Source: Hymenobacter sp. DG25A
GTDB lineage: Bacteria > Bacteroidota > Bacteroidia > Cytophagales > Hymenobacteraceae
Direction of reading: 5' to 3'
DNA: 64,000 nt
NCBI RefSeq assembly: GCF_001280305.1
Contig: NZ_CP012623.1
Location: 1,798,001 to 1,862,000, forward strand
Of this stretch, positions 1 to 64,000 are shown piece by piece (position 1 is the first letter of the stretch; each line of letters starts with the position of its first letter). The position numbers were made by a program, and so were the translations under genes. A model generated the notes under the pieces. The model was not told the DNA's origin. It searched no databases and was given only the letters and a program-made list of their open reading frames with translations.

Positions 1-352
1 CGCGCAAATCCAGCCAGGCGCCATCTACGGTTACGGTGGCGGCTAGCCGGTCGTCGGCTTTGTAAATGCTGTGCACAATGCGCCAGCGGGTGCCATCTTC
101 GTTGATGCCTGCCAGCTCGGCCGTAACGCGAATTACCTCGCTCAAACCCACTTCCTTGAAGAAGCGGGTGTCTTCCCGAAACAGAATGGGGCCAATGGCC
201 AGCTTGGCAAATTGCGCCATGGTAAAGCCATGTTCGGCCAGGTACTCCAGGCGCACCTGCGCGGCATAATCGGTGTAGGCCGAGTGGCGCATGTGGATGT
301 TGGGGTCGAGGTCGGCCCAACGGACGGTGTAGGTTTTCGCGAAGTCTGTCAT
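1..352 (-). CDS. Acyl-CoA thioesterase, hotdog fold (partial)
   Basis: The frame starts at an ATG at 352 (reverse strand) and runs off the left edge after about 117 residues. The protein begins MTDFAKTYTVRWADLDPNIH and continues with MRHSAYTDYAAQVRLEYL, the pattern of YbgC/4-hydroxybenzoyl-CoA-type thioesterases, where the Asp of the D-x-N/D-x-H segment is catalytic. The family hydrolyses acyl-CoA thioesters in the cytoplasm; the substrate cannot be told. It lies 19 bases downstream of the methyltransferase on the same strand, so the two are probably co-transcribed. The C-terminus is missing only because the window ends. Confidence 0.85.
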   Translation of the reverse strand, partial: MTDFAKTYTVRWADLDPNIHMRHSAYTDYAAQVRLEYLAEHGFTMAQFAKLAIGPILFREDTRFFKEVGLSEVIRVTAELAGINEDGTRWRIVHSIYKADDRLAATVTVDGAWLDLR

Positions 353-371
353 GAACGGTAGTTTAATACGG

Positions 372-1094
372 CTAGCGCACGGTTAGACGCACTAAGTACT
401 GTTCTTGTTCGTCCTCGGCCACAAATTCCACCTCGTAACCGGCGGCCTCCGCGTAGTCCTGCACAATGCCGGCGCCGGCAAAAAGCCAGTGAAAAGGTGC
501 GCCGGTTTCGCCTTTATACGTCATGCGGTATTCTACCTCCCCGTGGTAGGGGCCGTTCAGGTTGAATACCAGGGCACCGTCTTCGTCCTCAAACAGATAA
601 GCTATATCGGAGGAAGTAGCCAGAATCTGGCCGCCCGGTAGTAGCAGGGTGCGCGCATACGCCAGAAACTGCTCCAGCCCATCCAGAGTGCCTACTAGGC
701 CCAGGCCGTTCATAAGCATCAGAATGGTATCGTAGTGCGCGGCCGGCACCGAGAACAGATCGTGGCAGGCTACTTCGCGCACGCCCCGCTCCTCCATTAC
801 CTGCACCGCCCCGGGCGATACGTCCACGGCTTTTACCTGAAAGCCGCGGCTTTGCAGCTCCAGGGCGTGGCAGCCGGCCCCGGCGCCCAGATCCAGAATA
901 CGGCCACGGCACTCCTCCAGGGCGGTGCGCTCCAGTTCCGGCATCTCCCAGAGGCTGCGAAAGAAGTACTGGGCCGGCAGCTCTTCGTCATCGGCTACGT
1001 TGGAATGCACCACCAGCGCCGCCTTCGGATCGGTGTTGTGGAGGTAAGCAAGCAGGGCGTGGCCCAGGGGGTCGGGAGAAGCAGTAGCAGACAT
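372..1094 (-). CDS. Class I SAM-dependent methyltransferase
   Basis: 240 residues. SAM-binding motif I is visible as ILDLGAGAGCHALEL at about residues 66-80, followed by an acidic strand end (VKAVDVSPGAV) and the motif-IV-like segment YDTILMLMNGLGLVG. The fold is that of a class I Rossmann methyltransferase of the Methyltransf_25/11 type. The substrate is unknown. It is followed closely by the thioesterase gene on the same strand. The start at 1094 is the only ATG that keeps the N-terminal helix; the region upstream is short and divergent from the next gene. Confidence 0.85.
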   Translation of the reverse strand: MSATASPDPLGHALLAYLHNTDPKAALVVHSNVADDEELPAQYFFRSLWEMPELERTALEECRGRILDLGAGAGCHALELQSRGFQVKAVDVSPGAVQVMEERGVREVACHDLFSVPAAHYDTILMLMNGLGLVGTLDGLEQFLAYARTLLLPGGQILATSSDIAYLFEDEDGALVFNLNGPYHGEVEYRMTYKGETGAPFHWLFAGAGIVQDYAEAAGYEVEFVAEDEQEQYLVRLTVR

Positions 1095-1192
1095 GGGGCG
1101 AAGATAGAAAGGTTGACGACCAAAGTGGGCACCGTATCCTTTCGCGCCGGCTCTTCGTTGACATCAGCATTCCTCCCTTTTGCCTTTTCGCC

Positions 1193-1576
1193 ATGTCCGT
1201 TAATCTAGATTACCTCGACCCTGCCCTCCTTCCGCTGGAAGAGAAAGTAGAAGCTTACCTCAGCGCCAAAGAAGACTTGCAGAAAGCCATTGTAGCCGCC
1301 CACACCCGGGAAGGCCAACCCGTACCGGAGGAGTTTGAACAGCGCTCTGCCGCCGGCTCCTTCGATCAGCAGGCAGATGAAGTGGAAAATGCGGTTGAAA
1401 ATCTGCAGGCTGACCTGGCCATCCTGCGCCGGGAAATTATTGGAATGCTGCCCGTGCGCGATGAATGGGTGAAAGTAAACCTGGGCTACGGCCCCAGCCG
1501 TGTGGGGGCCTTCCGCAACGAGAAAAAACCGCTGCCCGAGGGCGAGGACGAGTACATTCTGCGGGTGGTGCAATAG
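1193..1576 (+). CDS. Hypothetical protein, acidic, helical
   Basis: 127 residues, no recognised domain. The protein is acidic and has a long predicted helical segment around residues 55-85 (QQADEVENAVENLQADLAILRREI), which may be a coiled coil, then a short C-terminal region containing GYGPSRVGAFRNEKKPLPEGEDEY. There is no signal peptide and no membrane segment. It stands alone, divergent from the methyltransferase, and ends before a clear hairpin terminator, which together with consistent codon use supports it as a real single-gene unit. Function unknown. Confidence 0.7.
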   Translation: MSVNLDYLDPALLPLEEKVEAYLSAKEDLQKAIVAAHTREGQPVPEEFEQRSAAGSFDQQADEVENAVENLQADLAILRREIIGMLPVRDEWVKVNLGYGPSRVGAFRNEKKPLPEGEDEYILRVVQ

Positions 1577-1600
1577 GGCTACCCTATCAGGCACAAAAAA

Positions 1601-1625
1601 GGACGATACATAGTATCGTCCCTTT
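1601..1625 (+). terminator. Rho-independent terminator
   Basis: GGACGATAC at 1601-1609 pairs perfectly with GTATCGTCC at 1613-1621 around a 3-base loop, followed by CTTTC. It lies 25 bases after the stop of the hypothetical gene. The rest of 1626-1874 is AT-rich and shows no gene; it probably carries the promoter of the deaminase. Confidence 0.75.
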
Positions 1626-1874
1626 CACACAACCAAAACACCTAAAAAACTATTCTTTCGAGGAAGAAAAAGCAATTAAGGTGCCATAGTTGATGAGGTT
1701 TAAAAAAACTGTAAAATATTTATTGTTTACAGCAGCCCGATGTGCTGAGTACGAATCCTCACTTAACTGGAAAAAGCTTTCTGAAGCGTTTTAGCTGGTA
1801 TTTACAAGCTCTACCGTTTGCCAACAGTTTCTCCTTAAACTCGGCGTGGCTACCTTGCACCCTTAATTAGAACC

Positions 1875-2354
1875 ATGATGCAAGAGCCCAATCCTGAGTT
1901 TATGCGGGAGGCCATTCGCCTCTCAATAGAGAAGATGCAAGCCGGTTTTGGCGGCCCGTTTGGAGCCGTTATTGTGAAAGACGGCCAGATTATCGCCCGG
2001 GGCTTCAACCAGGTTACCAGTACCAACGACCCCACCTGCCACGCCGAGGTAGACGCCATTCGGAAAGCCTGCACCACGCTGGGCACCTTCCAGCTCGACG
2101 ACTGCGACCTGTACACTTCCTGCGAGCCGTGCCCCATGTGCCTGGGCGCCATTTACTGGGCCCGTCCGCGCCGCGTGTTCTACGGCAACACCAAGCAGGA
2201 TGCGGCCGCCATTGGCTTCGATGACCAGTTCATCTACGACGAACTCGAAAAGCCCCTCCCCGACCGCCAGATTCCCATGCAGCAATTGCTGCGCGAGGAA
2301 GCGCTGGCCGGCTTTCAGGCCTGGCAGCAACACGAGAGTAAGACGGAATACTAA
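1875..2354 (+). CDS. Nucleoside deaminase (guanine deaminase-like)
   Basis: 159 residues with the cytidine/deoxycytidylate deaminase zinc site: HAE (PTCHAEVDAI) around residues 56-58 and the PCxxC motif (TSCEPCPMCLGA) around residues 87-95. The glycine-rich FGGPFGAVIVKDG at the N-terminus and the C-terminal segment IGFDDQFIYDEL resemble GuaD-type guanine deaminases (guanine to xanthine) more than TadA, but tRNA adenosine deaminase cannot be excluded from the sequence alone. Two adjacent ATGs (1875 and 1878) are possible starts. The stop codon lies inside the left arm of a long inverted repeat. Confidence 0.88.
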   Translation: MMQEPNPEFMREAIRLSIEKMQAGFGGPFGAVIVKDGQIIARGFNQVTSTNDPTCHAEVDAIRKACTTLGTFQLDDCDLYTSCEPCPMCLGAIYWARPRRVFYGNTKQDAAAIGFDDQFIYDELEKPLPDRQIPMQQLLREEALAGFQAWQQHESKTEY

Positions 2355-2536
2355 ATCACCGATTCGTCAGATTTTTTCGGATGCTCCGGATTTTGTGGAT
2401 CACAGATTCTACGGATTGAATTGATCCCAAGCCAGTCCAACGAAAAAGCCTCGCAGTTTGCGAGGCTTTTTCGTTGGAAATTTATCGTTTACAAAATCCG
2501 GAGCATCCGAAAAAATCCGACGAATCCGTGATTTAG
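2351..2536. repeat. Long inverted repeat with both gene stops in its arms
   Basis: The arms 2351-2396 and 2491-2536 are 46 bases each and are reverse complements with only two mismatches. The left arm contains the TAA of the deaminase gene and the right arm contains the TAA of ffh (reverse strand). A separate 18-bp perfect hairpin sits in the middle. The whole convergent intergenic region is thus one nested palindrome. Confidence 0.9.
2437..2477. terminator. Bidirectional terminator between deaminase and ffh
   Basis: An 18-bp perfect stem with a 5-base loop (AGTTT); the stem includes GAAAAAGCC / GGCTTTTTC, so a T-run is present for both directions. It lies between the two convergent genes inside the larger inverted repeat. 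Confidence 0.85.
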
Positions 2537-3885
2537 CGCATTCCGCCGCCGCGCATGCCCATCATGCGGGCCATTTGCAGCATGCCGCCTTTGCTCTGGC
2601 TCATTTTGTTCATGGTGCGCATCACTTTGCGCATATCCTCAAACTGCTTCATCAGGTTGTTTACCTGCTGAATATCGGTGCCGGAGCCTTTAGCCAGGCG
2701 ACGACGGCGCGAGCCATTCAGCAACTCGGGCTGGGCGCGCTCTGCTGGGGTCATGCTCTTGATAATGGCCTCAATTGGCTTGAAAGCATCATCATCGATA
2801 TCCACTTCCTTGATGGCCTTGCTCATGCCGGGAATCATGCCCACCAGGTCCTTCAGGTTGCCCATTTTCTTGATCTGCTCCAGCTGGGAGAGGAAGTCAT
2901 CGAAGTTGAACTGGTTTTTGCGGATTTTCTGGTTGATGCGCTTGGCTTCCTCCTCGTCGAACTGCTGTTGGGCGCGCTCTACCAGCGAAATAACGTCGCC
3001 CATGCCCAGAATACGCTGGGCCATCCGGTCAGGGTAGAACATGTCCAGCGCCTCCATCTTTTCACCTGTGGAGATGAATTTGATGGGTTTCTCTACCACG
3101 GCGCGAATGGACAGGGCCGCACCACCACGGGAGTCACCGTCGAGCTTGGTGAGCACCACGCCGTCGAAGTTGAGCCGGTCGTTGAAGGTCTTGGCCGTGT
3201 TTACAGCGTCCTGACCCGTCATGGAATCGACCACAAACAGCGTTTCCGAGGGGTTGATGGCACGCTTTACGGCCTCAATCTCGCGCATCATCTGTTCGTC
3301 CACGGCTAGGCGACCGGCGGTGTCAATGATGACTACTTTCTTGTTGTTCTTCTTGGCAAACTCAATGGCGTTCTGCGCAATCTGAACGGGGTTTTTGTTC
3401 TCCACTTCGGAGTACACCTCCACGCCAATCTGCTCGCCCAGCACTTTCAGCTGGTCAATTGCGGCGGGGCGGTATACGTCGCAGGCCACCAGCAGCACCG
3501 TGCGGTTCTGCTTTTTGATGAAGCTGGCCAGCTTACCGGCGAAGGTAGTCTTACCCGAGCCCTGCAGACCCGACAACAGCACCACGGCCGGGTCGCCTTT
3601 GATAACGATATCCTGCTTTTCGCCGCCCATGAGTTGGGTCAGCTCATCGTACACGATTTTGGTGAGCAGCTGACCCGGCGACACGCTGATGAGCACGTCG
3701 CGGCCCATGGCCTCTTCCTTAATCTTGTCGGTGACGTCTTTGGCCACCTTGTAGTTCACGTCGGCATCCACCAGCGCCCGGCGGATTTCCTTCACCGTGG
3801 CGGCTACGTTGATTTCGGTGATGCTGCCCTGGCCTTTCAGCGTTTTGAAGGCCTTATCTAACTTGGTACTGAGGTTATCGAACAT
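2533..3885 (-). CDS. ffh: Signal recognition particle protein Ffh
   Basis: 450 residues, the usual length for Ffh. The N domain is followed by the SRP GTPase domain with P-loop GLQGSGKTTFAGK (about residues 106-118), DTAGR (about 188-192) and TKLDGDSRGG (about 246-255). The C-terminal M domain is methionine-rich (MRKVMRTMNKM...MLQMARMMGMRGGGMR), as needed to bind signal peptides and SRP RNA. It targets nascent membrane and secreted proteins to FtsY at the inner membrane. Its RNA partner is also in this window (40044-40131). Confidence 0.98.
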   Translation of the reverse strand: MFDNLSTKLDKAFKTLKGQGSITEINVAATVKEIRRALVDADVNYKVAKDVTDKIKEEAMGRDVLISVSPGQLLTKIVYDELTQLMGGEKQDIVIKGDPAVVLLSGLQGSGKTTFAGKLASFIKKQNRTVLLVACDVYRPAAIDQLKVLGEQIGVEVYSEVENKNPVQIAQNAIEFAKKNNKKVVIIDTAGRLAVDEQMMREIEAVKRAINPSETLFVVDSMTGQDAVNTAKTFNDRLNFDGVVLTKLDGDSRGGAALSIRAVVEKPIKFISTGEKMEALDMFYPDRMAQRILGMGDVISLVERAQQQFDEEEAKRINQKIRKNQFNFDDFLSQLEQIKKMGNLKDLVGMIPGMSKAIKEVDIDDDAFKPIEAIIKSMTPAERAQPELLNGSRRRRLAKGSGTDIQQVNNLMKQFEDMRKVMRTMNKMSQSKGGMLQMARMMGMRGGGMR

Positions 3886-3957
3886 TGAATCGCGGATTTG
3901 CGCTGATTTCTACCGCTGCTGCTTTCAAAGAAAAGCTCCGCATCGGCCAATTTTTCC

Positions 3958-3965
3958 CAAAAATA
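3958..3965 (-). promoter_or_regulatory. Bacteroidota -7 box upstream of ffh
   Basis: The reverse strand reads TATTTTTG here, matching TAnnTTTG, 72 bases upstream of the ffh ATG. No clear -33 TTTG at the expected distance was found, so the call rests on the -7 box alone. Confidence 0.45.
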
Positions 3966-4024
3966 ACCAGAAAACCCCGAAAGCCGACTACTGCTTACCT
4001 TCGCGGCTTCACCTTTGCTTTCCA

Positions 4025-5347
4025 TTGCCCGTGTCTACGCTGCGCCTGCTTGTGATTACCTATTACTGGCCGCCCTCCGGCGGGGCCGGCGTGCAGCGCA
4101 GCCTGAAGTTTGTGAAGCACCTGCCCAGCTTCGACGTAGAGCCTACGGTGATAACCGTAGACCCCGAAAAAGGTGCCTATCCGGTGCTGGATTTGTCATT
4201 GGCAGCCGATATTCCGCCCTCCGTCCGCGTGCTGCGCACCGATACCTCGGAGCCGTTTGGCAGCTACAAAAAGCTTACGGGCCGCCAGCAGATTCCGTAT
4301 GGCGGCTTCGCCAACGAAAGCAAAACCAGCCTGACGCAGCGGTTTTTCAAGTTTGTGCGGGGCAACGTGTTCATTCCGGACCCGCGCCGGGGCTGGAACC
4401 GCCATGTATTGCGCGCCGTGGCAGAGCTGTATGCTAAGGGCGAGCGGTTTGATGCCGTGCTGACCAGCAGCCCACCCCACTCCACCCAGCTGATCGGCCT
4501 GGAGCTTAAAAAGCGCTACAATCTGCGCTGGCTAGCCGATTTACGCGACCCGTGGACCGATATCTACTACCACCATGAGCTGAACCAAACGCCCCTGGCC
4601 CGCTGGCTGGATGCCCGTTACGAGCGCCAGGTGCTGGAGCAGGCCGATGCCGTGCTAGTCACCAGTCCCGACACCAAGCGCCTGTTTCTGGGCAAGTCGC
4701 CCAGCCTCTCCAGCGAGAAATTTCATGTGTTGCCCAACGGCTACGATGAAAGTGACTTCCGGGAGCCCTCCACCCCACCCGCCGATGCCTTGCTCATCAC
4801 GCACACCGGCACCATCACCGAGACTTACCACATTGAGCTGTTTCTGAGCGCGATGGATGAGTGCGCCCGCCAGAACCCGGATGTGCCGCTGCGCCTGCGC
4901 TTCGTGGGGAAAGTATCGGATGGAGTGCGCCGGCAGCTGGAAGAAAATGACCTCACCGAGCGTACCGAGCTGATTTCTTTTGTGCCCCACGATGAGTCAG
5001 TGAGCTATTTACTGCGCAGTACGGTGCTGTTGATGGCCATTCCCGATGTGCCGCATAATCTGGGTATTCTGCCGGGTAAAGTATTTGAATACCTGGCTGC
5101 CAACAAGCCCATTATCTGTATCGGCCCCTGTGATTCTGATGCGGCCAACCTGCTGGATGAATGCGGGGCCGGCCGCGTGCTGCCCTATGATGCCTACGGT
5201 GCTATGCTGGAGCACCTGAACAACCTCTGCGAGCTATGGCGCGCCAACTCCAGCCTCGATCTGCCCAGGCTTACGCACACCCGCTACTCCCGCCGTGCCC
5301 TCACCAAGCAGCTGGCTAAACTGATTAAAGCCCCAGTGTCATCATGA
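4025..5347 (+). CDS. Glycosyltransferase, GT-B fold (family 4-like)
   Basis: About 440 residues. N-terminal Rossmann-like start LLVITYYWPPSGGAGVQRS with the glycine-rich donor/acceptor loop, then a C-terminal half with FHVLPNGYDESDF, THTGTITETYHIELFL and a terminal GKVFEYLAANKPII, the E-x7-E-like nucleotide-sugar region of GT4-type enzymes. The open frame extends upstream into the ffh region, but homology begins only at the TTG (4025) or GTG (4031); no ATG is near, so the start is uncertain. Probably transfers a sugar to a cell-surface glycan; it neighbours the pseudaminic acid locus but is separated from it by a convergent gene. Confidence 0.85.
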   Translation: MPVSTLRLLVITYYWPPSGGAGVQRSLKFVKHLPSFDVEPTVITVDPEKGAYPVLDLSLAADIPPSVRVLRTDTSEPFGSYKKLTGRQQIPYGGFANESKTSLTQRFFKFVRGNVFIPDPRRGWNRHVLRAVAELYAKGERFDAVLTSSPPHSTQLIGLELKKRYNLRWLADLRDPWTDIYYHHELNQTPLARWLDARYERQVLEQADAVLVTSPDTKRLFLGKSPSLSSEKFHVLPNGYDESDFREPSTPPADALLITHTGTITETYHIELFLSAMDECARQNPDVPLRLRFVGKVSDGVRRQLEENDLTERTELISFVPHDESVSYLLRSTVLLMAIPDVPHNLGILPGKVFEYLAANKPIICIGPCDSDAANLLDECGAGRVLPYDAYGAMLEHLNNLCELWRANSSLDLPRLTHTRYSRRALTKQLAKLIKAPVSS

Positions 5348-5390
5348 GCCTTCAAAAGCCTTTCCCTTACTTCTGCCTTCTCGCACTTTT

Positions 5391-5489
5391 GTCATCCTAA
5401 GCAAAGCGAAGGACCTTCTCCCTTTGGAACGAGCCGTTGTTCCGTTAGTCGTTCTTAGGTGAGAAGGTCCTTCGCAAGCTCAGGATGAC
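5391..5489. repeat. Intergenic palindromic repeat, GTCATCCT type
   Basis: Imperfect inverted repeat whose ends read GTCATCCT and AGGATGAC. The arms contain GCGAAGGACCTTCTC on the left and GAGAAGGTCCTTCGC on the right. It fills the convergent gap between the glycosyltransferase and the HAD-IIIC gene and could act as a terminator for both. It resembles in design the GTCATG repeats found elsewhere in the window, with a different arm sequence. Confidence 0.8.
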
Positions 5490-5520
5490 AGAGTATTATG
5501 GTAGAGGGGTTCGAATTGAT

Positions 5521-7338
5521 TTAAAGCTTCTGCCACAGCCCGCGTAGCTTGGCAGGCACCAGACTCACGGCCCGGGCTTTTAAATCTACCCAATTGGAGC
5601 GTTCCAGCTGGCGGCCGTGCCATTGGCCAATGGCCTCTGCCACGCGCTGGGCCAGCGTGCGGTAGTGCTGGCGCTGGTAGTGGCGCAGGTTGTTGGTGAC
5701 ATCGGCGGGTGTGCGCACAAAATCCCGGACATCGAGCACAAAACAGTTATCAGCCTGAGCAGCAAAATCAGCCAGGGCCTTATTCATTTGAATGTGGCGC
5801 GCTTTGGCGCCTGTTTCGCCCGAGCCGGGCACTTCTATTTCGGTACCGTTGAGAAAGAAAATGGGTACGTACGCTGGCACATGGGCCCGCAGCCAACGCA
5901 GGTTGGCCGTAAAATTTTCGGGGCTGAGCTGGCCTTCGTAAGTGAATTTCTGCCGGAAGCGCTGTAAGAAGGCTTCGTCCATTCCGCGAAAACGACGTTT
6001 GGCAAACTTCGCCGCCTGGGTGGCTGGGTCAGCGGCAATCAGGTTGTTATAGCCGCCGAAGGGAATCAGATAGCCGGTTGACTTTTCGCGGTACAAATCC
6101 TGGGTGTAGTCCATCAAGGGGCTATATACCAGCACATCATAGGCTTCGTTCCAGAGCCGGGTTTGGAAAGCTTCTTCACCCAGAAAGGGTAAGGTGGCTG
6201 CCAGGCGCTTCTGCTCCGCTTCAGGCCATTCGCGGCCTCCTTCCAGCAGGGCGGTGTGCTCTACGTGAACCGGAATCTGATGCTCATTCACGTAGTTGAA
6301 CTCCTCTTCCACTGCCAGATCAAACGCCTGCAAAAATGGGGTGAGCTGGCCCAGGTCGCAGCCGCCTTTCAGCAAGACGCGCAGCTTCGTGGCTGCTACT
6401 TTTTCTGAACCGACTGGGAAGGCGGCAGAGTCGTCAGCGTCCAGGGTTATCCAGTCGGGCCGGTCTGTTTGGTTGAGCTCCGTGGCTACTTCCCCCTGCG
6501 CTTCCAGTTGGGGGAAGCCCAGCCAGGCGTAGGTAAACTGCTCTACGCCCAAATGCAGGATGCGGCAGGAAAACACCAGCTGCTCCAGCGTATGGTTGGC
6601 CAGGTTCAGACAGTACACGCCTATCAGCCCATATTCGCCGAATCGGTCCTGCACGCGCACGGTGCCCCACCGGCGGGTGGCATCCGTGAAACCCGCTTGC
6701 AACTCCTCTTTTTTGACGCGGCGCTTGGTAAAGTTGAGCTGGTTGGAGCGGTTAATAAGTTCCTCAATCCGGTCGAGGTCCGGCAGAACGGCCAGGCCTT
6801 CGCGAAAACGGATACGCACCTGCGAATCGCGCAGAAAGGCCAGGTTATCCTGATAAGTAGAGCGGGCCTGCTGCTGGCGCTCTAGCAATTTGTATTGCTC
6901 CAAGCGCGAGAGGCCAGGATCAGGCTTGCCGCTGGCGCGGAGCAGCGTGGCCAGCGTGGCCAAGTCGGCGGGGTCGGCTACCTGCAGCTCGGGGTTATAG
7001 AATTGCGCTTCGGCCCGGTTGATGGGGTTATCATCGAGAAACAGCGCGTTGGGCGCCCGCAGCTGCATCTGTTCCAGTAGCTCCTTAATAATGGGGCCTT
7101 TGGGCTGCCAACTGATTTGCGGAAACACGAACAAGTCGCGAATACCCAACTCGATGAGTTGGGCCTCGGCAGCAGCAAAGTCGTTTTTGGAGACGATAGT
7201 ATGCACGATGCCGCGGGCCGCCGTGGCCCGCACCAAATCAAGATTTTCTTCCAGCGCTTCAATAGCCCCTTCAGAGAGGGTGCCGCGCCAGAACGTATCG
7301 TCCAGATCCCAGATAACGACTTTGACGGGTTCGGGCAT
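5521..7338 (-). CDS. HAD-IIIC family phosphatase / FkbH domain protein
   Basis: 605 residues. The N-terminus carries a HAD-IIIC domain: VVIWDLDDTFWRGTL (about residues 7-21) with the DxD nucleophile motif, TIVSKND (motif II) and FLDDNPINRAEA (motif IV). The middle region RINRSNQLNFTKRR (around 190-205) and the GNAT-like segment that follows are typical of FkbH proteins, which in polyketide pathways move glyceryl units to carrier proteins. The C-terminal part (VPIFFLNGTEIEVPGSGETGAKARH...FVLDVRD) looks SGNH-hydrolase-like. It faces the pseudaminic acid operon from the opposite strand, so a role in decorating the surface glycan is an inference. Confidence 0.8.
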   Translation of the reverse strand: MPEPVKVVIWDLDDTFWRGTLSEGAIEALEENLDLVRATAARGIVHTIVSKNDFAAAEAQLIELGIRDLFVFPQISWQPKGPIIKELLEQMQLRAPNALFLDDNPINRAEAQFYNPELQVADPADLATLATLLRASGKPDPGLSRLEQYKLLERQQQARSTYQDNLAFLRDSQVRIRFREGLAVLPDLDRIEELINRSNQLNFTKRRVKKEELQAGFTDATRRWGTVRVQDRFGEYGLIGVYCLNLANHTLEQLVFSCRILHLGVEQFTYAWLGFPQLEAQGEVATELNQTDRPDWITLDADDSAAFPVGSEKVAATKLRVLLKGGCDLGQLTPFLQAFDLAVEEEFNYVNEHQIPVHVEHTALLEGGREWPEAEQKRLAATLPFLGEEAFQTRLWNEAYDVLVYSPLMDYTQDLYREKSTGYLIPFGGYNNLIAADPATQAAKFAKRRFRGMDEAFLQRFRQKFTYEGQLSPENFTANLRWLRAHVPAYVPIFFLNGTEIEVPGSGETGAKARHIQMNKALADFAAQADNCFVLDVRDFVRTPADVTNNLRHYQRQHYRTLAQRVAEAIGQWHGRQLERSNWVDLKARAVSLVPAKLRGLWQKL

Positions 7339-7510
7339 ACAAAAAGCAGATAGCAGTAGAACAAATAACCGGCGGTTATCCTACGTTGTCGAAGGTCCTT
7401 GTCTTATTAGGAATCCTCTCAAAGCGGGTCTTCCAACAGGATAATGTCCTTCGCCGACGCAGGACGATAAGTACGGAACACAAAAGTACACAAGCTCGTC
7501 CCGGAATGCC

Positions 7511-7518
7511 TACTTTTG
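7511..7518 (+). promoter_or_regulatory. Bacteroidota -7 box of the pse operon
   Basis: TACTTTTG matches TAnnTTTG and lies 45 bases before the pseB ATG. It is the only such box in the gap. No good -33 TTTG was seen. A degenerate copy of the GAAGGTCCTT-type repeat appears just upstream (about 7388-7470). Confidence 0.5.
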
Positions 7519-7563
7519 CCCTCCTTACCCGGCCGGCCCGTTTGCCGGCCTTGTTTTCCTCGC

Positions 7564-8589
7564 ATGGCCCTCGACCTCAATCATAAATCCATTCTGGTAA
7601 CCGGTGGCACCGGTTCTTTCGGCAAGCAGTTCGTTCGGACGGTACTGGAAAAGTATCCGCAGGTGAAACGCCTGGTGGTCTACTCCCGCGACGAGCTGAA
7701 GCAGTTCGAAATGTCGCAGACCTTTCCGCACAGCAAGTATCCTGCTATTCGCTATTTCATTGGTGATGTGCGCGATGCAGAGCGCATGAAGCGTGCCTGC
7801 GAGGGAATTGACATCATTGTGCACGCCGCGGCCCTCAAGCAGGTACCCGCCGCCGAGTACAACCCGATGGAGTGTATCAAGACCAACATCTTCGGCGCCG
7901 AAAACGTCATTAACGCTGCGCTGGATTGTGGTGTGCAGGAAGTAGTTGCACTTTCTACCGATAAAGCGGCGGCACCTATTAACCTGTACGGTGCCACCAA
8001 GCTCTGCTCGGATAAGCTGTTTGTAGCCGCCAACAACATGAAAGGGGCCCGCGACCTGCGGTTCTCTGTTGTGCGCTACGGCAATGTAATTGGCTCCCGC
8101 GGCTCAGTAGTGCCGTTTTTCCTGCAGCGTCGCAAGGACGGGGTTTTGCCCATTACGCACCCGGACATGACGCGCTTCAACATTTCCCTGGAAGAAGGCG
8201 TGGATCTGGTGCTGTATGCGCTGGAGCACTCCTGGGGCGGCGAGATTTTCGTACCCAAGATTCCTTCCTACAAAATCACGGATGTGGCCGAGGCCATTGG
8301 GCCGCAGTGCCGACAGGAGATTGTAGGCATCCGGCCCGGTGAGAAGCTACACGAGGAAATGATTACCGAAACCGATGCGCTGAGCACCGTGGAGCTGGAC
8401 CGCTACTACGTCATTCTCCCTGCTACTCCGCAGTGGGATATCGACAAATTCATTGCGCATTTCGGCGGCAAGCGTACCCCGCTGGGCTTCCACTACAACT
8501 CCGCCAACAACGACCACTGGCTGTCGGTGGAAGAAATCCGGGAGGAGATTCGCCTGCACGTGGACCAGGAATTCACGCATGACTGCTAA
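7564..8589 (+). CDS. pseB: UDP-GlcNAc 4,6-dehydratase (inverting) PseB
   Basis: 341 residues from the ATG at 7564; the frame is open further upstream but homology starts here. It has the Rossmann motif GGTGSFG (residues 14-20) and the PseB/FlaA1 catalytic set Asp133-Lys134 (STDKAA) and Tyr142-x3-Lys146 (YGATK). It converts UDP-GlcNAc to UDP-2-acetamido-2,6-dideoxy-arabino-4-hexulose, the first step of pseudaminic acid synthesis in the cytoplasm. First gene of an operon whose next genes perform the following steps in order. Confidence 0.95.
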   Translation: MALDLNHKSILVTGGTGSFGKQFVRTVLEKYPQVKRLVVYSRDELKQFEMSQTFPHSKYPAIRYFIGDVRDAERMKRACEGIDIIVHAAALKQVPAAEYNPMECIKTNIFGAENVINAALDCGVQEVVALSTDKAAAPINLYGATKLCSDKLFVAANNMKGARDLRFSVVRYGNVIGSRGSVVPFFLQRRKDGVLPITHPDMTRFNISLEEGVDLVLYALEHSWGGEIFVPKIPSYKITDVAEAIGPQCRQEIVGIRPGEKLHEEMITETDALSTVELDRYYVILPATPQWDIDKFIAHFGGKRTPLGFHYNSANNDHWLSVEEIREEIRLHVDQEFTHDC

Positions 8590-8613
8590 GTTTCCCGCTT
8601 AGGCTTTTCCGCT

Positions 8614-9804
8614 ATGTCGTTTCAACCCACCCGCCCCATACCCTACGGCCGGCAGCACATTACTCCCGAGGATGTGCAGGCCGTAACCGAAACGCTGCTT
8701 TCTGACTTTCTGACTCAGGGGCCCAAAGTGGCCGAGTTTGAGGAGAAATTCGCGGCCTACATTGGGGCGCGCTATGCGGTGGCGGTGAGCAACGGCACGG
8801 CGGCGCTGCACCTGTGCGCACTGGCGCTGGGGGTGCAGCCGGGCCAGCGGGTAATTACCACGCCCATCACCTTTGCGGCCTCCGCCAACTGTGTGCTGTA
8901 CTGCGGTGGTGAGGTGCATTTTGCCGATATCGACCCCACCACGGCCCTGATTGATTTACAGGCCGTGCGCCGTCTGCTGGAAAGCCACCCCAAAGGTTAT
9001 TTTCACGGCCTTATTCCGGTTGATTTTGCGGGTCTGCCCGTGAATCTGGAGAAAGCCCGCCAGCTCTGTAACGAGTTTGGCCTGTGGATGATTGAAGATG
9101 CTTGCCACGCCCCGGGCGGCTCTTTCACCGATTCTAAGGGCGAGCAGCAGCTGTGCGGCAGCGGGCAGTACGCCGACTTGGCCATTTTCAGCTTTCACCC
9201 CGTGAAGCACATTGCCACCGGCGAAGGCGGCATGATTACCACTAACCGCGAGGACCTGTACCAGGAGCTGCTGAAGCTGCGCACCCACGGCATCACCAAA
9301 GACCCTGCCCAGATGACCCGTAACGAGGGTGGCTGGTACATGGAGATGCAGGAGCTGGGCTACAACTACCGCATGCCCGATATGCTCACGGCCCTAGGTA
9401 TCTCGCAGCTGCAGCGGGCCGATGCCGGCTTAGCCCGCCGCCGCGAGCTGGCCGCCCGCTACGATGCCGCGTTTGCGTCAGTTGATGGAGTGCAGGTGCT
9501 GGCTCCCGGCATAGCTGGTCATGCGTATCACTTGTATATCATTCAGGTAGCGGACCGCAAAGGCCTCTATGATTTCCTGCGCACCCGGCAGATTTTTGCG
9601 CAGGTGCACTACATCCCGGTGCACACCATGCCCTACTACCAGGGCTTGGGCTGGAAACCCGGCGACTTCCCCTTAGCCGAGCAATACTACGCGCACTGCC
9701 TCAGCATTCCCATGTTCCCGAGCCTGACTGACGAAGAGCAGCAGTATGTTATTGACTGCGTGCAGGAGTTCGTCACTACTCAATCAGAAGCAACAAGCAA
9801 CTAA
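8614..9804 (+). CDS. pseC: UDP-4-amino-4,6-dideoxy-N-acetyl-altrosamine transaminase PseC
   Basis: 396 residues, DegT/DnrJ/EryC1 aminotransferase fold. The PLP lysine is Lys198 in FSFHPVKHIATGEGGM; SNGTAALH near residue 60 binds the cofactor phosphate. The HPVKH context and the following TRNEGGWYMEMQELGYNYRM are characteristic of PseC. It transfers the amino group from glutamate to C4 of the PseB product. It starts 24 bases after pseB, and its stop codon abuts the start of the next gene. Confidence 0.94.
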   Translation: MSFQPTRPIPYGRQHITPEDVQAVTETLLSDFLTQGPKVAEFEEKFAAYIGARYAVAVSNGTAALHLCALALGVQPGQRVITTPITFAASANCVLYCGGEVHFADIDPTTALIDLQAVRRLLESHPKGYFHGLIPVDFAGLPVNLEKARQLCNEFGLWMIEDACHAPGGSFTDSKGEQQLCGSGQYADLAIFSFHPVKHIATGEGGMITTNREDLYQELLKLRTHGITKDPAQMTRNEGGWYMEMQELGYNYRMPDMLTALGISQLQRADAGLARRRELAARYDAAFASVDGVQVLAPGIAGHAYHLYIIQVADRKGLYDFLRTRQIFAQVHYIPVHTMPYYQGLGWKPGDFPLAEQYYAHCLSIPMFPSLTDEEQQYVIDCVQEFVTTQSEATSN

Positions 9805-10461
9805 ATGGCTGCTCATACTACCCAAGAGAATTTCTGGTCCGGCGAGTTCGGCCGCGAGTACACTGACCGCAACTCCCGTCCCCTGGCTGATTGGGACGAG
9901 TTTTACCGCACCACCTGGGGCCTCACCAAAACCGAAATGAATGCTGACTTTCTGGGCACTCTGGCCCGGGAAAGCCGTATTCTGGAAGTGGGCTGCAATA
10001 CGGGCATGCAGCTGGCGGGTTTGCAGCATATGGGCTTTCAGCAGCTGTATGGCGTGGAGCTGCAGCCGTATGCGGTGGAGCGGGCCAAGGAATTTACCCG
10101 GCACGTAAACATTGTGCAGGGCAGCGGCTTCGATATTCCTTTTAAGGATGAGTTCTTTGATGTGGTGTGCACCAACGGCGTGCTCATCCACATTGCTCCG
10201 GCCGACCTGCCCCGCATCATGGCCGAGATGGTGCGCTGCTCGCGCCGCTACATCTGGGGTTTTGAGTACTACAGTCCTGAGCTGACCACCATTCCATACC
10301 GTGACAACGAAGGCTTTTTGTGGAAGGCCGATTACGCCAAGCTCTTCCTGGAGCAGTTCCCGGAGCTGCGCCTGGTAAAGCAGGAGCTGTACCCTTATCA
10401 AACCACAAATGAGCAGGGCAACGTGGACAGCATGTACCTGCTGGAAAAAGTAGCCGGGTAA
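9805..10461 (+). CDS. Pseudaminic acid biosynthesis-associated methylase
   Basis: 218 residues with SAM-binding motif ILEVGCNTGMQLAGL (around residues 55-69) and a motif-IV region FFDVVCTNGVLIHIAP. The N-terminus TQENFWSGEFGREYTDRNS matches the small methyltransferase family repeatedly found inside pse loci. The ATG follows the pseC stop directly and the gene overlaps the next by one base, so it is firmly part of the operon. It may methylate a pseudaminic acid intermediate or the finished sugar; the target atom is not known from sequence. Confidence 0.88.
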   Translation: MAAHTTQENFWSGEFGREYTDRNSRPLADWDEFYRTTWGLTKTEMNADFLGTLARESRILEVGCNTGMQLAGLQHMGFQQLYGVELQPYAVERAKEFTRHVNIVQGSGFDIPFKDEFFDVVCTNGVLIHIAPADLPRIMAEMVRCSRRYIWGFEYYSPELTTIPYRDNEGFLWKADYAKLFLEQFPELRLVKQELYPYQTTNEQGNVDSMYLLEKVAG

Positions 10462-11186
10462 TGCGCAAGGTGGGCGTGATTTCGCAGGCGCGCATGACCA
10501 GCACCCGCCTGCCAGGCAAGGTGCTGCGCCCCGTGGGCAGCCACCCGCTGCTGCACTACCACGTAGAGCGCCTGCGCCAGAGCGGCCTACCCCTGTACCT
10601 GGCTACCACCACCAACGCCACCGACGACCCACTGGCGGCCTTTGCTCAGCAGTACAACCTACCCTGCACCCGCGGCGACGAAAACGACGTGCTCGGCCGC
10701 TATTACCAGTGCGCCCAGGAACACGACCTCGACGTGATTGTGCGCGTCACCTCCGACTGCCCCCTGCTGGATGGTGCGCTGGTAGCCCAGGGCGTGGCAG
10801 AATACCTAGGGCAGAATGACCCCAGACTCTACCTCTCCAACGTACTGGAGCGCACCTTCCCCCGGGGCTTCGATTTCGAAATATTCTCCCGCGAGCTGCT
10901 AACCGAAGCTTTCCAAAACGCTACCCTGCCCGGCGAACGGGAACATGTTACGCCGTACATCAACCAGAACCGCTCCGGCCAGGTGCGCTTCGCGCATATC
11001 CGCCGCCCCGAAGACCGGAAGGAATACCGGCTGACGGTAGATACCGCGGAGGATTTCGAGCTGATTCGTATTTTGATTGAAGAGTACCATGCCGCTTCCC
11101 TTTCGGCAGATGAACTGATTGCGCTGCTGGATGTGCACCCGGAATTGGTAGCCCTCAACGCCCACGTAGAGCAAAAGAAGGTCTGA
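10461..11186 (+). CDS. SpsF-like cytidylyltransferase (CMP-pseudaminic acid activation)
   Basis: 241 residues. The N-terminus GVISQARMTSTRLPGKVL (residues 4-21) is the nucleotide-binding signature of the SpsF/acylneuraminate-cytidylyltransferase-like family, followed by TRGDENDVLGRYYQ and RVTSDCPLLDG, which would bind CTP and metal. In this position of the operon it probably makes CMP-pseudaminic acid, the job done by PseF in Campylobacter, but it is the shorter SpsF type rather than canonical PseF. Both its ends overlap neighbours by a single base (TAATG and TGATG), indicating translational coupling. Confidence 0.85.
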   Translation: MRKVGVISQARMTSTRLPGKVLRPVGSHPLLHYHVERLRQSGLPLYLATTTNATDDPLAAFAQQYNLPCTRGDENDVLGRYYQCAQEHDLDVIVRVTSDCPLLDGALVAQGVAEYLGQNDPRLYLSNVLERTFPRGFDFEIFSRELLTEAFQNATLPGEREHVTPYINQNRSGQVRFAHIRRPEDRKEYRLTVDTAEDFELIRILIEEYHAASLSADELIALLDVHPELVALNAHVEQKKV

Positions 11187-12673
11187 TGTCCACTGCCGCC
11201 CGCCCCCGCCTCATTCTCCGTGCCGATGGCAATCCGCGCATTGGGCTGGGCCACGTGATGCGGCTGCTGGCTTTGGGAGAAATACTTAGCGAACAGTTTA
11301 CCTGTGTTTTTGCCATTCAGGAGCCGGCTGATGCCGTGTTAGAGCAGCTGCGAATGGTGTGTGAGGAAGTGGTAGAAGTGCCGCCCATGCCCTATGATGG
11401 CGAGCCGGCCTGGCTGACCCAAAATCTGCTCCAGCCCACGGATGTACTGGTTCTGGATGGCTATGGCTTCGGGCATAGCTTCCAGCAAGCAGTGCGCCCT
11501 GCGGTAGCCCGGCTGGTGTATGTTGACGATTTGCTTGCTTTTCCGCAGCTGGCTGATTTGGTGCTAAACCCGGCCGGCGGCGTTTCCCCCACGAGCTACG
11601 AGTTGGAGAACCCTCACACCCGGCTGCTGCTGGGGCCGCACTACGCCCCACTCCGCCAGGCTTTTCGGGAAGTCACTCTACCAGAACGCACTGCTGATTC
11701 CGATACCGTGCTGGTGTGCCTCGGCGGCGCTGACCCCACCCACCAGACCCAGCGCGTAGCCGATGAGCTACTGGCCCTAAGCAGCGTGCAGCGGGTGCAT
11801 GTGGTAGTAGGCAGTGCCTTCGCAGGTTGGGAGGTGCTTACCCATTGGGCCCAAACCCACCCGCGCATCACGCTGCACCGTAACCTGCCAGCAGCCGAGC
11901 TGTGCCTGCTCATGCAGCAGTGCGGCGCGGCGGTGTGCTCCCCTAGCACCGTGAGCTATGAGTATTGCGCTGCCGGTGGAGGCCTGCTGTTTTTGCTGCC
12001 CGTAGCTGATAATCAACAGAACATCGACCGGTTTCTGCGCGGTGAAGGCATGGCCCTGCCCTATCCCAGCATAACCAATGTACTCACCTCACCGGAAGCC
12101 GACCGGATAGCTGACCGTCTCCGCCAGCAGCAGGGCCATTGGTTTGATGGGCAGATTTCCCACCGCCTGCAGCAGGAATTCACGGCCCTGCTCCTTCCCC
12201 AATCTGCTTTCCAGCTGCGGCCAGTAGTGGCCGCCGATTCTGCCCAGTTGCTTGCCTGGACCAACGACCCCACCGTTCGGCAGTTTTCTTTCAACTCCAA
12301 TCCGGTTTCTCCCTCTGAGCATGAGCAGTGGCTGACAGCCCGTCTGGGGTACCCACAGCATTTGCTGTTGATTGCCGAGGACAAGGATTCCAAGCAGCCC
12401 ATTGGCCTGATCCGGTTTAGTCTGGAAGGCGAAGATGCCACGCTCAGCTACCTGCTTGATGCCGCTTACCGCGGCCAGGGCCTAGCCCCGCAGCTGCTGG
12501 TGGAAGGCACCCGGCGGGTGCTGCAGGAACGGCCCGCGCTACGCAGGGTGCTGGGCCACGTGCAGCAACGGAATGAGGCATCTATCCGGGCATTCCGGCG
12601 GGCCGGCTTTCAGCTGCTTTCTGAAGCGAATAGCAGCCAGCCCGATTCAGTTACCTTTGTCTGGGTGAATTAA
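11186..12673 (+). CDS. pseG: Fused PseG hydrolase - PseH-like N-acetyltransferase
   Basis: 495 residues, two enzymes in one chain. Residues 1 to about 335 are PseG (UDP-2,4-diacetamido-2,4,6-trideoxy-altropyranose hydrolase, GT-B-like fold) with RADGNPRIGLGHVMR at residues 12-26; His23 corresponds to the catalytic His. Residues about 345-495 are a GNAT acetyltransferase (FQLRPVVAADSAQLLAWTND...YRGQGLAPQLLVEGT...NEASIRAFRRAGF), matching PseH, which N-acetylates the C4 amine made by PseC. Both steps 3 and 4 of the pathway are therefore covered, and no separate pseH is seen in the operon. No frameshift joins the domains. Confidence 0.92.
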   Translation: MSTAARPRLILRADGNPRIGLGHVMRLLALGEILSEQFTCVFAIQEPADAVLEQLRMVCEEVVEVPPMPYDGEPAWLTQNLLQPTDVLVLDGYGFGHSFQQAVRPAVARLVYVDDLLAFPQLADLVLNPAGGVSPTSYELENPHTRLLLGPHYAPLRQAFREVTLPERTADSDTVLVCLGGADPTHQTQRVADELLALSSVQRVHVVVGSAFAGWEVLTHWAQTHPRITLHRNLPAAELCLLMQQCGAAVCSPSTVSYEYCAAGGGLLFLLPVADNQQNIDRFLRGEGMALPYPSITNVLTSPEADRIADRLRQQQGHWFDGQISHRLQQEFTALLLPQSAFQLRPVVAADSAQLLAWTNDPTVRQFSFNSNPVSPSEHEQWLTARLGYPQHLLLIAEDKDSKQPIGLIRFSLEGEDATLSYLLDAAYRGQGLAPQLLVEGTRRVLQERPALRRVLGHVQQRNEASIRAFRRAGFQLLSEANSSQPDSVTFVWVN

Positions 12674-12741
12674 GGACGGCTGACTATCGGCTGTCTTCCT
12701 TTCGCTTTGCTTCCGCCCCACTCTCTTCGTAGTTTTCGATT

Positions 12742-13776
12742 ATGCAGATTGGCTCCCGCCTTATTGGCCCCGACCAGCCGCCCTTTATCATTGCTGAGCT
12801 CAGCGGCAACCACAACCAAAATCTGGAGCGCGGCCTCGCCATTGTGGATGCTGTAGCCGCCGCCGGAGCCCACGCCATCAAGCTGCAAACCTACACCGCC
12901 GATACCATGACGCTGCCCGGCGCGTATCGGATTGATGACCCCAACTCCCTGTGGTTCGGGCGCGAGCTGCACGAGCTGTATCAGGAAGCCTACACGCCTT
13001 GGGAGTGGCACCAGCCGCTATTTGAGCGGGCCACACAGCATGGTATGCTGGCCTTCAGCTCCCCGTTTGACGAGTCGGCCGTTGATTTCTTGGAAACGCT
13101 GGACGTGCCGGCCTACAAAATTGCCTCCTTCGAAAATACTGACTGGCCTCTGTTGCGGAAAGTTGCCGCTACCGGCAAGCCCGTTATTATGAGTACTGGC
13201 GCAAGCACCCTGGCCGAGGTAGCGGAAGGCGTGCAGGTGCTGCGCGATGCCGGCTGCCGGGACCTGATTTTGCTGAAGTGCACCAGCACCTACCCCGCCA
13301 CGCCCCAAAACACCAACCTGCGCACCATCCCTCACCTGCAGCAGATGTTCCCGGCGTGCCCCATCGGCCTCTCCGACCACACCATGGGCGTAGGCGCCGC
13401 TGTGGCTGCTGTAGCCCTGGGGGCCTGCGTAGTGGAAAAGCACGTGACCCTGCGCCGCGCCGATGGTGGCGTAGACTCAGCTTTTTCGCTGGAGCCGGAA
13501 GAAGTAGCCGCCCTGGTGACGGAAACGGAGCGCGCCTGGCAGGCGCTGGGCCAGATTCAATATGGCGTGCAGCGGGCCGAGGAGAAAAGCCGCCTCTACA
13601 AACGCTCCGTTTACGTGGCCCAGGACATTAAAGCCGGCGAGCTATTTACCGCTGAAAATCTGCGGGTGGTGCGCCCTGGTCTGGGTTTGCCACCACGCTA
13701 CTATGAGCAGCTGCTGGGCAAGCCTGCCCGCCAGAGTCTACCGGCAGGCACACCCCTCACTTGGGATTTGCTATGA
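12742..13776 (+). CDS. pseI: Pseudaminic acid synthase PseI
   Basis: 344 residues. An N-terminal NeuB-type TIM barrel (FIIAELSGNHNQNLERGLAIVDA, AIKLQTYTADTMTL, PAYKIASFE, ILLKCTSTYP, GLSDHTMG, EKHVTL) is followed by a SAF/antifreeze-like domain (DIKAGELFTAENLRVVRPGLGLPPRYYEQLLGK, about residues 285-330) that closes the active site of the dimer partner. It condenses the six-carbon sugar freed by PseG with phosphoenolpyruvate to give pseudaminic acid. The stop overlaps the next start as ATGA. Confidence 0.95.
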   Translation: MQIGSRLIGPDQPPFIIAELSGNHNQNLERGLAIVDAVAAAGAHAIKLQTYTADTMTLPGAYRIDDPNSLWFGRELHELYQEAYTPWEWHQPLFERATQHGMLAFSSPFDESAVDFLETLDVPAYKIASFENTDWPLLRKVAATGKPVIMSTGASTLAEVAEGVQVLRDAGCRDLILLKCTSTYPATPQNTNLRTIPHLQQMFPACPIGLSDHTMGVGAAVAAVALGACVVEKHVTLRRADGGVDSAFSLEPEEVAALVTETERAWQALGQIQYGVQRAEEKSRLYKRSVYVAQDIKAGELFTAENLRVVRPGLGLPPRYYEQLLGKPARQSLPAGTPLTWDLL

Positions 13777-15074
13777 GTGTAAAGCCAGCCGCGCTTTCCC
13801 GCACGGAGCGGCTGCGCGACATTCTGCAGCTGCGGTTTACGCCGCTATTCGCAGGTATGTCGGAGGCGGCGCTGGCGGGCATTTCGCCCGCCGGTGTCGG
13901 CCGGCGGCTCCTGCGGGTGGCGGGCTATACTGTGCTGCGGCTTATGGGAAATATTGTACAGCCCATTCGTAACCCGGAGAAATTGCACGGGGCGGTTTGG
14001 CTGTATGTAGTCAGCGCCAATAACTATGATTCTTTGCGCTTTATCCGGGAGGCGCGGCAGGATAGTGTATTCGTAGCCGGGCAGCAGAAACAGATTGGGC
14101 GTTATCAGCAGCAGGTAAACCGGTTGTCGTTGCGCCGCAAGCTTTTGTACTACTGGCAATTCCCCGGCGTTTTGCTGGGGCTTTGGCGGCGCGAAGGCAA
14201 GCTGGCGCTGCGGTTTTTCGACCTCATTTTTTACGCCGTAGGCTATTATGAAGTGTATCGGCGGGCGTTGCGCCACTACCGCCCGCGGGCCGTGGTTTTC
14301 GCCAACGACCACAACGACGATACCCGGGCCCTACTGCTGGCTTGCCAGGCCGAAGGAGTACCCACCACCTACGTGCAGCACGCCAGCGTGAGCCCCTATT
14401 TCCCGCCGTTGGGCTTCGATTTAAGTTTGCTGGAAGGTCAGGATGCCCTGGACAAATACCGCCAGTGCGGCCCCGTGGCGGGCCAGGTAGAACTGGTAGG
14501 AATGCCTAAAGCCGACGGCTTTTTGCATCAACGAAACACCAGTCCCCGCGTGTTGCGCGTGGGCGTAGCCTGCAACATTCACGACCCGTTGGATGCTATT
14601 GCCGGCCTGCTGCAGGCACTGCTGCCCGCTTTCCCGGAACTCACCTTTACTTTGCGCGCCCACCCCAGCGACACGCGCAACTTTCAGGACCTGGGGCGGC
14701 AACTGCCTGCGTTGCAATTTTCCGATGCCCGCACCGAGGGCGTGTTTGCCTTCCTCCAGCGCCAGGACGCCCTGATTGCCGCCGACACTTCCACCCATCT
14801 GGAAGCCGTGCTGCTGAACGTGGCCAGTATTTACTACCGCTTCGGCCAGCAGCTCCCCGATGATTATTACGGCTATGTCTCCCGGGGCCTGATAGAGCGC
14901 GCAGCCACCCTACCAGAGTTGGAAAAACTCTTGCGGCAACTGCACCAGCACAAACACACGGATCTTTACCTACGGGCTGCCTATTACAACGCCACTCTGG
15001 GCACTTCCGACGAAGGGCATAGCCAGGAGCGGGCTCTGCGGATTCTGGCGGGTTGGCTGGAAAATGTAGCTTAA
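13773..15074 (+). CDS. Putative GT-B glycosyltransferase (candidate pseudaminyltransferase)
   Basis: About 433 residues from the ATG at 13773, which overlaps the pseI stop. The protein has a hydrophobic patch near residues 135-160 and a C-terminal half with TYVQHASVSPYFPPL, VELVGMPKADGF, FTLRAHPSDTRNF and LIAADTSTHLEAVLLN. This layout recalls CDP-glycerol/capsule-type GT-B transferases, whose Ser/Thr-His-rich ending binds the nucleotide phosphates. As the gene directly coupled to pseI, it is a good candidate for transferring pseudaminic acid from CMP-Pse; that is inference from position, not from a diagnostic motif. Confidence 0.65.
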   Translation: MSVKPAALSRTERLRDILQLRFTPLFAGMSEAALAGISPAGVGRRLLRVAGYTVLRLMGNIVQPIRNPEKLHGAVWLYVVSANNYDSLRFIREARQDSVFVAGQQKQIGRYQQQVNRLSLRRKLLYYWQFPGVLLGLWRREGKLALRFFDLIFYAVGYYEVYRRALRHYRPRAVVFANDHNDDTRALLLACQAEGVPTTYVQHASVSPYFPPLGFDLSLLEGQDALDKYRQCGPVAGQVELVGMPKADGFLHQRNTSPRVLRVGVACNIHDPLDAIAGLLQALLPAFPELTFTLRAHPSDTRNFQDLGRQLPALQFSDARTEGVFAFLQRQDALIAADTSTHLEAVLLNVASIYYRFGQQLPDDYYGYVSRGLIERAATLPELEKLLRQLHQHKHTDLYLRAAYYNATLGTSDEGHSQERALRILAGWLENVA

Positions 15075-15079
15075 GCGGT

Positions 15080-16456
15080 ATGTCTGCTGCCCTTCCTCCC
15101 CTAAACCCGGCGCCTGTATCCACCGAAACCCGACTGGCGTATGTTCTGCGGCATTTTCAGCAGGCTTATGAACCTATGGTCACCGTTTCCATCGGCTACG
15201 AAGAGACGAATGCAATTCAGTTGATGCGAGGCGACCGGGGTTTCTTCGAGGGGCAAAACCCCTATCCACCTACGCCTACGCGGCGGGAATGGCGTCACCA
15301 GATGCTCCCGTTTTTCTTTGACTGTTTCCCGGAAGAGCCCCTCCTTACGCTAAAGTCAGGCAAGGCCCTTATTGGCGTAGACCTTATCTCCGCCGCTTTT
15401 TACCTGCTAAGCGGCTGGCAGGAATATTTCTCTGACGAACGGGACCAGCACGGGCGTTTTCCATTTTCAGCCAGTGTTCAGTATCGTTATGGGTTCGTAG
15501 ACACGCCCGTCGTTAACTATTACTTCGATATCCTCAAAACGGCAATTGAACACGTAACGGGCCAGCCGTTACAGACGCGCCGTTGGGCTGGTGGGGCCGC
15601 CTGGGCCGCCTTCATCACACACGATATTGATAACCTGTACAGCGCGTGGAAAGCGCCAGCGAAAGCGGCTCTGCGACGATTCGATCTACTGAGTTTCGGA
15701 CGTAAAATGTGGCGACACTTTACCCGGCCGGATGCTTGGGACAATCTGGCCCACGTGCAGCAGACCGTTTCCGCTCACGGTGCTAAAAGCACGTTTTTCT
15801 TTTTGCCAGAGCACCGGAAGGCCGCGAATGGGACGCCTAATGCCGACTACCGGTATCATCAGGTGCGTTCATTACTAAACAATGTACTGCAAGCCGGAAC
15901 TAGTATAGAGTTGCACGGCAGTATTGGCACCTCTACCAATGCCAATAAACTGCACTATGATGCAGAGCAAATTTGTCACTTTGGCCCCACGGGCCAGGGA
16001 CTGCGCTTTCACTACCTGAGTTGGGAGCCCCGGACCACACCCGCGTTAGTAGATGAGTTGCTTTTTGCTTTTGACACGACGCTCGGCTTTGCCGAGCATT
16101 TTGGCTTCCGCAACTCCTACTGCCTGCCTTTTCAGCCCTTCAATTTTGCCCTCGGCAAGGCCGCAGATTTTCTCGAAATTCCGCTGAATGTGATGGACGC
16201 TACGCTCCACCATCCCAATTATTTACAGCTGGCACCGGAGGAAATCTTACCCGCTTTAACTCCCATGCTGCAGGAAATTGAACGGTTTGGCGGCGTGTGC
16301 ACGGTGCTGTGGCATAATGAGAATTTCGACCCGGCTAACAAGCACAACGGCCCACGTCAGTTCCACGAATTGATGGAGTACCTTCGCAGCCATAACGCGG
16401 CATATGTAAACGGTTCAGAAATTCTGACTGCTATACACGCTCGACAGAATTCATAG
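15080..16456 (+). CDS. Polysaccharide deacetylase-like protein
   Basis: About 458 residues from the ATG at 15080. It has an N-terminal region of unknown function (about residues 1-165) followed by a NodB-like fold starting at AAFITHDIDNLYSAW, where the HD of THDID matches the first metal motif; later segments FFFLPEH, IELHGSIGT (H in strand end), GFRNSYCLPFQPFNF and VLWHNENFDP fit the remaining motifs. Similar proteins occur in Bacteroidota surface-glycan loci. Codon use is slightly less GC-rich than in the pse genes. Deacetylation of a glycan is the likely role. Confidence 0.75.
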   Translation: MSAALPPLNPAPVSTETRLAYVLRHFQQAYEPMVTVSIGYEETNAIQLMRGDRGFFEGQNPYPPTPTRREWRHQMLPFFFDCFPEEPLLTLKSGKALIGVDLISAAFYLLSGWQEYFSDERDQHGRFPFSASVQYRYGFVDTPVVNYYFDILKTAIEHVTGQPLQTRRWAGGAAWAAFITHDIDNLYSAWKAPAKAALRRFDLLSFGRKMWRHFTRPDAWDNLAHVQQTVSAHGAKSTFFFLPEHRKAANGTPNADYRYHQVRSLLNNVLQAGTSIELHGSIGTSTNANKLHYDAEQICHFGPTGQGLRFHYLSWEPRTTPALVDELLFAFDTTLGFAEHFGFRNSYCLPFQPFNFALGKAADFLEIPLNVMDATLHHPNYLQLAPEEILPALTPMLQEIERFGGVCTVLWHNENFDPANKHNGPRQFHELMEYLRSHNAAYVNGSEILTAIHARQNS

Positions 16457-16479
16457 AAGACTACTAAGCAACCAACAAC

Positions 16480-17961
16480 TTGGGCATCGTTCAGCGGCAG
16501 GGACTGCGCAATACCCTGATTTCTTACCTTGGGCTGGCCCTGGGCTTTGTGAATACTACGCTGCTGCTGCCGCGGTTTCTGGCGCCCAGCCAGCTGGGAC
16601 TGACGCAGGTACTGGTGTCCATTGCCACCATTTTTGCGCAGCTATCGGCGGTGGGGTTTGCCAGTATGGGCATCCGGTTTTTCCCATACTTCCGCGACGC
16701 CGAAAACCGCCACCACGGTTTTTTGCCGTTGCTGCTGGGCTTGCCCCTGGTGGGCTTTGCGGTGGTTACCGCCCTCTACGTGTTGGGCCAGCCGGTCATT
16801 CTGAGTTTGTATTCGCACGATGCCGGCCTGCTGGGACCTTATTACCTCTGGGGCATTGCGCTGGCCTTTTTTACGCTGCTATACTCCCTGCAGGATGCCT
16901 ACCTGAAAGGGCTGTACCACACGGCGTTTTCTTCCTTTCTGCAGGAAATTCTCCTGCGGATACTCATTGCGGGCGCCGCCTTTTTATTCGGAACCGGCTA
17001 CCTGACTTTCCACCAGTTTGTGCTGGCCTACATTGGGGTCAACAGCCTGATTACGCTTTTGCTCACGGGTTATCTGGCTTATATCGGGGAGCTGCATCTG
17101 CGGCCTACCAGGGCGGTATTCCGCGTGCGGCCGGTGCGTGAGCTGGTAAACTTTGGGGCTTTTGCGCTGCTTTCCAATATTTCGGGCACCGTGATAATGA
17201 CGGTGGATTCCCTGATGCTGGGCTCCAAAATAAACCTGGCCGCGGCCGGCGTTTATGCCATTGCCATCAACATCAGCACCGCCCTCACTATTCCGTGGCG
17301 GGCCCTCAGCAAAATTGCCTTCCCCCTGCTGGCCGAGTACTGGAAGGAAAACGACCAGTCCCGCATGGCCGATTTCTACCGCAATACCACGCGCCTGCTC
17401 ACTACGCTGGGCTGCTGGCTGGCGCTGGGCATCAGCCTCAATCTGGATTTCATCTACCACCTTATTCACCGTCCCGAGTACGCCATTGGCACCACAGCCG
17501 TGCTGCTCCTCCTCATGGGCCGGCTATTCGACAGCATTACGGGCGTAAATGGGCTGATTGTGGTAACGTCCCCGCGCTACCGCTACGATTTAATCTTCAA
17601 TATCTCCCTGGCGCTGGTCACGGTGGGCCTCAATTTGCTGCTGATTCCAGCCCTGGGACTTACCGGGGCGGCCCTGGCCGCGCTGCTTTCCCTCACCAGT
17701 ATTAATGTGGCCCGCACTTGGTTTGTGTGGTATAGCTACCGCATGCAGCCCTTCACCTGGCGCATTCCCCTCATCGTCTTTTTAGCAGCTATTGCCGGAG
17801 TTTGTGGCTGGCTGATGCCAGATTTGGGCACCCCGTTTCTGACGATGCTGCTCCGCTCCGGTGTGCTGACTGTGGTATATGTTGGCCTGCTTTTACTGAC
17901 AAATTCAGCCCCGGAAGCCCTCCCCTTCTTGCAAAAAATAGGCACCCGGTTTAAGACTTAA
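16480..17961 (+). CDS. Oligosaccharide flippase, Wzx/MATE-like
   Basis: 493 residues with 12-14 predicted membrane helices. It begins at a TTG with GIVQRQGLRNTLISYLGLALGFVNTTLLLPRFL-type sequence (first segment GIVQRQGLRNTLISYLGL), the normal N-terminus of Bacteroidota polysaccharide biosynthesis flippases, so the TTG start is credible; no ATG lies nearby. It probably flips the lipid-linked pseudaminic acid-containing glycan across the inner membrane. Last gene of the glycan operon; a terminator follows. Confidence 0.9.
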   Translation: MGIVQRQGLRNTLISYLGLALGFVNTTLLLPRFLAPSQLGLTQVLVSIATIFAQLSAVGFASMGIRFFPYFRDAENRHHGFLPLLLGLPLVGFAVVTALYVLGQPVILSLYSHDAGLLGPYYLWGIALAFFTLLYSLQDAYLKGLYHTAFSSFLQEILLRILIAGAAFLFGTGYLTFHQFVLAYIGVNSLITLLLTGYLAYIGELHLRPTRAVFRVRPVRELVNFGAFALLSNISGTVIMTVDSLMLGSKINLAAAGVYAIAINISTALTIPWRALSKIAFPLLAEYWKENDQSRMADFYRNTTRLLTTLGCWLALGISLNLDFIYHLIHRPEYAIGTTAVLLLLMGRLFDSITGVNGLIVVTSPRYRYDLIFNISLALVTVGLNLLLIPALGLTGAALAALLSLTSINVARTWFVWYSYRMQPFTWRIPLIVFLAAIAGVCGWLMPDLGTPFLTMLLRSGVLTVVYVGLLLLTNSAPEALPFLQKIGTRFKT

Positions 17962-17980
17962 GAAATTGAAGCATTTCATG

Positions 17981-18008
17981 AATCAGACTTCTCATAGCCT
18001 GATTTTTT
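17981..18008 (+). terminator. Rho-independent terminator after the flippase
   Basis: AATCAG (17981-17986) pairs with CTGATT (17999-18004), followed by a run of T. The stem is short but placed 20 bases after the stop codon. Confidence 0.6.
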
Positions 18009-18222
18009 TATTTGTTCATTTTCTTATTTTTAAGGCTGCTCTCAAGTAATATTTATTGCCATAAAGTGACTTAAGACCACTTTTCCAGCAAAATATCAAG
18101 TTTGATATAATGGTTCTGTCAACTACAATTTCAGGATATTTTATTTTATACTTTAGGCCAGCATTATATTCCTGAAACAGCCGCTGATCCGTTCCTTTTC
18201 AGCAGCAACTGAAAAAATAAAA
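18009..18222. other. AT-rich gap without a gene
   Basis: About 210 bases of AT-rich sequence between the flippase terminator and the cys promoter. No reading frame, hairpin with T-run or known RNA was recognised. Its low GC stands out from the flanking genes and is usual for Bacteroidota promoter regions. Confidence 0.6.
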
Positions 18223-18255
18223 TTTGGAAGTATAAAATTTCGCCTCCTAACTTTG
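18223..18255 (+). promoter_or_regulatory. Promoter of the cys leader
   Basis: TTTG at 18223-18226 and TAACTTTG at 18248-18255 are separated by 21 bases, fitting the Bacteroidota sigma consensus. Transcription would start near 18260, about 20 bases before the riboswitch P1 stem. The sequence just downstream (GGGGCATCAATTCTTT, then CAAAGGAT) is nearly repeated in the permease leader at 31.76-31.79 kb. Confidence 0.75.
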
Positions 18256-18280
18256 GGGCATCAATTCTTTACCAAAGGAT

Positions 18281-18376
18281 TGTTTTTATACAGAGGCGTG
18301 GAGAGACAGGCTCTACGAAGCGCCGGCAACCAGCGGACCATCCGAAACGGTGCCAAGTCCTGAACATATAAAAACA
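18281..18376 (+). promoter_or_regulatory. SAM-I (S-box) riboswitch upstream of cysH
   Basis: P1 is TGTTTTTATA (18281-18290) with TATAAAAACA (18367-18376). P2 is formed by GGCG (18295-18298) with CGCC (18321-18324) and an inner AGAG/CTCT pair, enclosing the conserved GGAGAGACAGGCTCTACGAA-type core; CGGCAACC follows. P3 is CGGA/TCCG, then GGTGCCAAGTCC (18349-18360), the S-box J3/4 signature. Only six bases separate it from P1, so the usual P4 hairpin seems absent. It senses S-adenosylmethionine and should lower expression of the sulfate assimilation operon when SAM is high. Confidence 0.9.
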
Positions 18377-18383
18377 ACAAACT

Positions 18384-18479
18384 GTGAAACGCTTCCTCAA
18401 CTCCGCTACCACATCCGCCACCGCCTCTGCTGTACAGCATGGGTGTTGTGCCATGATGGGTATGCCCTGTTGTTGTTAG
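18384..18479 (+). CDS. Cysteine-rich leader peptide (cys operon)
   Basis: A 31-codon frame begins at a GTG 7 bases after the riboswitch P1 and ends in GCCAMMGMPCCC followed by TAG: five Cys and three Met codons in the last twelve residues. The start, MKRFLNSATTSATASA if GTG is read as Met, is not like a signal peptide. All five Cys codons are TGT, whereas the adjacent cysH mostly uses TGC. A second leader on the other strand (31530-31634) has the same start position relative to P1 and also ends in a Cys run. Cysteine-codon leader ORFs that sense cysteinyl-tRNA are known in other phyla. Translation here is not proven. Confidence 0.72.
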   Translation: MKRFLNSATTSATASAVQHGCCAMMGMPCCC

Positions 18480-18683
18480 CACCACGCCCCTCCCGCTTTT
18501 CTGGTTGTGTGCTTCTGAAGGCCCGCTGATGCGCTTGTGCGCTTAGTGCTCCGTAGCTGTACACCCCGCCTTCTGCCTCGCCGGGCACTACGCGTCGTTG
18601 CGCTGTAACGCCGCCCGCTGCCGGGGCCATTGTTTGGCCGGAACATGGGCTTGCTGCCCGGTTCTCCCCTTCCTTTTCCTGTT

Positions 18684-19505
18684 ATGTCCGCAGTAAATGC
18701 TGCGCCGGCCGTTCTTGCCTTGCTGGACGACCTGCGCCCCCGGCTGATTCAGGCTTCGGCTCTGGAGCGGCTGCGCCTCGTGGCCCAATACTTTCCCGGG
18801 CAGGCCGTGTTTTCCACCTCCTTCGGGCTGGAAGACCAGATTATCAGCCACCTGATTTTTGAGTTCGACCTGCCCATTCAGGTGTTTACGCTGGATACCG
18901 GCCGCAATTTCCAGGAAACCTACGCTACCTGGAACAAGACGCTGCTCAAGTATCAGAAGCCCATTGAGGTGTTCTTCCCGCAGCAGGCCGGCGTGCAAAA
19001 TCTGCTCCTGGAAAAGGGGCCAAACTCGTTCTACGAGAGCGTGGACAACCGCAAGGAATGCTGCTTTATCCGCAAAGTAGAGCCTTTGAATCGGGCCTTA
19101 GCCGGGAAGCAGGCATGGGTAACCGGCATTCGGGCCGAACAGTCCCAGAACCGCCAGACCATGGACCCCGTGGAGTGGGACGCCGCGCACAACCTCGTCA
19201 AAGTTCACCCCCTGTTCGACTGGACCTGGGAGGAGGCGGTGGCTTTCACCCAGCAGCACAGCATTCCGGTGAATACACTGCACCAGCAGGGCTTCGTCAG
19301 CATTGGCTGCGCGCCCTGCACCCGCGCCATTGGCCCCGGCGAAGACTTCCGCGCCGGCCGCTGGTGGTGGGAAGACTTATCGGCCAAAGAATGCGGGCTG
19401 CACACCACAGCCGCGCACAATGGCCCCGACCCGGTGGTAGAACCGATGCACTCAGAACGTCATGCAGAGCACAGCGAAGCATCTCGCGTGCTGACGTCTG
19501 AATAG
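18684..19505 (+). CDS. cysH: Adenylyl-sulfate reductase (thioredoxin-type), CysH family
   Basis: 273 residues from the ATG at 18684. The PAPS-reductase fold has FSTSFGLEDQ (P-loop like) and FTLDTGRNFQETY. The two Cys pairs ECCFIRKVEPL and SIGCAPCTR would bind a [4Fe-4S] cluster, which marks APS rather than PAPS reductases; the catalytic Cys is in KECGLHT near the end. No APS kinase (cysC) gene is present in the operon, in agreement. It reduces APS to sulfite. The last ~15 residues (RHAEHSEASRVLTSE) and the stop are encoded by an inserted palindromic repeat and are unlikely to belong to the ancestral protein. Confidence 0.95.
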   Translation: MSAVNAAPAVLALLDDLRPRLIQASALERLRLVAQYFPGQAVFSTSFGLEDQIISHLIFEFDLPIQVFTLDTGRNFQETYATWNKTLLKYQKPIEVFFPQQAGVQNLLLEKGPNSFYESVDNRKECCFIRKVEPLNRALAGKQAWVTGIRAEQSQNRQTMDPVEWDAAHNLVKVHPLFDWTWEEAVAFTQQHSIPVNTLHQQGFVSIGCAPCTRAIGPGEDFRAGRWWWEDLSAKECGLHTTAAHNGPDPVVEPMHSERHAEHSEASRVLTSE

Positions 19506-19553
19506 CCTTTCAACATCAGCACGCGAGATGCTTCGGCTGCGCCTCTGCATGAC
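19459..19553. repeat. GTCATG palindromic repeat overlapping the cysH 3' end
   Basis: Ends read GTCATGC and GCATGAC; the arms contain GCGAAGCATCTCGCGTGCTGA and its near reverse complement TCAGCACGCGAGATGCTTC (first 20 bases shown only in part). The left arm lies inside the cysH reading frame and supplies its last codons and stop. It is a member of the family also found at 21859, 51153, 56293 and 58963. Confidence 0.88.
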
Positions 19554-19570
19554 AAATTATTATCCTTCTC

Positions 19571-20482
19571 ATGAGTACCCCAACTTTCGATTATCTCGAC
19601 CGGCTGGAAGCCGAAGCCATTCATATTCTTCGGGAAGTGGCCGGCCAGTTTGAGCGGCCCGCGCTGCTGTTTTCCGGTGGCAAAGATTCCATTGTGCTTA
19701 CGCGTCTGGCAGAAAAAGCCTTTCGGCCCGGTCGGTTTCCTTTTCCGCTGGTGCACGTGGATACCGGCCACAACTTCCCCGAGGTGCTGACTTACCGCGA
19801 TGCGCTGGCCGAACAGCTGGGAGAGAAGCTGATTGTGCGCAGCGTGGAGGAAACCATCAAGCGGCAGCGTCTGCGCGAGCCCGGCGGCAAATACCCCAGC
19901 CGCAATCCGCTGCAGACTTATACCCTGCTGGAGACTATTGAGGAGTTTGAGTTTGATGCCTGCATTGGTGGTGCCCGCCGCGACGAAGAGAAGGCCCGAG
20001 CCAAGGAGCGCATCTTCTCCGTGCGCGACGAGTTCGGCCAGTGGGACCCCAAGCGCCAGCGCCCCGAGCTGTGGAACATCTACAACGGCCGCATTCAGAA
20101 GGGCGAAAACGTGCGCGTATTCCCCATTTCCAACTGGACGGAGCTGGACGTGTGGCGCTATATCCAGCGCGAAAACATTGCCCTCCCCGATATTTATTTC
20201 GGCCATGAGCGCACCTGTGTGGTGCTTCCCTCCGGCCAGCTGCTGGGCCTCACGGAGCACATCCGGCTGGATCAGGACGATGAAATTGTGACCCGTCAGG
20301 TGCGCTTCCGCACCGTGGGCGACTCCACCTGTACTGCCGCCGTGGAGAGCGACGCGGCCACCGTGGAGGACATTATTGAAGATCTGTTGCTGGCTAAAGT
20401 AAGTGAGCGGGGCGCTACCCGCCTCGACGACAACATCTCGGAAGCCGGCATGGAAGACCGGAAGCGCAACGGCTATTTCTAG
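19571..20482 (+). CDS. cysD: Sulfate adenylyltransferase subunit 2 CysD
   Basis: 303 residues, the standard length. The PP-loop FSGGKDS is at residues 34-40; GGARRDEEKARAKERIFS and the C-terminal IEDLLLAKVSERGATRLDD...MEDRKRNGYF are typical for CysD. It adenylates sulfate with ATP to give APS, driven by GTP hydrolysis of its partner CysN, encoded next with a 60-base gap. The palindromic repeat lies between cysH and cysD, so it may modulate or process the transcript. Confidence 0.97.
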   Translation: MSTPTFDYLDRLEAEAIHILREVAGQFERPALLFSGGKDSIVLTRLAEKAFRPGRFPFPLVHVDTGHNFPEVLTYRDALAEQLGEKLIVRSVEETIKRQRLREPGGKYPSRNPLQTYTLLETIEEFEFDACIGGARRDEEKARAKERIFSVRDEFGQWDPKRQRPELWNIYNGRIQKGENVRVFPISNWTELDVWRYIQRENIALPDIYFGHERTCVVLPSGQLLGLTEHIRLDQDDEIVTRQVRFRTVGDSTCTAAVESDAATVEDIIEDLLLAKVSERGATRLDDNISEAGMEDRKRNGYF

Positions 20483-20542
20483 CCTCTGGCAGTTCTTTTC
20501 AAACTACTATTTACCGGCTGCCTCCTGGCACGCTTCCCCAAT

Positions 20543-21829
20543 ATGGACCTTCTCCGATTTATCACCTGCGGCAGCGTCGACGACGGCAAAAGCACTTTGA
20601 TTGGCCGCCTGCTCTACGATTCTGAATCTGTTTCCCTAGATGTACTGGCCGCGCTGGAAAAGCGCCAGGCTTCCAACGGCGTAGTGGATCTGGCCCTGCT
20701 GACGGACGGCCTGCGTGCCGAGCGGGAACAGGGCATCACGATTGACGTCGCCTACAAGTACTTCACCACGCCCCGTCGCAAGTTCATCATTACCGATGCG
20801 CCCGGCCACGTGCAGTACACCCGCAACATGGTGACGGGCGCCAGCAACGCCGACATGGCCATAGTGCTGGTGGATGCGCGCCAGGGTGTGATTGAGCAAA
20901 CGCGCCGCCACACGCTTATTGCCGCGCTCCTGGGCATCCAGCACTTTGTGCTGGCCGTGAACAAGATGGATCTGGTGCAGTATGATGAGACGATATTCAA
21001 CCAGATTTCCGCCGACTACGCCGCCCTCACCGACCACTTCCAGCTGCCCAAAGCCACGGCCATTCCGCTAAGCGCCCTGAACGGCGACAACGTGGTAACC
21101 CGCTCCCGGCAACTGCCGTGGTACGCGGGCCCCAGCCTGCTGGAACATCTGGAAAGTGTGCCCGGCGCGGTGGAAGTGGCCGCCGCTCCCCGCTTCCAGG
21201 TGCAGTATGTTATTCGCCCGCAAACGCCGGAGCTGCCCGACTACCGCGGCTATGCCGGCCAGGTGCTGAGCGGCCAGTACCGCCGCGGCGACAAAGTGCG
21301 CATCCTGCCTTCGGAGCAGGAATCAACCATTGAAGCTATTGAAGTAAGCCAGCAGAAAGTGGAAACGGCCACGGCGCCGCAGGCCGTGGTCATTCGGCTG
21401 CGCGATGACGTGGACGTGAGCCGCGGCGACACCATTGTCCCGCTGCACGACGAGCCCACCCTGACGCGGGAGCTGGAAGCGACGCTGTGCTGGATGAGTG
21501 AGCAGCCCCTGTGGCCCGGCCGCAAGTTGTTGCTGCAGCATCATTCGGCGCTGGTGAAAGCGGCCGTTCCGGCCATCCTGCACAAAGTAAACGTGCACAC
21601 CTTTGCCCGCGCCGCCACCGACTCAGCCCAGCTCAACGACATCGTGCGGGTGCGCCTGAAAACGGCCGTTCCGCTGGCCGTGGACAATTACCACCAGAAC
21701 CGCACCACCGGCTCTTTCATTCTGGTAGATGAATTGAGCGGCGACACGGTAGCGGCCGGCCTCATCGGCGAAGCCAATGCCAACTACTTCACGGCGCCAA
21801 CGTCGCCGCCGGTTGCCTTTTCGATCTAA
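20543..21829 (+). CDS. cysN: Sulfate adenylyltransferase subunit 1 CysN
   Basis: 428 residues, GTPase of the EF-Tu family. G1 is GSVDDGKST (residues 10-18), G3 is DAPGHVQY (from Asp85) and G4 is NKMD (residues 140-143). Beta-barrel domains follow and the chain ends without a CysC (APS kinase) domain, so this is CysN alone, not the bifunctional NodQ/CysNC form. It couples GTP hydrolysis to APS formation by CysD. Confidence 0.97.
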   Translation: MDLLRFITCGSVDDGKSTLIGRLLYDSESVSLDVLAALEKRQASNGVVDLALLTDGLRAEREQGITIDVAYKYFTTPRRKFIITDAPGHVQYTRNMVTGASNADMAIVLVDARQGVIEQTRRHTLIAALLGIQHFVLAVNKMDLVQYDETIFNQISADYAALTDHFQLPKATAIPLSALNGDNVVTRSRQLPWYAGPSLLEHLESVPGAVEVAAAPRFQVQYVIRPQTPELPDYRGYAGQVLSGQYRRGDKVRILPSEQESTIEAIEVSQQKVETATAPQAVVIRLRDDVDVSRGDTIVPLHDEPTLTRELEATLCWMSEQPLWPGRKLLLQHHSALVKAAVPAILHKVNVHTFARAATDSAQLNDIVRVRLKTAVPLAVDNYHQNRTTGSFILVDELSGDTVAAGLIGEANANYFTAPTSPPVAFSI

Positions 21830-21858
21830 AACGATAAACAGTTTGGGTTGAAAAGAGC

Positions 21859-21957
21859 GTCATGTCGAGCGAAGTCGAGACATCTCGCTAGTGTGGTGAA
21901 TAGTGATTAGCACTGCAAAATCAGCACGCGAGATGTCTCGACAACACTTGACATGAC
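21859..21957. repeat. GTCATG palindromic repeat between cysN and cobA
   Basis: Inverted repeat bounded by GTCATGTC and a slightly degenerate GACATGAC end. The arms hold GAGACATCTCGC / GCGAGATGTCTCG. The loop carries CTAGTGTGGT...AGTGATTAGCAC, which is shared with the copies at 51153 (reverse orientation) and 58963. It sits within the cys operon between two co-oriented genes. Confidence 0.88.
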
Positions 21958-21987
21958 AGCCAGCTCTTCCTCCCTTTCTCCTCTGCT

Positions 21988-22785
21988 ATGTCACTTCCAA
22001 TCCAACCCCGTCTGACGGTCCTCGGTGCCGGCCCCGGCGACCCGGAGCTACTTACGCTCAAGGGGGCGCGGGTGCTGGGCGAGGCCGATGTGGTACTCTA
22101 CGATGCCCTGGCCAACCGGGCACTGCTGCAGCATACCCGGCCGGAAGCAATGCTAATTCCCGTGGGCAAGCGCCGGGGCATGCGCAGCCACTCGCAGGAC
22201 GAAATCAACGCCCTGATTGTGGAGTGCGCCCACCGGTACGGCCACGTGGTGCGGCTGAAAGGCGGCGACCCATTTGTGTTTGGCCGGGGCCGGGAGGAAA
22301 TGCTCTTTGCCGAAGCCCATGGCCTGACCACGGCCTACGTGCCCGGCATCAGCAGCGCGGTAGCGGCGGCGGGCAGCGTGGGCATTCCGGTTACGCACCG
22401 CGGGGCCAGCGAAGGGTTTCGGGTGATAACGGCCACCACCGCCAGCGGCGAGCTGGCGGCCAGTGTGATGGAAGCCGCCCGGTCCCGCACTACCACGGTC
22501 ATCCTGATGGGCCTGGGTGAGCTGGAAAACATTGTGCGTTTGTTCAGTGAAAACGGGCAGGCCGATACGCCGGCCGCCATTATCCAGAACGGCACCCTGC
22601 CTAATGCCCAGGTAGTGACCGGGCCGGTGGCCGAGTTGCCGGCCCGCGCTCTGGCGGCCGGTATTGGCGCCCCGGCCATTATCATCATTGGCGAAGTAAC
22701 CCGGCTTGCCACGCCTGAAATCCTACGTACTGTGCTGCCTAACGCTGGGTTTGCTACGGCAACCGCCTACGCGGAAGTAGCCTGA
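21988..22785 (+). CDS. cobA: Uroporphyrinogen-III C-methyltransferase
   Basis: 265 residues, SUMT/CysG C-terminal type. It starts with LTVLGAGPGDPELLTLKGARVL and has RLKGGDPFVFGRGREE, YVPGISSAVAAAGSVGIPVTHRG and ILMGLGELENIV, all SUMT signatures for SAM and tetrapyrrole binding. It makes precorrin-2, the precursor of siroheme needed by CysI. The next two siroheme steps are provided by the N-terminal half of the fusion at the end of this operon, so siroheme synthesis is split here between two genes unlike enterobacterial CysG. Confidence 0.95.
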   Translation: MSLPIQPRLTVLGAGPGDPELLTLKGARVLGEADVVLYDALANRALLQHTRPEAMLIPVGKRRGMRSHSQDEINALIVECAHRYGHVVRLKGGDPFVFGRGREEMLFAEAHGLTTAYVPGISSAVAAAGSVGIPVTHRGASEGFRVITATTASGELAASVMEAARSRTTTVILMGLGELENIVRLFSENGQADTPAAIIQNGTLPNAQVVTGPVAELPARALAAGIGAPAIIIIGEVTRLATPEILRTVLPNAGFATATAYAEVA

Positions 22786-22837
22786 TTTGACTGTTCCGGG
22801 AGCCCAACTTCCGGCCCTAACCTGAACCCTTCCCGCT

Positions 22838-24679
22838 ATGTCATCTTCTATCACGCTTCCTATCGGCTTTGATGAGGCTACGTTGCAGCAGTTCTCTACC
22901 GGCCTCAGCGACCAGCAGCTACTCTGGCTGAGCGGCTATTTTTATGGTCGGGCCGCGGGTGATGCGGGCAGCTTGCCATTCAGCCAAACTGCCGCAGCCG
23001 CTGCTCCCGCGGCGGACACTGCTACGCTTACTATCCTGTTCGGCTCGCAAACCGGCAACAGCAAGAAAGCGGCGGGTCTGGTGGTTGATGCTGCCCGGCA
23101 GCGCGGCCTGCAGGTAACAGTGCGCGACATGAACGACTACCCCACCAAGGAGCTGAAAAATGAGCGGCAGTTGCTGGTAGTAGTCAGCACCCAGGGCGAA
23201 GGCGACCCACCCATTGCGGCCGAAGAGCTGCACCAATTCCTGCTCAGCAACCGCGCCCCCCGGCTGCCCGAGCTGCGCTATGCCGTGCTGGCCCTCGGGG
23301 ACAAAAGCTACCTGCAGTTCTGCCAAACCGGCTTTGAGTTCGACCAGCGCCTGGCCGAGCTGGGTGCCAAGCGGCTGGTGGAGCGGGTAGATTGCGACGT
23401 GGAGTTTGAAGCCGAAACCAAACGCTGGGCCAGTCAGGTGCTGGAAGTAATTGCCCAATCGGTGGCTGCTACCGCGCCCGTTATCAACCAGGTTTCCGCG
23501 AATGTAACCCGGACGCCGCAGCCCCTGCTAGCGGCCCGCGAAACGGAACTGGAAGAGCGGGTAGAATACACCAGCCATAACCCATTTGCCGCGGAGCTGC
23601 TGGAGAAAATTCAGTTGAACGGCCGCGGCTCAGCCAAGGAAACCTACCATCTGGAGTTTTCTCTGGCCGGCTCCGGTATTCAGTATGAAGCCGGCGACGC
23701 CCTGATGGTACAGCCCGTAAACCAGGCCCAATTGGTGCGGGAAGTAGTACTGGCCGGCTGCCTGGATACCAGCGCCCCGGTGCAACTCAACGGCATCGAG
23801 CTGGACTTACAAGCTGCGCTGACGGAGCGCCTGGAAATATCGGTACTGACGCGCGACGTGCTGGAGCGCTACGCCGCCGTGGCCCCGAAACATCCCAAAC
23901 TCCGCGAAATCCTCGCGGACAAAACCCAACTACCTGCTTACCTATACGGCCGTGATGTGGCCGATTTGCTGCGCGAGTTTCCAGTGGAGCTTTCGGCGCA
24001 GCACCTGGCGGCGGTGCTGCGGCCTCTGCCGGCGCGGGCTTATTCCATTGCCAGCTCCCTGCTGGCGCACCCCGAAGAAGTACACCTCACCGTAGGGGCG
24101 GTGCGCTACGAGGCCCACGGCCGTCGCAAGCACGGCGCCTGCTCCGCTTACCAGGCCGATATGCTGACCGTGGGCGATACTGCCCGGGTGTGGGTAGACC
24201 GCAACGAGTACTTCAAGCTTCCCCAGGATTCCGCGGCAGATATCATCATGGTAGGGGCCGGCACGGGCATAGCACCCTTCCGGGCCTTTGTGGAAGAGCG
24301 GGCCGAAACCAATGCCACCGGACAGAACTGGCTGGTCTTCGGCAACCCGCACTTCACCACCGATTTCCTCTACCAGACCGAGTGGCAGCAGCACCTCAAG
24401 CACGGTACCCTCCACCGCCTGGACGTGGCTTTTTCCCGCGACCAGCAGGAGAAGCTCTACATCCAGCACCGCTTGCTGCAGCAAAGCCGGCGGGTGTACG
24501 ACCAACTCGAAAATGGCAGCTACTTCTACGTGTGCGGAGACAAAAACCGCATGGCGGCTGATGTGCGCCAGGCGCTATTAACCATTGTAGCGCAGGAAAG
24601 CGGCCGGAATGCCGAGTATGCCGCAGAGTATGTAAAACAGCTCCGCAAGCAGCGCCGCTACCTCGAAGACGTGTACTAA
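22838..24679 (+). CDS. cysJ: Assimilatory sulfite reductase flavoprotein (CysJ-type)
   Basis: 613 residues. A short N-terminal extension is followed by a flavodoxin domain (LFGSQTGNSKKAA at about 66-78; STQGEGDPP), an FAD-binding domain (RAYSIASS near residue 400) and an NADPH-binding domain (GAGTGIAPFRAF, LVFGNPHF, YFYVCGDKNRMAADV), ending with RRYLEDVY as in CysJ. It moves electrons from NADPH through FAD and FMN to the hemoprotein CysI. The partner gene is downstream, separated by the DUF2490 gene. Confidence 0.95.
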   Translation: MSSSITLPIGFDEATLQQFSTGLSDQQLLWLSGYFYGRAAGDAGSLPFSQTAAAAAPAADTATLTILFGSQTGNSKKAAGLVVDAARQRGLQVTVRDMNDYPTKELKNERQLLVVVSTQGEGDPPIAAEELHQFLLSNRAPRLPELRYAVLALGDKSYLQFCQTGFEFDQRLAELGAKRLVERVDCDVEFEAETKRWASQVLEVIAQSVAATAPVINQVSANVTRTPQPLLAARETELEERVEYTSHNPFAAELLEKIQLNGRGSAKETYHLEFSLAGSGIQYEAGDALMVQPVNQAQLVREVVLAGCLDTSAPVQLNGIELDLQAALTERLEISVLTRDVLERYAAVAPKHPKLREILADKTQLPAYLYGRDVADLLREFPVELSAQHLAAVLRPLPARAYSIASSLLAHPEEVHLTVGAVRYEAHGRRKHGACSAYQADMLTVGDTARVWVDRNEYFKLPQDSAADIIMVGAGTGIAPFRAFVEERAETNATGQNWLVFGNPHFTTDFLYQTEWQQHLKHGTLHRLDVAFSRDQQEKLYIQHRLLQQSRRVYDQLENGSYFYVCGDKNRMAADVRQALLTIVAQESGRNAEYAAEYVKQLRKQRRYLEDVY

Positions 24680-24695
24680 CCCCTCAGCCTTCCCG

Positions 24696-25412
24696 ATGTC
24701 GTTTGCTCGTTATTTCTTGTTGGTAGGTTGCTTAGCCGCGCAGTCGGGCTGGGCCCAGACGGCTCCCGTAACCTCACACCAGCAGGGCTATTGGCTGCGG
24801 TCCTACCTCCGGGTGAAACTGGCACCCCGCTGGACGTGGCACATTGAGCTGGATGAGCGGCGCTATGTCCGCCCCGACAAGCAATGGCAGCTGATTGCCC
24901 ACCAGCATCTGCATTACCGCATAGCCCTACCGCTGGAGTTGGCACTGGGCGGCACGTATTCGCGCCAGCCGCAAACCAGCGACTTGGTCTTGCCGGAATG
25001 GCGGGTGTTTGAAGAAGCTACCTACACCATTCCGATCAGCACCAATGTTCGCCTGCACAACCGCCTGCGGGTGGAGCAGCGCTGGCTGGCCACGGCAGCG
25101 GAAGGGCAACGGACCGAGGCGTGGGACTTTCGGCAGCGGGTGCGCTACCGGGTGCAAGCCGACTGGCAAACTACGCCGCGCTGGAAGCTGCGCGCGGCAG
25201 ATGAGCTGATGCTGAATACCGATAGCTTCGATCAGAACCGGGTGTATGCCGCCGCGGAGTTCCAAGTGCGGTCCGGCCTGGCCGCTGAGTTAGGCTACCT
25301 GCATATCTATCAGCGCCGTTTCCACCGCGCCGAGTACTACCAGCGCGACGCCCTGCGCCTCACCCTTTCCAAGGATCTGGACTTTTCCTCCTCCTCTACC
25401 CCAAAATCATAG
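24696..25412 (+). CDS. DUF2490 secreted protein, probable outer-membrane barrel
   Basis: 238 residues with a signal peptide (MSFARYFLLVGCLAAQSGWA then QTAP). The mature part consists of alternating amphipathic strands with many aromatic and Arg residues (YWLRSYLRVKLAPRWTWHIELDERRY...), as in DUF2490 beta-barrels. It starts 17 bases after cysJ and 50 before cysI, so it is co-transcribed with sulfite reductase. DUF2490 function is unknown; a role in sulfate or metal passage across the outer membrane is only a guess from context. Confidence 0.8.
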   Translation: MSFARYFLLVGCLAAQSGWAQTAPVTSHQQGYWLRSYLRVKLAPRWTWHIELDERRYVRPDKQWQLIAHQHLHYRIALPLELALGGTYSRQPQTSDLVLPEWRVFEEATYTIPISTNVRLHNRLRVEQRWLATAAEGQRTEAWDFRQRVRYRVQADWQTTPRWKLRAADELMLNTDSFDQNRVYAAAEFQVRSGLAAELGYLHIYQRRFHRAEYYQRDALRLTLSKDLDFSSSSTPKS

Positions 25413-25461
25413 CCAAACGGTAACTGAGCTCCTTTGCTTCAGTAGCCCGGCTTCCCGCAAT

Positions 25462-27171
25462 ATGTCGCAGAAACTCTCCGAAGTAGAACACGTGAAGGAT
25501 GCCAGCAACTACCTGCGCGGCACCCTGGCCGAGAGCGTGCTAAACCCCATTACCGGCGCCCTCTTCCCCGACGATACCCACCTGATCAAATTCCACGGCT
25601 CCTACCAGCAGACGGACCGCGACCTGGACAGTGAGCGAAAACGCCAGAAGCTGGAACCGCTGTATTCCTTTATGATAAGGGTGCGCGTACCCGGCGGCGT
25701 GGCCACCTCGGCGCAGTGGCTGCGCATGGATGAGCTGGCCGATACCTACGGCAACCACACGCTCAAGCTCACCACCCGCCAGGCCTTTCAGCTGCACGGC
25801 GTGTTGAAGCGCAATCTGAAAGAAACCATTCAGGGCTTTAATGACGTGCTGCTGGGCAGCATTGCGGGCTGCGGCGACGTGAACCGCAACGTCATGTTCA
25901 ACCCCAACCCGTACCAGTCGCGGGTGCACGAGCAGGTATATGACATCACCAAAGCCATTGGGGCGTACCTCACACCGCGCACCTCCGCCTACTGGGAATT
26001 ATGGCTCGATGGGGAATCGACCTACAGCAGCGCGCCGAATGAAGGCGAGGAAGATGCGGAGCCGATTTACGGCAAAACCTACCTGCCCCGCAAGTTCAAG
26101 ATTGCGCTGGCCGTACCGCCCTACAACGACACCGACATCTTCGCCAACGACCTGGGCCTGATTGCCATTGAGGAAAACGGCGAGCTGCTGGGCTTCAATG
26201 TAGCGGTGGGCGGCGGCATGGGCATGACCTTTGGTATGCCCGACACCTACCCGCGCCTGGCCGACATCATTGGGTACATTCCGGCGGGGAAAGTAGTGGA
26301 GGTGTGCGAGAAAATTGTGACCATTCAGCGAGACTGGGGCAACCGCGAAAACCGCAAATTCTCCCGCCTCAAATACACTCTGGACCGTGTAGGGCTGGAC
26401 GTATTTAAAGAGGAGCTGAACCGCCGCCTGGGTTTCGACCTGGACCCTGCCCGTCCTTATACCTTTCGCTCATCAGGCGACGCTTTCGGGTGGAATACAG
26501 GTCCGAATGGGGCGCGGCATCTGACACTATTTGTGGAGGGCGGCCGCATTCAGGACACGGAAAACAGCCGCCTGAAAACCGCCCTGCGCGACATTGCCCG
26601 TTTCCATACCGGCGACTTCCGCCTCACTGGCAACCAGAACCTGATTCTGGCCAACGTAGCCCCCGAGCATCAGCTCAGCATTCAGGCCACACTCTCGGAA
26701 AACGGCGTGCCGGTGGAGGCCAACGAGGTACACACCGGCCTGCGGCGGGGTGCTTTGGCCTGCGTGGCGCTTAATACCTGCAGCCTGGCTTTTGCCGAGG
26801 CCGAGCGGTATCTTCCAAAACTTTTAAATAGATTAGAGCAAGTCATTCGCCAGCAAGGCCTTAGCCAGGATGATATTCTGCTGCGGATGACGGGCTGTCC
26901 TAATGGCTGCGCCCGCCCCTACCTGGGCGAAATCGGGTTGGTGGGCCGCGCGGTTGGGCGCTACAACCTGTACCTCGGCGCCGCTTTCAACGGGGAGCGG
27001 CTGAACAAGCTCTACAAGGAAATGTTGGATGAAGACGGCATTGTGCAGGAGCTTACGCCTCTGTTGGCCGACTACGCCCAACACCGCCAACCCCAGGAGT
27101 CGTTTGGGGATTTTGTGATACGTAAGGGCTATGTACAGCCCACCACCCACGGACTCGATTTTCATCAGTAA
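25462..27171 (+). CDS. cysI: Sulfite reductase hemoprotein (CysI / nitrite-sulfite reductase)
   Basis: 569 residues. Two ferredoxin-like half-domains are followed by siroheme/4Fe-4S domains; the cluster cysteines are visible as CVALNTC (C-x5-C, about residues 434-440) and TGCPNGCARP (C-x3-C, about 476-480). It reduces sulfite to sulfide with six electrons from CysJ. The neighbouring cysJ, cobA and siroheme synthase support sulfite rather than nitrite as substrate. A final YVQPTTHGLDFHQ tail is normal for this group. Confidence 0.95.
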   Translation: MSQKLSEVEHVKDASNYLRGTLAESVLNPITGALFPDDTHLIKFHGSYQQTDRDLDSERKRQKLEPLYSFMIRVRVPGGVATSAQWLRMDELADTYGNHTLKLTTRQAFQLHGVLKRNLKETIQGFNDVLLGSIAGCGDVNRNVMFNPNPYQSRVHEQVYDITKAIGAYLTPRTSAYWELWLDGESTYSSAPNEGEEDAEPIYGKTYLPRKFKIALAVPPYNDTDIFANDLGLIAIEENGELLGFNVAVGGGMGMTFGMPDTYPRLADIIGYIPAGKVVEVCEKIVTIQRDWGNRENRKFSRLKYTLDRVGLDVFKEELNRRLGFDLDPARPYTFRSSGDAFGWNTGPNGARHLTLFVEGGRIQDTENSRLKTALRDIARFHTGDFRLTGNQNLILANVAPEHQLSIQATLSENGVPVEANEVHTGLRRGALACVALNTCSLAFAEAERYLPKLLNRLEQVIRQQGLSQDDILLRMTGCPNGCARPYLGEIGLVGRAVGRYNLYLGAAFNGERLNKLYKEMLDEDGIVQELTPLLADYAQHRQPQESFGDFVIRKGYVQPTTHGLDFHQ

Positions 27172-27240
27172 GTCCGCTTTTGCAGTCTTCCATTCGGCTG
27201 CCTGATTTCTGCTCTCCTCTCTCCACTGAACACAACCAAA

Positions 27241-28752
27241 ATGCCTCTCTCCTCTAATAATCCCATGCCCCAGCCAGAACCGCCGCCGCTGTCCGGTACC
27301 AACCGGCTGTTTCCGGTGTTTCTGAAGCTGGAGCAGCTGCATGTCCTGCTGGTTGGTGGGGGCGCCGTTGGCTTTGAGAAGCTCTCGGCCATGCTGGCGA
27401 ACAGTCCCGGCGCCGCGGTAACGGTGGTGGCTACCTGGTTTTCACCAGAACTGCAGCGCTTGGCCGCGCAGCACCCCTCTGTACAGCTGCGCGAAAAGCC
27501 CTACCACCCCACCGACCTGGTAGGCCATGACCTGGTGATTGTGGCCACCAACGATAAAGGTCTCAACCTAAGCATTAAAGCCGATGCCACCCGCCAGCGC
27601 CTGCTGTGCAACGTAGCCGACACCCCCGAGGCCTGCGACTTTTACATGGGCTCCATTGTGCAGAAAGGCGACTTGAAAATTGCCATCAGCACCAACGGTA
27701 AGTCGCCGACGATTGCCAAGCGCCTGCGCGAAATGCTGACCCATGCCCTACCCCACGAGTTGCACGACGTGCTGCAGCACATGACGGTGATTCGGGAGAA
27801 AGTAGGCGGCGACTTCGCCCGGAAAGTGAAGTCGTTGAATGAGGTGACGGCGGAGCTGGCCGGCGGGCCGGCGTATGAGTCGCCGGCAGCGGCGCGGTGG
27901 CGGCACATTGCTACGGGCTCGTTGCTGTCCTTCGCAGTGATGCTGATTTTCAACATCCTCTCCTACTACTTTACGTGGCAGCAGGTGTGGGATATGGCTA
28001 CGTCCTCCCAAACGTTCTACATTTTTGTAGCCATTGGGTTTGGCGCGCAACTCATTGACGGACTGCTGGGAATGGGCTACGGAGTAGTTACCGCCATCAG
28101 CCTGATGACGCTCAATATTTCGCCGGCGGCCGTTAGTTCGAGCATTCATACCGCCGAAATGTTTGCCAGCGGCGCCTCGGGCTACCATCACTACCGCTTC
28201 GGCAACGTGAACCGCAAGCTGTTTAAAGTGCTGTTGATTCCGGGGGTGCTGGGCGCTATTGTGGGGGCATTACTGCTGTCTAAGTTTGGAGACGAATATG
28301 CCCAGTATGTAAAGCCATTTCTTTCCGTGTACCTGCTGCTGCTGGGTCTGCGCATTATTTCCAAAGCCTTTTCCAAACCCGGCCCGCGTAAAAAGCATAA
28401 GCAGCTCGGGGTGCTGGCGGCCGCCGGCGGTTTTTTAGATTCGTTTGGCGGTGGCGGCTGGGGCCCGCTGGTTACCAGCACGCTCATTGCCGGCGGGCGC
28501 ACGCCGCAGTATGTTATCGGCTCGGTAAGCGTCACGGAGTTCTTTGTCACGTTTGCCAGCGCCGTTACCTTTTTTGCCACCATTGGCATTTCGCACTGGC
28601 AGATTATTCTAGGGCTGATTGTGGGTGGCGTGGCCGCGGCTCCGCTGGCCGCCCGCTTGTCCGGCCGCATTCCCGTGCGCTGGATGTTTGTGGGCGTGGG
28701 CCTGATGGTGATTGTGTGGAGTATGTGGTCGTTGCGTAAACTGCTGCTGTAG
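27241..28752 (+). CDS. Fusion: siroheme synthase (CysG N-domain) + TSUP transporter
   Basis: 503 residues. Residues about 20-220 match precorrin-2 dehydrogenase/sirohydrochlorin ferrochelatase: HVLLVGGGAVGFEKL, IVATNDKGLN, CNVADTPEACDFYMGSIV (with the catalytic-type Asp) and STNGKSPTIAKRLRE. Residues about 228-503 form a TauE/SafE (TSUP) transporter with some eight membrane helices (FGAQLIDGLLGMGYGV, DSFGGGGWGPLVTSTLIAGG). It thus completes siroheme synthesis and carries the only transporter in the operon, a candidate for sulfate uptake or sulfite export. The frame is uninterrupted through the join. A 19-bp hairpin terminator follows. Confidence 0.9.
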   Translation: MPLSSNNPMPQPEPPPLSGTNRLFPVFLKLEQLHVLLVGGGAVGFEKLSAMLANSPGAAVTVVATWFSPELQRLAAQHPSVQLREKPYHPTDLVGHDLVIVATNDKGLNLSIKADATRQRLLCNVADTPEACDFYMGSIVQKGDLKIAISTNGKSPTIAKRLREMLTHALPHELHDVLQHMTVIREKVGGDFARKVKSLNEVTAELAGGPAYESPAAARWRHIATGSLLSFAVMLIFNILSYYFTWQQVWDMATSSQTFYIFVAIGFGAQLIDGLLGMGYGVVTAISLMTLNISPAAVSSSIHTAEMFASGASGYHHYRFGNVNRKLFKVLLIPGVLGAIVGALLLSKFGDEYAQYVKPFLSVYLLLLGLRIISKAFSKPGPRKKHKQLGVLAAAGGFLDSFGGGGWGPLVTSTLIAGGRTPQYVIGSVSVTEFFVTFASAVTFFATIGISHWQIILGLIVGGVAAAPLAARLSGRIPVRWMFVGVGLMVIVWSMWSLRKLLL

Positions 28753-28793
28753 CCTGGGCTGCCGGCAGCGGATATACTTAACCCTGGGTGTTT

Positions 28794-28835
28794 CAGCACA
28801 AAGCCCCGTCGTTTCCACGACGGGGCTTTGTGCTG
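28794..28835. terminator. Strong terminator closing the cys operon
   Basis: A 19-bp perfect stem with a 4-base loop (TTCC), containing AAAGCCCCGTCG and CGACGGGGCTTT. It lies between the cys operon and the convergent CAAX protease gene and probably serves both. Confidence 0.85.
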
Positions 28836-28869
28836 TTCAACGAATCCGCTTTATCTACAACAATTTTAT

Positions 28870-29736
28870 CTACAGCAAAGCGGCCTGACCAGCTTCCTCA
28901 GGTAAGGACACAGTAACCACTGGCTCTGTCATAAACCATATCCGGCGCAGCAGCCAGTACAGCACCAGCGCGCTCAGCGCCACTACCCCGGCATATACCC
29001 ACCAGGATTCGAATATATCCACTATCGATTTGTCTACCAGTTCTTTGCCACCCACCACCATACCCAGAAAGGCTACAAAATTATTGAGTGCGTGGACGAC
29101 TATGCATATTCCTAGTGAGCTGGTCCGGTAGTACAGCCACCCCAATAGCAAGCCTAACAGTCCTGCTCCTACCAGTTGCGCCGGGTTACCGTGAATAATG
29201 CCAAACACCAGCGCCGATTGGCCAATGGCCACCCAGGGCCGCTGGGGGTAATTTCGCAACAACCCCGGCAGCAATACGCCCCGAAATAGTAGCTCTTCCA
29301 GAACCGGCGCCGCCACGCATAGCATCACGAAAGCCAACACCGGGGTGTTTGCCAGGTTTTGGAAGGTTTTATCTGCCCAATTGGGCAGGTGCAGCAAATC
29401 CAGAAGAGAAAGTACCAGTATGGCAGTCAATATCAGTACAGGCATTACCGCATACAGCGAAGCGCTTTCCTGGCCTTGTAGGCGAATGGGCAACCAGCGC
29501 GTGCCGGCCCGCCAGCGCAATATGCTTAACAAGCTCAGATTAGCGGCAATGGTTATTACCACGACCGTGACAGATCGGGAAAATGAGAATACTGTTTCAC
29601 CCAATAGAAAGAGTGGCACGCCCACTCCAAATACTACCAGCAGATACCAGCCAACAAAGGCCCAGCTTTCCCTAATGGTTGGATAAGCCGGCTGATCAGA
29701 AACTCCTATAGGCCGCTCCAATACAGTTGTTTCCAT
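28870..29736 (-). CDS. CPBP family intramembrane metalloprotease
   Basis: 288 residues with about eight membrane helices. The CAAX protease/bacteriocin-processing (Abi) motifs are present: APVLEELLFRGVLLPGLLRN (EE-x3-R, around residue 160), FGIIHGNPAQL (F-x3-H) and VVHALNNF (H-x3-N). The family cleaves membrane proteins or peptides inside the bilayer; no neighbour suggests a substrate. The gene stands alone, convergent with the cys operon. Confidence 0.88.
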   Translation of the reverse strand: METTVLERPIGVSDQPAYPTIRESWAFVGWYLLVVFGVGVPLFLLGETVFSFSRSVTVVVITIAANLSLLSILRWRAGTRWLPIRLQGQESASLYAVMPVLILTAILVLSLLDLLHLPNWADKTFQNLANTPVLAFVMLCVAAPVLEELLFRGVLLPGLLRNYPQRPWVAIGQSALVFGIIHGNPAQLVGAGLLGLLLGWLYYRTSSLGICIVVHALNNFVAFLGMVVGGKELVDKSIVDIFESWWVYAGVVALSALVLYWLLRRIWFMTEPVVTVSLPEEAGQAALL

Positions 29737-29804
29737 TCGATGATAAAATAGATTAGTAAAAATAAAGGGAGGTCAAAGCTACTGATAGCCATCAAACAAA
29801 ATAG

Positions 29805-29835
29805 AACAGGCCGGAGCGGATGCCCCGGCCTGTTT
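29805..29835 (-). terminator. Terminator of the APC permease gene
   Basis: AACAGGCCGG (29805-29814) pairs with CCGGCCTGTT (29825-29834), followed on the reverse strand by CTATTTTG. It lies 21 bases past the permease stop. Confidence 0.7.
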
Positions 29836-29855
29836 AGTCCATACTATCGGCGTTG

Positions 29856-31313
29856 CTATGCTGTTTGCCTGGCCTTTGCTTTCAGGCCCAGTTTGCTATG
29901 CTTTTTGCCGTAGCCGAAGTAAATAGCCAACCCAATGGCCAACCATACAAACAGGCGAATCCAGGTGTCCAGCGGCAGGGAAAGCATCATAATCAGGCAG
30001 GTGACGATACCCAGAATAGGCACCAGCGGCACCCAGGGCGTGCGGAAGCCGCGCGGGGCATCGGGCTCTTTCTTGCGCATGATGAGAATGCCGATGCACA
30101 CCATCACGAAAGCCAGCAGCGTGCCAATGGACGTCATTTCACCGACCACTGAAATCGGTACAAAGCCCGCGAACACAGAAATAAACAACCCCAGCAGCAG
30201 ATTAGACTGCAGCGGCGTGCGGAACCGCTCGTGAATGCGCGAGAACACCGGCGGCAGCAGCCCGTCCTTCGCCATGGAGAAAAATACCCGGCTCTGCCCC
30301 AGCAAATCCACCAGAATAACGGATGTGTAGCCGATGATAATAGCCAGAATAACGGCCGAGGACAGCCAGGCATAGGGCGTTTTTTCAATGGCAATGGCTA
30401 CCGGCGCGGCGCTGTTTTTAAACTCCGTGTAGTTGGCCAAACCCGTCATTACGTGGCCAAACAGCACAAACAACACCGTGCAGATCAGCAGGGACCCGAT
30501 AATGCCGATGGGCATATTCTTCTGCGGATTCTTGGTTTCCTGGGCCATGGTGGCCACAATATCAAAGCCAATAAACACGAAGAACACCACGCCCGCGCCC
30601 CGCAGAATACCGCTCCAGCCAAACTCCCCGAACACGCCGGTATTCTGCGGAATGTAAGGTTGATAGTTGGCCGGATCGATATACTGCCAGCCCAGGGCAA
30701 TGAACACCAGCACTACGGCCACCTTCAGGGTAACTACCAGCGCATTAAACCACGCCGAGCCCGCCGTACCGCGAATGATGATGAGCGTGATAGCCAGCAC
30801 AATGAGCATGGCCGGAATATTCACAAAGCCATGCACCGTGCTGCCATCGGCCAAAGCCGCCGTTTCAAACGGCGACATCACCAACTGGGGCGGCAGATGA
30901 ATGCCATACTTGCTCAGGAATTTCAACAGGTACTGCGACCAGCTAATGGCTACCGTAGCCGCGCCCACGGAATATTCCAGGACCAAATCCCAGCCAATAA
31001 TCCAGGCAAACAGCTCGCCCATGGTAGCATAGGCATAGGTATAGGCAGAGCCGGAAACCGGCACCATGGAGGCAAACTCAGCGTAGCACAAGGCCGAAAA
31101 AGCACAGCCCACGGCCGCCACTATAAACGACAGAGTAACGGCCGGACCGGCATTATTGGCGGCTGCAATGCCGGTGAGCGAGAACAAGCCCGCTCCGATA
31201 ATTACCCCAATGCCAATGGCAATCAGATTGAAGCCGTTCAGGCTTCGTTTTAAGGTATGCGCGCCGGTTTCGGCCGCTTCCTGCCGCAGCAGTTCGAGTG
31301 ATTTTTTAAGCAT
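29856..31313 (-). CDS. APC-family amino acid permease (candidate sulfur amino acid transporter)
   Basis: About 485 residues from the ATG at 31313 (MLKKSLELLRQEA), although the frame is open 99 bases further. Twelve or more membrane helices; the first carries IGIGVIIGAGLFSLTGIAA, the substrate-binding GxG motif of the cationic amino acid transporter (CAT) branch, and ETKNPQKNMPIGI is a conserved loop. The gene is preceded by a leader with a SAM-I riboswitch and a cysteine-rich short ORF, so methionine, cysteine or a related compound is a more likely substrate than the usual broad CAT annotation. That is inference from regulation. Confidence 0.88.
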   Translation of the reverse strand: MLKKSLELLRQEAAETGAHTLKRSLNGFNLIAIGIGVIIGAGLFSLTGIAAANNAGPAVTLSFIVAAVGCAFSALCYAEFASMVPVSGSAYTYAYATMGELFAWIIGWDLVLEYSVGAATVAISWSQYLLKFLSKYGIHLPPQLVMSPFETAALADGSTVHGFVNIPAMLIVLAITLIIIRGTAGSAWFNALVVTLKVAVVLVFIALGWQYIDPANYQPYIPQNTGVFGEFGWSGILRGAGVVFFVFIGFDIVATMAQETKNPQKNMPIGIIGSLLICTVLFVLFGHVMTGLANYTEFKNSAAPVAIAIEKTPYAWLSSAVILAIIIGYTSVILVDLLGQSRVFFSMAKDGLLPPVFSRIHERFRTPLQSNLLLGLFISVFAGFVPISVVGEMTSIGTLLAFVMVCIGILIMRKKEPDAPRGFRTPWVPLVPILGIVTCLIMMLSLPLDTWIRLFVWLAIGLAIYFGYGKKHSKLGLKAKARQTA

Positions 31314-31529
31314 AAATCGGGTAGTCGTGTCAGCCGGAGTCAAGCCTTCGGAACACGTAGGGTTAATTGATTTCTGGGGGTAGCCAGTGACGAAAGGGAC
31401 CGCGAGAGCCACGCATAACCATGGGGCGTTACCTCACTTCCGTAACCAGGCAGGCCAGAAATCCGAAAAGGAAAAAGAGAAGTTGAACTTCAGGGCACTT
31501 ATCCTATGAAAGGATGGCGCTTATGCTGG

Positions 31530-31634
31530 TTAACAGCAACAACATCCGGCGCAACAACAGGCGGCACGGAAAGGCACGCGCTGGAAGGCGGGAGAAGCAA
31601 AAAGCGGGGCAGGAAAGCGGGGGAAAAAGTCCAC
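31530..31634 (-). CDS. Cysteine-rich leader peptide (permease leader)
   Basis: A 34-codon frame on the reverse strand starts at a GTG (31632-31634) 7 bases after the P1 stem of the riboswitch and ends in ACCCAGCCCC before TAA: seven Cys in the last nine residues. The start context (TATAAAAACAAC, six bases, GTG) has the same spacing as the cysH leader, yet the coding part between start and Cys run is unrelated (DFFPRFPAPLFASPAF here). Five of seven Cys codons are TGT. The frame lies about 216 bases before the permease ATG. Conservation of start position and Cys ending in two otherwise different peptides argues for real translation. Confidence 0.72.
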   Translation of the reverse strand: MDFFPRFPAPLFASPAFQRVPFRAACCCAGCCCC

Positions 31635-31641
31635 GGTGTGT

Positions 31642-31759
31642 TGTTTTTATATTGTCAGGAAGAAGCTTCACTGACCTTCGGTTGGGCACCGTTCCGGCCA
31701 TTGGCGGAGGTTGCCGACGCATCGTAGAGCCTTTCTCTCAGCGTCTCTGTATAAAAACA
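31642..31759 (-). promoter_or_regulatory. SAM-I (S-box) riboswitch upstream of the APC permease
   Basis: Read on the reverse strand: P1 TGTTTTTATA (31759-31750) with TATAAAAACA (31651-31642), CAGAGACGCTGAGAGAAAGG and CTCTACGATGCGTCGGCAACC-type core (GACGC/GCGTC forms P2), a P3 of GGCC-containing arms, and GGTGCCCAACC. Unlike the cysH copy it keeps a P4 hairpin, GTCAG/CTGAC (31654-31675). P1 is identical in both copies. It should shut down the permease when SAM is plentiful. Confidence 0.85.
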
Positions 31760-31788
31760 ATCCTTTGGGCTAGAAAGAATTGATGCCT

Positions 31789-31820
31789 CAAAGGTAAAAC
31801 CGGATTAATGGGTTTGCAAA
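31789..31820 (-). promoter_or_regulatory. Promoter of the permease leader
   Basis: On the reverse strand TTTG (31820-31817), 20 bases, then TACCTTTG (31796-31789), a full match to the Bacteroidota consensus. The sequence after it, GAGGCATCAATTCTTT then CCAAAGGAT, closely matches the same stretch of the cysH leader, so promoter-to-P1 is duplicated or strongly conserved. Confidence 0.75.
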
Positions 31821-31897
31821 CAAACACCTTTAAAGAAACCCCTCACAATAGCACTTTCTATAATTGAAATTAACGTTTAGCAGATGGATAAATAAAA

Positions 31898-31935
31898 AAG
31901 GAGCGCCCCTGACCAGATAGTCAGGGGCGCTCCTT
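31898..31935 (-). terminator. Terminator of the small basic-tail protein gene
   Basis: AAGGAGCGCCCCTGA (31898-31912) pairs perfectly with its reverse complement at 31921-31935 (8-base loop). On the reverse strand a TTTTTTATT run follows, so it ends transcription of the gene at 31956-32210. Confidence 0.88.
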
Positions 31936-31955
31936 CTTGAGCTCAGAACCAGGAA

Positions 31956-32210
31956 TTAGCTGGCTGGCTGGGCGTTTTTAGGCTTGCGGCCACGCTTTGC
32001 ACCACCGGTGCTGGCTACGCGGGGCTTACGCTCTTTAGGAGCCGGCTGGTAGTCATCTGCCAGAACCGTTTCCATTTGGGAAACAGCTTCCTGGAGTGCA
32101 GTAATAGCCGAAGAAACGCTGCGAACTGCTTTGCGCAGATCTTTTTTCACGATTTCGCTATTCTTAGCGGCGTTGAGGGCGTTTTCGAGTTGACCGAAAT
32201 CAAATGCCAT
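31956..32210 (-). CDS. Small helical protein with basic AT-hook-like tail
   Basis: 84 residues from the ATG at 32210 (MAFDFGQLENALNAAKNSEI); the frame is open upstream but that part is AT-rich leader. An amphipathic helical body (about residues 5-55) is followed by a disordered tail rich in Lys, Arg and Pro, with ERKPRVAS and KRGRKPKNAQ. RGRK resembles the AT-hook core RGRP, so DNA binding is possible. No family recognised. It is a single-gene unit with its own terminator and a long AT-rich upstream region, suggesting strong expression. Confidence 0.75.
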   Translation of the reverse strand: MAFDFGQLENALNAAKNSEIVKKDLRKAVRSVSSAITALQEAVSQMETVLADDYQPAPKERKPRVASTGGAKRGRKPKNAQPAS

Positions 32211-32583
32211 GTGTAAAGAAAATAAGGTGGGAATAAAGAAACGAAGGAAAAAATAATTTTTCTCTTGGTAAACTATATACAAACCTAACAGAAAATATTC
32301 AACATTCTATTCCCGGCTAATAATTTTTAATCAGCAGGGAAACCACCTTCTTTTCGAGTAGTTTTTGCTTTTGAGTTAATTGTGTTGATATAAATATAAA
32401 GCACCCTATATAAAAGTTAAACAAGAAGGTACCCGTTAGTGAGTTATGACTTTTTTTATTAATAAAATAAGCAGGCACCTACCATAAGCATACCATATAG
32501 CTTCGCTTTTTCCTCCGCAATACTTTCCCTGATTTCTATACCCCGCTATACAGGAAGCTTTATCACACCCAGCAGGGCGTTAT
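32211..32583. other. AT-rich gap without a gene
   Basis: About 370 bases of AT-rich sequence upstream of the small basic-tail gene and downstream of the EcsC gene. It should hold the promoter of the small gene, but no full TTTG/TAnnTTTG match was found. No RNA gene, hairpin with T-run or coding frame of note was seen. Confidence 0.6.
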
Positions 32584-33315
32584 CTATTCAGGTTTATTGA
32601 CTGCAAACCAGCGCAGGCGGTAGCACTGTATGGCAGTTTCTCCCAACTGCACCAATAACCGATAATTAGCCACTGCCCCTACCGCCGCCCCAATAACAGG
32701 AATTAGCTGGGCCATTTTAGCCAGGTCAATATAGTCGCGGTACTCCTGCTGAAAGGTGCGCCAGTCGAACTCATTCACGTCGGTGGGCAGGGTAAGGCGG
32801 TAGGTTTCCCAATTGGCTATGCGCTGGTACACTTCATTGCGCGTCTGCTGGCTGCTAAAGGCCAGTTGGAAAATATGAAGCAGGTACAGCCGTTCGGTAT
32901 AGTCGCGCACATCATGACCGTAAAGCGCGGCAATATCAAAGAGCAGCTTCAGCTTCAGGCTGAGCAGTAAGGGAAAATCAGCCAGGCCTAATAGAAAGCC
33001 GCCGGCTCCGGTTACGGCCCCTTCGGCGGCGGCCGTATTCCGGTAGTACCGGATGCGCGTACGAATCAGCTCTTCCCGCTCAGTCAGGCTACTTTCGGCC
33101 AGGGGTTTTCGCGTCATTTGCATGGAGCCAAACAACACCCCCCGCACCATTTGCTTAATAGCCGCGGTAAGAGCCAGATGCACTTTCTCCGGCAGCAGCG
33201 CATTCATTTTGGCCTGCACACGCCGGGCTAAACGGTTAAGCAGCGAGGGTTTCTCCTGCATGCGTTTTTGCCAGGTTTTTAGCTCGGAGTAAGCTTGCGC
33301 AGTAGCGGAGGTCAT
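32584..33315 (-). CDS. EcsC family protein
   Basis: 243 residues. Features of the EcsC family include the segment AAAEGAVTGAGGFLLGLADFPLLLSLKLKLLFDIAALYGHD (central part), followed by LYLLHIFQLAF and, near the end, AKMAQLIPVIGAAVGAVANYRLL. These are hydrophobic, membrane-associating helices. EcsC was named from the Bacillus ecs ABC transporter locus but its role is unknown, and no ABC transporter is adjacent here. It lies 15 bases downstream of the next upstream gene (33331-33783) on the same strand, so the two may form an operon. Confidence 0.85.
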   Translation of the reverse strand: MTSATAQAYSELKTWQKRMQEKPSLLNRLARRVQAKMNALLPEKVHLALTAAIKQMVRGVLFGSMQMTRKPLAESSLTEREELIRTRIRYYRNTAAAEGAVTGAGGFLLGLADFPLLLSLKLKLLFDIAALYGHDVRDYTERLYLLHIFQLAFSSQQTRNEVYQRIANWETYRLTLPTDVNEFDWRTFQQEYRDYIDLAKMAQLIPVIGAAVGAVANYRLLVQLGETAIQCYRLRWFAVNKPE

Positions 33316-33330
33316 GTGTATGGGTGAATT

Positions 33331-33783
33331 TTACTTACCAAATAAATTTACGTAGCTCATTACCAGAATAAACAGGCCACTAATCAGTAACGCAAAATGG
33401 CTTGTTCTTTCGTTGAATTTGCCAGAGCAATGTACCGTAGTATTAACCGCTAACTGTCTTAATTTATTTCTGAAAGTCAAATTATCCTTCAGCCATATAG
33501 AGTGGATTACTACTTCATGGCCTTCAGTACTGATTCTTAGTTTTTCGCCGCTATACAGCAGGCTGTTCTGCCAGGAGGTCAGGGCAGAATATTCTATTTT
33601 CTCTTCTTTCGTGTTCAGACGAATGATAGTATGGAAGGAAATTCTTCGTGTAACAAATAGCCCTCTTTGAAAAACCAGACTGCCCTCAGTTAAAAGAACG
33701 TGGCTCAGAAAAAGTATTTCTGAGGCCGCCCATATTGCTGCCAGAAACCAAGCCACAAAAAACAGGCTACGAATAAGCGGCAT
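33331..33783 (-). CDS. Small membrane protein, PH-like domain possible
   Basis: 150 residues with membrane helices at both ends (about 5-27, IRSLFFVAWFLAAIWAAS, and 129-148, FALLISGLFILVMSYVNLF). The middle is rich in strands (LVFQRGLFVTRRISFHTIIRLNTKEEKIEYSAL...) and might be a small PH-like barrel, but I do not recognise a family with confidence. Base composition is lower in GC than in neighbouring genes. It precedes the EcsC gene by 15 bases. Confidence 0.6.
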   Translation of the reverse strand: MPLIRSLFFVAWFLAAIWAASEILFLSHVLLTEGSLVFQRGLFVTRRISFHTIIRLNTKEEKIEYSALTSWQNSLLYSGEKLRISTEGHEVVIHSIWLKDNLTFRNKLRQLAVNTTVHCSGKFNERTSHFALLISGLFILVMSYVNLFGK

Positions 33784-33924
33784 AATGAAGTCTCATTCTG
33801 CCAAATGTCAATTATGACAGCCTTAAACAGGGTAAGAAAGTTAACGCAGAACAAGCAGCATTCTACCAGAAGTATTAGATAAAACGGTTTAAAGCTGCTT
33901 TTGAAATGAAGCATTAAACAGAGG

Positions 33925-34953
33925 TTATTTTAACTGATATACCCGCTCAATTATCTCTACTACTTTTAGCCCATCCAGCGCATTGGTGGTTGCCGCGCAT
34001 CGGTTTCGAAAGGTATTTATCACATTTTCAATCACCTGCACATGATTGGCGGCGCTGCCCCGGTAAGGTCCGTAATCATTGGCAGGATTGGTGGGCGGCA
34101 ACTCTGGCCGCTGATAATTCCGCAGGTGGCAGTACTCCAGTTTATCCATGTATTGGCCACCAAGGCGGAGGCTGCCGTGCTCGGCTACCACCGTGAGGGA
34201 GCTTTCCAGGTTTTGGCCCCAAACGGCGGTGCTGTATTGCAGCGTACCGCTGCCGCCGCGCACTAAATCAAAGGTAATCAGGCCGGAGTCTTCAAACTCG
34301 GTGATTTGCTGGTGGTTAAAGTCGCGGAAGCGGGCAGATATATTAGTAATGTCGCCGAATACCCAGTAGAGCAAATCCACGAAGTGGCTGAACTGGGTGA
34401 AGAGCGTGCCGCCATCCTGGGCCAGCGTGCCCCGCCAACCGCCGGGGCGGTAGTACTGGGCGTCGCGGTTCCAGAAGCAGTTGAGCTGTACCAGATATAT
34501 CTGCCCCAGGCGGCCTTCATCATAAACCTGCTTTAGCCAGGCGGTGGGCGGGGAGTAGCGGTTCTGCATCACCCCAAATACCAGCCGGCCCGTGGCCTCG
34601 GCCGTGCGCACAATGGCTTCCGCATCGGTGGTGCGCAGGGCAATGGGCTTTTCCACCAGTACATGCAAGCCGGCGTGCAGCCCCTGCATAGCCTGGGGCG
34701 CGTGCAAGTAATTGGGCGTCGCCACAGTCAGTACATCAGCGCCGGGTCCGGAAAGCAGGTACTGATCTAGCGAAGTAAAGAAAGGCACCCCGGGAAATTC
34801 GGCTGCCAAGCCGGGCGCCAGCTCCTGCTGCGCATCAATCAGGGCCACCAGCCGGGCACCGGGCTGCCGGGAAACCAGCGCCGCGTGCCGCCGGCCAATA
34901 TGGCCTACACCACAAATTACAAACCGAATGGCGGGAAGGGCGGAATCATTCAC
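33925..34953 (-). CDS. Gfo/Idh/MocA family sugar oxidoreductase (WlbA/WbpB-like)
   Basis: 342 residues. Rossmann motif VICGVGHIGRRHAAL at the N-terminus (about residues 12-26), EKPIALRT (the conserved EKP) near residue 100 and a C-terminal dimer/sheet domain with FWNRDAQYYRPGGWRGTLAQDGGTLFTQFSHFVDLLYWVFG. This pattern is found in UDP-GlcNAcA 3-dehydrogenases such as WlbA/WbpB. The gene upstream on the same strand is a DegT-type aminotransferase of the kind that acts next in that pathway, so the pair probably makes a 3-amino sugar nucleotide. Confidence 0.85.
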   Translation of the reverse strand: MNDSALPAIRFVICGVGHIGRRHAALVSRQPGARLVALIDAQQELAPGLAAEFPGVPFFTSLDQYLLSGPGADVLTVATPNYLHAPQAMQGLHAGLHVLVEKPIALRTTDAEAIVRTAEATGRLVFGVMQNRYSPPTAWLKQVYDEGRLGQIYLVQLNCFWNRDAQYYRPGGWRGTLAQDGGTLFTQFSHFVDLLYWVFGDITNISARFRDFNHQQITEFEDSGLITFDLVRGGSGTLQYSTAVWGQNLESSLTVVAEHGSLRLGGQYMDKLEYCHLRNYQRPELPPTNPANDYGPYRGSAANHVQVIENVINTFRNRCAATTNALDGLKVVEIIERVYQLK

Positions 34954-35026
34954 AATAGGCGAATGTAGCGGGAACAGCGTAAATCCGGGCTATCGGAATG
35001 GCTTTGCTTTCACAGACAGGCGCTAT

Positions 35027-36139
35027 TTAGAAAAAGCTTCTCACTGCCTCCCCTATGAAAGCCACCTGTTCCGGCGCGAGGGTAGGATGAATGGGCACCG
35101 ATAACACCTTCTGGCACAGCCGCTCAGCCACGGGAAACTGCCCGGCCTGGTAGCCTAAGTAATGATAAGCAGGCTGCCGGTGCACCGGCAAGGGGTAGTA
35201 TACCACGCTGGGAACTCCCAGGGCGGCCAGGTGCTTTTGCAGCACATCGCGGCGGGTAGGGTCCGTTAGCTGAACGGTGTACTGGTGGAACACGTGCGTG
35301 CTGCGAGGGTCGCGGGCGGGCACCAGCAGGCCCGCTATGCCGGCAAAAGCGGCATCATACCGGGCTGCTATGTGCTGGCGCGCGGCCGTCCACTGCTCCA
35401 GGTGCCGCAGCTTCACGCGCAGCAGGGCCGCCTGCAGGGTATCAAGCCGGGAATTGAGGCCGATGTGCTCGTGGTGGTACTTGCGCGTTTGCCCGTGGTT
35501 GGCCAGTTGGCGCAGCAGCTCGGCCCGGCTGGAATCGTGGGTGAACAGGGCGCCCCCGTCCCCCATAGCACCCAGGTTTTTACTGGGGAAAAACGAGGTG
35601 GTGCCCACCTCTCCTACGGTGCCGGCCGCCCAGGTTTCCCCGGTGCTGGTAGTGAACGTAGCGCCCAGCGACTGGGCATTGTCTTCGATAAGCGCCAGGT
35701 TATGGTGGTCGGCAAGACGGCGCAGGCTTTCTAAATCGGCGCACTGTCCAAATAAATGCACTGCTACTATGGCCCCGGTGCGCGGCGTAATAGCGGCCTC
35801 CACGGCATGCGGATCCAGCCCGAAGGTGGTTGGCAGCACATCAACCGGCACTGGTACCAGCCCCAGCAAGGCGGCAGCTTCCAGCGTAGCTACATAGGTA
35901 AAAGCAGGAACCAGCACTTCACTTCCCTGGGGCAGGCGCAAGCTCATAAGGGCCAGCTGAAGGGCATCGGTACCATTGGCGCAGGGTACCACGTGCGGGC
36001 CGCCCAGGTACTGACTTAGCTCCTGCACAAATTCTGCAACCGCCGGGCCCTGAATAAAAGCGCTTTCATCCAGGCATTGCCGCAGCGCGGCATCCAGCTC
36101 GGCGCGCAGGGGCGCGTGCTGGGCCGCCAGGTCCAGCAT
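35027..36139 (-). CDS. DegT/DnrJ/EryC1 aminotransferase (WbpE/WlbC-like)
   Basis: About 370 residues from the ATG at 36139 (MLDLAAQHAPLRAELD), where family similarity begins; an ATG at 36196 is possible and would add 19 residues. ANGTDALQLAL binds PLP phosphate, EDNAQSLGA carries the Asp contacting the pyridine ring, and FFPSKNLGAMGDGGAL holds the PLP lysine. The closest functional type is the 3-aminotransferase of UDP-diacetamido-uronic acid pathways. It is 73 bases upstream of the Gfo/Idh/MocA gene. Confidence 0.87.
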   Translation of the reverse strand: MLDLAAQHAPLRAELDAALRQCLDESAFIQGPAVAEFVQELSQYLGGPHVVPCANGTDALQLALMSLRLPQGSEVLVPAFTYVATLEAAALLGLVPVPVDVLPTTFGLDPHAVEAAITPRTGAIVAVHLFGQCADLESLRRLADHHNLALIEDNAQSLGATFTTSTGETWAAGTVGEVGTTSFFPSKNLGAMGDGGALFTHDSSRAELLRQLANHGQTRKYHHEHIGLNSRLDTLQAALLRVKLRHLEQWTAARQHIAARYDAAFAGIAGLLVPARDPRSTHVFHQYTVQLTDPTRRDVLQKHLAALGVPSVVYYPLPVHRQPAYHYLGYQAGQFPVAERLCQKVLSVPIHPTLAPEQVAFIGEAVRSFF

Positions 36140-36329
36140 TAGTATGGGGGGCGTAAAAGCAGGAATGGACAAGCAGGCAGAATAACAGGGCGGCATCAAA
36201 GATAGAAGGAGGCGCGAAACCCGGGGCGGAAGCCCAGCGTAACCCCGCCCTGAAAGCCTGCGTTAAGCAGCGAAAGGATACTCTCTCCCTCAAGTACTCT
36301 TGTTTCTCCCTTATCTTTTCCCAACTACC

Positions 36330-37187
36330 ATGATAAAGAAAACCTTCACTATAAACGCGCTGGCTGCTATTCTATTAGCCGGCGGCGTGTCGTTTACGCA
36401 CAGCAGCTGCACCCGCTCTGAACAAAAGGAGGTTTCGCAGGAAGGCGAACAGGCCTATAACGACTTCAAAACGTTTGTAACTGACGCCGAAACCCGCGCT
36501 GAAAACGCTGCCAACGAAACCGAAGCCGACTTCAATCAGGAAACCACCCAGCTGAAGTCAGACTTCGATGCCAAAGTGGCGGCCGTTGATAAGTATGCGG
36601 ATCAGTATGATGACGCCCGCCGTCAGGAAATTGAGCAGCTGCGCACCCGCTACACTACCGCTTACGACAAGCGCGACATGGCCTGGAAAAACCGGGCTTC
36701 GGCCACCGGTACCACCGCCACAACTACTACCGTGAAAATGGGCAAGTACTACAAGCCCATGACCAGCGAGTATGCGGCCGTAACGCCCCAGAACGTGCGT
36801 GCTAAATACGAGGCCTTCACGGCCATGGTAAAAGCCAACGAGAACCGTTACGATATCGACGACTGGCGCAACGTAAATGCCGACTGGCGCACCTTGGATG
36901 AGCGCTATGACGCCATCAAAGACCAGGTATCCACCGCCGACCGCGAGGAAATTGCCAAGGAAAAGGCCAAGTACGCCGCCTTCAAGTCGTTTGATAAGAC
37001 TGAAGCCCGCGTGGCAGAAGGTGCCGGCGCCGTTGGTGGCGCGGCCAAAGATGTAGCCGGCGGAGCCAAGGAAGTAGGTAAAGATGTAGGCCAGGGCGCC
37101 AAAAAAGTAGGCAGCAAAGTGGGCAACGCCGTGAAAGGCGCCTACAAAGAAGTCAAGAGCGAAGTAAAAAATACCGACAACGACTAA
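36330..37187 (+). CDS. Exported protein with LEA-like amphipathic tail
   Basis: About 285 residues from the ATG at 36330 (MIKKTFTINALAAILLAGGV). The signal sequence ends near THSSCTRSEQ, where Cys could be lipidated although the lipobox is not canonical. The body (about 25-220) is very rich in Ala, Glu, Lys and Asp and should be helical. The C-terminal ~60 residues consist of short Gly/Ala/Lys/Val repeats (VGGAAKDVAGGAKEVGKDV...), resembling the 11-residue repeats of late-embryogenesis-abundant proteins. Perhaps a stress- or desiccation-related envelope protein; function not known. Confidence 0.75.
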   Translation: MIKKTFTINALAAILLAGGVSFTHSSCTRSEQKEVSQEGEQAYNDFKTFVTDAETRAENAANETEADFNQETTQLKSDFDAKVAAVDKYADQYDDARRQEIEQLRTRYTTAYDKRDMAWKNRASATGTTATTTTVKMGKYYKPMTSEYAAVTPQNVRAKYEAFTAMVKANENRYDIDDWRNVNADWRTLDERYDAIKDQVSTADREEIAKEKAKYAAFKSFDKTEARVAEGAGAVGGAAKDVAGGAKEVGKDVGQGAKKVGSKVGNAVKGAYKEVKSEVKNTDND

Positions 37188-37218
37188 CCCACCCCGGTTA
37201 CTAAACCATTGCAACAAC

Positions 37219-37256
37219 AAGCGCCAGCCTTCCTCCAGGCTGGCGCTTTATTTTTT
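37219..37256. terminator. Bidirectional terminator
   Basis: AAGCGCCAGCCT (37219-37230) pairs with AGGCTGGCGCTT (37237-37248) and is followed by TATTTTTT. It ends the LEA-like gene and overlaps the stop of the convergent GT2 gene. Confidence 0.82.
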
Positions 37257-38159
37257 GCCGATGCGCAGGCGCTGTAGCTCCTGCAACGCCCAGTACAGTT
37301 TGAGCGCATCCAGCTGCCGCAGGTCAGGAGTCCCGGAAAGCAGCGCTTGTTGCACCCTTTGGTAAATCAGCCCAAACCCCGCCTGATACAGCCCGGCCAG
37401 CCCTAAGCGCCATAGCCACAGGGCTGTCTGTAATAGCCTGGTGCCGGTGCCCCACCCTTCGGTTTGATACAGGTAGACCAGATTGCGCGCGGCCTGCTGG
37501 GCTTTCTCCAGAAAATGGGCAGCACACTCCAGGCCATCATGTAGCACGGGGTTATCTACATGATGCACGGCAATGCCCGCTTGCTGCAGCTGCCAGCCCA
37601 GCTTGCTATCCTCGTGGCCGTAGTGCATCAGGGCTTCATCCAACCCAAACCGTCGGAATACGGCGGACTCCAGCAGCACATTTTTCAGGATAAACGACTC
37701 ATACGGCTGTTGCTGCCGCACCCGGGCCGGGCGGGCTTCCCGCAGCCGGCCGTGTTGCCAGCGCAGCCGCTGCTCCGGCGCGGCAGGCGCAGTTTTGGCG
37801 TACACCGTACCGCCTACTACTACAGGTGCCGTGCCGAGACAGGCGGCATAGCGGGCAAGAAAGTCAGCCTGAGGCAGGGAGATGTTGTTATCCAGCAGCA
37901 GCAGCCAGGGGTGCCGGGCCGCGGCGGCCAGCTGGTTGCGAATAGCCGACCGGCCCACATTGCGCGGCAGCTCCCGATAAATAACGCCTGGCCAGGCAGC
38001 TACGGGGCGGTTTAGCCGGCGCGTAGCCTCATCGGAGGCGTCATCAAAACAAAGGATTTCTACCGGCCCGGGCCATCTGGCGGCCTGTTGTACCAGCGCC
38101 TGCACCAGCGGGGTTACGTCCCGGCAATAAATGGGCAGCAAAACCGACAGGCCGGGCAT
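37248..38159 (-). CDS. Glycosyltransferase family 2
   Basis: 303 residues, GT-A fold. The N-terminus LSVLLPIYCRDVTPLVQALV, EILCFDDASDEATRRLN and the metal-binding region LLLLDNNISLP (in place of the classical DxD) are GT2 features; DEALMHYGHEDSKLGWQL holds the ED acceptor motif. No membrane span is obvious in the catalytic part. It is encoded next to the ftsE-like gene with a 36-base gap, same strand, but functional linkage is unclear. Substrate unknown. Confidence 0.87.
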   Translation of the reverse strand: MPGLSVLLPIYCRDVTPLVQALVQQAARWPGPVEILCFDDASDEATRRLNRPVAAWPGVIYRELPRNVGRSAIRNQLAAAARHPWLLLLDNNISLPQADFLARYAACLGTAPVVVGGTVYAKTAPAAPEQRLRWQHGRLREARPARVRQQQPYESFILKNVLLESAVFRRFGLDEALMHYGHEDSKLGWQLQQAGIAVHHVDNPVLHDGLECAAHFLEKAQQAARNLVYLYQTEGWGTGTRLLQTALWLWRLGLAGLYQAGFGLIYQRVQQALLSGTPDLRQLDALKLYWALQELQRLRIGKK

Positions 38160-38195
38160 GGCAATGCGAAAGGTCAGAAAAGAGAAAGCCCGGGG

Positions 38196-38903
38196 CTAGT
38201 TGCCACTCAGCTCCATGGGCAGCACGGTGGAGTCCAGCAACTGGCCGTCCTTGCATTGGAGCACGCGCTTGGGGTAATTTTTGATTAGCTGATAATTGTG
38301 CGTGGCCATGAGCACGGCGGTGCCGGCATTGTTGATTTCCATGAACAGGCGCATAATACTGTCCGTCACGTCAGGGTCCAGGTTGCCGGTGGGCTCATCG
38401 GCCAGCAGCAGCAGAGGCTCGTTGAGCAGGGCCCGGGCAATAACTACCCGCTGCTGCTCGCCGCCGGAAAGCTGGTGCGGCATTTTGCTGCCGGCGTTGG
38501 ACAGCCCCACACGCATGAGTACGTCGGAGATGCGCTGCTTTTTCAGGGACTTGCCTTTCCAGCCGGTGGCGTTCAGCACAAATAGCAGGTTATCGGCCAC
38601 GGTGCGGTCGAAGAGCAGCTGAAAGTCCTGAAAGATGATGCCCAGCTTGCGGCGCAGCATGGGTACTTTGCCGCTGCTGAGGCGCGGCAGGGCAAATCCG
38701 GCTACGGTACCGGCGCCCACGCCCAGGGGCAGGTCGGCGTAAATGGTTTTCAGCAATGAGCTTTTGCCCGAGCCGGTACGGCCTACCAGGTACGCAAATT
38801 CACCCTTATCCAGGGCAAACGATACTTTCTGCAGCACGGTGTTCACGTCCTGCATAATGTAGGCATCGTGCAGCTCAATAACCGGGTTGGCAGCGGTGGG
38901 CAT
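38196..38903 (-). CDS. ftsE: Cell division ATP-binding protein FtsE-like
   Basis: 235 residues from the ATG at 38903 ([19 protein letters not shown]). Walker A is GRTGSGKS (residues 41-48), the signature is [15 protein letters not shown] and Walker B is [13 protein letters not shown]. Sequence style fits the FtsE/LolD branch, with [14 protein letters not shown] as in FtsE. FtsE pairs with FtsX to activate peptidoglycan hydrolases at division. No ftsX is adjacent, which is common in Bacteroidota, but LolD-type function cannot be fully excluded. Confidence 0.85.
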
Positions 38904-38992
38904 AAAAGCAAGATAGCGCGAAGCACGGCTCCGCTCGTTCAACAATTCAAAAAACCAGAGTACCGGAAGCTAAGCGCGGCAAATGGCCGCCG

Positions 38993-39196
38993 CTATACTT
39001 CCAGCTTTTGCAATTTACCGAACTCCAAGCCCTCAATAACGCCGGCCAGTGCAATTTCTTTGCCTTCCAGCCCGTAGCGGTGCAAATCTTTCAGGGGGCG
39101 GTCGGCCCGGAAATAAGCTATGAGCACGAAGTTCTCATCCCGCAGCTGGATGTAGTCTGGAATCTTGGCCTTGCCTTTTACTTTAATGATATACAC
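38993..39196 (-). CDS. Small conserved-looking hypothetical protein
   Basis: 67 residues, MYIIKVKGKAKIPDYIQLRD followed by ENFVLIAYFRADRPLKDLHRYGL and a C-terminal GKEIALAGVIEGLEFGKLQKLEV. It reads as a compact beta-rich domain with sensible hydrophobic spacing. It lies alone between ftsE and an inverted repeat. No family recognised; it is included because codon use is like that of the neighbours and no overlapping gene explains the region. Confidence 0.6.
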   Translation of the reverse strand: MYIIKVKGKAKIPDYIQLRDENFVLIAYFRADRPLKDLHRYGLEGKEIALAGVIEGLEFGKLQKLEV

Positions 39197-39222
39197 CGCT
39201 GTGCTTGGCTAATCTGACTGAA

Positions 39223-39275
39223 TGCATTCTGAATGCGGAAAAACGCCAGCGCGCTTCTTCGTCATTCAGAATGCA
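39223..39275. repeat. Inverted repeat, 13-bp perfect arms
   Basis: TGCATTCTGAATG (39223-39235) and CATTCAGAATGCA (39263-39275) are perfect reverse complements around a 27-base loop. It lies between the small hypothetical gene and the aldolase gene, both on the reverse strand, and could form a hairpin without a T-run. Confidence 0.75.
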
Positions 39276-39297
39276 TACAATCAGCAGGCAGAAAAGA

Positions 39298-39954
39298 TTA
39301 TTCGTTTACGCGCTTGTGGTCGGCCAGGAACGTGGCCAGGCCTTTGTCGGTAAGCGGGTGGTGCAGCAAACCGGTAATTACGCTCAGCGGGCAGGTAGCC
39401 ACATCGGCGCCCAGCTCAGCGCACTGAATCAGGTGCGGCACGTGGCGCACGGAGGCAGCCAGCACCTGCGTAGGATAGCCGTAGTTGGAGAAAATGTCCA
39501 CAATCTGCTGAATAAGCTGCATGCCATCAGCTCCGATGTCATCCAGACGACCCACGAAAGGCGACACGTAAGTAGCACCGGCCTTAGCGGCCAGCAGCGC
39601 CTGCCCGGCTGAGAAAATCAGCGTGCAGTTGGTTTTGATGCCTTTCTCCGAGAAATACTTGATGGCTTTCACGCCGTCCCGGATCATGGGCACCTTCACT
39701 ACGATGTTGGGGTGCAGCTCAGCCAGGGCCTCTCCTTCCCGGATAATGCCTTCGTAGTCGGTGGCAATTACTTCGGCCGACACGTCGCCGTCTACCATTT
39801 CGCAGATCTGGCGGTAGTGCGACATCACGGCATCAGTGCCTTTAATGCCCTCTTTGGCCATCAGCGAGGGGTTGGTGGTTACACCGTCGAGCACACCTAG
39901 CTCTACGGCTTCCTGAATTTCCTTCAGGTTGGCGGTATCAATGAAGAATTTCAT
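39298..39954 (-). CDS. Transaldolase / fructose-6-phosphate aldolase-like
   Basis: 218 residues from the ATG at 39954; the frame is open for 39 codons upstream but the family starts at [24 protein letters not shown] (residues 26-36) and the Schiff-base lysine Lys87 in NIVVKVPM fit the small transaldolase/FSA group, with [14 protein letters not shown] later. The enzyme acts in sugar phosphate metabolism in the cytoplasm. Members of this short group are called either transaldolase or FSA; sequence alone does not decide. Confidence 0.92.
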
Positions 39955-40043
39955 GCGGGTAGATTGGAAACAACAATGCCCCAAAGCTAACCGATTGCGG
40001 GCAAACGCACCGCGCGGTTTCGTTGGGGCATGGACAAAAAAAA

Positions 40044-40131
40044 GCGAACCAATATCGCACCGCTCAACCACCTACCCTTGCTACCTTCCGGTCCTGGGGG
40101 AGTTCAGCGGGAGCTGGTCGTACTGATTCGC
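40044..40131 (-). ncRNA. ffs: Signal recognition particle RNA (small, 4.5S type)
   Basis: On the reverse strand the SRP RNA domain IV core AGGACCGGAAGGTAGCAAGG is present (with the GGAA tetraloop flanked by symmetric and asymmetric internal loops), extended by CTGAACTCCCCC on one side and TAGGTGGTTGAGCGG on the other. The ends pair: CGAATCA at 40130-40124 with TGGTTCG at 40051-40045. A T-run (TTTTTTTT) follows directly as terminator. It binds Ffh, which is also encoded in this window, to target nascent membrane proteins. Exact ends are estimated from pairing. Confidence 0.92.
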
Positions 40132-40136
40132 CGTTG

Positions 40137-40144
40137 CAAATATA
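40137..40144 (-). promoter_or_regulatory. Promoter -7 box of the SRP RNA gene
   Basis: The reverse strand reads TATATTTG, an exact TAnnTTTG, six bases before the estimated 5' end of the RNA. A TTG lies 21 bases further upstream, consistent with the -33 element. Confidence 0.75.
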
Positions 40145-40283
40145 CGCAGGTTTTCGTGGGCCGCGCAATAATTCTGCATTCTTTGCCTGTTAAGGGCATC
40201 CTGGCACAGCAAACCACCTAGCACTCAAGCGGCAACGGCTGACAAAAAAATCAGCACCCCACCCTTTTTACCTGCTTCACTAA

Positions 40284-40323
40284 CAAAAAAAGAAGGAACG
40301 CCTGGGCGTTCCTTCTTTTTTTG
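40284..40323. terminator. Bidirectional terminator
   Basis: An 18-bp perfect stem with a 2-base gap (AAGAAGGAACGCC / GGCGTTCCTTCTT core) flanked by A and T runs. It lies downstream of the reverse-strand gene at 40372-40899 and upstream of the SRP RNA promoter, insulating the two. Confidence 0.85.
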
Positions 40324-40371
40324 TTTTCATAGCGCAGAGAGAGAGGTCGGGGTGGAGCGGAGGATGGGATA

Positions 40372-40899
40372 TTATTTTACCCGGGCTTTGCTACGGGCAG
40401 CAGCCGCAGCTTCCAGATACACGTTCAGCGGGAGGTTATTACTGGCATTCAGCTCTTTATCAGCATAGCCCATGTAGCTAAACAGTAAGGAGTTGATACC
40501 GGCCGGTACTTTAATAGTATACTCGCCATCGGCATTGGTGCTGGCCGCTATGGCAGCGCCTTTCACATACACGGTAGCGCCTACTAGTGGCTGGCTTTCT
40601 TCATTCAGCACTTTGCCTTTCAAAACCACCATTTCCGGCTGGCTGGCAGCCGCTACTTCCGTAGAGGTGGGAGTTTTCACTTCTTCTGCGAGGGCCGCCT
40701 GGGGAGCCGCCGCAGCCGGCGTGGTGAGTGGAGCCAGCTCTTCCGCCTGTACTTCGGTAGTTGGAGTGGGCTGATGCATCATCTGCACTGCAATCAGCGC
40801 AGTGGCAGGCGTTACAGAGACCTGAGGTTGTTCCTGGGCAAATAGAACTGCTGGCGTCAGCCAGGTCAGGAATGCCAGCGAAGAGGAGAGGTAACGCAT
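40372..40899 (-). CDS. Secreted carboxypeptidase-like regulatory domain protein
   Basis: About 175 residues from the ATG at 40899 (MRYLSSSLAFLTWLTPAVLFAQEQ), a clear signal peptide. A low-complexity Ala/Thr/Pro/Glu linker (about 30-90) leads to a carboxypeptidase regulatory-like (CarboxypepD_reg) domain: VVLKGKVLNEESQPLVGATV, then GAAIAASTNADGEYTIKVPAG and LLFSYMGYADKE. In Bacteroidota this domain usually heads TonB-dependent receptors, but here it stands alone with a basic C-terminus (RSKARVK). Role unknown. Confidence 0.8.
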   Translation of the reverse strand: MRYLSSSLAFLTWLTPAVLFAQEQPQVSVTPATALIAVQMMHQPTPTTEVQAEELAPLTTPAAAAPQAALAEEVKTPTSTEVAAASQPEMVVLKGKVLNEESQPLVGATVYVKGAAIAASTNADGEYTIKVPAGINSLLFSYMGYADKELNASNNLPLNVYLEAAAAARSKARVK

Positions 40900-41154
40900 G
40901 ACAGCACGGGGTTTGAGTGAGCGGTACTGTGACAAAGGTGCACGATAATAGCAGGCAACAAAAGGCATATTGTGACTCAATTGTGACCTATAAGACAATT
41001 ACAATACATTGTATTTTACGCCTTTATATCCAGTATAATAACTATATACATGGTACTATTTTCATTTATACTCCTGCATTATATAGTCAATTTGTGACAT
41101 CTATGGTTTCTAATTTTACTTTGCCCTCCGAAGAATAGCTTTCTTTAAATGTGT

Positions 41155-41185
41155 TTTGTCGGCAGGCGGGGTGGTCTTACCTTTG
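41155..41185 (+). promoter_or_regulatory. Promoter overlapping the guaA start region
   Basis: TTTG (41155-41158), 19 bases, then TACCTTTG (41178-41185): a perfect Bacteroidota promoter. The -7 box ends only three bases before the guaA ATG at 41189, so transcription would begin at or just after that ATG. Confidence 0.7.
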
Positions 41186-41188
41186 CCC

Positions 41189-42721
41189 ATGCCTCAACAG
41201 ATTCTGATTCTCGATTTTGGGTCGCAGTACACGCAGCTCATTGCCCGGCGCATCCGGGAATTGAACGTCTACTGCGAAATTCATCCGTATAATCACGCCC
41301 CGGACCTCACTGAGGACATCCGGGGCGTTGTGCTTTCGGGCTCGCCCTGCTCCGTGCGCGACCCGGAAGCACCCAACCCCGACCTCAGCAAGTACCTGGG
41401 CCATGTGCCGGTGCTGGGCGTGTGCTACGGCGCACAGCTGCTGGCGCAGCAAAACGGCGGCGAAGTGCTGCCGGCCACCATCCGCGAGTACGGCCGCGCC
41501 CGCCTCACCCACGTGCACCACGACTCTCCCCTGCTGCACGGTGTGCCTACGGAGTCGCAGGTCTGGATGTCGCACGGCGACACCATTAAGACGCTGCCGG
41601 CCGGTTTCGACATCATTGCGGGCACGCCGGAAGTAGCCGTGGCCGCCTTCCATATCCAGGGTCAGGACACGTATGGTATTCAGTTTCACCCTGAAGTAAC
41701 GCACTCTACTGATGGCAAAACGCTGCTGCAGAACTTTGTAGTAAGCATTTGCGGGCTGGACCAGAGCTGGACGCCGGAGCACTTCGTGGACAGCATGGTG
41801 GAAACCCTGCAGCGCACCATTGGCGAGGAGGACCAGGTGATTCTGGGCTTGTCCGGCGGCGTTGACTCTTCGGTAGCGGCCTTGCTGCTGCACAAAGCCA
41901 TTGGCAAGCGCCTGCACGGCATCTTCGTGAACAATGGCCTGCTGCGCAAAGATGAGTACGAGCAGGTGCTGCACTCCTATAAAGACCTGGGCCTGAATGT
42001 GCGTGGCGTAGATGCCTCCCCGGAATTCTACGAAGCCCTGAAAGGCCTCACCGACCCCGAACTGAAGCGCAAAGCCATTGGCCGCACCTTTATTGAGGTG
42101 TTCGATCGGGAAGCCCAGAAAGTAGAAGGTGCCCGCTGGCTGGCCCAGGGCACCATTTATCCCGATGTGATTGAGTCGGTGTCGGTGAAGGGTCCGGCCG
42201 TCACCATCAAGAGCCACCACAACGTGGGCGGCCTGCCGGAGAAAATGAATCTGCGCATTGTGGAGCCGCTGCGGGCTTTGTTTAAGGATGAGGTGCGCGA
42301 AGTAGGCCACACGCTGGAGCTGCCGGTGAACATTCTGCACCGCCACCCCTTCCCCGGCCCCGGCCTGGGCATACGCATCCTCGGCGACATTACCCCCGCC
42401 AAAGTAGACCTGCTGCAACGCGCCGACGCCATCTTCATCAACGGCCTGAAAGAATACGGCCTCTACGACCAGGTATGGCAGGCCGGCGTGATGCTGCTCC
42501 CCATCCAAAGCGTGGGCGTTATGGGCGATGAGCGCACCTATGAGCAGGTAGTAGCCCTGCGCGCCGTGACCAGCGTAGACGGCATGACGGCCGACTGGGC
42601 CCACCTCCCCTACGAGTTTCTGGCCGACGTCAGCAACAAAATCATCAACCAGGTACGCGGCATCAACCGCGTGGTGTATGATATCAGCTCTAAGCCCCCG
42701 GCCACTATTGAGTGGGAATAG
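41189..42721 (+). CDS. guaA: GMP synthase (glutamine-hydrolysing)
   Basis: 510 residues from the ATG at 41189. The N-terminal class I glutamine amidotransferase domain has [21 protein letters not shown] at its start, nucleophile Cys79 in [10 protein letters not shown] and FHPEVTHS. The ATP-pyrophosphatase domain has [13 protein letters not shown], and the C-terminal dimerisation domain ends KPPATIEWE as usual. It converts XMP to GMP. The family start matches this ATG, which makes the very short distance to the promoter notable. Confidence 0.98.
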
Positions 42722-42739
42722 CCTCTGGGCTTTATCTTA

Positions 42740-42777
42740 AAAACAAGCCGTTTCAGCTGTCTGGAACGGCTTGTTTT
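42740..42777 (+). terminator. Terminator after guaA
   Basis: AAAACAAGCCGTT (42740-42752) pairs with AACGGCTTGTTTT (42765-42777), 19 bases after the guaA stop. Confidence 0.85.
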
Positions 42778-42936
42778 ATGACAGCATATTATGATGGCAG
42801 GCTGATGAACCCAATTCACGGCAGTACATTGACCATCAAAAGCCTTAACCCAGTGCGCCCTAAAAGCCAGGACACCCAAGCCGCATACTGTGATGGGGTT
42901 GCTATATCTTGAATTACCCAATTTGCGCTAGCCTCT

Positions 42937-43632
42937 ATGCGTTTACACATCCTTCAGCATATTTCCTTCGAAGGCCCGGGCTACATTACCCACTGGGCCG
43001 CAGAGCACGGATATTCGGTCACCTACACGCATTTTCATGCCGCGCAACCGGTCCTTCCCAGGCTGGAGGAGCTTGATGCGCTGGTTGTGCTAGGCGGAAG
43101 TATGAGCGTACACGATGCTGGCTCTTTGCCTTGGTTATCGGAGGAAAAGCAATTCATCCGACAGGCAATAGTAGCAAGGTATCCTGTTCTGGGTATTTGC
43201 CTGGGAGCCCAGCTTATTGCCGAAGCGCTGGGCGCTACGGTAACTGATGCGCCTGCTGCGGAAATAGGTTTCTTCCCGATTCATTTTCACCAGACGGCCA
43301 AACCGTTTCCCGCCGCCCCCAATCTACCCTCAACGCTTACTCCGCTGCATTGGCATGGGGAAGTATTTTCCCTGCCGTCCGGTGCCCGGCTGCTGGCCTC
43401 TTCCGCCGCCTGCGCCAACCAGGCTTTTAGCTGGCAACAGCGGATTATTGGCCTGCAATTTCATCCGGAAGTCACGGAGAATATCCTAGAAGCTATGCTG
43501 GCGCATGAAGCGGCGGACCTTGTGCCTGGGCAGTGGGTGCAATCAGCCAGTGCCATAGGATCCGGCAAGCATCATCTGGCCGCCAGTCATCAATTTCTGC
43601 ACAGCTTACTGAATGCGTGGGCCAGCTCCTAA
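42937..43632 (+). CDS. Type 1 glutamine amidotransferase
   Basis: 231 residues. The class I GATase triad is present: nucleophile Cys88 in VLGICLGAQLIAEALG and His-x-Glu in LQFHPEVTEN. The N-terminal MRLHILQHISFEGPGYI and HWHGEVFSLPSGA are typical of stand-alone GATase proteins related to the GuaA amidotransferase domain, sometimes listed as gamma-glutamyl-peptide hydrolases. Its substrate is not known. It overlaps the convergent dgt gene by four bases at the stop codons. Confidence 0.85.
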   Translation: MRLHILQHISFEGPGYITHWAAEHGYSVTYTHFHAAQPVLPRLEELDALVVLGGSMSVHDAGSLPWLSEEKQFIRQAIVARYPVLGICLGAQLIAEALGATVTDAPAAEIGFFPIHFHQTAKPFPAAPNLPSTLTPLHWHGEVFSLPSGARLLASSAACANQAFSWQQRIIGLQFHPEVTENILEAMLAHEAADLVPGQWVQSASAIGSGKHHLAASHQFLHSLLNAWASS

Positions 43633-45035
43633 AAGCCCTTCGGCAGATCAATACCCTTAATAGTCCGGTACAGCGCCAGGGCATTCTGGTCTGATAAGCC
43701 GCCAATAAAATCTGTGAGCAGCACAATCTGTTCGTAAGCCGGCAACTCTGCCTGCGGACCCAGGGCGCGGTATTGCATGGGCAGCAAGTCCAGGAGCTTG
43801 CGGCTGCGGTGGCTCCGCTGGGCATCAAAAGTAGCGTGCAGAAAGGCATCGAGCAGGCCGCCAAGCACTTCGAAACCGGCGGCTTCAATCTCCAGCACCG
43901 GGCGGCTGCGGTAGAGCTTTTCTACGGACAGCATCTGCACTTCCTGCAACTCGTGCCAGCACTCCAGCTCTTTTACCAGCGGCTGGTCATACTGGCCCGT
44001 GAGCATGGCGGGCACGTGCTCCGCAAAGCGTTGAGATATTTCATCTACCAGCTTGCCAATGAGGCGGGCGCGGATGTAACCCAGCTCCTCGCGCCAGTCG
44101 TGCCACTGCACGCTGGCCTGGCGGGTGGGCGGGTCGTTGAGCATGCAGCGCAGCAGCTTCAGGCCGTGGTTGTGGTCGATGAGGCCCAGTTTAAGGCCGT
44201 CTTCAAAATCGATGATGCGGTAGCAGAGGTCGTCGGCGGCTTCTACCAGAAACGCCAGCGGGTGGCGGTGGTAAAAGCCGGCTCCCTCCTCCCCTTTCGG
44301 CAGCAGGCCCAGCTCGTCGGCCACATGCCGGAAGCGGCCTTTCTCGCACTGAAAGTAGCCGTACTTTTTCTCGCTGGTTCCACCCGTCTGTGCTTTGGTT
44401 TCTACTATCGAAGGCCGCGGATACTTGGTAAAGGCACCCAGCACAGCATAGGTAAGCCCTAATCCCGCTGTGCCGGTGCTGTGCGCCGGGTACGTATGCG
44501 TGAGCACCCGAAACCCGGCGGCATTGCCCTCAAAATGCTGCAGATCGGCCTGCTGCGCGGCGGAAAGGCCGGTGATAAACCGCTCGGCTTCCCGGCTGGT
44601 GAAGTAGGCCGAAATGGCATCCTCGCCGGAGTGACCAAAAGGCGGGTTGCCGATATCATGACTGAGGCAGGCGGCGGCTACAATGTCGCCGAAATCCTGG
44701 TCCAGGGTGGGCAGCGCGGCGGCCAGGTCGGCATCGGCTTCCATCAGCCGCCGCCCGCTAAGCCGCCCCAGGGAGCGGCCCACGCATGCCGTTTCCAGGG
44801 AATGAGTGAGGCGGGTGTGCACAAAATCGGTTTCCGGCAAGGGCATTACCTGCGTTTTGCGCTGCAGCCGCCGGAAGGCGGAGCTGAACACTACCCGGTC
44901 GTAGTCGGCCACAAAGGCGCCGCGCACCACGGGCGTATCCGCCACCAGGTGCAGCTGGGGCTGGTCGGGGTAGCGGCGGCGCGCCAGCAGGCGCTGCCAC
45001 GACATAGCTGGCGAAGCAGAGGAAGTAAGATGCAT
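43629..45035 (-). CDS. dgt: Deoxyguanosinetriphosphate triphosphohydrolase
   Basis: 468 residues. The HD-domain residues are seen in DFVHTRLTHSLET (His73, His78) and LSHDIGNPPFGHSGED (His126-Asp127), with YCQ-like later motifs (AADDLCYRIIDFEDG). Length and start (FSSAFRRLQRKTQVMPLP) match dGTPases of the long type. It cleaves dGTP to deoxyguanosine and triphosphate; relatives also act in phage defence. An ATG at 45005 is an alternative start. Confidence 0.93.
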   Translation of the reverse strand: MHLTSSASPAMSWQRLLARRRYPDQPQLHLVADTPVVRGAFVADYDRVVFSSAFRRLQRKTQVMPLPETDFVHTRLTHSLETACVGRSLGRLSGRRLMEADADLAAALPTLDQDFGDIVAAACLSHDIGNPPFGHSGEDAISAYFTSREAERFITGLSAAQQADLQHFEGNAAGFRVLTHTYPAHSTGTAGLGLTYAVLGAFTKYPRPSIVETKAQTGGTSEKKYGYFQCEKGRFRHVADELGLLPKGEEGAGFYHRHPLAFLVEAADDLCYRIIDFEDGLKLGLIDHNHGLKLLRCMLNDPPTRQASVQWHDWREELGYIRARLIGKLVDEISQRFAEHVPAMLTGQYDQPLVKELECWHELQEVQMLSVEKLYRSRPVLEIEAAGFEVLGGLLDAFLHATFDAQRSHRSRKLLDLLPMQYRALGPQAELPAYEQIVLLTDFIGGLSDQNALALYRTIKGIDLPKGF

Positions 45036-45152
45036 GTAGCGGGGAAGTTACCCCGCAAAATACAGGTATTCAGCTAAGGTGAAAATATGACATCCGCTCC
45101 CGGCCACTTTGAGCAAGGCCCCGCCCCCACCATCTTCCTGCAGCATACTACG

Positions 45153-45160
45153 TACCTTTG
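45153..45160 (+). promoter_or_regulatory. Bacteroidota -7 box before the LpoA-like gene
   Basis: TACCTTTG, 62 bases before the ATG at 45222. No convincing -33 element. Confidence 0.45.
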
Positions 45161-45221
45161 TCCGGCACTTTTAATCGACGAGCTGTTTACCGTTGATTCA
45201 TCCTTTCATTCCGGTCCTCCC

Positions 45222-47084
45222 ATGAGGCATTTTATGACGTTGCGGTTCGCGAGCTTAGGTATTGGGTTTTGGCTGGCCTTCACGGCACAAGCTCAGCCAT
45301 CTACCGTTCGAAAAGACATTCCCGGCAATAAACCCGGTACCCCCACCGCAACCAGTAAGGCCCCCACTACTCCCGCTAAACCAAGCGCAGCTAAAAAGCC
45401 GGCCGCTACGCCGGCCCGGCCCGTCAGCACCAAGCCGCCCCTGCCAGGCAACCTGCGCTCCACGGACCAAAACACCCGCTACCAAAACGGCAAGCTGCTG
45501 ATTGAGCAGGGCCGCTACGAGCTGGCCATGCAGGAGCTGCAACCCCTTACCGTGCCGGCGGCCAAGTTTAAGCATGCGCCGGAGGCGGCTTATCTGTATG
45601 CCGTAGCGGCTACCCGGGCGAAGAAATGGGCGGAAGCCGAGCAGATGCTGAACCTGCTGCGCAGCGAGTACCCTTCCTGGCCGGCTTTGGCCGAGGCCTA
45701 TTTTCTGCAGGGCCAGATTTCCTTTGAGCAGGGCGAAGTAGACAACGCCCTGCGCGTATTGGGGCAGATTCCGGCCGGCAAGCTGGAGGCTGAGCGAACG
45801 GCGCTGAAGGCCACCTACCTGCCGCGCATCAAAGACAAAGCCCTGTTTCAGAATATGGTGCGCCGCTACCCGCAGGATGCCACGCTGGCCACCGCCTATG
45901 CCGATAAGCTGGTACTGGGCGGCTGGTATACCGAGGCCGACAAGGCCCAGCTGGAACAGCTCATTTCCCAGTTCTCCCTCGACCGCGCCCGCTATGCGCC
46001 GCGCGTGCGCCCCCTCAAAAAGAGCAGCTACAATGTGGCCGTACTCCTCCCCTTCGAGTTGAATGACCCCAGCTGGGAAAAGCAGCGCAAGCTCCAGTTC
46101 GTAACGGACCTGTACGCCGGCATGCGCCTGGCCCAGGATTCCCTGCAGCGCGAAGGCCGACCCCTGCAGCTGTTTGCCTACGATACCGGCTCAGATACCC
46201 TGCAGCTTAAGCGCCTGCTGGCCCTGCCCGAGCTGGCCGCTATGGATATGATTGTGGGCCCGGTGTATAAATCGGGCAGCAAGCTGCTGGCCCGGTATGC
46301 CCGCGAGCATCAGATTATCACCATCAACCCATTATCACAGGATGCCGAGCTGGTGCTGGATAACCCCTGGCACTACCTCTACGAGCCCAGCTCCGTGACC
46401 CAGGCCCGGCAGGCGGCGCAATTTGCCTACAACAACTTCCCCGGCCGCACCGCCGTGGTTTTGTATGAAGACAGTAAGGACGAAAAGGCCTTCGGCGAGA
46501 CGTATAAGACTACCTATGAGGCGCTGGGCGGCAAAGTTCAGGTACTGCGCCGCATCAATTCAGATGTAGACGAGTCCATGGCCCAGGGCTTTGCGGGCAT
46601 TGACCTGAAAACCGTGGGCCACCTGGTGATGGCCACCGAAGGACGGAAAGCTGGGCCTTACACGCTGAGCCTGCTGCAAAGCCAGGGCGCCCGGCTCCCG
46701 CTGATTACGTTTGCTTCCTGGCTCGAAAATCCCAGGGTTTCGTTGGGGCAGCTGGATGCGCGCGACGTCTACTTTGTGTATCCGCACTTCCTGGACAAAA
46801 CGGCGCCTGGCGTGCGGCGCTTCCGCCAGCTTTACCTGCAGCAGCAGCATTTGCCGCCCTCCGTTTTTTCCAGTATTGGGTTTGAGCTGTTATACTACTT
46901 TGGCTCCCGCCTCCACGAGTATGGCTCTACCTTCCAGAACCAGCTGGCCAATTCCGGGCCGGTATCGGGCACGTTGTTTCAGGGTATCGGCTACCCCGCT
47001 GGCGGCCACGACAACCAGTATGTGCCCATCACCAAGCTGGAGCGCATGGAGGTGGAAGTCCTGAACCCGGTGGATGGCCGCTAG
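45222..47084 (+). CDS. TPR + periplasmic-binding-like protein (LpoA-like architecture)
   Basis: About 620 residues from the ATG at 45222, with a signal peptide (MRHFMTLRFASLGIGFWLAFTAQA begins the chain). A Pro/Ala/Lys/Thr-rich linker (about 28-75) is followed by TPR-like helices (TRYQNGKLLIEQGRYELAMQ...AYFLQGQISFEQGEVDNAL) and a type 1 periplasmic-binding fold (YNVAVLLPFELND, MIVGPVYKSGSKLLARYA, TAVVLYEDSKDEKAFGETYK, FEVL-like ending). This TPR-LivJ order is that of E. coli LpoA, the outer-membrane activator of PBP1A, but there is no lipobox. Commonly such proteins are annotated as ABC transporter substrate-binding proteins; no permease is adjacent. Confidence 0.8.
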   Translation: MRHFMTLRFASLGIGFWLAFTAQAQPSTVRKDIPGNKPGTPTATSKAPTTPAKPSAAKKPAATPARPVSTKPPLPGNLRSTDQNTRYQNGKLLIEQGRYELAMQELQPLTVPAAKFKHAPEAAYLYAVAATRAKKWAEAEQMLNLLRSEYPSWPALAEAYFLQGQISFEQGEVDNALRVLGQIPAGKLEAERTALKATYLPRIKDKALFQNMVRRYPQDATLATAYADKLVLGGWYTEADKAQLEQLISQFSLDRARYAPRVRPLKKSSYNVAVLLPFELNDPSWEKQRKLQFVTDLYAGMRLAQDSLQREGRPLQLFAYDTGSDTLQLKRLLALPELAAMDMIVGPVYKSGSKLLARYAREHQIITINPLSQDAELVLDNPWHYLYEPSSVTQARQAAQFAYNNFPGRTAVVLYEDSKDEKAFGETYKTTYEALGGKVQVLRRINSDVDESMAQGFAGIDLKTVGHLVMATEGRKAGPYTLSLLQSQGARLPLITFASWLENPRVSLGQLDARDVYFVYPHFLDKTAPGVRRFRQLYLQQQHLPPSVFSSIGFELLYYFGSRLHEYGSTFQNQLANSGPVSGTLFQGIGYPAGGHDNQYVPITKLERMEVEVLNPVDGR

Positions 47085-47135
47085 CTTTCCCTGCTTCCTG
47101 CCCGCTTTCTTTTGCAACCTGCATTAACTATTGAT

Positions 47136-48461
47136 ATGAACCCTTCTGTTTCTCCGGCTCCTGAGCTCACGCTTTCTACCAGCAACGCGTTATTCGAACG
47201 GGCCAAGCAGCATATTCCCGGCGGGGTCAACTCGCCGGTACGCGCCTTCCGCGCCGTGGGCGGCCATCCGGTGTTCATGAAGTCGGCCAAAGGCGCCTGG
47301 CTGACCGATGTGGACGGCAACCAGTACCTCGATTTCATCAACTCCTGGGGTCCTATGATTCTGGGCCACGCCCCGCAAATTGTGCTGGATGCCGTGCAGC
47401 AGGCCATTCCCAACTCGCTTTCCTTCGGGGCGCCCACGCAGCGCGAGGTAGAAATGGCCGAGCTCATCAAGCAGATGGTGCCCAGCATTGAGAAGGTCCG
47501 GCTGGTGAATTCCGGCACCGAGGCTACCATGTCGGCCATTCGGGTGGCGCGCGGCTATACCGGCCGCGACAAGATCCTCAAGTTTGAAGGCTGCTACCAC
47601 GGCCACGGCGACTCCTTCCTGATTGCCGCCGGCTCCGGCGCCCTTACCCTGGGCGCGCCCGACTCGCCTGGCGTGACCGAAGGCGTTGCCAAAGACACCC
47701 TCACCGTGCCTTACAACGACCTGGAAGCCGTGGCCCGGGCCATTGCCGCCAACCCCAACCAGATTGCCGCCATCATCATTGAGCCCGTGGTCGGCAATAT
47801 GGGCCTGGTAGAGCCCGCCGAAGGTTTCCTGCAGGGCCTGCGCGAGCTGTGCACCGAGCACGGCATTGTGTTCATTTTTGATGAGGTGATGACGGGCTTC
47901 CGCCTGGCCCCCGGCGGCGCGCAGGAGCTCTATGGCATCAAGCCGGACATGACCACGCTGGGCAAAATCATTGGCGGTGGTATGCCGGTGGGCGCGTACG
48001 GCGGCCGTCAGGATATTATGGACAATGTGGCGCCCGCAGGCAAAGTGTACCAGGCCGGTACGCTCTCCGGCAACCCCATTGCTACCGCCGCCGGCATTGC
48101 CCAGCTCACTTACCTGCAGCAGCACCCGGAGCTATATACGGAGCTAAACCGCATCAGCACCCGCATTGCGGACGGCACCCGGCAGATTGCCGCCGACCTG
48201 GGCCTGAACTACACCGTTAACCAGGTGGGCTCTATGTTCAGCCTGTTTTTCACGGCGCAGCCCGTAACAGACCTGGCCAGCGCCAAAACCTCCGACACCG
48301 AGGCCTTTGGCCGCTATTTCCGGGCCATGCTGCACCGCGGCATGTATCTGGCGCCGGCGCAGTTTGAGGCCCTGTTTGTTTCCACATCTATTACCGATGA
48401 GCTGGCCGACCGCTACCTGACGGCCTGCCGCGAGTCGCTGATAGAAGCCCACGGGCTGTAA
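47136..48461 (+). CDS. hemL: Glutamate-1-semialdehyde 2,1-aminomutase
   Basis: 441 residues from the ATG at 47136. [13 protein letters not shown] near the N-terminus, [31 protein letters not shown] and the PLP lysine in [17 protein letters not shown] identify HemL. It makes 5-aminolevulinate from glutamate-1-semialdehyde in C5-type tetrapyrrole synthesis, feeding haem and siroheme. It starts 51 bases after the LpoA-like gene and is followed by a terminator. Confidence 0.97.
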
Positions 48462-48480
48462 TTTTCCTGCGGCACTTCTG

Positions 48481-48520
48481 AAACTGTCATCCTTAGCCAC
48501 GCTGGGGATGACAGTTTTTT
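48481..48520 (+). terminator. Terminator after hemL, GTCATCC core
   Basis: AAACTGTCATCC (48481-48492) pairs with GGATGACAGTTT (48506-48517), followed by more T. The GTCATCC/GGATGAC stem equals the ends of the repeat at 5391-5489, so a reduced repeat copy seems to work as the terminator. Confidence 0.85.
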
Positions 48521-48552
48521 TGCTATGGCTCCCAACCACGACAGCAACCGGT

Positions 48553-48560
48553 TACCTTTG
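48553..48560 (+). promoter_or_regulatory. Bacteroidota -7 box
   Basis: TACCTTTG, 21 bases before the ATG at 48582. No -33 TTTG at proper spacing. Confidence 0.45.
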
Positions 48561-48581
48561 CGGGCAAATCCGCTTCGTCTT

Positions 48582-49442
48582 ATGCCTCGTTTCCGCTTTC
48601 TTTTCCCGGTTTTTTTGCTGATTCTGCTGCCTTCCCTGCTATGGGCGCAGCTGAACGGACCGGCCGCTGACAACAAGCGCCTCTTCGACCGCACCGTAGA
48701 CGAGCTGAATTTCCGCACCATGGAAACCGTGTACGACAAGTCGTTTACGCGGCGCAAATTCCCGGTGAACCTGCGCACAGCCAAAGACCGGCGCGCTTTC
48801 GACGACTTTCCCGGCCGCGACGACCTGCACACGCTGTTCCAGAATTACAACGGCGTAGCCGAGCGCTACAAAGCCCGCTTCGGTAAAGGCCGCACCGATC
48901 TGGCCGAATTTGAAAAGCAGCTGAACAGCATTGTGCTGGACCGCAACTTTGAGTTTTTCATTCACAACCTCCCCCGCGACGAGCGGGTGGCGCTCATCCG
49001 GTCACTCCAGCGGGAAATAAAGCAGGCCACAGCGCAGTTTAACGCCTCTGAAGACCCTGCTCCCGACGAAACCACCGTGGATGGGGCTGCCGTGCCGCCC
49101 GCCGATGTAGATGCCGAAGCCACCGTAGCAGCTCCGTTGGAGGACGCTACGCCCCAGCCGGAGGAAACCACTACCACCACTACCGTAACCTCCCCGGCCG
49201 CCAGCCCGCAGGCAGCCCCTTCACAGTATGGCTGGCTCGACTATCTGACGCTGATGCTGGCCGGCACCTCCCTTTTCCTGGTGGGACGCCTTACCCTGGT
49301 GACAATTCCGGAGTTGCGTGGCCGCCTGGATGCCTTAACGTCTTATGGCGACGAGGAGCCGGAAGCGGAAGAAACCGTGGCGCCGCGCAAGAAATCCGGC
49401 CTGCGCGAGGACCGCTACGAAGAGGAAGAAGAACAAGCGTAA
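48582..49442 (+). CDS. Hypothetical exported protein with C-terminal membrane anchor
   Basis: About 286 residues from the ATG at 48582 (MPRFRFLFPVFLLILLPSLLWAQ), a signal peptide. The N-terminal half is helical and charged; the middle (about 165-205) is a Thr/Pro/Ala/Glu-rich linker with a TTTTTTV run; a probable membrane helix follows (LDYLTLMLAGTSLFLVGRL), and the end is acidic and charged (EDRYEEEEEQA). It lies between hemL and dcd. No known family recognised. Confidence 0.7.
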   Translation: MPRFRFLFPVFLLILLPSLLWAQLNGPAADNKRLFDRTVDELNFRTMETVYDKSFTRRKFPVNLRTAKDRRAFDDFPGRDDLHTLFQNYNGVAERYKARFGKGRTDLAEFEKQLNSIVLDRNFEFFIHNLPRDERVALIRSLQREIKQATAQFNASEDPAPDETTVDGAAVPPADVDAEATVAAPLEDATPQPEETTTTTTVTSPAASPQAAPSQYGWLDYLTLMLAGTSLFLVGRLTLVTIPELRGRLDALTSYGDEEPEAEETVAPRKKSGLREDRYEEEEEQA

Positions 49443-49463
49443 GTATTACATCAACAGTCAGCC

Positions 49464-50000
49464 ATGATTCTCACCGATCAGCAGATTCTCGCCGAGATTG
49501 AGCGGGGCAATATTGTCATCCAGCCGTATGATCGGACCTGCCTCGGCACCAATTCCTACGACGTGCACCTGGGCCGCTACCTGGCCACCTACCGCGACGC
49601 CGTGCTGGATGCCCGCCAGCACAACCAGATTCAGACCTTTGAAATCCCGGAGGAAGGCTTTGTGCTGGAGCCCGGCACCCTCTACCTGGGCGTAACGGAG
49701 GAATATACCGAGAGCCACGCCCACGTACCCTTCCTGGAAGGCAAAAGCAGCGTCGGCCGCCTGGGGATTGATATTCATGCCACTGCAGGCAAAGGCGACA
49801 TTGGTTTCTGCAACACCTGGACGCTGGAAATCAGCGTTTCTATGCCCGTGCGGGTGTATGCCGGCATGCCCATTGGCCAGCTGATTTACTTTGTAGTGCA
49901 GGGCGATGTGCAGACCTTCTACAACCGCAAGGCCAACGCCAAGTACAACGACCGCACCGACAAGCCGGTGGAGTCTATGATGTGGAAGAACACCTGGTAG
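49464..50000 (+). CDS. dcd: dCTP deaminase
   Basis: 178 residues, usual length. MILTDQQILAEIERGNIVIQ, LGTNSYDVHLG, the active-site Arg/Ser-containing FLEGKSSVGRLGI and the C-terminal PVESMMWKNTW are typical. It deaminates dCTP to dUTP, supplying dTMP synthesis. It starts 21 bases after the preceding membrane-anchored protein gene and may share its transcript. Confidence 0.95.
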   Translation: MILTDQQILAEIERGNIVIQPYDRTCLGTNSYDVHLGRYLATYRDAVLDARQHNQIQTFEIPEEGFVLEPGTLYLGVTEEYTESHAHVPFLEGKSSVGRLGIDIHATAGKGDIGFCNTWTLEISVSMPVRVYAGMPIGQLIYFVVQGDVQTFYNRKANAKYNDRTDKPVESMMWKNTW

Positions 50001-50179
50001 CCGCCGGGCAGTTTAGTCTACTTTCCGGGGGCGTTGGTAGAAGCCATAGGCTGGTCAAAGCTCATCGGGCAGAACTCCTTGGCACAGTTTTTCGTTAAGG
50101 AAAAGTAATTTATCGGAAACTGCACCAGCCCAGGTGCTGCTTTTGGTAGAGAATTGACCACAGCTAACGAACTTTGACC

Positions 50180-50719
50180 ATGCGTAATACACTTGCCATT
50201 GCCGCTTTGCTCCTGGCCACTACCATTGGTGCCCAGGCCCAGCAGAAATCGTTTATAACCACCACGCAGGATAATCTCCGCTCCTCTCCGCGCCTGAACA
50301 TGGCCGCCGTAGAGTTCCGGGCCGACCGCCTCTCCGACCAGATGGTGCGCCAGCTGCGTTTGAATGGCTACCAGGCTTCCCGCCTGCGCACCATTAACGA
50401 GGATAAAGTGGCTAAAATGGCTGCTATTGAGCAGAAGCACGCCGGCAACCAGAAGCTCATTGATGAGCAGTGCAAAGGCGTCTGCAAAGAACGGGACAAG
50501 GAGCTGGCCTCGGTACTATCTACTGATCAGTACACGAACTACTACGATTCCCGATCCGTGTTCTATAAGTATGATAAAGATTATGCGGCTCGTTCCAGCA
50601 ATATCATGCTCGTAAAATCGGTGCAGGAGCCGCTGCCCGCCAGCAGCAAAGGCTCCGTTATTGCGCCTAGCCGCCCGCAAGGTCGTAGCACCCCGGCCAG
50701 CACTGTGCGAGGCCGTTAA
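50180..50719 (+). CDS. Small exported protein, Spy/LTXXQ-like helical
   Basis: About 179 residues from the ATG at 50180 (MRNTLAIAALLLATTIGAQAQQKS), with signal peptide. Helical regions include DRLSDQMVRQLRLNGYQASRLRTINEDKVAKMAAIEQKH and a later KERDKELASVLSTDQYTNYYD, with two Cys in EQCKGVCKE that could form a disulfide. The spacing resembles periplasmic Spy/CpxP-like proteins common in Bacteroidota, but the LTxxQ motif is not clear (VLSTDQY is the nearest). A strong terminator follows. Confidence 0.7.
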   Translation: MRNTLAIAALLLATTIGAQAQQKSFITTTQDNLRSSPRLNMAAVEFRADRLSDQMVRQLRLNGYQASRLRTINEDKVAKMAAIEQKHAGNQKLIDEQCKGVCKERDKELASVLSTDQYTNYYDSRSVFYKYDKDYAARSSNIMLVKSVQEPLPASSKGSVIAPSRPQGRSTPASTVRGR

Positions 50720-50734
50720 GCCAGCCTTTACTTC

Positions 50735-50776
50735 ATAAAAAAGCCCCGCCTGAGAAATCAGGCGGGGCTTTTTTAT
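50735..50776. terminator. Bidirectional terminator
   Basis: A 17-19-bp stem (AAGCCCCGCCTGA with its reverse complement), GAAA loop, T-run on both strands. It separates the Spy-like gene from convergent gldC. Confidence 0.88.
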
Positions 50777-50789
50777 GGTTGCTGCACTA

Positions 50790-51128
50790 CTACTTCTGCG
50801 TTTTCTGCTCCTGGTCGATGTGCTTGGAAAGCTCGGCGCACAGCTCACGCATTTTGGTGGCCATTACGGTATCGTTGGTAGCCGTCAGGATGGTTTCGGC
50901 CATAGAGCCAATGGTATCCACAATGAAATACTTCATGGCATCAACGGGCATATCCTTGGTCCAGAGGTCGATTTTCATGGTGCCGTCCTGGTCCCGGTCC
51001 CAGATAGAAACGTTAATGGCTTTGGCAAAGTGAATATCAGGGCCGGCATCGGTGGCAGTCCAGCTGATGGCCTCGGGCACTTTCTGGTCGTCGAGGGCAA
51101 TGCTGAAGCGGATTTCAGATTTTTTCAT
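50790..51128 (-). CDS. gldC: Gliding motility protein GldC
   Basis: 112 residues. MKKSEIRFSIALDDQKVPEAISW, ATDAGPDIHFAKAINVSIWD and LWTKDMPVDAMKYFIVDTIG are the family pattern of GldC, a cytoplasmic protein required for gliding in Flavobacterium. Its exact role is unknown. The gene lies alone; the gldFG and gldA genes are 5-9 kb away on the same strand. A palindromic repeat occupies the upstream region. Confidence 0.92.
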   Translation of the reverse strand: MKKSEIRFSIALDDQKVPEAISWTATDAGPDIHFAKAINVSIWDRDQDGTMKIDLWTKDMPVDAMKYFIVDTIGSMAETILTATNDTVMATKMRELCAELSKHIDQEQKTQK

Positions 51129-51152
51129 CGGAAGTAAGAGTGGAAAAAGAAC

Positions 51153-51251
51153 GTCATGTCGAGCGTAGTCGAGTCATCTCGCGTGCTGATGTTGCAGTGC
51201 TAATCACTGTTTACCACACTAGCGAGATGTCTCGACTACGCTCGACATGAC
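51153..51251. repeat. GTCATG palindromic repeat between dnaN and gldC
   Basis: Ends read GTCATGTCGAGCGTAGTCGA and its reverse complement; the loop, read on the reverse strand, is nearly that of the copies at 21859 and 58963 (CTAGTGTGGTAAACAGTGATTAGC), so this copy is inserted in the opposite orientation. Confidence 0.9.
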
Positions 51252-51287
51252 GTACCAAAAAATATAATTAAGTAGCCTCAACAGCTA

Positions 51288-52412
51288 CTACACGTAGTTG
51301 TTCAGCATTACCGGCATCACCAGCATCAGAATGCTTTCGTTTTCGTCGGCAATGGTGGGCATGAGCAGGCCGGCACGGTTTGGCGTGCTCAGCTCCAGGG
51401 TAATTTCCTCGGAGTCGATATTCGAAAGCATTTCGATGAGGAACTTGGCGTTGAAGCCAATTTCCATGTCTTCGCCATCGTACTGGCAGGCCAGCTTTTC
51501 GTTGGCTTCGTTGCTGAAGTCGAGGTCTTCGGCCGAAATGGTGAGCTCCGAGCCCGCCAGACGCAGGCGCACCTGGTGAGTGGTTTTGTTGGAGTAGATG
51601 GCAATGCGCTTCACCGAGTTCAGCAGCGCGGCCCGGTCGATGATGAGCTTGTTGGGGTTGCTGACCGGAATAACGTTTTCGTAGTCGGGGTAGCGCTCAT
51701 CAATCAGGCGGCACACGAGGCGCATCTGGTTGAAGGAGAAGAAAGCGTTGGAGTGGTTGAACTCCACGCGCACCGGCGTAGCCTCGGAGGGCAGTGCATT
51801 TTTGAGCAGGTTGAAGGCTTTGCGCGGAATGATGAGGTTAGCCGTTTGGCCGGCCCCCACATCCTGGCGGCGGTAGCGCAACAGGCGGTGGCCATCGGTA
51901 GCCACAAAAGTTACCTGATTATCAGCCAGCTGCACCAGAATGCCCGTCATGGCGGGGCGCAGCTCGTCGGTGCTTACCGCAAAGATGGTCTTGTTAATGG
52001 CGCGGGCCAACGACGACGACGGAATTTCGATGGGAGCCGAGCCTTTCACCACCGGCACACGGGGGAAATCGGTGGCGTTTTCGCCAGCCAGCTTGTAGCG
52101 GCCGTTGGCCGAGCTGATTTCGATGGTGTAGGTTTCCTCGTCCAGCGTGAAGGTAACGGGCTGGTCGGGCAGGTTTTTGAGGGTATCCAGCAGAATGCGG
52201 GCGGGGGCGGCAATGCGGCCGCTTTCGCGGGCTTCCACGGGCAGCTCGGTCATCATGCTGGTTTCCAGGTCGGAGGCCGTAATCGTCAGCTTGCCGTCCT
52301 CAATCTCAAAGAGAAAGTTCTCCAGAATGGGCACTACGGGGTTGTTCGTGACCACGCCATTGATGCTCTGCAGCTGCTTGAGCAAGGCGGAAGACGAGAC
52401 GATAAACTTCAT
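51288..52412 (-). CDS. dnaN: DNA polymerase III sliding clamp (beta subunit)
   Basis: 374 residues, three clamp domains. MKFIVSSSALLKQLQSINGV at the start, ATDGHRLLRYR in the middle and the C-terminal MLVMPVMLNNYV (clamp-loader/partner pocket region MPVML) are characteristic. It encircles DNA and tethers the polymerase. The upstream TATCTTTG box suggests its own promoter. Confidence 0.98.
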   Translation of the reverse strand: MKFIVSSSALLKQLQSINGVVTNNPVVPILENFLFEIEDGKLTITASDLETSMMTELPVEARESGRIAAPARILLDTLKNLPDQPVTFTLDEETYTIEISSANGRYKLAGENATDFPRVPVVKGSAPIEIPSSSLARAINKTIFAVSTDELRPAMTGILVQLADNQVTFVATDGHRLLRYRRQDVGAGQTANLIIPRKAFNLLKNALPSEATPVRVEFNHSNAFFSFNQMRLVCRLIDERYPDYENVIPVSNPNKLIIDRAALLNSVKRIAIYSNKTTHQVRLRLAGSELTISAEDLDFSNEANEKLACQYDGEDMEIGFNAKFLIEMLSNIDSEEITLELSTPNRAGLLMPTIADENESILMLVMPVMLNNYV

Positions 52413-52447
52413 AAAGTGGCGGGTTGTCTGGCGTGTTTGGAAGAGGA

Positions 52448-52455
52448 CAAAGATA
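52448..52455 (-). promoter_or_regulatory. Bacteroidota -7 box of dnaN
   Basis: Reverse strand TATCTTTG, 36 bases before the dnaN ATG. No -33 TTTG at 19-21 bases. Confidence 0.55.
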
Positions 52456-52631
52456 GGAAACGACGGCGGCTTTTCCAGCCTGATTCAAAAGCCCCCGGCG
52501 GAATCAGTAATTAGCTTAGGGCCAGATTGAAAGGGGGTTATTACTTGAGGTTGTATAGGTAAAAAACTAATGTTTATTTGCACTTCCCCACCCGCCTAGC
52601 CTTGCCCACAGGCCTCGCCCTTACCACCGCC

Positions 52632-53072
52632 ATGAATCATACCTTATACCATGTGGTGTACCAGAGTACCGCTACCAAGGAATTCACGGAGCCGGAGCTG
52701 CTTGCCTTGCTTACCAAATCCCGAGCCTGGAACACGGCCCATGAGCTAACGGGTGTATTGCTCTACAGCCAGGGCTACATTCTGCAGGTATTGGAAGGCA
52801 GTCAGCAGGAAGTTTATTCCATTTTTGAGAGAATTCAGAAGGATCATCGGCACCTGAATGTGGTGAAGCTGGCGGATGGCCCCTTGGCGAACCGTAGTTT
52901 TGCAGAGTGGTCAATGGGGTTTCTGGCCATTCAGCCCACCAACTACGAGCGGCTGGCCGGCTACTTTAACCCGCTGCAAACAAAACATCTGGCTACCATG
53001 CCGGAACAAGGCAAGGACTCGCTGCACGAGGTACTGACCACATTTGTGCGGAAGGAAATGCTGCGCCTGTGA
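52632..53072 (+). CDS. BLUF-domain blue-light photoreceptor
   Basis: 146 residues from the ATG at 52632. The BLUF flavin site is complete: Tyr10 (VVYQS), Asn34 (WNTAHELTGVL), Gln52 (YILQVLEG), and Trp93 and Met95 (FAEWSMGF). The C-terminal ~45 residues are helical and carry no output domain, so it is a short BLUF protein that must signal by contact with a partner. It is convergent with the REC-Crp regulator and histidine kinase genes; whether they are linked functionally is unknown. Confidence 0.92.
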   Translation: MNHTLYHVVYQSTATKEFTEPELLALLTKSRAWNTAHELTGVLLYSQGYILQVLEGSQQEVYSIFERIQKDHRHLNVVKLADGPLANRSFAEWSMGFLAIQPTNYERLAGYFNPLQTKHLATMPEQGKDSLHEVLTTFVRKEMLRL

Positions 53073-53083
53073 GGTGAAGCGCC

Positions 53084-54136
53084 CTACCAGTTGGCCCGCC
53101 GCAGCTTTTCGGGCTGCAGCACCCGAATGCCTTTGCCATTCATCTCAATCAGCCCATCGTGCTTAAACTCACTCAGCGTCCGGATCAGCGACTCTGATGC
53201 AGTGCCCACCACGGCGGCCATATCGTCGCGGGAGAGCTGAATGGGGGTTTCCTGCTCGCTGCCCAACTGCTCGTGCATCTGCAGCAACGTATCGGCCACG
53301 CGGCGGCGGATGGAGTTGTAGGCCATGCCCAGCAGCTGCTGCTCCCGCTCGCTCACGCGGCCGGCCAGCAACCGGATGAAGTGCTTGCTCACCTCGGCAT
53401 TGCGCAGCAGCAGTTGGGTGAAATCTTCTTTAGGGATATACACCAGCGCGGAGTCATCCACGGCCACGGCGGAGTCTGTGTGGCGGGTTTGCTCCAGCAG
53501 GGCCATGTACCCAAAAAAGTCGCCGGGGTTGTAGATGCCGGTTATCAGCTCCTTGCCGGCGGGCGTGGTCCGGATGGTTTTGATGCGGCCCGATTTTACG
53601 AAGTATAGGCGCGTAGGCTCGTCGCCTTCAGAATAAATATCCTGCTTTTTACGCACCTGGTACACTTTGCGGTCGGTGGTGAGGCTTTCCATGTTGCCTA
53701 CGGTGCGGGCATCCTGCAGGAACTCGTGCAGGCCCTCCCCTTGCAGGTCGTAGTCGGGCTTGAGGTGCTGGAAGCGCTTCAGGCGGCTGGTAATAGCGCT
53801 CAGCAGCTCGGTATCGTCAAAGGGCTTGGTGAGGTAATCGTCGGCCCCCAGCTCCATGCCGCGGCGCATGTCGGTGCGCTCAGTTTTGGCCGTGAGGAAG
53901 ATGAAGGGCACCCCTGAAAGCTGCGGGTTCTGGTTGAAAATCTGCAGCACCCCGTAGCCGTCCAGCACGGGCATCATAATATCACAAATCACCAAATCCG
54001 GGCGGGCAGCCAGGGCCTGCTCCACGCCTACCTTCCCGTTTTCGGCGGTAACTACAGTGTAGCCGGCCAGCTCCAGAATCTCGGCGGTGTTTTCCCGGAT
54101 GAAGTCGTTATCCTCAATCAGCAGAATGGTGGTCAT
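53084..54136 (-). CDS. Response regulator with Crp/Fnr output (REC-cNMP-HTH)
   Basis: 350 residues. The receiver domain (about 1-125) has phospho-acceptor Asp52 in VICDIMMPVLDGY and the conserved Lys in YLTKPFDD. A cyclic-nucleotide-binding-like domain follows (about 155-265; FVKSGRIKTIRTT, YNPGDFFGYMAL), then a Crp-type winged helix (LSRDDMAAVVGTASESLIRTLSEFKHDGLIEM). It overlaps the histidine kinase gene by 23 bases, so the pair forms a two-component system. The Crp-like DNA-binding part is unusual as an output for REC. Confidence 0.92.
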   Translation of the reverse strand: MTTILLIEDNDFIRENTAEILELAGYTVVTAENGKVGVEQALAARPDLVICDIMMPVLDGYGVLQIFNQNPQLSGVPFIFLTAKTERTDMRRGMELGADDYLTKPFDDTELLSAITSRLKRFQHLKPDYDLQGEGLHEFLQDARTVGNMESLTTDRKVYQVRKKQDIYSEGDEPTRLYFVKSGRIKTIRTTPAGKELITGIYNPGDFFGYMALLEQTRHTDSAVAVDDSALVYIPKEDFTQLLLRNAEVSKHFIRLLAGRVSEREQQLLGMAYNSIRRRVADTLLQMHEQLGSEQETPIQLSRDDMAAVVGTASESLIRTLSEFKHDGLIEMNGKGIRVLQPEKLRRANW

Positions 54137-55727
54137 AGGGAATGGTGATAGTGACGGTGGTACCTTCCTGTAGCTGGCTTTCCAGGGAGATAGTCCCCCG
54201 CATCAGCTCCAGATATTTAGCAATAATATACAATCCCAGGCCCGTACCGGGAATATTGGTGACGTTGCGGGCCCGGAAAAACCGCTCAAACAGGTGCTCC
54301 TGATCATCCGCCGAAATGCCCACGCCCTGATCCTGCACCGAGAGGATCAACTGGCCCTGGCTACACTCGGCGCGCACCGTAACCACGGAGTTTTCGCCGG
54401 AATATTTAATAGCGTTGGACAGCAGGTTCACCAGAATCTTCCGCATCAGGGAAGGATCCAGCCAGACATGCTCCCGGCAGCTTACCTGCTTATCTATGGA
54501 CTGGCCGGCTTTCAGCATGCCCTGCACATCGGTAACAGTATCGGCGAGCAGCACGGCCATATCCAGCCGGGCCGGGCGGGTTTCTATCTTGCCTTCCTCA
54601 ATTTTGCCTACCGACAGGAACTCCTCCAGAATATCGTTCAGGTGGTTTACCGAGGACCGGATGCGCTGCAGATGCTTCAGGCGCTTATCCTGCTGGTCGC
54701 CGCCGGGGTACTTTTCAATGAGCGTGGCCGAGGTGAGTACGGCCGTGAGCGGCGTGCGGAACTCGTGCGAGGCCATGGACACAAAGCGCGACTTCAGCTC
54801 GCCCAGCTCCTGCTCGGCGGCCAGCGCAATGGTTAGCTCTTCGGAGCGCTGCTCCAGCTGTTCCAGGGTGTTGAGCAGGGCGTGGGTGCGGTCGGCTACT
54901 TTCTGCTCCAGCTCGGTATTGAGGCGTTCTACCCGCTGGCGCTCATTAATCAGGGCCTGCTCGGCGTTTTTCTTGAAGGTGATATCCAGAATGTAGGAAA
55001 CCACATACAGGTCCTGCTCCTCATAAAAATAGCTCAGGCTCACTTCTACCGGAAACACGGAGCCGTCTTTGCGCTGGGCCTGCAGGTCGCCGCTGTGCTG
55101 GCCCATGGCCCGCACGGAGGGGTGGGCATTGAAGGACTCGCGCAGCTTCTGGTGCTGGCGGCCAATGGCGTTGGGCACCAGCACTTCTATCTTCTGGCCC
55201 ACCAGCTCATTATCGGCGTAGCCAAACAGCTGTTGGGAGTGGCGGTTGGCGGATATAATGCTGCCCTGCCGGTCGCAGACGATGATACCGATTGTGGCGT
55301 TGGAAAATACCGCCTCAAAGCGCCGCTCACTGTGGGCCAGCTCTCGCTCGGCCTGGTGCAGGCGCTCTTGTTCGCTCAGGCGCACCAGAAAGCTGGAGCA
55401 TCCTTCCACTTCAAAATGCGTGAGCTGCAACCTGCCCCAGAACACTTCACCGTTCTGCCGGCTTATATCTGCCTCTACCTCCGTACGTCCCCCCTGGCGT
55501 GCCTCTGAAAGCAGGGTTGCCCAATACTCGGGCGGCAGGGCTGGTAGCCGCGGAGCATAATCTATAGCCTCTAAAAAAGCAGCTTCTGAGGCGTAGCCCA
55601 ACAAATGTGCTCCGGCAGGGTTTACGCGGGTAAAACGGGCGGTGGCATCATCATAGATACCAATGAACTCCTCCGCCTGATTAATCAGAATGTCATTCAG
55701 GGCGCTTTTGAAAGGATCGTTGGGCAT
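54114..55727 (-). CDS. PAS-domain sensor histidine kinase
   Basis: 537 residues, no membrane segment. Two PAS domains (about 12-120 and 132-255), a coiled coil (about 255-310), HisKA with phospho-acceptor His321 in SMASHEFRTPLTAV, and a HATPase domain with NLLSNAIKYSGE (N box), VQDQGVGISADD (G1) and GTGLGLYIIAKYLE (G2). It is soluble, so it probably senses an internal signal. It overlaps the REC-Crp gene downstream, its likely partner. Confidence 0.93.
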   Translation of the reverse strand: MPNDPFKSALNDILINQAEEFIGIYDDATARFTRVNPAGAHLLGYASEAAFLEAIDYAPRLPALPPEYWATLLSEARQGGRTEVEADISRQNGEVFWGRLQLTHFEVEGCSSFLVRLSEQERLHQAERELAHSERRFEAVFSNATIGIIVCDRQGSIISANRHSQQLFGYADNELVGQKIEVLVPNAIGRQHQKLRESFNAHPSVRAMGQHSGDLQAQRKDGSVFPVEVSLSYFYEEQDLYVVSYILDITFKKNAEQALINERQRVERLNTELEQKVADRTHALLNTLEQLEQRSEELTIALAAEQELGELKSRFVSMASHEFRTPLTAVLTSATLIEKYPGGDQQDKRLKHLQRIRSSVNHLNDILEEFLSVGKIEEGKIETRPARLDMAVLLADTVTDVQGMLKAGQSIDKQVSCREHVWLDPSLMRKILVNLLSNAIKYSGENSVVTVRAECSQGQLILSVQDQGVGISADDQEHLFERFFRARNVTNIPGTGLGLYIIAKYLELMRGTISLESQLQEGTTVTITIPYDHHSAD

Positions 55728-55894
55728 GAATTAGCCAGGATACGGTGCAAAGGACGAATCGAAAAAGGGCGCTTCAGTCAAATTTCGTCAATAATCCAAC
55801 GAATATGACAAATAGCGAGCGGCAAGCTGATAAATATCATGGTCATAGATACGCCAGACTGGCAATTTTACGCCAACAATTTTTCTTACCGCTC

Positions 55895-56221
55895 ATGACT
55901 GTCTCCCAATCCCAATTGCTGCCTTCGTCGCCTGATGCGCCAGTTCTGCTGGTGCTGCTGCCGCCGGCCCTGAACAGCGAAGGCAAGCAAAAAGCGGCGA
56001 GTATCACTACTGCCCTTGATCTGCTGCAGGGCCGGCTCGGCTCGGCCATTCGGGTACTTAAAATTGACGGGGCCAGTCATCCGGCGGTGGTCAGCAGCTT
56101 CCATGCCTCGCAGCTTCCCTCCTTTGTGCTGGTGCGTCGCGGCATTGAGCTCTGGCGGCAGCAGGGCCTGCCGGAAGGCGACACTATTGTGCCGTTACTG
56201 CTGAGTAAGTTGGAGGGCTAA
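55895..56221 (+). CDS. Thioredoxin-fold-like protein lacking CxxC
   Basis: About 108 residues from the ATG at 55895; the frame is open 150 bases upstream, but that part reads as non-coding promoter sequence. The chain has VLLVLLPPALNSEGKQKAAS, GSAIRVLKIDGASHPAVVSSF, QLPSFVLVRRGIELWRQQGL and DTIVPLLLSKLEG, the strand-helix order and cis-Pro (QLP) of a thioredoxin fold without the redox cysteines. Similar proteins occur in Bacteroidota as thioredoxin-like hypothetical proteins. Function unknown. Confidence 0.65.
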   Translation: MTVSQSQLLPSSPDAPVLLVLLPPALNSEGKQKAASITTALDLLQGRLGSAIRVLKIDGASHPAVVSSFHASQLPSFVLVRRGIELWRQQGLPEGDTIVPLLLSKLEG

Positions 56222-56292
56222 ACTAATTCAGCCAGCATATTACCAAGGCAACATAACACTGAAGTTGTATAGGAAATCATATCATCCTTGTC

Positions 56293-56387
56293 AGAACGTC
56301 ATGCTGAGCGCAGCCGAAGCATCTCTACCGCTTCGCATGGGTTTACCACACTAGCGAGATGCTTCGCTCCGCTCTGCATGACGTTCT
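56293..56387. repeat. GTCATG palindromic repeat, shortened loop
   Basis: Ends read AGAACGTCATGC and GCATGACGTTCT. The right side retains TTTACCACACTAGCGAGATG, shared with other family copies, while the left side of the loop is different (ATCTCTACCGCTTCGCATGG). It lies between the thioredoxin-like gene and gldG, convergent genes. Confidence 0.85.
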
Positions 56388-56430
56388 GGAGACTTCCTGA
56401 ACTGCTTCAGGATTTGAAAAATAATTTATA

Positions 56431-58152
56431 CTAAAACGAGGCATACTTCCGCTTGCGCAGCCACGCCCGCACTACCCCAAACAAGGCTAACAACACCAGC
56501 GGCGCGCAGATATTCAGCAGCTGCCAAGTGCGCTTTTCCTCGTTTACTTTCACTTTATCCAGGGGGCGCAGGGTAATTTCTTTGCCGCGCACGGCTATCA
56601 GGCCGGTTTCATCCAAGAGGTAGTCGGTGGCGTTTTGCACCAGCTCACGGTTGGCGAATTCGGTGGTGGCCATTCGGTCGTAGCCCAGGCGCAGGGGGCG
56701 GCCGGTTTTAGTGTCCACATCATTGCGAACAAAGTCCCCATCCGATATCAGCAGAATCTTTCCGGGGCGGGCATTGGCAATTTGCGCGGGCTGAAACTCG
56801 CTGGTACCGGGCTTGGTACGATTGGCGAACAGGGAGCGGAACTGGCCTTCCAGCAGGTAGCCCACGGGCTTGGGGCCGCTGGTGTAGAGTTTGGGGTCGG
56901 GCGGCAGGCGGGCATCGTTCAGGTTTACGGGCACCGGCGCGGGCAGCACGCGGGTGTAGCGGGAGGTGAACATGAGCGGCGTTTTGCGGATGCCCACGGC
57001 CTTCACCGTATCAATAGTGCCCACAAACTTGAAGTACACCGCATCCAGGTTGCGGGTAATGGGGTGCGGACTGAAGGAGTTGACGATGGGGTAAAACTGC
57101 CACGGCATGGGCTCTACCTGCGGTTTATTGCCGGTAACGCCCGTTACCAAGGGGATAAGCCCGGAGTTGATATCCAGGATCAGGTCGCCGTTGAAGCGGG
57201 CGCCGTACTTGAAAAGCAGGTCCGTGAGGTTCAGCTCGATAGGGAATGAGAGCATGCCGCCGCGGTTGGCGCTGTCCAGGTTCACGCGCATCATATCCAC
57301 GAAAAACATGGTCCGGCCGCCCTGGGTGATGTACTCATCCAGCTTAAACTTCTCAGCCTCGGTATAGGGGCGCTGGGGCTTGGCGATGATAACGGCGGCC
57401 AGCGGCTTGAGGCTGGGCACCTTGCTCAGGTCCACGCGGTACACGTTGTAGTCGCGCTGCAGGGAGCCAATCATATCGGCCATTTGCAGGTTATCCAGCT
57501 CGCCGTGGCCTTCTACTATACCAATTACTTTGCGGGTGCTGGGCTGCAGCCGCCGAATGGCGCTGGCCATTTCGTACTCTAAGCCCTCAATGCTTTGGTT
57601 GAGGCGCACATCGGGCGCGGCGGCTTGGTTGCCGCGCAGCAGCAGCACGTTCTGCTCTTTGCTGCCCACGGTAATGGTGGCCCAGGGGAAGATGATTTTC
57701 TCGACGCGCTTGCCGTTTTCATTGGCTCCCAGGTTAGTGGGGTTCAGCCCTTTCTGGATGAGGCGCTGGTATTCCTTGTTGCGGGCTTCCTCGGAAGAAG
57801 CGGCCGCAGGATCGACGAAAACATAGCGCAGCTTGGAGCCGGCGTGGATCTGCATTTCGTCCAGCGTTTCGCGGGTGGCCTGCTGCAGGCGGCGGAAGGC
57901 GGGCGGGAAGTCGCCGGCCAGGTACACCGTTACGGTCACGGGCTCGGGCATCTGCTCCAGCAGCTGCTTGGTGGCCGGGGCCATGCTGTAGCGCTTGTCC
58001 TCGGTTAAATCGAGGCGGAAGAAATACAGCTGGGCAATGAAATTGAGGACAAATAGGGCCAGCACAAACAGGCCGAACCGGAGCAGGTCCTGCTGTTTGC
58101 GGGATTTAACCGAGGCAACGGGCGCGGGCAGGGCGTTGGGAGTAGTTTCCAT
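56431..58152 (-). CDS. gldG: Gliding motility ABC transporter substrate-binding subunit GldG
   Basis: 573 residues. An N-terminal membrane helix (LLRFGLFVLALFVLNFIAQLYF in part) precedes LDLTEDKRYSMAPATKQLL, the start of the ABC_transp_aux domain; VIGIVEGHGELDNLQMADM, GGRTMFFVDMM and ILLISDGDFVRNDVD follow, and a membrane helix lies at the C-terminus. GldG works with GldF and GldA in a transporter required for gliding and envelope functions in Bacteroidota. It follows gldF by 16 bases. Confidence 0.95.
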   Translation of the reverse strand: METTPNALPAPVASVKSRKQQDLLRFGLFVLALFVLNFIAQLYFFRLDLTEDKRYSMAPATKQLLEQMPEPVTVTVYLAGDFPPAFRRLQQATRETLDEMQIHAGSKLRYVFVDPAAASSEEARNKEYQRLIQKGLNPTNLGANENGKRVEKIIFPWATITVGSKEQNVLLLRGNQAAAPDVRLNQSIEGLEYEMASAIRRLQPSTRKVIGIVEGHGELDNLQMADMIGSLQRDYNVYRVDLSKVPSLKPLAAVIIAKPQRPYTEAEKFKLDEYITQGGRTMFFVDMMRVNLDSANRGGMLSFPIELNLTDLLFKYGARFNGDLILDINSGLIPLVTGVTGNKPQVEPMPWQFYPIVNSFSPHPITRNLDAVYFKFVGTIDTVKAVGIRKTPLMFTSRYTRVLPAPVPVNLNDARLPPDPKLYTSGPKPVGYLLEGQFRSLFANRTKPGTSEFQPAQIANARPGKILLISDGDFVRNDVDTKTGRPLRLGYDRMATTEFANRELVQNATDYLLDETGLIAVRGKEITLRPLDKVKVNEEKRTWQLLNICAPLVLLALFGVVRAWLRKRKYASF

Positions 58153-58168
58153 GCGTCAGAAAGTCCGG

Positions 58169-58894
58169 TTACCAGTTGCGGCTGCGCAGCACGAGGCGGG
58201 TAGAAACCAGCATCAGGGCCACGATGGAGAAGAAATAGAGCAGGTCGCGGGAGTCTACGAGGCCTTTGCTCATGTCGCGGTAGTGCGCGGCAATGCCGAA
58301 CTGCCCGATGTAGTAGGCCAGTGACCCATCAAACAGGGAAGCCAGCGAATCAAACCCGGAATACACCAGAAAGCAGCCCACCACGGCCACCAGAAAGGCA
58401 ATAATCTGGTCGCGGGTGAGGGCCGAAGCCAGCACGCCAATGGCCGCAAACACCGCCGCCAGCAGCGCCAGCCCGAGGAAAGAACCGGCAAACGCTGCCG
58501 AGTCAATATTACCAACGGGGTTGCCCAGCTGATACACGGAGAAGTAATACAGCAGCGTGGGCACCAGCGCCAGCAGCGCCAGCAGCAGGCAGGCCAGGTA
58601 CTTCCCTCCTACCAGCTGCCCATCGGTGAGTGGGCGCGTGAGCAACAGCTCAATGGTGCCGGCTTTCTTCTCCTCCGCAAACGTGCGCATGGTAATAGCC
58701 GGAATCAGGAACAGAAAAATCCAGGGGGCCAGGTTGAAGAGCGTCTGCAGGTCGGCGAAGCCGTAGTCGAGCACGGAGCTGTCGGGAAATACCCACACGA
58801 ACAGGCCGGTAGCCACCAGAAACACCCCAATGACCACATAGGCCACGGGCGAGTTGAGGAAGGCGTTAAATTCTTTGCGAAGGATGGCGAGCAT
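58169..58894 (-). CDS. gldF: Gliding motility ABC transporter permease GldF
   Basis: 241 residues with six membrane helices. MLAILRKEFNAFLNSPVAYVVIG, FLFLIPAITMRTFAEEKKAGTIELLLTRPL (conserved loop) and STRLVLRSRNW at the end are typical for the GldF/NosY-like ABC-2 permease. It partners GldG (next gene) and GldA (upstream, 178 bases away, with a repeat in between). The three genes share strand and probably a transcript. Confidence 0.95.
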   Translation of the reverse strand: MLAILRKEFNAFLNSPVAYVVIGVFLVATGLFVWVFPDSSVLDYGFADLQTLFNLAPWIFLFLIPAITMRTFAEEKKAGTIELLLTRPLTDGQLVGGKYLACLLLALLALVPTLLYYFSVYQLGNPVGNIDSAAFAGSFLGLALLAAVFAAIGVLASALTRDQIIAFLVAVVGCFLVYSGFDSLASLFDGSLAYYIGQFGIAAHYRDMSKGLVDSRDLLYFFSIVALMLVSTRLVLRSRNW

Positions 58895-58962
58895 TAAATC
58901 ACTGATTTACGCTGATGTTAAACTGATTTCGCAGATGCGAGAAGGAGCATTATGTAAGAAAT

Positions 58963-59061
58963 GTCATGTCGAGCGCAGTCGAGACATCTCGCTAGTGTGG
59001 TAAATAGTGATTAGCACCACAACGTCAGCACGCGAGATGTCTCGACTGCGCTCGACATGAC
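58963..59061. repeat. GTCATG palindromic repeat between gldA and gldF
   Basis: Nearly perfect ends GTCATGTCGAGCGCAGTCGA and reverse complement; loop CTAGTGTGGT...AGTGATTAGCAC as at 21859. It is inserted between two functionally linked co-oriented genes. Confidence 0.9.
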
Positions 59062-59071
59062 GTTCTAATTA

Positions 59072-59980
59072 TCACTTTGTCAGTTCGCCGAACACCTGCT
59101 CCAGGGACTGTTCTTCCTGGCGCAGGCCCAGCAGAATCCAGCCTTGCTGGGCGGCGAGGCGGGAAATGGCACCGCGCTGGTCGGTGGTGCCGGCGGTGCG
59201 GATGCGCCAGGTGTTGCCGGGGCCGGGCTCTACTGCTTTTACTTCCGGCAGACGGCGCAGCACTTCCGCGTCAATCGGGCCTTCAAACTCGGCGCGGATA
59301 ATGGTTTCGCCCTGGGCCAAAGCACCCAGCTCCCGCACCGGCGAGTCGGCTACCAGTTGGCCGCGGCTGATGATGACTACCCGGTCGCAGAGGGCCTGTA
59401 CCTCGGGTAGAATGTGGGTGCTGAAGATGACGGTTTTGTCCTGGCCCAGCTCGCGGATAAGCTGGCGGATTTCGCCAATCTGGTTGGGGTCGAGGCCGGT
59501 AGTGGGTTCATCCAAGATGAGTACCTGCGGATCGTGCACCAGGGCCTGCGCCAGACCCACGCGCTGGCGGTAGCCTTTGCTTAGGGCTCCAATCAGCTTG
59601 TTCTGCTCGCGGCCCAGCCCTACCCGGTCTACCATTAGCTGCACACGGCGCCGGCGCTCCTGCCCTTTCAGACCGTGCACCGAGCCGATAAAATCGAGGT
59701 ACTCGTGCACGTACATATCCAGGTAGAGCGGGTTGTGCTCGGGCAGGTAGCCCACGCGGCGGCGCACTTCCAGCGGGTGCTCTACCACGTCGAAATCAGC
59801 CACGCGCACGGTGCCGCTGGTGGGCGGCAGGTAGCCGGTGGCAATTTTCATGGTGGTGCTTTTGCCGGCCCCGTTCGGCCCCAGAAAGCCCAGAATCTCG
59901 CCCTTGCCCACGCTAAACGAAATGTCGTTGACGGCGGCCTGGGTTCCGAAAAGCTTGGTCAGGTGTTGAACTTCTACCAT
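59072..59980 (-). CDS. gldA: Gliding motility ABC transporter ATP-binding subunit GldA
   Basis: 302 residues. Walker A GFLGPNGAGKSTTMK (about 32-46), signature LSKGYRQRVGLAQALVHDP and Walker B VLILDEPTTGLDP. The C-terminal ~80 residues (EFEGPIDAEVLRRLPEVKAVEPG...LRQEEQSLEQVFGELTK) are the extension typical of GldA/CcmA-type ATPases. It energises the GldFG permease. It is upstream of gldF on the same strand. Confidence 0.95.
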   Translation of the reverse strand: MVEVQHLTKLFGTQAAVNDISFSVGKGEILGFLGPNGAGKSTTMKIATGYLPPTSGTVRVADFDVVEHPLEVRRRVGYLPEHNPLYLDMYVHEYLDFIGSVHGLKGQERRRRVQLMVDRVGLGREQNKLIGALSKGYRQRVGLAQALVHDPQVLILDEPTTGLDPNQIGEIRQLIRELGQDKTVIFSTHILPEVQALCDRVVIISRGQLVADSPVRELGALAQGETIIRAEFEGPIDAEVLRRLPEVKAVEPGPGNTWRIRTAGTTDQRGAISRLAAQQGWILLGLRQEEQSLEQVFGELTK

Positions 59981-59986
59981 AAGGGG

Positions 59987-60079
59987 TAGCGCGAAGCTCC
60001 AGCTTCGCGCATCGTTGCTGAGGTTGGCCGGCTCGGGTGCGAATCGGCCAACGATACGCGAAGCTGGAGCTTCGCGCTA
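59987..60079. repeat. Double palindrome between SDR and gldA genes
   Basis: The two arms 59987-60009 and 60057-60079 are inverted copies of each other, and each arm is itself palindromic (GCGCGAAGCT / AGCTTCGCGC). Inside, ATCGTTG and TTGGCCG pair with CGGCCAACGAT. This is a different family from the GTCATG repeats. Confidence 0.85.
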
Positions 60080-60082
60080 CGG

Positions 60083-60778
60083 CTATTTCTTGGGTTGTAA
60101 CGGGCGCATTTCAATATCCACAATGTGGAAGTTGAAGGGCGTTTCAATGGCGTGCACAATGGTGGCGGCAATGTCCTCGGGCTGCATCATGGAGGCGTTG
60201 GCCTCGGTGCCGGGAATTTCATCGAAGAAATTAGTCTGCACTGAGCCCGGATACAGGCATGTTACCTTAATGCCATCATTCCGCACCTCCTTAAACAAGG
60301 ACTGCGAGAAGCCCTTCACCGCGAATTTGGTGGCGCAGTAGCCGGCCATTTTCTCGATGCCCTGCTGACCGGCAATGGAAGATATATTGATGATGTGGCC
60401 CAGCTGCTGCTCGCGCATTTGCGGCAGCACGGCTTTGGTGCAGTAGAACATGCCGTGCACGTTTGTATCAAACATGAGGTGCCAGTCTTCCGAATCGAAG
60501 CCATCTACCGGGCCGGCTACGCCCAGGCCGGCGTTGTTTACCAGCACGTGTACTTCGTCGCCCAGCTTTTCGCGGGTGTCGGCGTAAGCTTTTATCACGG
60601 ACGCTTCTTTGCGCACATCGCACTTAAAGAAGTGAAAACGCTCGTGGTTCAGGTGTTTGGGTGCCGTGCGGCCCCAGCCCGCCACAATGGCACCATGCGC
60701 CAGCAGGGCCTCGGCCGTAGCCAGACCAATTCCTTTGCTGACCCCCGTGAGAATAGCTACCTTGCCAATCAGGTCCAT
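60083..60778 (-). CDS. SDR family oxidoreductase
   Basis: 231 residues from the ATG at 60778 (MDLIGKVAILTGVSKGIGLA). Rossmann motif TGVSKGIG, NNAGLG (NNAG), INISSIAGQQG and YCATKFAVKGF (Tyr-x3-Lys catalytic pair) are all present. A classical short-chain dehydrogenase/reductase; substrate unknown. It lies 103 bases upstream of gldA on the same strand, with the double palindrome between them, and is divergent from the DUF2807 gene. Confidence 0.9.
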   Translation of the reverse strand: MDLIGKVAILTGVSKGIGLATAEALLAHGAIVAGWGRTAPKHLNHERFHFFKCDVRKEASVIKAYADTREKLGDEVHVLVNNAGLGVAGPVDGFDSEDWHLMFDTNVHGMFYCTKAVLPQMREQQLGHIINISSIAGQQGIEKMAGYCATKFAVKGFSQSLFKEVRNDGIKVTCLYPGSVQTNFFDEIPGTEANASMMQPEDIAATIVHAIETPFNFHIVDIEMRPLQPKK

Positions 60779-60787
60779 GGTGTAAAG

Positions 60788-61570
60788 ATGTTTCGGGTTG
60801 CGTTTCGGCCGCAAGATAGAGCCTCTACGGCGCTTTTCAGTAGTTGGCTAACGCTGACCCTTGCCCTGGTGTTGCTGTCCGGCTGCAAGCCCGACCATGA
60901 GCTGGACTGCTTTAAAAGCACAGGTAAGGTAACCACCACCCGCCGGGAGCTGGCTCCCATCCACACGCTCACGGTTTTCGATAACGTGGATGTGACCTTG
61001 GTGCAGGATACAGCCACGTTTGCGGAAGTACGCACCGGCCAGAACCTGCAGGAAGACCTGGAGCTGACTGAGCAGGACGGCAGCCTCACCATTCGGAATA
61101 CCAGCCGCTGCAACTGGGTGCGCCGCTATGATGTTCCGCGCGAGGTAACTGTGCATCTCCCCACCCTGCTCAACCTTTTCCAGAAAGGCCAGAACACGGT
61201 ACGCACCCAGGGTACTTTTCACGCGGAAAAGTTTTTTTGCCACCTGGTAGGCGCCGGCGACTTCGATCTGCAGGTGGACAGCCGCTACCTCTGGCTGGAT
61301 CTATATGAGCTGGGCGACATCCGCATTACCGGCCGCACCGATTCGCTGCACTTAACCCTGGGCGGGCTGGGCTCCGTATATGCCAAAGACCTGACCACGC
61401 GCTACAGCTTTGTAAAGATTAACCGCGCCACCGCCGGTGATGCGCATCTGCTGGTAACGGAGCAATTATTTGGCTACCACGCCGGCGCGGGCACTATCTT
61501 CTACTTTGGCACCCCCCGGAAGGTAGATATTTCAGTAACCGGCAAAGGAAAAGTAGTAAAAATGGAGTAG
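60788..61570 (+). CDS. DUF2807 lipoprotein (GIN-type beta-helix)
   Basis: About 260 residues from the ATG at 60788 (MFRVAFRPQDRAST), where the lipoprotein signal LTLALVLLSGCKPD gives a good lipobox (LSGC). The mature part is a right-handed beta-helix-like DUF2807: FDNVDVTLVQDTATFAEVRTG, GSLTIRN, LGGLGSVYA, VDISVTGKGKVV. Members are exposed or periplasmic, function unknown. The open frame extends 390 bases upstream across the SDR gene on the opposite strand, which is only a by-product of high GC. Confidence 0.85.
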   Translation: MFRVAFRPQDRASTALFSSWLTLTLALVLLSGCKPDHELDCFKSTGKVTTTRRELAPIHTLTVFDNVDVTLVQDTATFAEVRTGQNLQEDLELTEQDGSLTIRNTSRCNWVRRYDVPREVTVHLPTLLNLFQKGQNTVRTQGTFHAEKFFCHLVGAGDFDLQVDSRYLWLDLYELGDIRITGRTDSLHLTLGGLGSVYAKDLTTRYSFVKINRATAGDAHLLVTEQLFGYHAGAGTIFYFGTPRKVDISVTGKGKVVKME

Positions 61571-61620
61571 AGCCCGCGCCGGCTGTTTTAGCAGGGAAAC
61601 TGTGCCACAACCACGGCCCG

Positions 61621-62334
61621 CTAGATATCCCCTAGCTGCGGACGAATCAGAATCTCTTCTACCACCGCGCGGGGTGACAGGGAGTAGGCGGCAAAAATAG
61701 CGTCGGCTACGTCCTCGGGGCACATAAACCGTTCGGGGGGCAGGTCGGTGCCTTCCCAGCTGTTGGTGAGCGTGGCGCCCGGCAGCACGGCCGTTACCCG
61801 GATGTTGTGCTCCCGCAGCTCGGCGCGCAGCACTTTCGTCATGCCATACAAGGCAAATTTGGCAATGCAATAAGAGCCGCCGTTGGTATAGGCCGTAATG
61901 CTGGCCGTGGAGCACATATTGAAGATATGGCCGCCGCGGCGCGCTATCATAGCCGGCAGCAGGCCCTGCGTTACATCGTAGGCGCTGTACAGGTTCACGT
62001 CAATCATGCGGCGCAGCTGGGAGCCATCGGTGGGCTCGTCCTGCAGGCGGCCGGGCTCAAAGCCACCGGTGTTGTTCACCAGCACTTCCACCTCCCCTTC
62101 CAGGCTGCGCACAAAATCAATAAAGCGGGCGGTGTCGCGGGGGCGGCTCAAATCGGCGGCCAGCGTGTACACGCTCACATCCGGATACTTCTGGGCCATA
62201 GTATCACTGAGTACCAGCAGATCGGCCGCCGAGCGGGCACAGGTTACTACGGTATGGCCCGCCTGCGCAAAGCGTTCCACTACGGCACGGCCAATTCCTT
62301 TGGTGCCACCCGTGACTACGATTAATTTTTGCAT
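61621..62334 (-). CDS. SDR family NAD(P)-dependent oxidoreductase
   Basis: 237 residues from the ATG at 62334 (MQKLIVVTGGTKGIGRAVVE). TGGTKGIG, VNNTGGFEPG (NNTG in place of NNAG), FNMCSTASITAYTNGGSYCIAKFALYG (Ser and Tyr-x3-Lys). Substrate not known. It is a different gene from the SDR at 60083 but similar in length; both flank the DUF2807 gene. Convergent with it, divergent from the MlaE gene. Confidence 0.9.
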   Translation of the reverse strand: MQKLIVVTGGTKGIGRAVVERFAQAGHTVVTCARSAADLLVLSDTMAQKYPDVSVYTLAADLSRPRDTARFIDFVRSLEGEVEVLVNNTGGFEPGRLQDEPTDGSQLRRMIDVNLYSAYDVTQGLLPAMIARRGGHIFNMCSTASITAYTNGGSYCIAKFALYGMTKVLRAELREHNIRVTAVLPGATLTNSWEGTDLPPERFMCPEDVADAIFAAYSLSPRAVVEEILIRPQLGDI

Positions 62335-62447
62335 TCCTTTACTAGTTGAATCGGTTTTACGTAAGGGGAGCCAACCGCTACGGGCAACTCCCCTGCTGCC
62401 GCCAGCTTCGCGCAAGTTTCCGCTTTTCTGCTATAGTTTCACATTGT

Positions 62448-63179
62448 ATGGTCAAAACCTTCGGCTCCTTTATTCTCTTCATGCAAAGTATGCTTACCCG
62501 CAAAGAGCGGGTAAAAGTGCTTTGGGCCCGTACGCTGGATGAGGCCATTCTGATTGGGGTTGACTCCATCTTCATTGTAGCCATTGTTTCGGCCTTTATT
62601 GGGGCCGTAACCTGCGTGCAGATTGCTTATAACCTCACCAACCCGCTTATTCCTAAATCCACCATCGGGTTTATGGTGCGCGAAATGACCATTCTGGAGC
62701 TGGCCCCCACCATTACCAGCATTGTGCTGGCGGGCAAGGTAGGTTCCAGCATTGCGGGCGGTTTGGGAACCATGCGCATCACCGAACAGGTTGATGCATT
62801 GGAAGTAATGGGCATCAACTCTGCTTCCTATCTGGTTTTGCCGAAGGTAGTAGCCGCTATTCTGATGTTTCCGCTGCTGGTGATTATGGCCATGGGGCTT
62901 TCCATCTTTGGTGGCTATCTGGCCGGCACGCTGTCGGGTGCTATGTCGGCGCAGGAATATATTGGTGGTATTCGCACTGACTTTATTCCTTACAACATCA
63001 CCTTCGCGCTGATTAAGTCGGTGGTTTTTGCCTTTCTGGTTTCCGCCATTTCTGCTTATAAAGGCTACTACACCAAGGGCGGTGCCCTGGAAGTAGGTGC
63101 CGCCAGCACTGGGGCTGTAACCAACTCCATTATTGCCATTCTGATTGCCGACTACGTATTGGCCGCCTTGCTTTTATAA
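62448..63179 (+). CDS. mlaE: MlaE-type ABC transporter permease
   Basis: 243 residues from the ATG at 62448 (MVKTFGSFILFMQSMLTRKE). The DUF140/MlaE pattern is clear: TVQIAY-like AVTCVQIAYNL, IVLAGKVGSSIAGGLGTMRITEQVDALEVMGINSASYLVLPKVVA (the conserved E-x-DA-x-M loop) and a late GAASTGAVTNSIIAILIADYVLAALLL. About five membrane helices. Part of a lipid-trafficking ABC transporter that keeps outer-membrane asymmetry; the ATPase follows 91 bases later. Confidence 0.93.
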   Translation: MVKTFGSFILFMQSMLTRKERVKVLWARTLDEAILIGVDSIFIVAIVSAFIGAVTCVQIAYNLTNPLIPKSTIGFMVREMTILELAPTITSIVLAGKVGSSIAGGLGTMRITEQVDALEVMGINSASYLVLPKVVAAILMFPLLVIMAMGLSIFGGYLAGTLSGAMSAQEYIGGIRTDFIPYNITFALIKSVVFAFLVSAISAYKGYYTKGGALEVGAASTGAVTNSIIAILIADYVLAALLL

Positions 63180-63270
63180 GTGGATGGCCGGTATTGGTTT
63201 AGGTTAGAAGCCTGCTGATATCTGACAACCACAAGCCGCTCATAGCCCACCGTTCACTGCTACCTCTCTC

Positions 63271-64000
63271 ATGATTGAAGTTCATAACGTCCAGAAATCC
63301 TTCAATGGCAACCAAGTGTTGAAGGGAATTACCTGCACGTTCGAAACGGGCAAATGCAACCTGGTGCTGGGTGGTTCCGGCACCGGCAAAAGCGTACTGC
63401 TGCAATGCATTGTAGGGCTTATGCAGCCCGACATTGGCAGCATCACCTTCGATGGCACCATCTTCACCAACAACAAGGTGCAGATCCGGCAGGAAATCCG
63501 CCGCAAGATTGGCATGCTGTTCCAGGGCGGTGCCCTCTTCGACTCCATGACGGTGTATGAAAACACGGAGTTTCCGCTGAAGATGCTCACCCCGGAAATG
63601 TCTAAAGAAGAGCGCCGGGACCGGGTGGAGTTTTGCCTGAAGCGCGTGGGCCTGGAAAACGCCGGCAACAAAATGCCCTCTGAAATTTCCGGCGGCATGA
63701 AAAAGCGCGTGGGCATTGCCCGCGCCATTGCCCCCAACTGCACCTACCTGTTCTGCGACGAGCCTAACTCCGGCCTCGACCCCGCTACCAGCATTAAGAT
63801 TGACGAGCTGATTCATGAAATCACCCACGAGTATAAAATCACCACCGTCGTCATCACCCACGACATGAACTCCGTGGTGGAAATTGGCGACCATATCATC
63901 TTCCTGCACAAAGGCTTAAAGCTCTGGGACGGCAACAAGGACGAAATCCTGAATGCCCAGGTACCGGAGCTCCGCGAATTCATTTTCAGTAGCAGCCTGG
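63271..64000 (+). CDS. mlaF: MlaF-type ABC transporter ATP-binding protein (partial)
   Basis: 243 codons are visible, then the window ends. Walker A GGSGTGKS (residues 34-41), signature ISGGMKKRVGIARAI and Walker B YLFCDEPNSGLDP, with VVITHDMNSVVEIGDHI as switch His. The S-G-G-M-K-K-R form is typical of MlaF. It energises MlaE in phospholipid transport. An MlaD-type substrate protein is expected just past the window. Confidence 0.93.
   Translation, partial: MIEVHNVQKSFNGNQVLKGITCTFETGKCNLVLGGSGTGKSVLLQCIVGLMQPDIGSITFDGTIFTNNKVQIRQEIRRKIGMLFQGGALFDSMTVYENTEFPLKMLTPEMSKEERRDRVEFCLKRVGLENAGNKMPSEISGGMKKRVGIARAIAPNCTYLFCDEPNSGLDPATSIKIDELIHEITHEYKITTVVITHDMNSVVEIGDHIIFLHKGLKLWDGNKDEILNAQVPELREFIFSSSL

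Follow-up and report, generated by a model that had tools for sequence, protein, structure and literature searches.

Leader ORFs and RNA sensors comparable with the element described here are known from several bacteria. In the Salmonella mgtA and mgtCBR leaders, the response to a metabolite or an ion is joined with a leader ORF on a single mRNA leader. Clostridial T-box and S-box sensors are RNA-only devices, some of them antisense, and do not involve a leader peptide. Mycobacterial ORFs with cysteine runs are reportedly leaderless, as the title of a 2020 article by Canestrari has it. Like our element, the cys leaders of Mycobacterium carry a run of cysteine codons near the stop, precede cys genes and lack a conserved terminator; an aptamer is not mentioned in the accessible part of that source (PMC1262725), whereas here a SAM-I aptamer and methionine codons are present, too. 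The uORFC-8-2 cysS motif of Rhodobacterales is also a leader ORF with tandem cysteine codons, but according to the available portion of its description it is a terminator-type attenuator before cysS and has no riboswitch, unlike the arrangement found here (PMC8632094). For the phylum of our organism, the accessible text of two sources reports S-boxes in Bacteroidetes (PMC2211319) and short ORFs in the long 5′ UTRs of Bacteroides thetaiotaomicron (PMC7366714).

We analyzed a stretch of 64,000 nucleotides from Hymenobacter sp. DG25A (the window). Hymenobacter belongs to the order Cytophagales of the phylum Bacteroidota, and the genome comprises 3.78 Mb with five SAM-I elements. The original prediction for this DNA was that a SAM-I riboswitch is directly coupled to a cysteine-codon leader peptide. 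Its S-box, for which P1 had been placed at 18281–18290/18367–18376, was recovered with the Rfam model (Table 1), P1 comprising 18283–18290/18367–18374. This helix can be extended to 18280/18377, and the P1 initially proposed can pair as an extended helix. Both aptamers of the window scored above the gathering cut-off of RF00162 (44.4 bits), and the first one is followed by a sulfur gene cluster starting with cysH. The GTG-started frame of 31 codons ending in TAG was present exactly as described, and its distance to cysH, estimated at about 205 bases, amounts to 204 bases between TAG and ATG.

It can be seen from Table 1 that a predicted hairpin directly precedes the aptamer; its last three bases (18280–18282) are shared with the P1 extension. 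The 3′ strand of P1 contains the motif AAAAA, which occupies positions −14 to −10 of the leader start. The leader tail reads CCAMMGMPCCC and adjoins the TAG. A crude scan of this locus (L002) between leader stop and cysH revealed no intrinsic terminator. The element upstream of the hairpin was assigned on the basis of what we take to be the Bacteroidota promoter consensus. CysH of the window shares 96% identity over the matched part with CysH of Hymenobacter sp. BT730 (locus L255). The remaining cluster carries cysD, cysN, a uroporphyrinogen-III methyltransferase gene, cysJ, a gene for a DUF2490 protein, cysI and a fusion gene (27241–28752), in which the N-terminal domain of siroheme synthase is joined to an exporter domain of the TauE/SafE type. 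An inverted repeat (19475–19535; 23-nt arms, 96% complementary) overlaps cysH at its 3′ end and is perhaps a dispersed palindromic element, and a Bacteroidales-type small SRP RNA (RF04183, 71 bits) was detected elsewhere in the window (40140–40038, minus strand).

Table 1. Positions of the features discussed in the text (window coordinates; the last line refers to locus L302)
Feature	Position	Strand	Evidence
Putative Bacteroidota-type promoter: TTTG (18223–18226) and TAACTTTG (18248–18255)	18223..18255	+	Read from sequence
Predicted 5′ hairpin CAATTCTTT-ACC-AAAGGATTG	18262..18282	+	RNAfold prediction; comparable sequence at this position in many loci of the genus
SAM-I (S-box) aptamer	18283..18374	+	Rfam RF00162, 73.2 bits, E 3.1e-15
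3′ strand of P1 and 9-nt spacer, proposed P1-occluded leader start region	18367..18383	+	A at −12/−13
Leader ORF, GTG start, 31 codons, VKRFLNSATTSATASAVQHGCCAMMGMPCCC, then stop	18384..18479	+	Sequence; 22/22 Hymenobacter cysH loci
Untranslated stretch from leader stop to cysH	18480..18683	+	Sequence; alignment of 20/22 Hymenobacter cysH loci
cysH, phosphoadenylyl-sulfate reductase	18684..19505	+	PF01507, NF002537 above cut-off
Remaining sulfate assimilation gene cluster	19571..28752	+	Pfam, NCBIfam
Second SAM-I aptamer, before amino-acid permease gene	31644..31757	−	RF00162, 66.4 bits
Second leader ORF, GTG at +10 after P1, VDFFPRFPAPLFASPAFQRVPFRAACCCAGCCCC, then stop	31530..31634	−	Sequence
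Amino-acid permease gene behind second element	29856..31313	−	PF13520, PF00324, PF13906 on longest frame
Tandem leaders of Flavobacterium locus L302	2094–2168 and 2259–2375		

The second leader of the window comprises 34 codons, ends with ACCCAGCCCC and is located at the same distance from its aptamer as the first one. The original prediction makes no mention of this second arrangement. For the permease gene behind it, we took the ATG of MLKKSLELL as the start; the longest frame extends to 31412. In front of a metY-type gene (identified with TIGR01326, above cut-off for the part of the gene examined), the genome carries a third leader, an ATG-started frame ending with RCCCSACCCCC. The original prediction had assigned the element to the sulfate operon. 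This holds true for the first locus but not as a limit, since the metY and permease genes carry such elements as well. The two other SAM-I elements of the genome precede metH-type frames, a match that was made on the partial frame of one of the two loci, and lack a leader. These loci (L001, L005) are only some 2 kb apart, and in both of them a downstream stretch resembles the complement of the aptamer 5′ side. The L005 frame stops after about 115 codons and thus looks like a partial duplicate.

As a check, the original prediction had proposed a covariance search in Cytophagales followed by a scan for cysteine-rich ORFs downstream. We searched 59 relatives and the genome itself and obtained 135 SAM-I loci among the matches listed (134 listed places plus one place of the genome itself; 16 listed places were left out). 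Forty further loci, hand-picked for variety outside the genus, came from an order sample of 69 genomes. A frame was called a leader when an ATG or GTG at +7 to +18 after P1 opened 12–70 codons with at least three cysteines. By this rule, which misses starts at +4 or +5 (L115, L127, possibly L100), 91 of the 175 loci read carry a leader; in L097, a frame at +6 ends early. Here, we found that the predicted combination of a SAM aptamer with a Cys/Met-codon leader recurs in 54 genomes and that 55 of the 91 leaders start exactly at +10. At least three cysteines are present among the last 14 residues in 78 leaders, and some of the other 13 are doubtful (L029, for instance, is terminator-type in appearance).

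When the loci were sorted by the downstream gene, with labels that derive from tblastn against four genes of the genome itself, from family searches on single examples and from reading of the sequence (TonB-like, metX and NifS classes), leaders were found at cysH (19/21), permease (19/21), metY (16/29), RimK-like ATP-grasp (10/10), unnamed (7/7) and TonB-receptor-like genes (4/4), and at 16 of the 40 loci of the order sample, which were not classed. Leaders were absent from metH (0/35), homoserine dehydrogenase (0/4) and three small classes together (0/4). The RimK-like ATP-grasp gene, which follows SAM-I and Cys leader in ten loci (including L107, L110 and L105), may have a role in thiol metabolism. 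The TonB-dependent-receptor-like genes behind a Cys leader (L074, L075, L088 and L131, recognized by sequence inspection) are perhaps involved in the uptake of sulfur compounds. One genome of the same genus (G025) gave eleven SAM-I matches, two of which are divergent and about 370 bases apart on one contig.

Cysteine tails were observed in eight labelled families beyond that of the window (f2, f4, f5, f9, f14, f18, f19 and f69), also where the flanks are AT-rich. A protein search in named genomes, which yielded 55 cysH loci in all, showed the leader in 22 of 22 Hymenobacter cysH loci, although these are not a fully independent sample because several of the genomes also belong to the earlier SAM-I set. 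Absence of the Cys-rich frame behind orthologous riboswitches, which the original prediction had named as counter-evidence, was thus not encountered. On sequence grounds, the leader is real and more widespread than first described.

How closely is the leader coupled to the aptamer? In the leader loci the start codon usually follows P1 after nine bases, and P1 or its extension overlaps the leader start region by position, as in a translational riboswitch. Of the 91 leader loci, 79 have an A at −12 and 75 have one at −13, both positions lying within the 3′ strand of P1; an A is present at −3 in only 36 and at −6 in only 28 of them. For Flavobacterium johnsoniae, the accessible part of one source states that A at −3, −6, −12 and −13 together with low structure favors initiation (PMC6847099). 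P1 would thus cover part of the sequence on which a Bacteroidota ribosome relies at initiation, most clearly in Hymenobacter. The fraction of A at −14 to −11 was 0.94 in the genus leaders, 0.60 in those of other families and, at the equivalent P1 positions, 0.57 in non-leader loci.

For the 67 genus leader loci, the outward extension of P1 into the spacer, measured as complementarity of the P1-flanking 5′ arm to the leader spacer, had a mean score of 3.04 compared with 2.81 for swapped loci, and none of 1,000 swaps reached the observed value; this effect is small, and the swap test ignores kinship. The corresponding values for the 24 leader loci of other families were 2.88 and 1.95 (1 of 1,000 swaps), and the 84 non-leader loci showed no excess over swaps (486 of 1,000). 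In several loci the extension is missing. A hairpin abutting P1 was predicted for 41 of 67 leader loci in the genus (shuffles: 33%), 16 of 24 leader loci in other families (shuffles: 29%) and 44 of 84 non-leader loci (shuffles: 37%). Some families outside the genus have a spacer similar to the 5′ arm of this hairpin (e.g., AATTGC in L027 and L223), so that two partners would be available to the 3′ arm, namely its own 5′ arm and the spacer before the leader start. RNAfold folded L223 with a long P1; for L002, it predicted the hairpin but no P1. Both the hairpin and the A-richness of P1 in other families are less specific features. The motif TAnnTTTG within 75 nt before P1 was present in 60 of the 67 genus leader loci, in 10 of the 24 other-family leader loci and in 41 of the 84 non-leader loci.

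The metH loci are organized differently. A stretch complementary to the 5′ side of the aptamer follows within 80 nt behind P1 in 33 of 35 metH loci and in none of the 91 leader loci. Terminator-like sites within 120 nt from P1 were detected in 3 of 91 leader loci compared with 20 of 84 non-leader loci. Taken together, the comparative data lend good support to the leader and to its close coupling to the aptamer.

We also looked for the leader beyond the order. In a sample of 296 genomes of the phylum, we inspected 70 mostly high-scoring loci for frames starting at +4 to +60 and counted cysteines in the last 14 residues; in this sample, which favors strong aptamers and includes three loci of the window's own order (L177, L185, L186), the best result was a single locus with three tail cysteines. 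None of the 33 non-Hymenobacter cysH loci had a SAM-I match at the Rfam cut-off, and six of them carry a Cys or Met/Cys leader without SAM-I. Four of nine Flavobacterium cysH loci (L298, L300, L301, L302) contain two tandem Met/Cys leader ORFs each, with tails such as NMMMCMCC and ICMMMMCC, and each of these leaders is followed by a hairpin-like, terminator-like repeat with a T-run. L298 also matches Bacteroid-trp (RF01692). In L288 and L308, poly-Cys frames precede cysH without SAM-I. The remaining 27 of the 33 loci, including those of Fibrella, Roseivirga and Aquirufa, which we take to be Cytophagales, showed neither SAM-I nor such a leader. In Hymenobacter lapidiphilus (L273:2080–2187) the aptamer has degraded to 38.6 bits, which is below the cut-off, and the Cys leader is retained. 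The leaders without SAM-I and this locus suggest that the leader is of value on its own and that SAM gating would be an added layer.

As in leader-peptide attenuators, a short ORF with the relevant control codons is conserved in relatives. Alternative terminator and antiterminator hairpins of the classical attenuator type were not found. A crude scan detected terminator-like sites behind the leader stop in 13 of 91 loci at scattered distances, so that a conserved terminator is lacking there, and no convincing conserved helix between P1 and cysH emerged from the alignment when 20 of the 22 Hymenobacter loci were compared (L273 and L275 were left out). We therefore do not claim classical terminator attenuation. 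We also considered that a stalled ribosome might open the gene start. When such a ribosome was masked in silico in 42 metY and permease loci, gene-start opening changed from 0.581 to 0.615 with a median change of 0.002, and this small modelled effect argues against that possibility. In leaders acting by occlusion of Rho, such as tnaC, the leader stop is followed by an entry site that is rich in C and poor in G. In the first 20 nt after the stop, the excess of C over G was 0.11 in genus leaders and 0.09 in other families, with later windows of the latter reaching up to 0.14, and the same alignment shows a pyrimidine-rich tract directly after the stop. This mild excess and the tract are compatible with Rho occlusion. 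An involvement of Rho has been suggested before for the mycobacterial cys leaders, as stated in the available part of that work (PMC1262725).

The following scenario would connect these features. The 5′ hairpin, the aptamer and the leader ORF would form a SAM-gated sulfur-amino-acid attenuator on one mRNA, in which the 3′ strand of P1 doubles as the A-rich upstream part of the leader start region. This coupling through P1 is an extension of the original prediction. With SAM bound, P1 and its extension would hide the start region and the leader would stay untranslated. At low SAM, the 5′ hairpin would compete for the shared bases, P1 would open and ribosomes would start on the leader. If charged tRNA-Cys (and tRNA-Met) is in short supply, they would stall at the Cys/Met tail and the sulfur genes would be switched on; if it is sufficient, they would finish the leader and expression would stay low. 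Full expression would need low SAM and low cysteine together and thus follow an AND-like logic. For the last step, occlusion of a Rho entry site behind the stop is, in our view, more likely than an altered RNA structure. Since the aptamer lies some nine bases before a frame with cysteine codons, the sulfur genes appear to be under two sulfur signals at once; the targets are cysH, metY, the amino-acid permease gene and the RimK-like gene. An AND gate makes sense if methionine and cysteine are interconvertible. The genome encodes cysK and a match to cystathionine gamma-synthase, both above cut-off, together with a relative of cystathionine beta-synthase below it, which makes such a gate physiologically possible.

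Several other explanations have to be weighed against this scenario. The tail region has a high content of G and T, and a chance frame in a G/T-rich spacer might resemble a leader. We applied a fixed-start rule that does not use cysteine (ATG or GTG nearest to +10 after P1, 12–70 codons). It gave a frame in 102 of 175 loci, with at least three cysteines among the last 14 residues in 78 and at least four in 67 of them, whereas 6,840 anchors placed at random in these loci (chiefly coding DNA) yielded 677 frames, of which five had at least three and one had at least four. A scan taking the first start codon often ended in other frames and was replaced by the rules given above; it found at least four cysteines among the last 12 residues in 9/29 metY, 6/21 permease and 11/21 cysH loci, and in 9 of 3,659 shuffles. 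Methionine, which was not used for selection, shows a strong frame bias: within the final 18 codons, 108 ATG triplets are in frame compared with 13 and 11 in the two remaining frames, and methionine constitutes 6.7% of the tail residues versus 0.4% of the remainder. Families with AT-rich flanks also show the leader, and its occurrence in nine labelled families contradicts a chance origin, which we regard as practically negligible. It is also conceivable that the Cys-rich peptide has a function of its own, either as a sensor of metals or thiols or as a small functional protein, since poly-Cys tails could bind metals or thiols. However, the N-terminal parts of the leaders differ strongly from locus to locus, a pN/pS of 0.59 over 16 related pairs indicates that the peptide is weakly constrained, and the named targets are mostly sulfur genes, so that such a role is highly improbable.

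Alternatively, two independent controls may be stacked on the mRNA, SAM-I acting alone (e.g., on transcription) and a Cys/Met attenuator being translated regardless of P1. Leaders without SAM-I at six of the 33 non-Hymenobacter cysH loci, the leader that outlives its decayed aptamer in H. lapidiphilus, the metH aptamers without leader and the A content at the P1 positions in other families, which hardly exceeds that of non-leader loci, would all be in line with this idea. On the other hand, the scarcity of terminator-like sites near P1 in leader loci compared with non-leader loci, the start near +10 and the complementarity of the spacer to the P1-flanking arm, which goes beyond that of swapped loci, speak against it, and we consider independent stacking rather unlikely. 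An OR-like logic, in which low SAM or low cysteine would each be enough, for instance because presence or absence of the ribosome switches the RNA in another way, is physiologically attractive for metY and cysH, and the downstream step would leave room for it. However, if P1 blocks leader initiation, high SAM would silence the cysteine sensor, and this makes OR-like control improbable. With these alternatives in mind, the SAM-gated Cys/Met attenuator is the best explanation and probably the correct one. For the more general statement that across Cytophagales the regulated output of SAM-I is not a gene but the translation start of a Cys/Met leader, with an AND of low SAM and low charged tRNA-Cys for a sulfur regulon and with sister aptamers of these genomes acting on metH in a different arrangement, we see the chances as evenly balanced.

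The codons of the tail deserve a separate comment. The last cysteine codon adjoins the stop in 61 of the 91 leaders. In the genus leaders (67 loci) the TGT:TGC ratio was 260:113 compared with 13:188 in the genes behind, which corresponds to an odds ratio of 33; slow decoding or RNA structure may cause this preference. Pairing of the cysteine codon run (UGUUGUUGU) with ACAACA before the start was more favorable than after synonymous recoding to gene usage, but it was not better than with swapped tails (p = 0.20), and we rejected this pairing as a locus-specific switch.

The original prediction had been aware of no described system of this kind in Bacteroidota, and the literature matches listed (open-licence papers) likewise included no case in which a SAM-I riboswitch is combined with a cysteine leader. 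As a member of RF00162 the element resembles other SAM-I riboswitches in exceeding the cut-off and in having sulfur genes downstream, but its proposed target is a leader-ORF start region and not a terminator or the start of an enzyme gene; its sister loci at metH are arranged differently. Bacteroid-trp and the short ORFs of B. thetaiotaomicron represent peptide-leader control in the same phylum, but the former concerns tryptophan, the latter are unspecified, and the accessible parts of the sources do not mention an aptamer. With the clostridial sulfur genes under T-box and S-box control, as far as their description was available, the element shares sensing of SAM and tRNA-Cys on one sulfur pathway. 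The Salmonella mgtA and mgtCBR leaders, compared here by their general description, involve neither SAM-I nor sulfur. If our interpretation is true, Bacteroidota, which lack Shine–Dalgarno sequences, can use the A-rich start region as riboswitch target. The metH aptamers without leader, the Flavobacterium leaders without aptamer and the locus with the decayed aptamer would provide internal controls for such a two-input RNA gate. Most likely, the element is a new combination of two known kinds of control: a riboswitch and a leader-peptide attenuator, each known separately, are connected here at nearly fixed spacing. The combination occurs more than once per genome, at several sulfur genes, and was observed in nine labelled families belonging to a single order.
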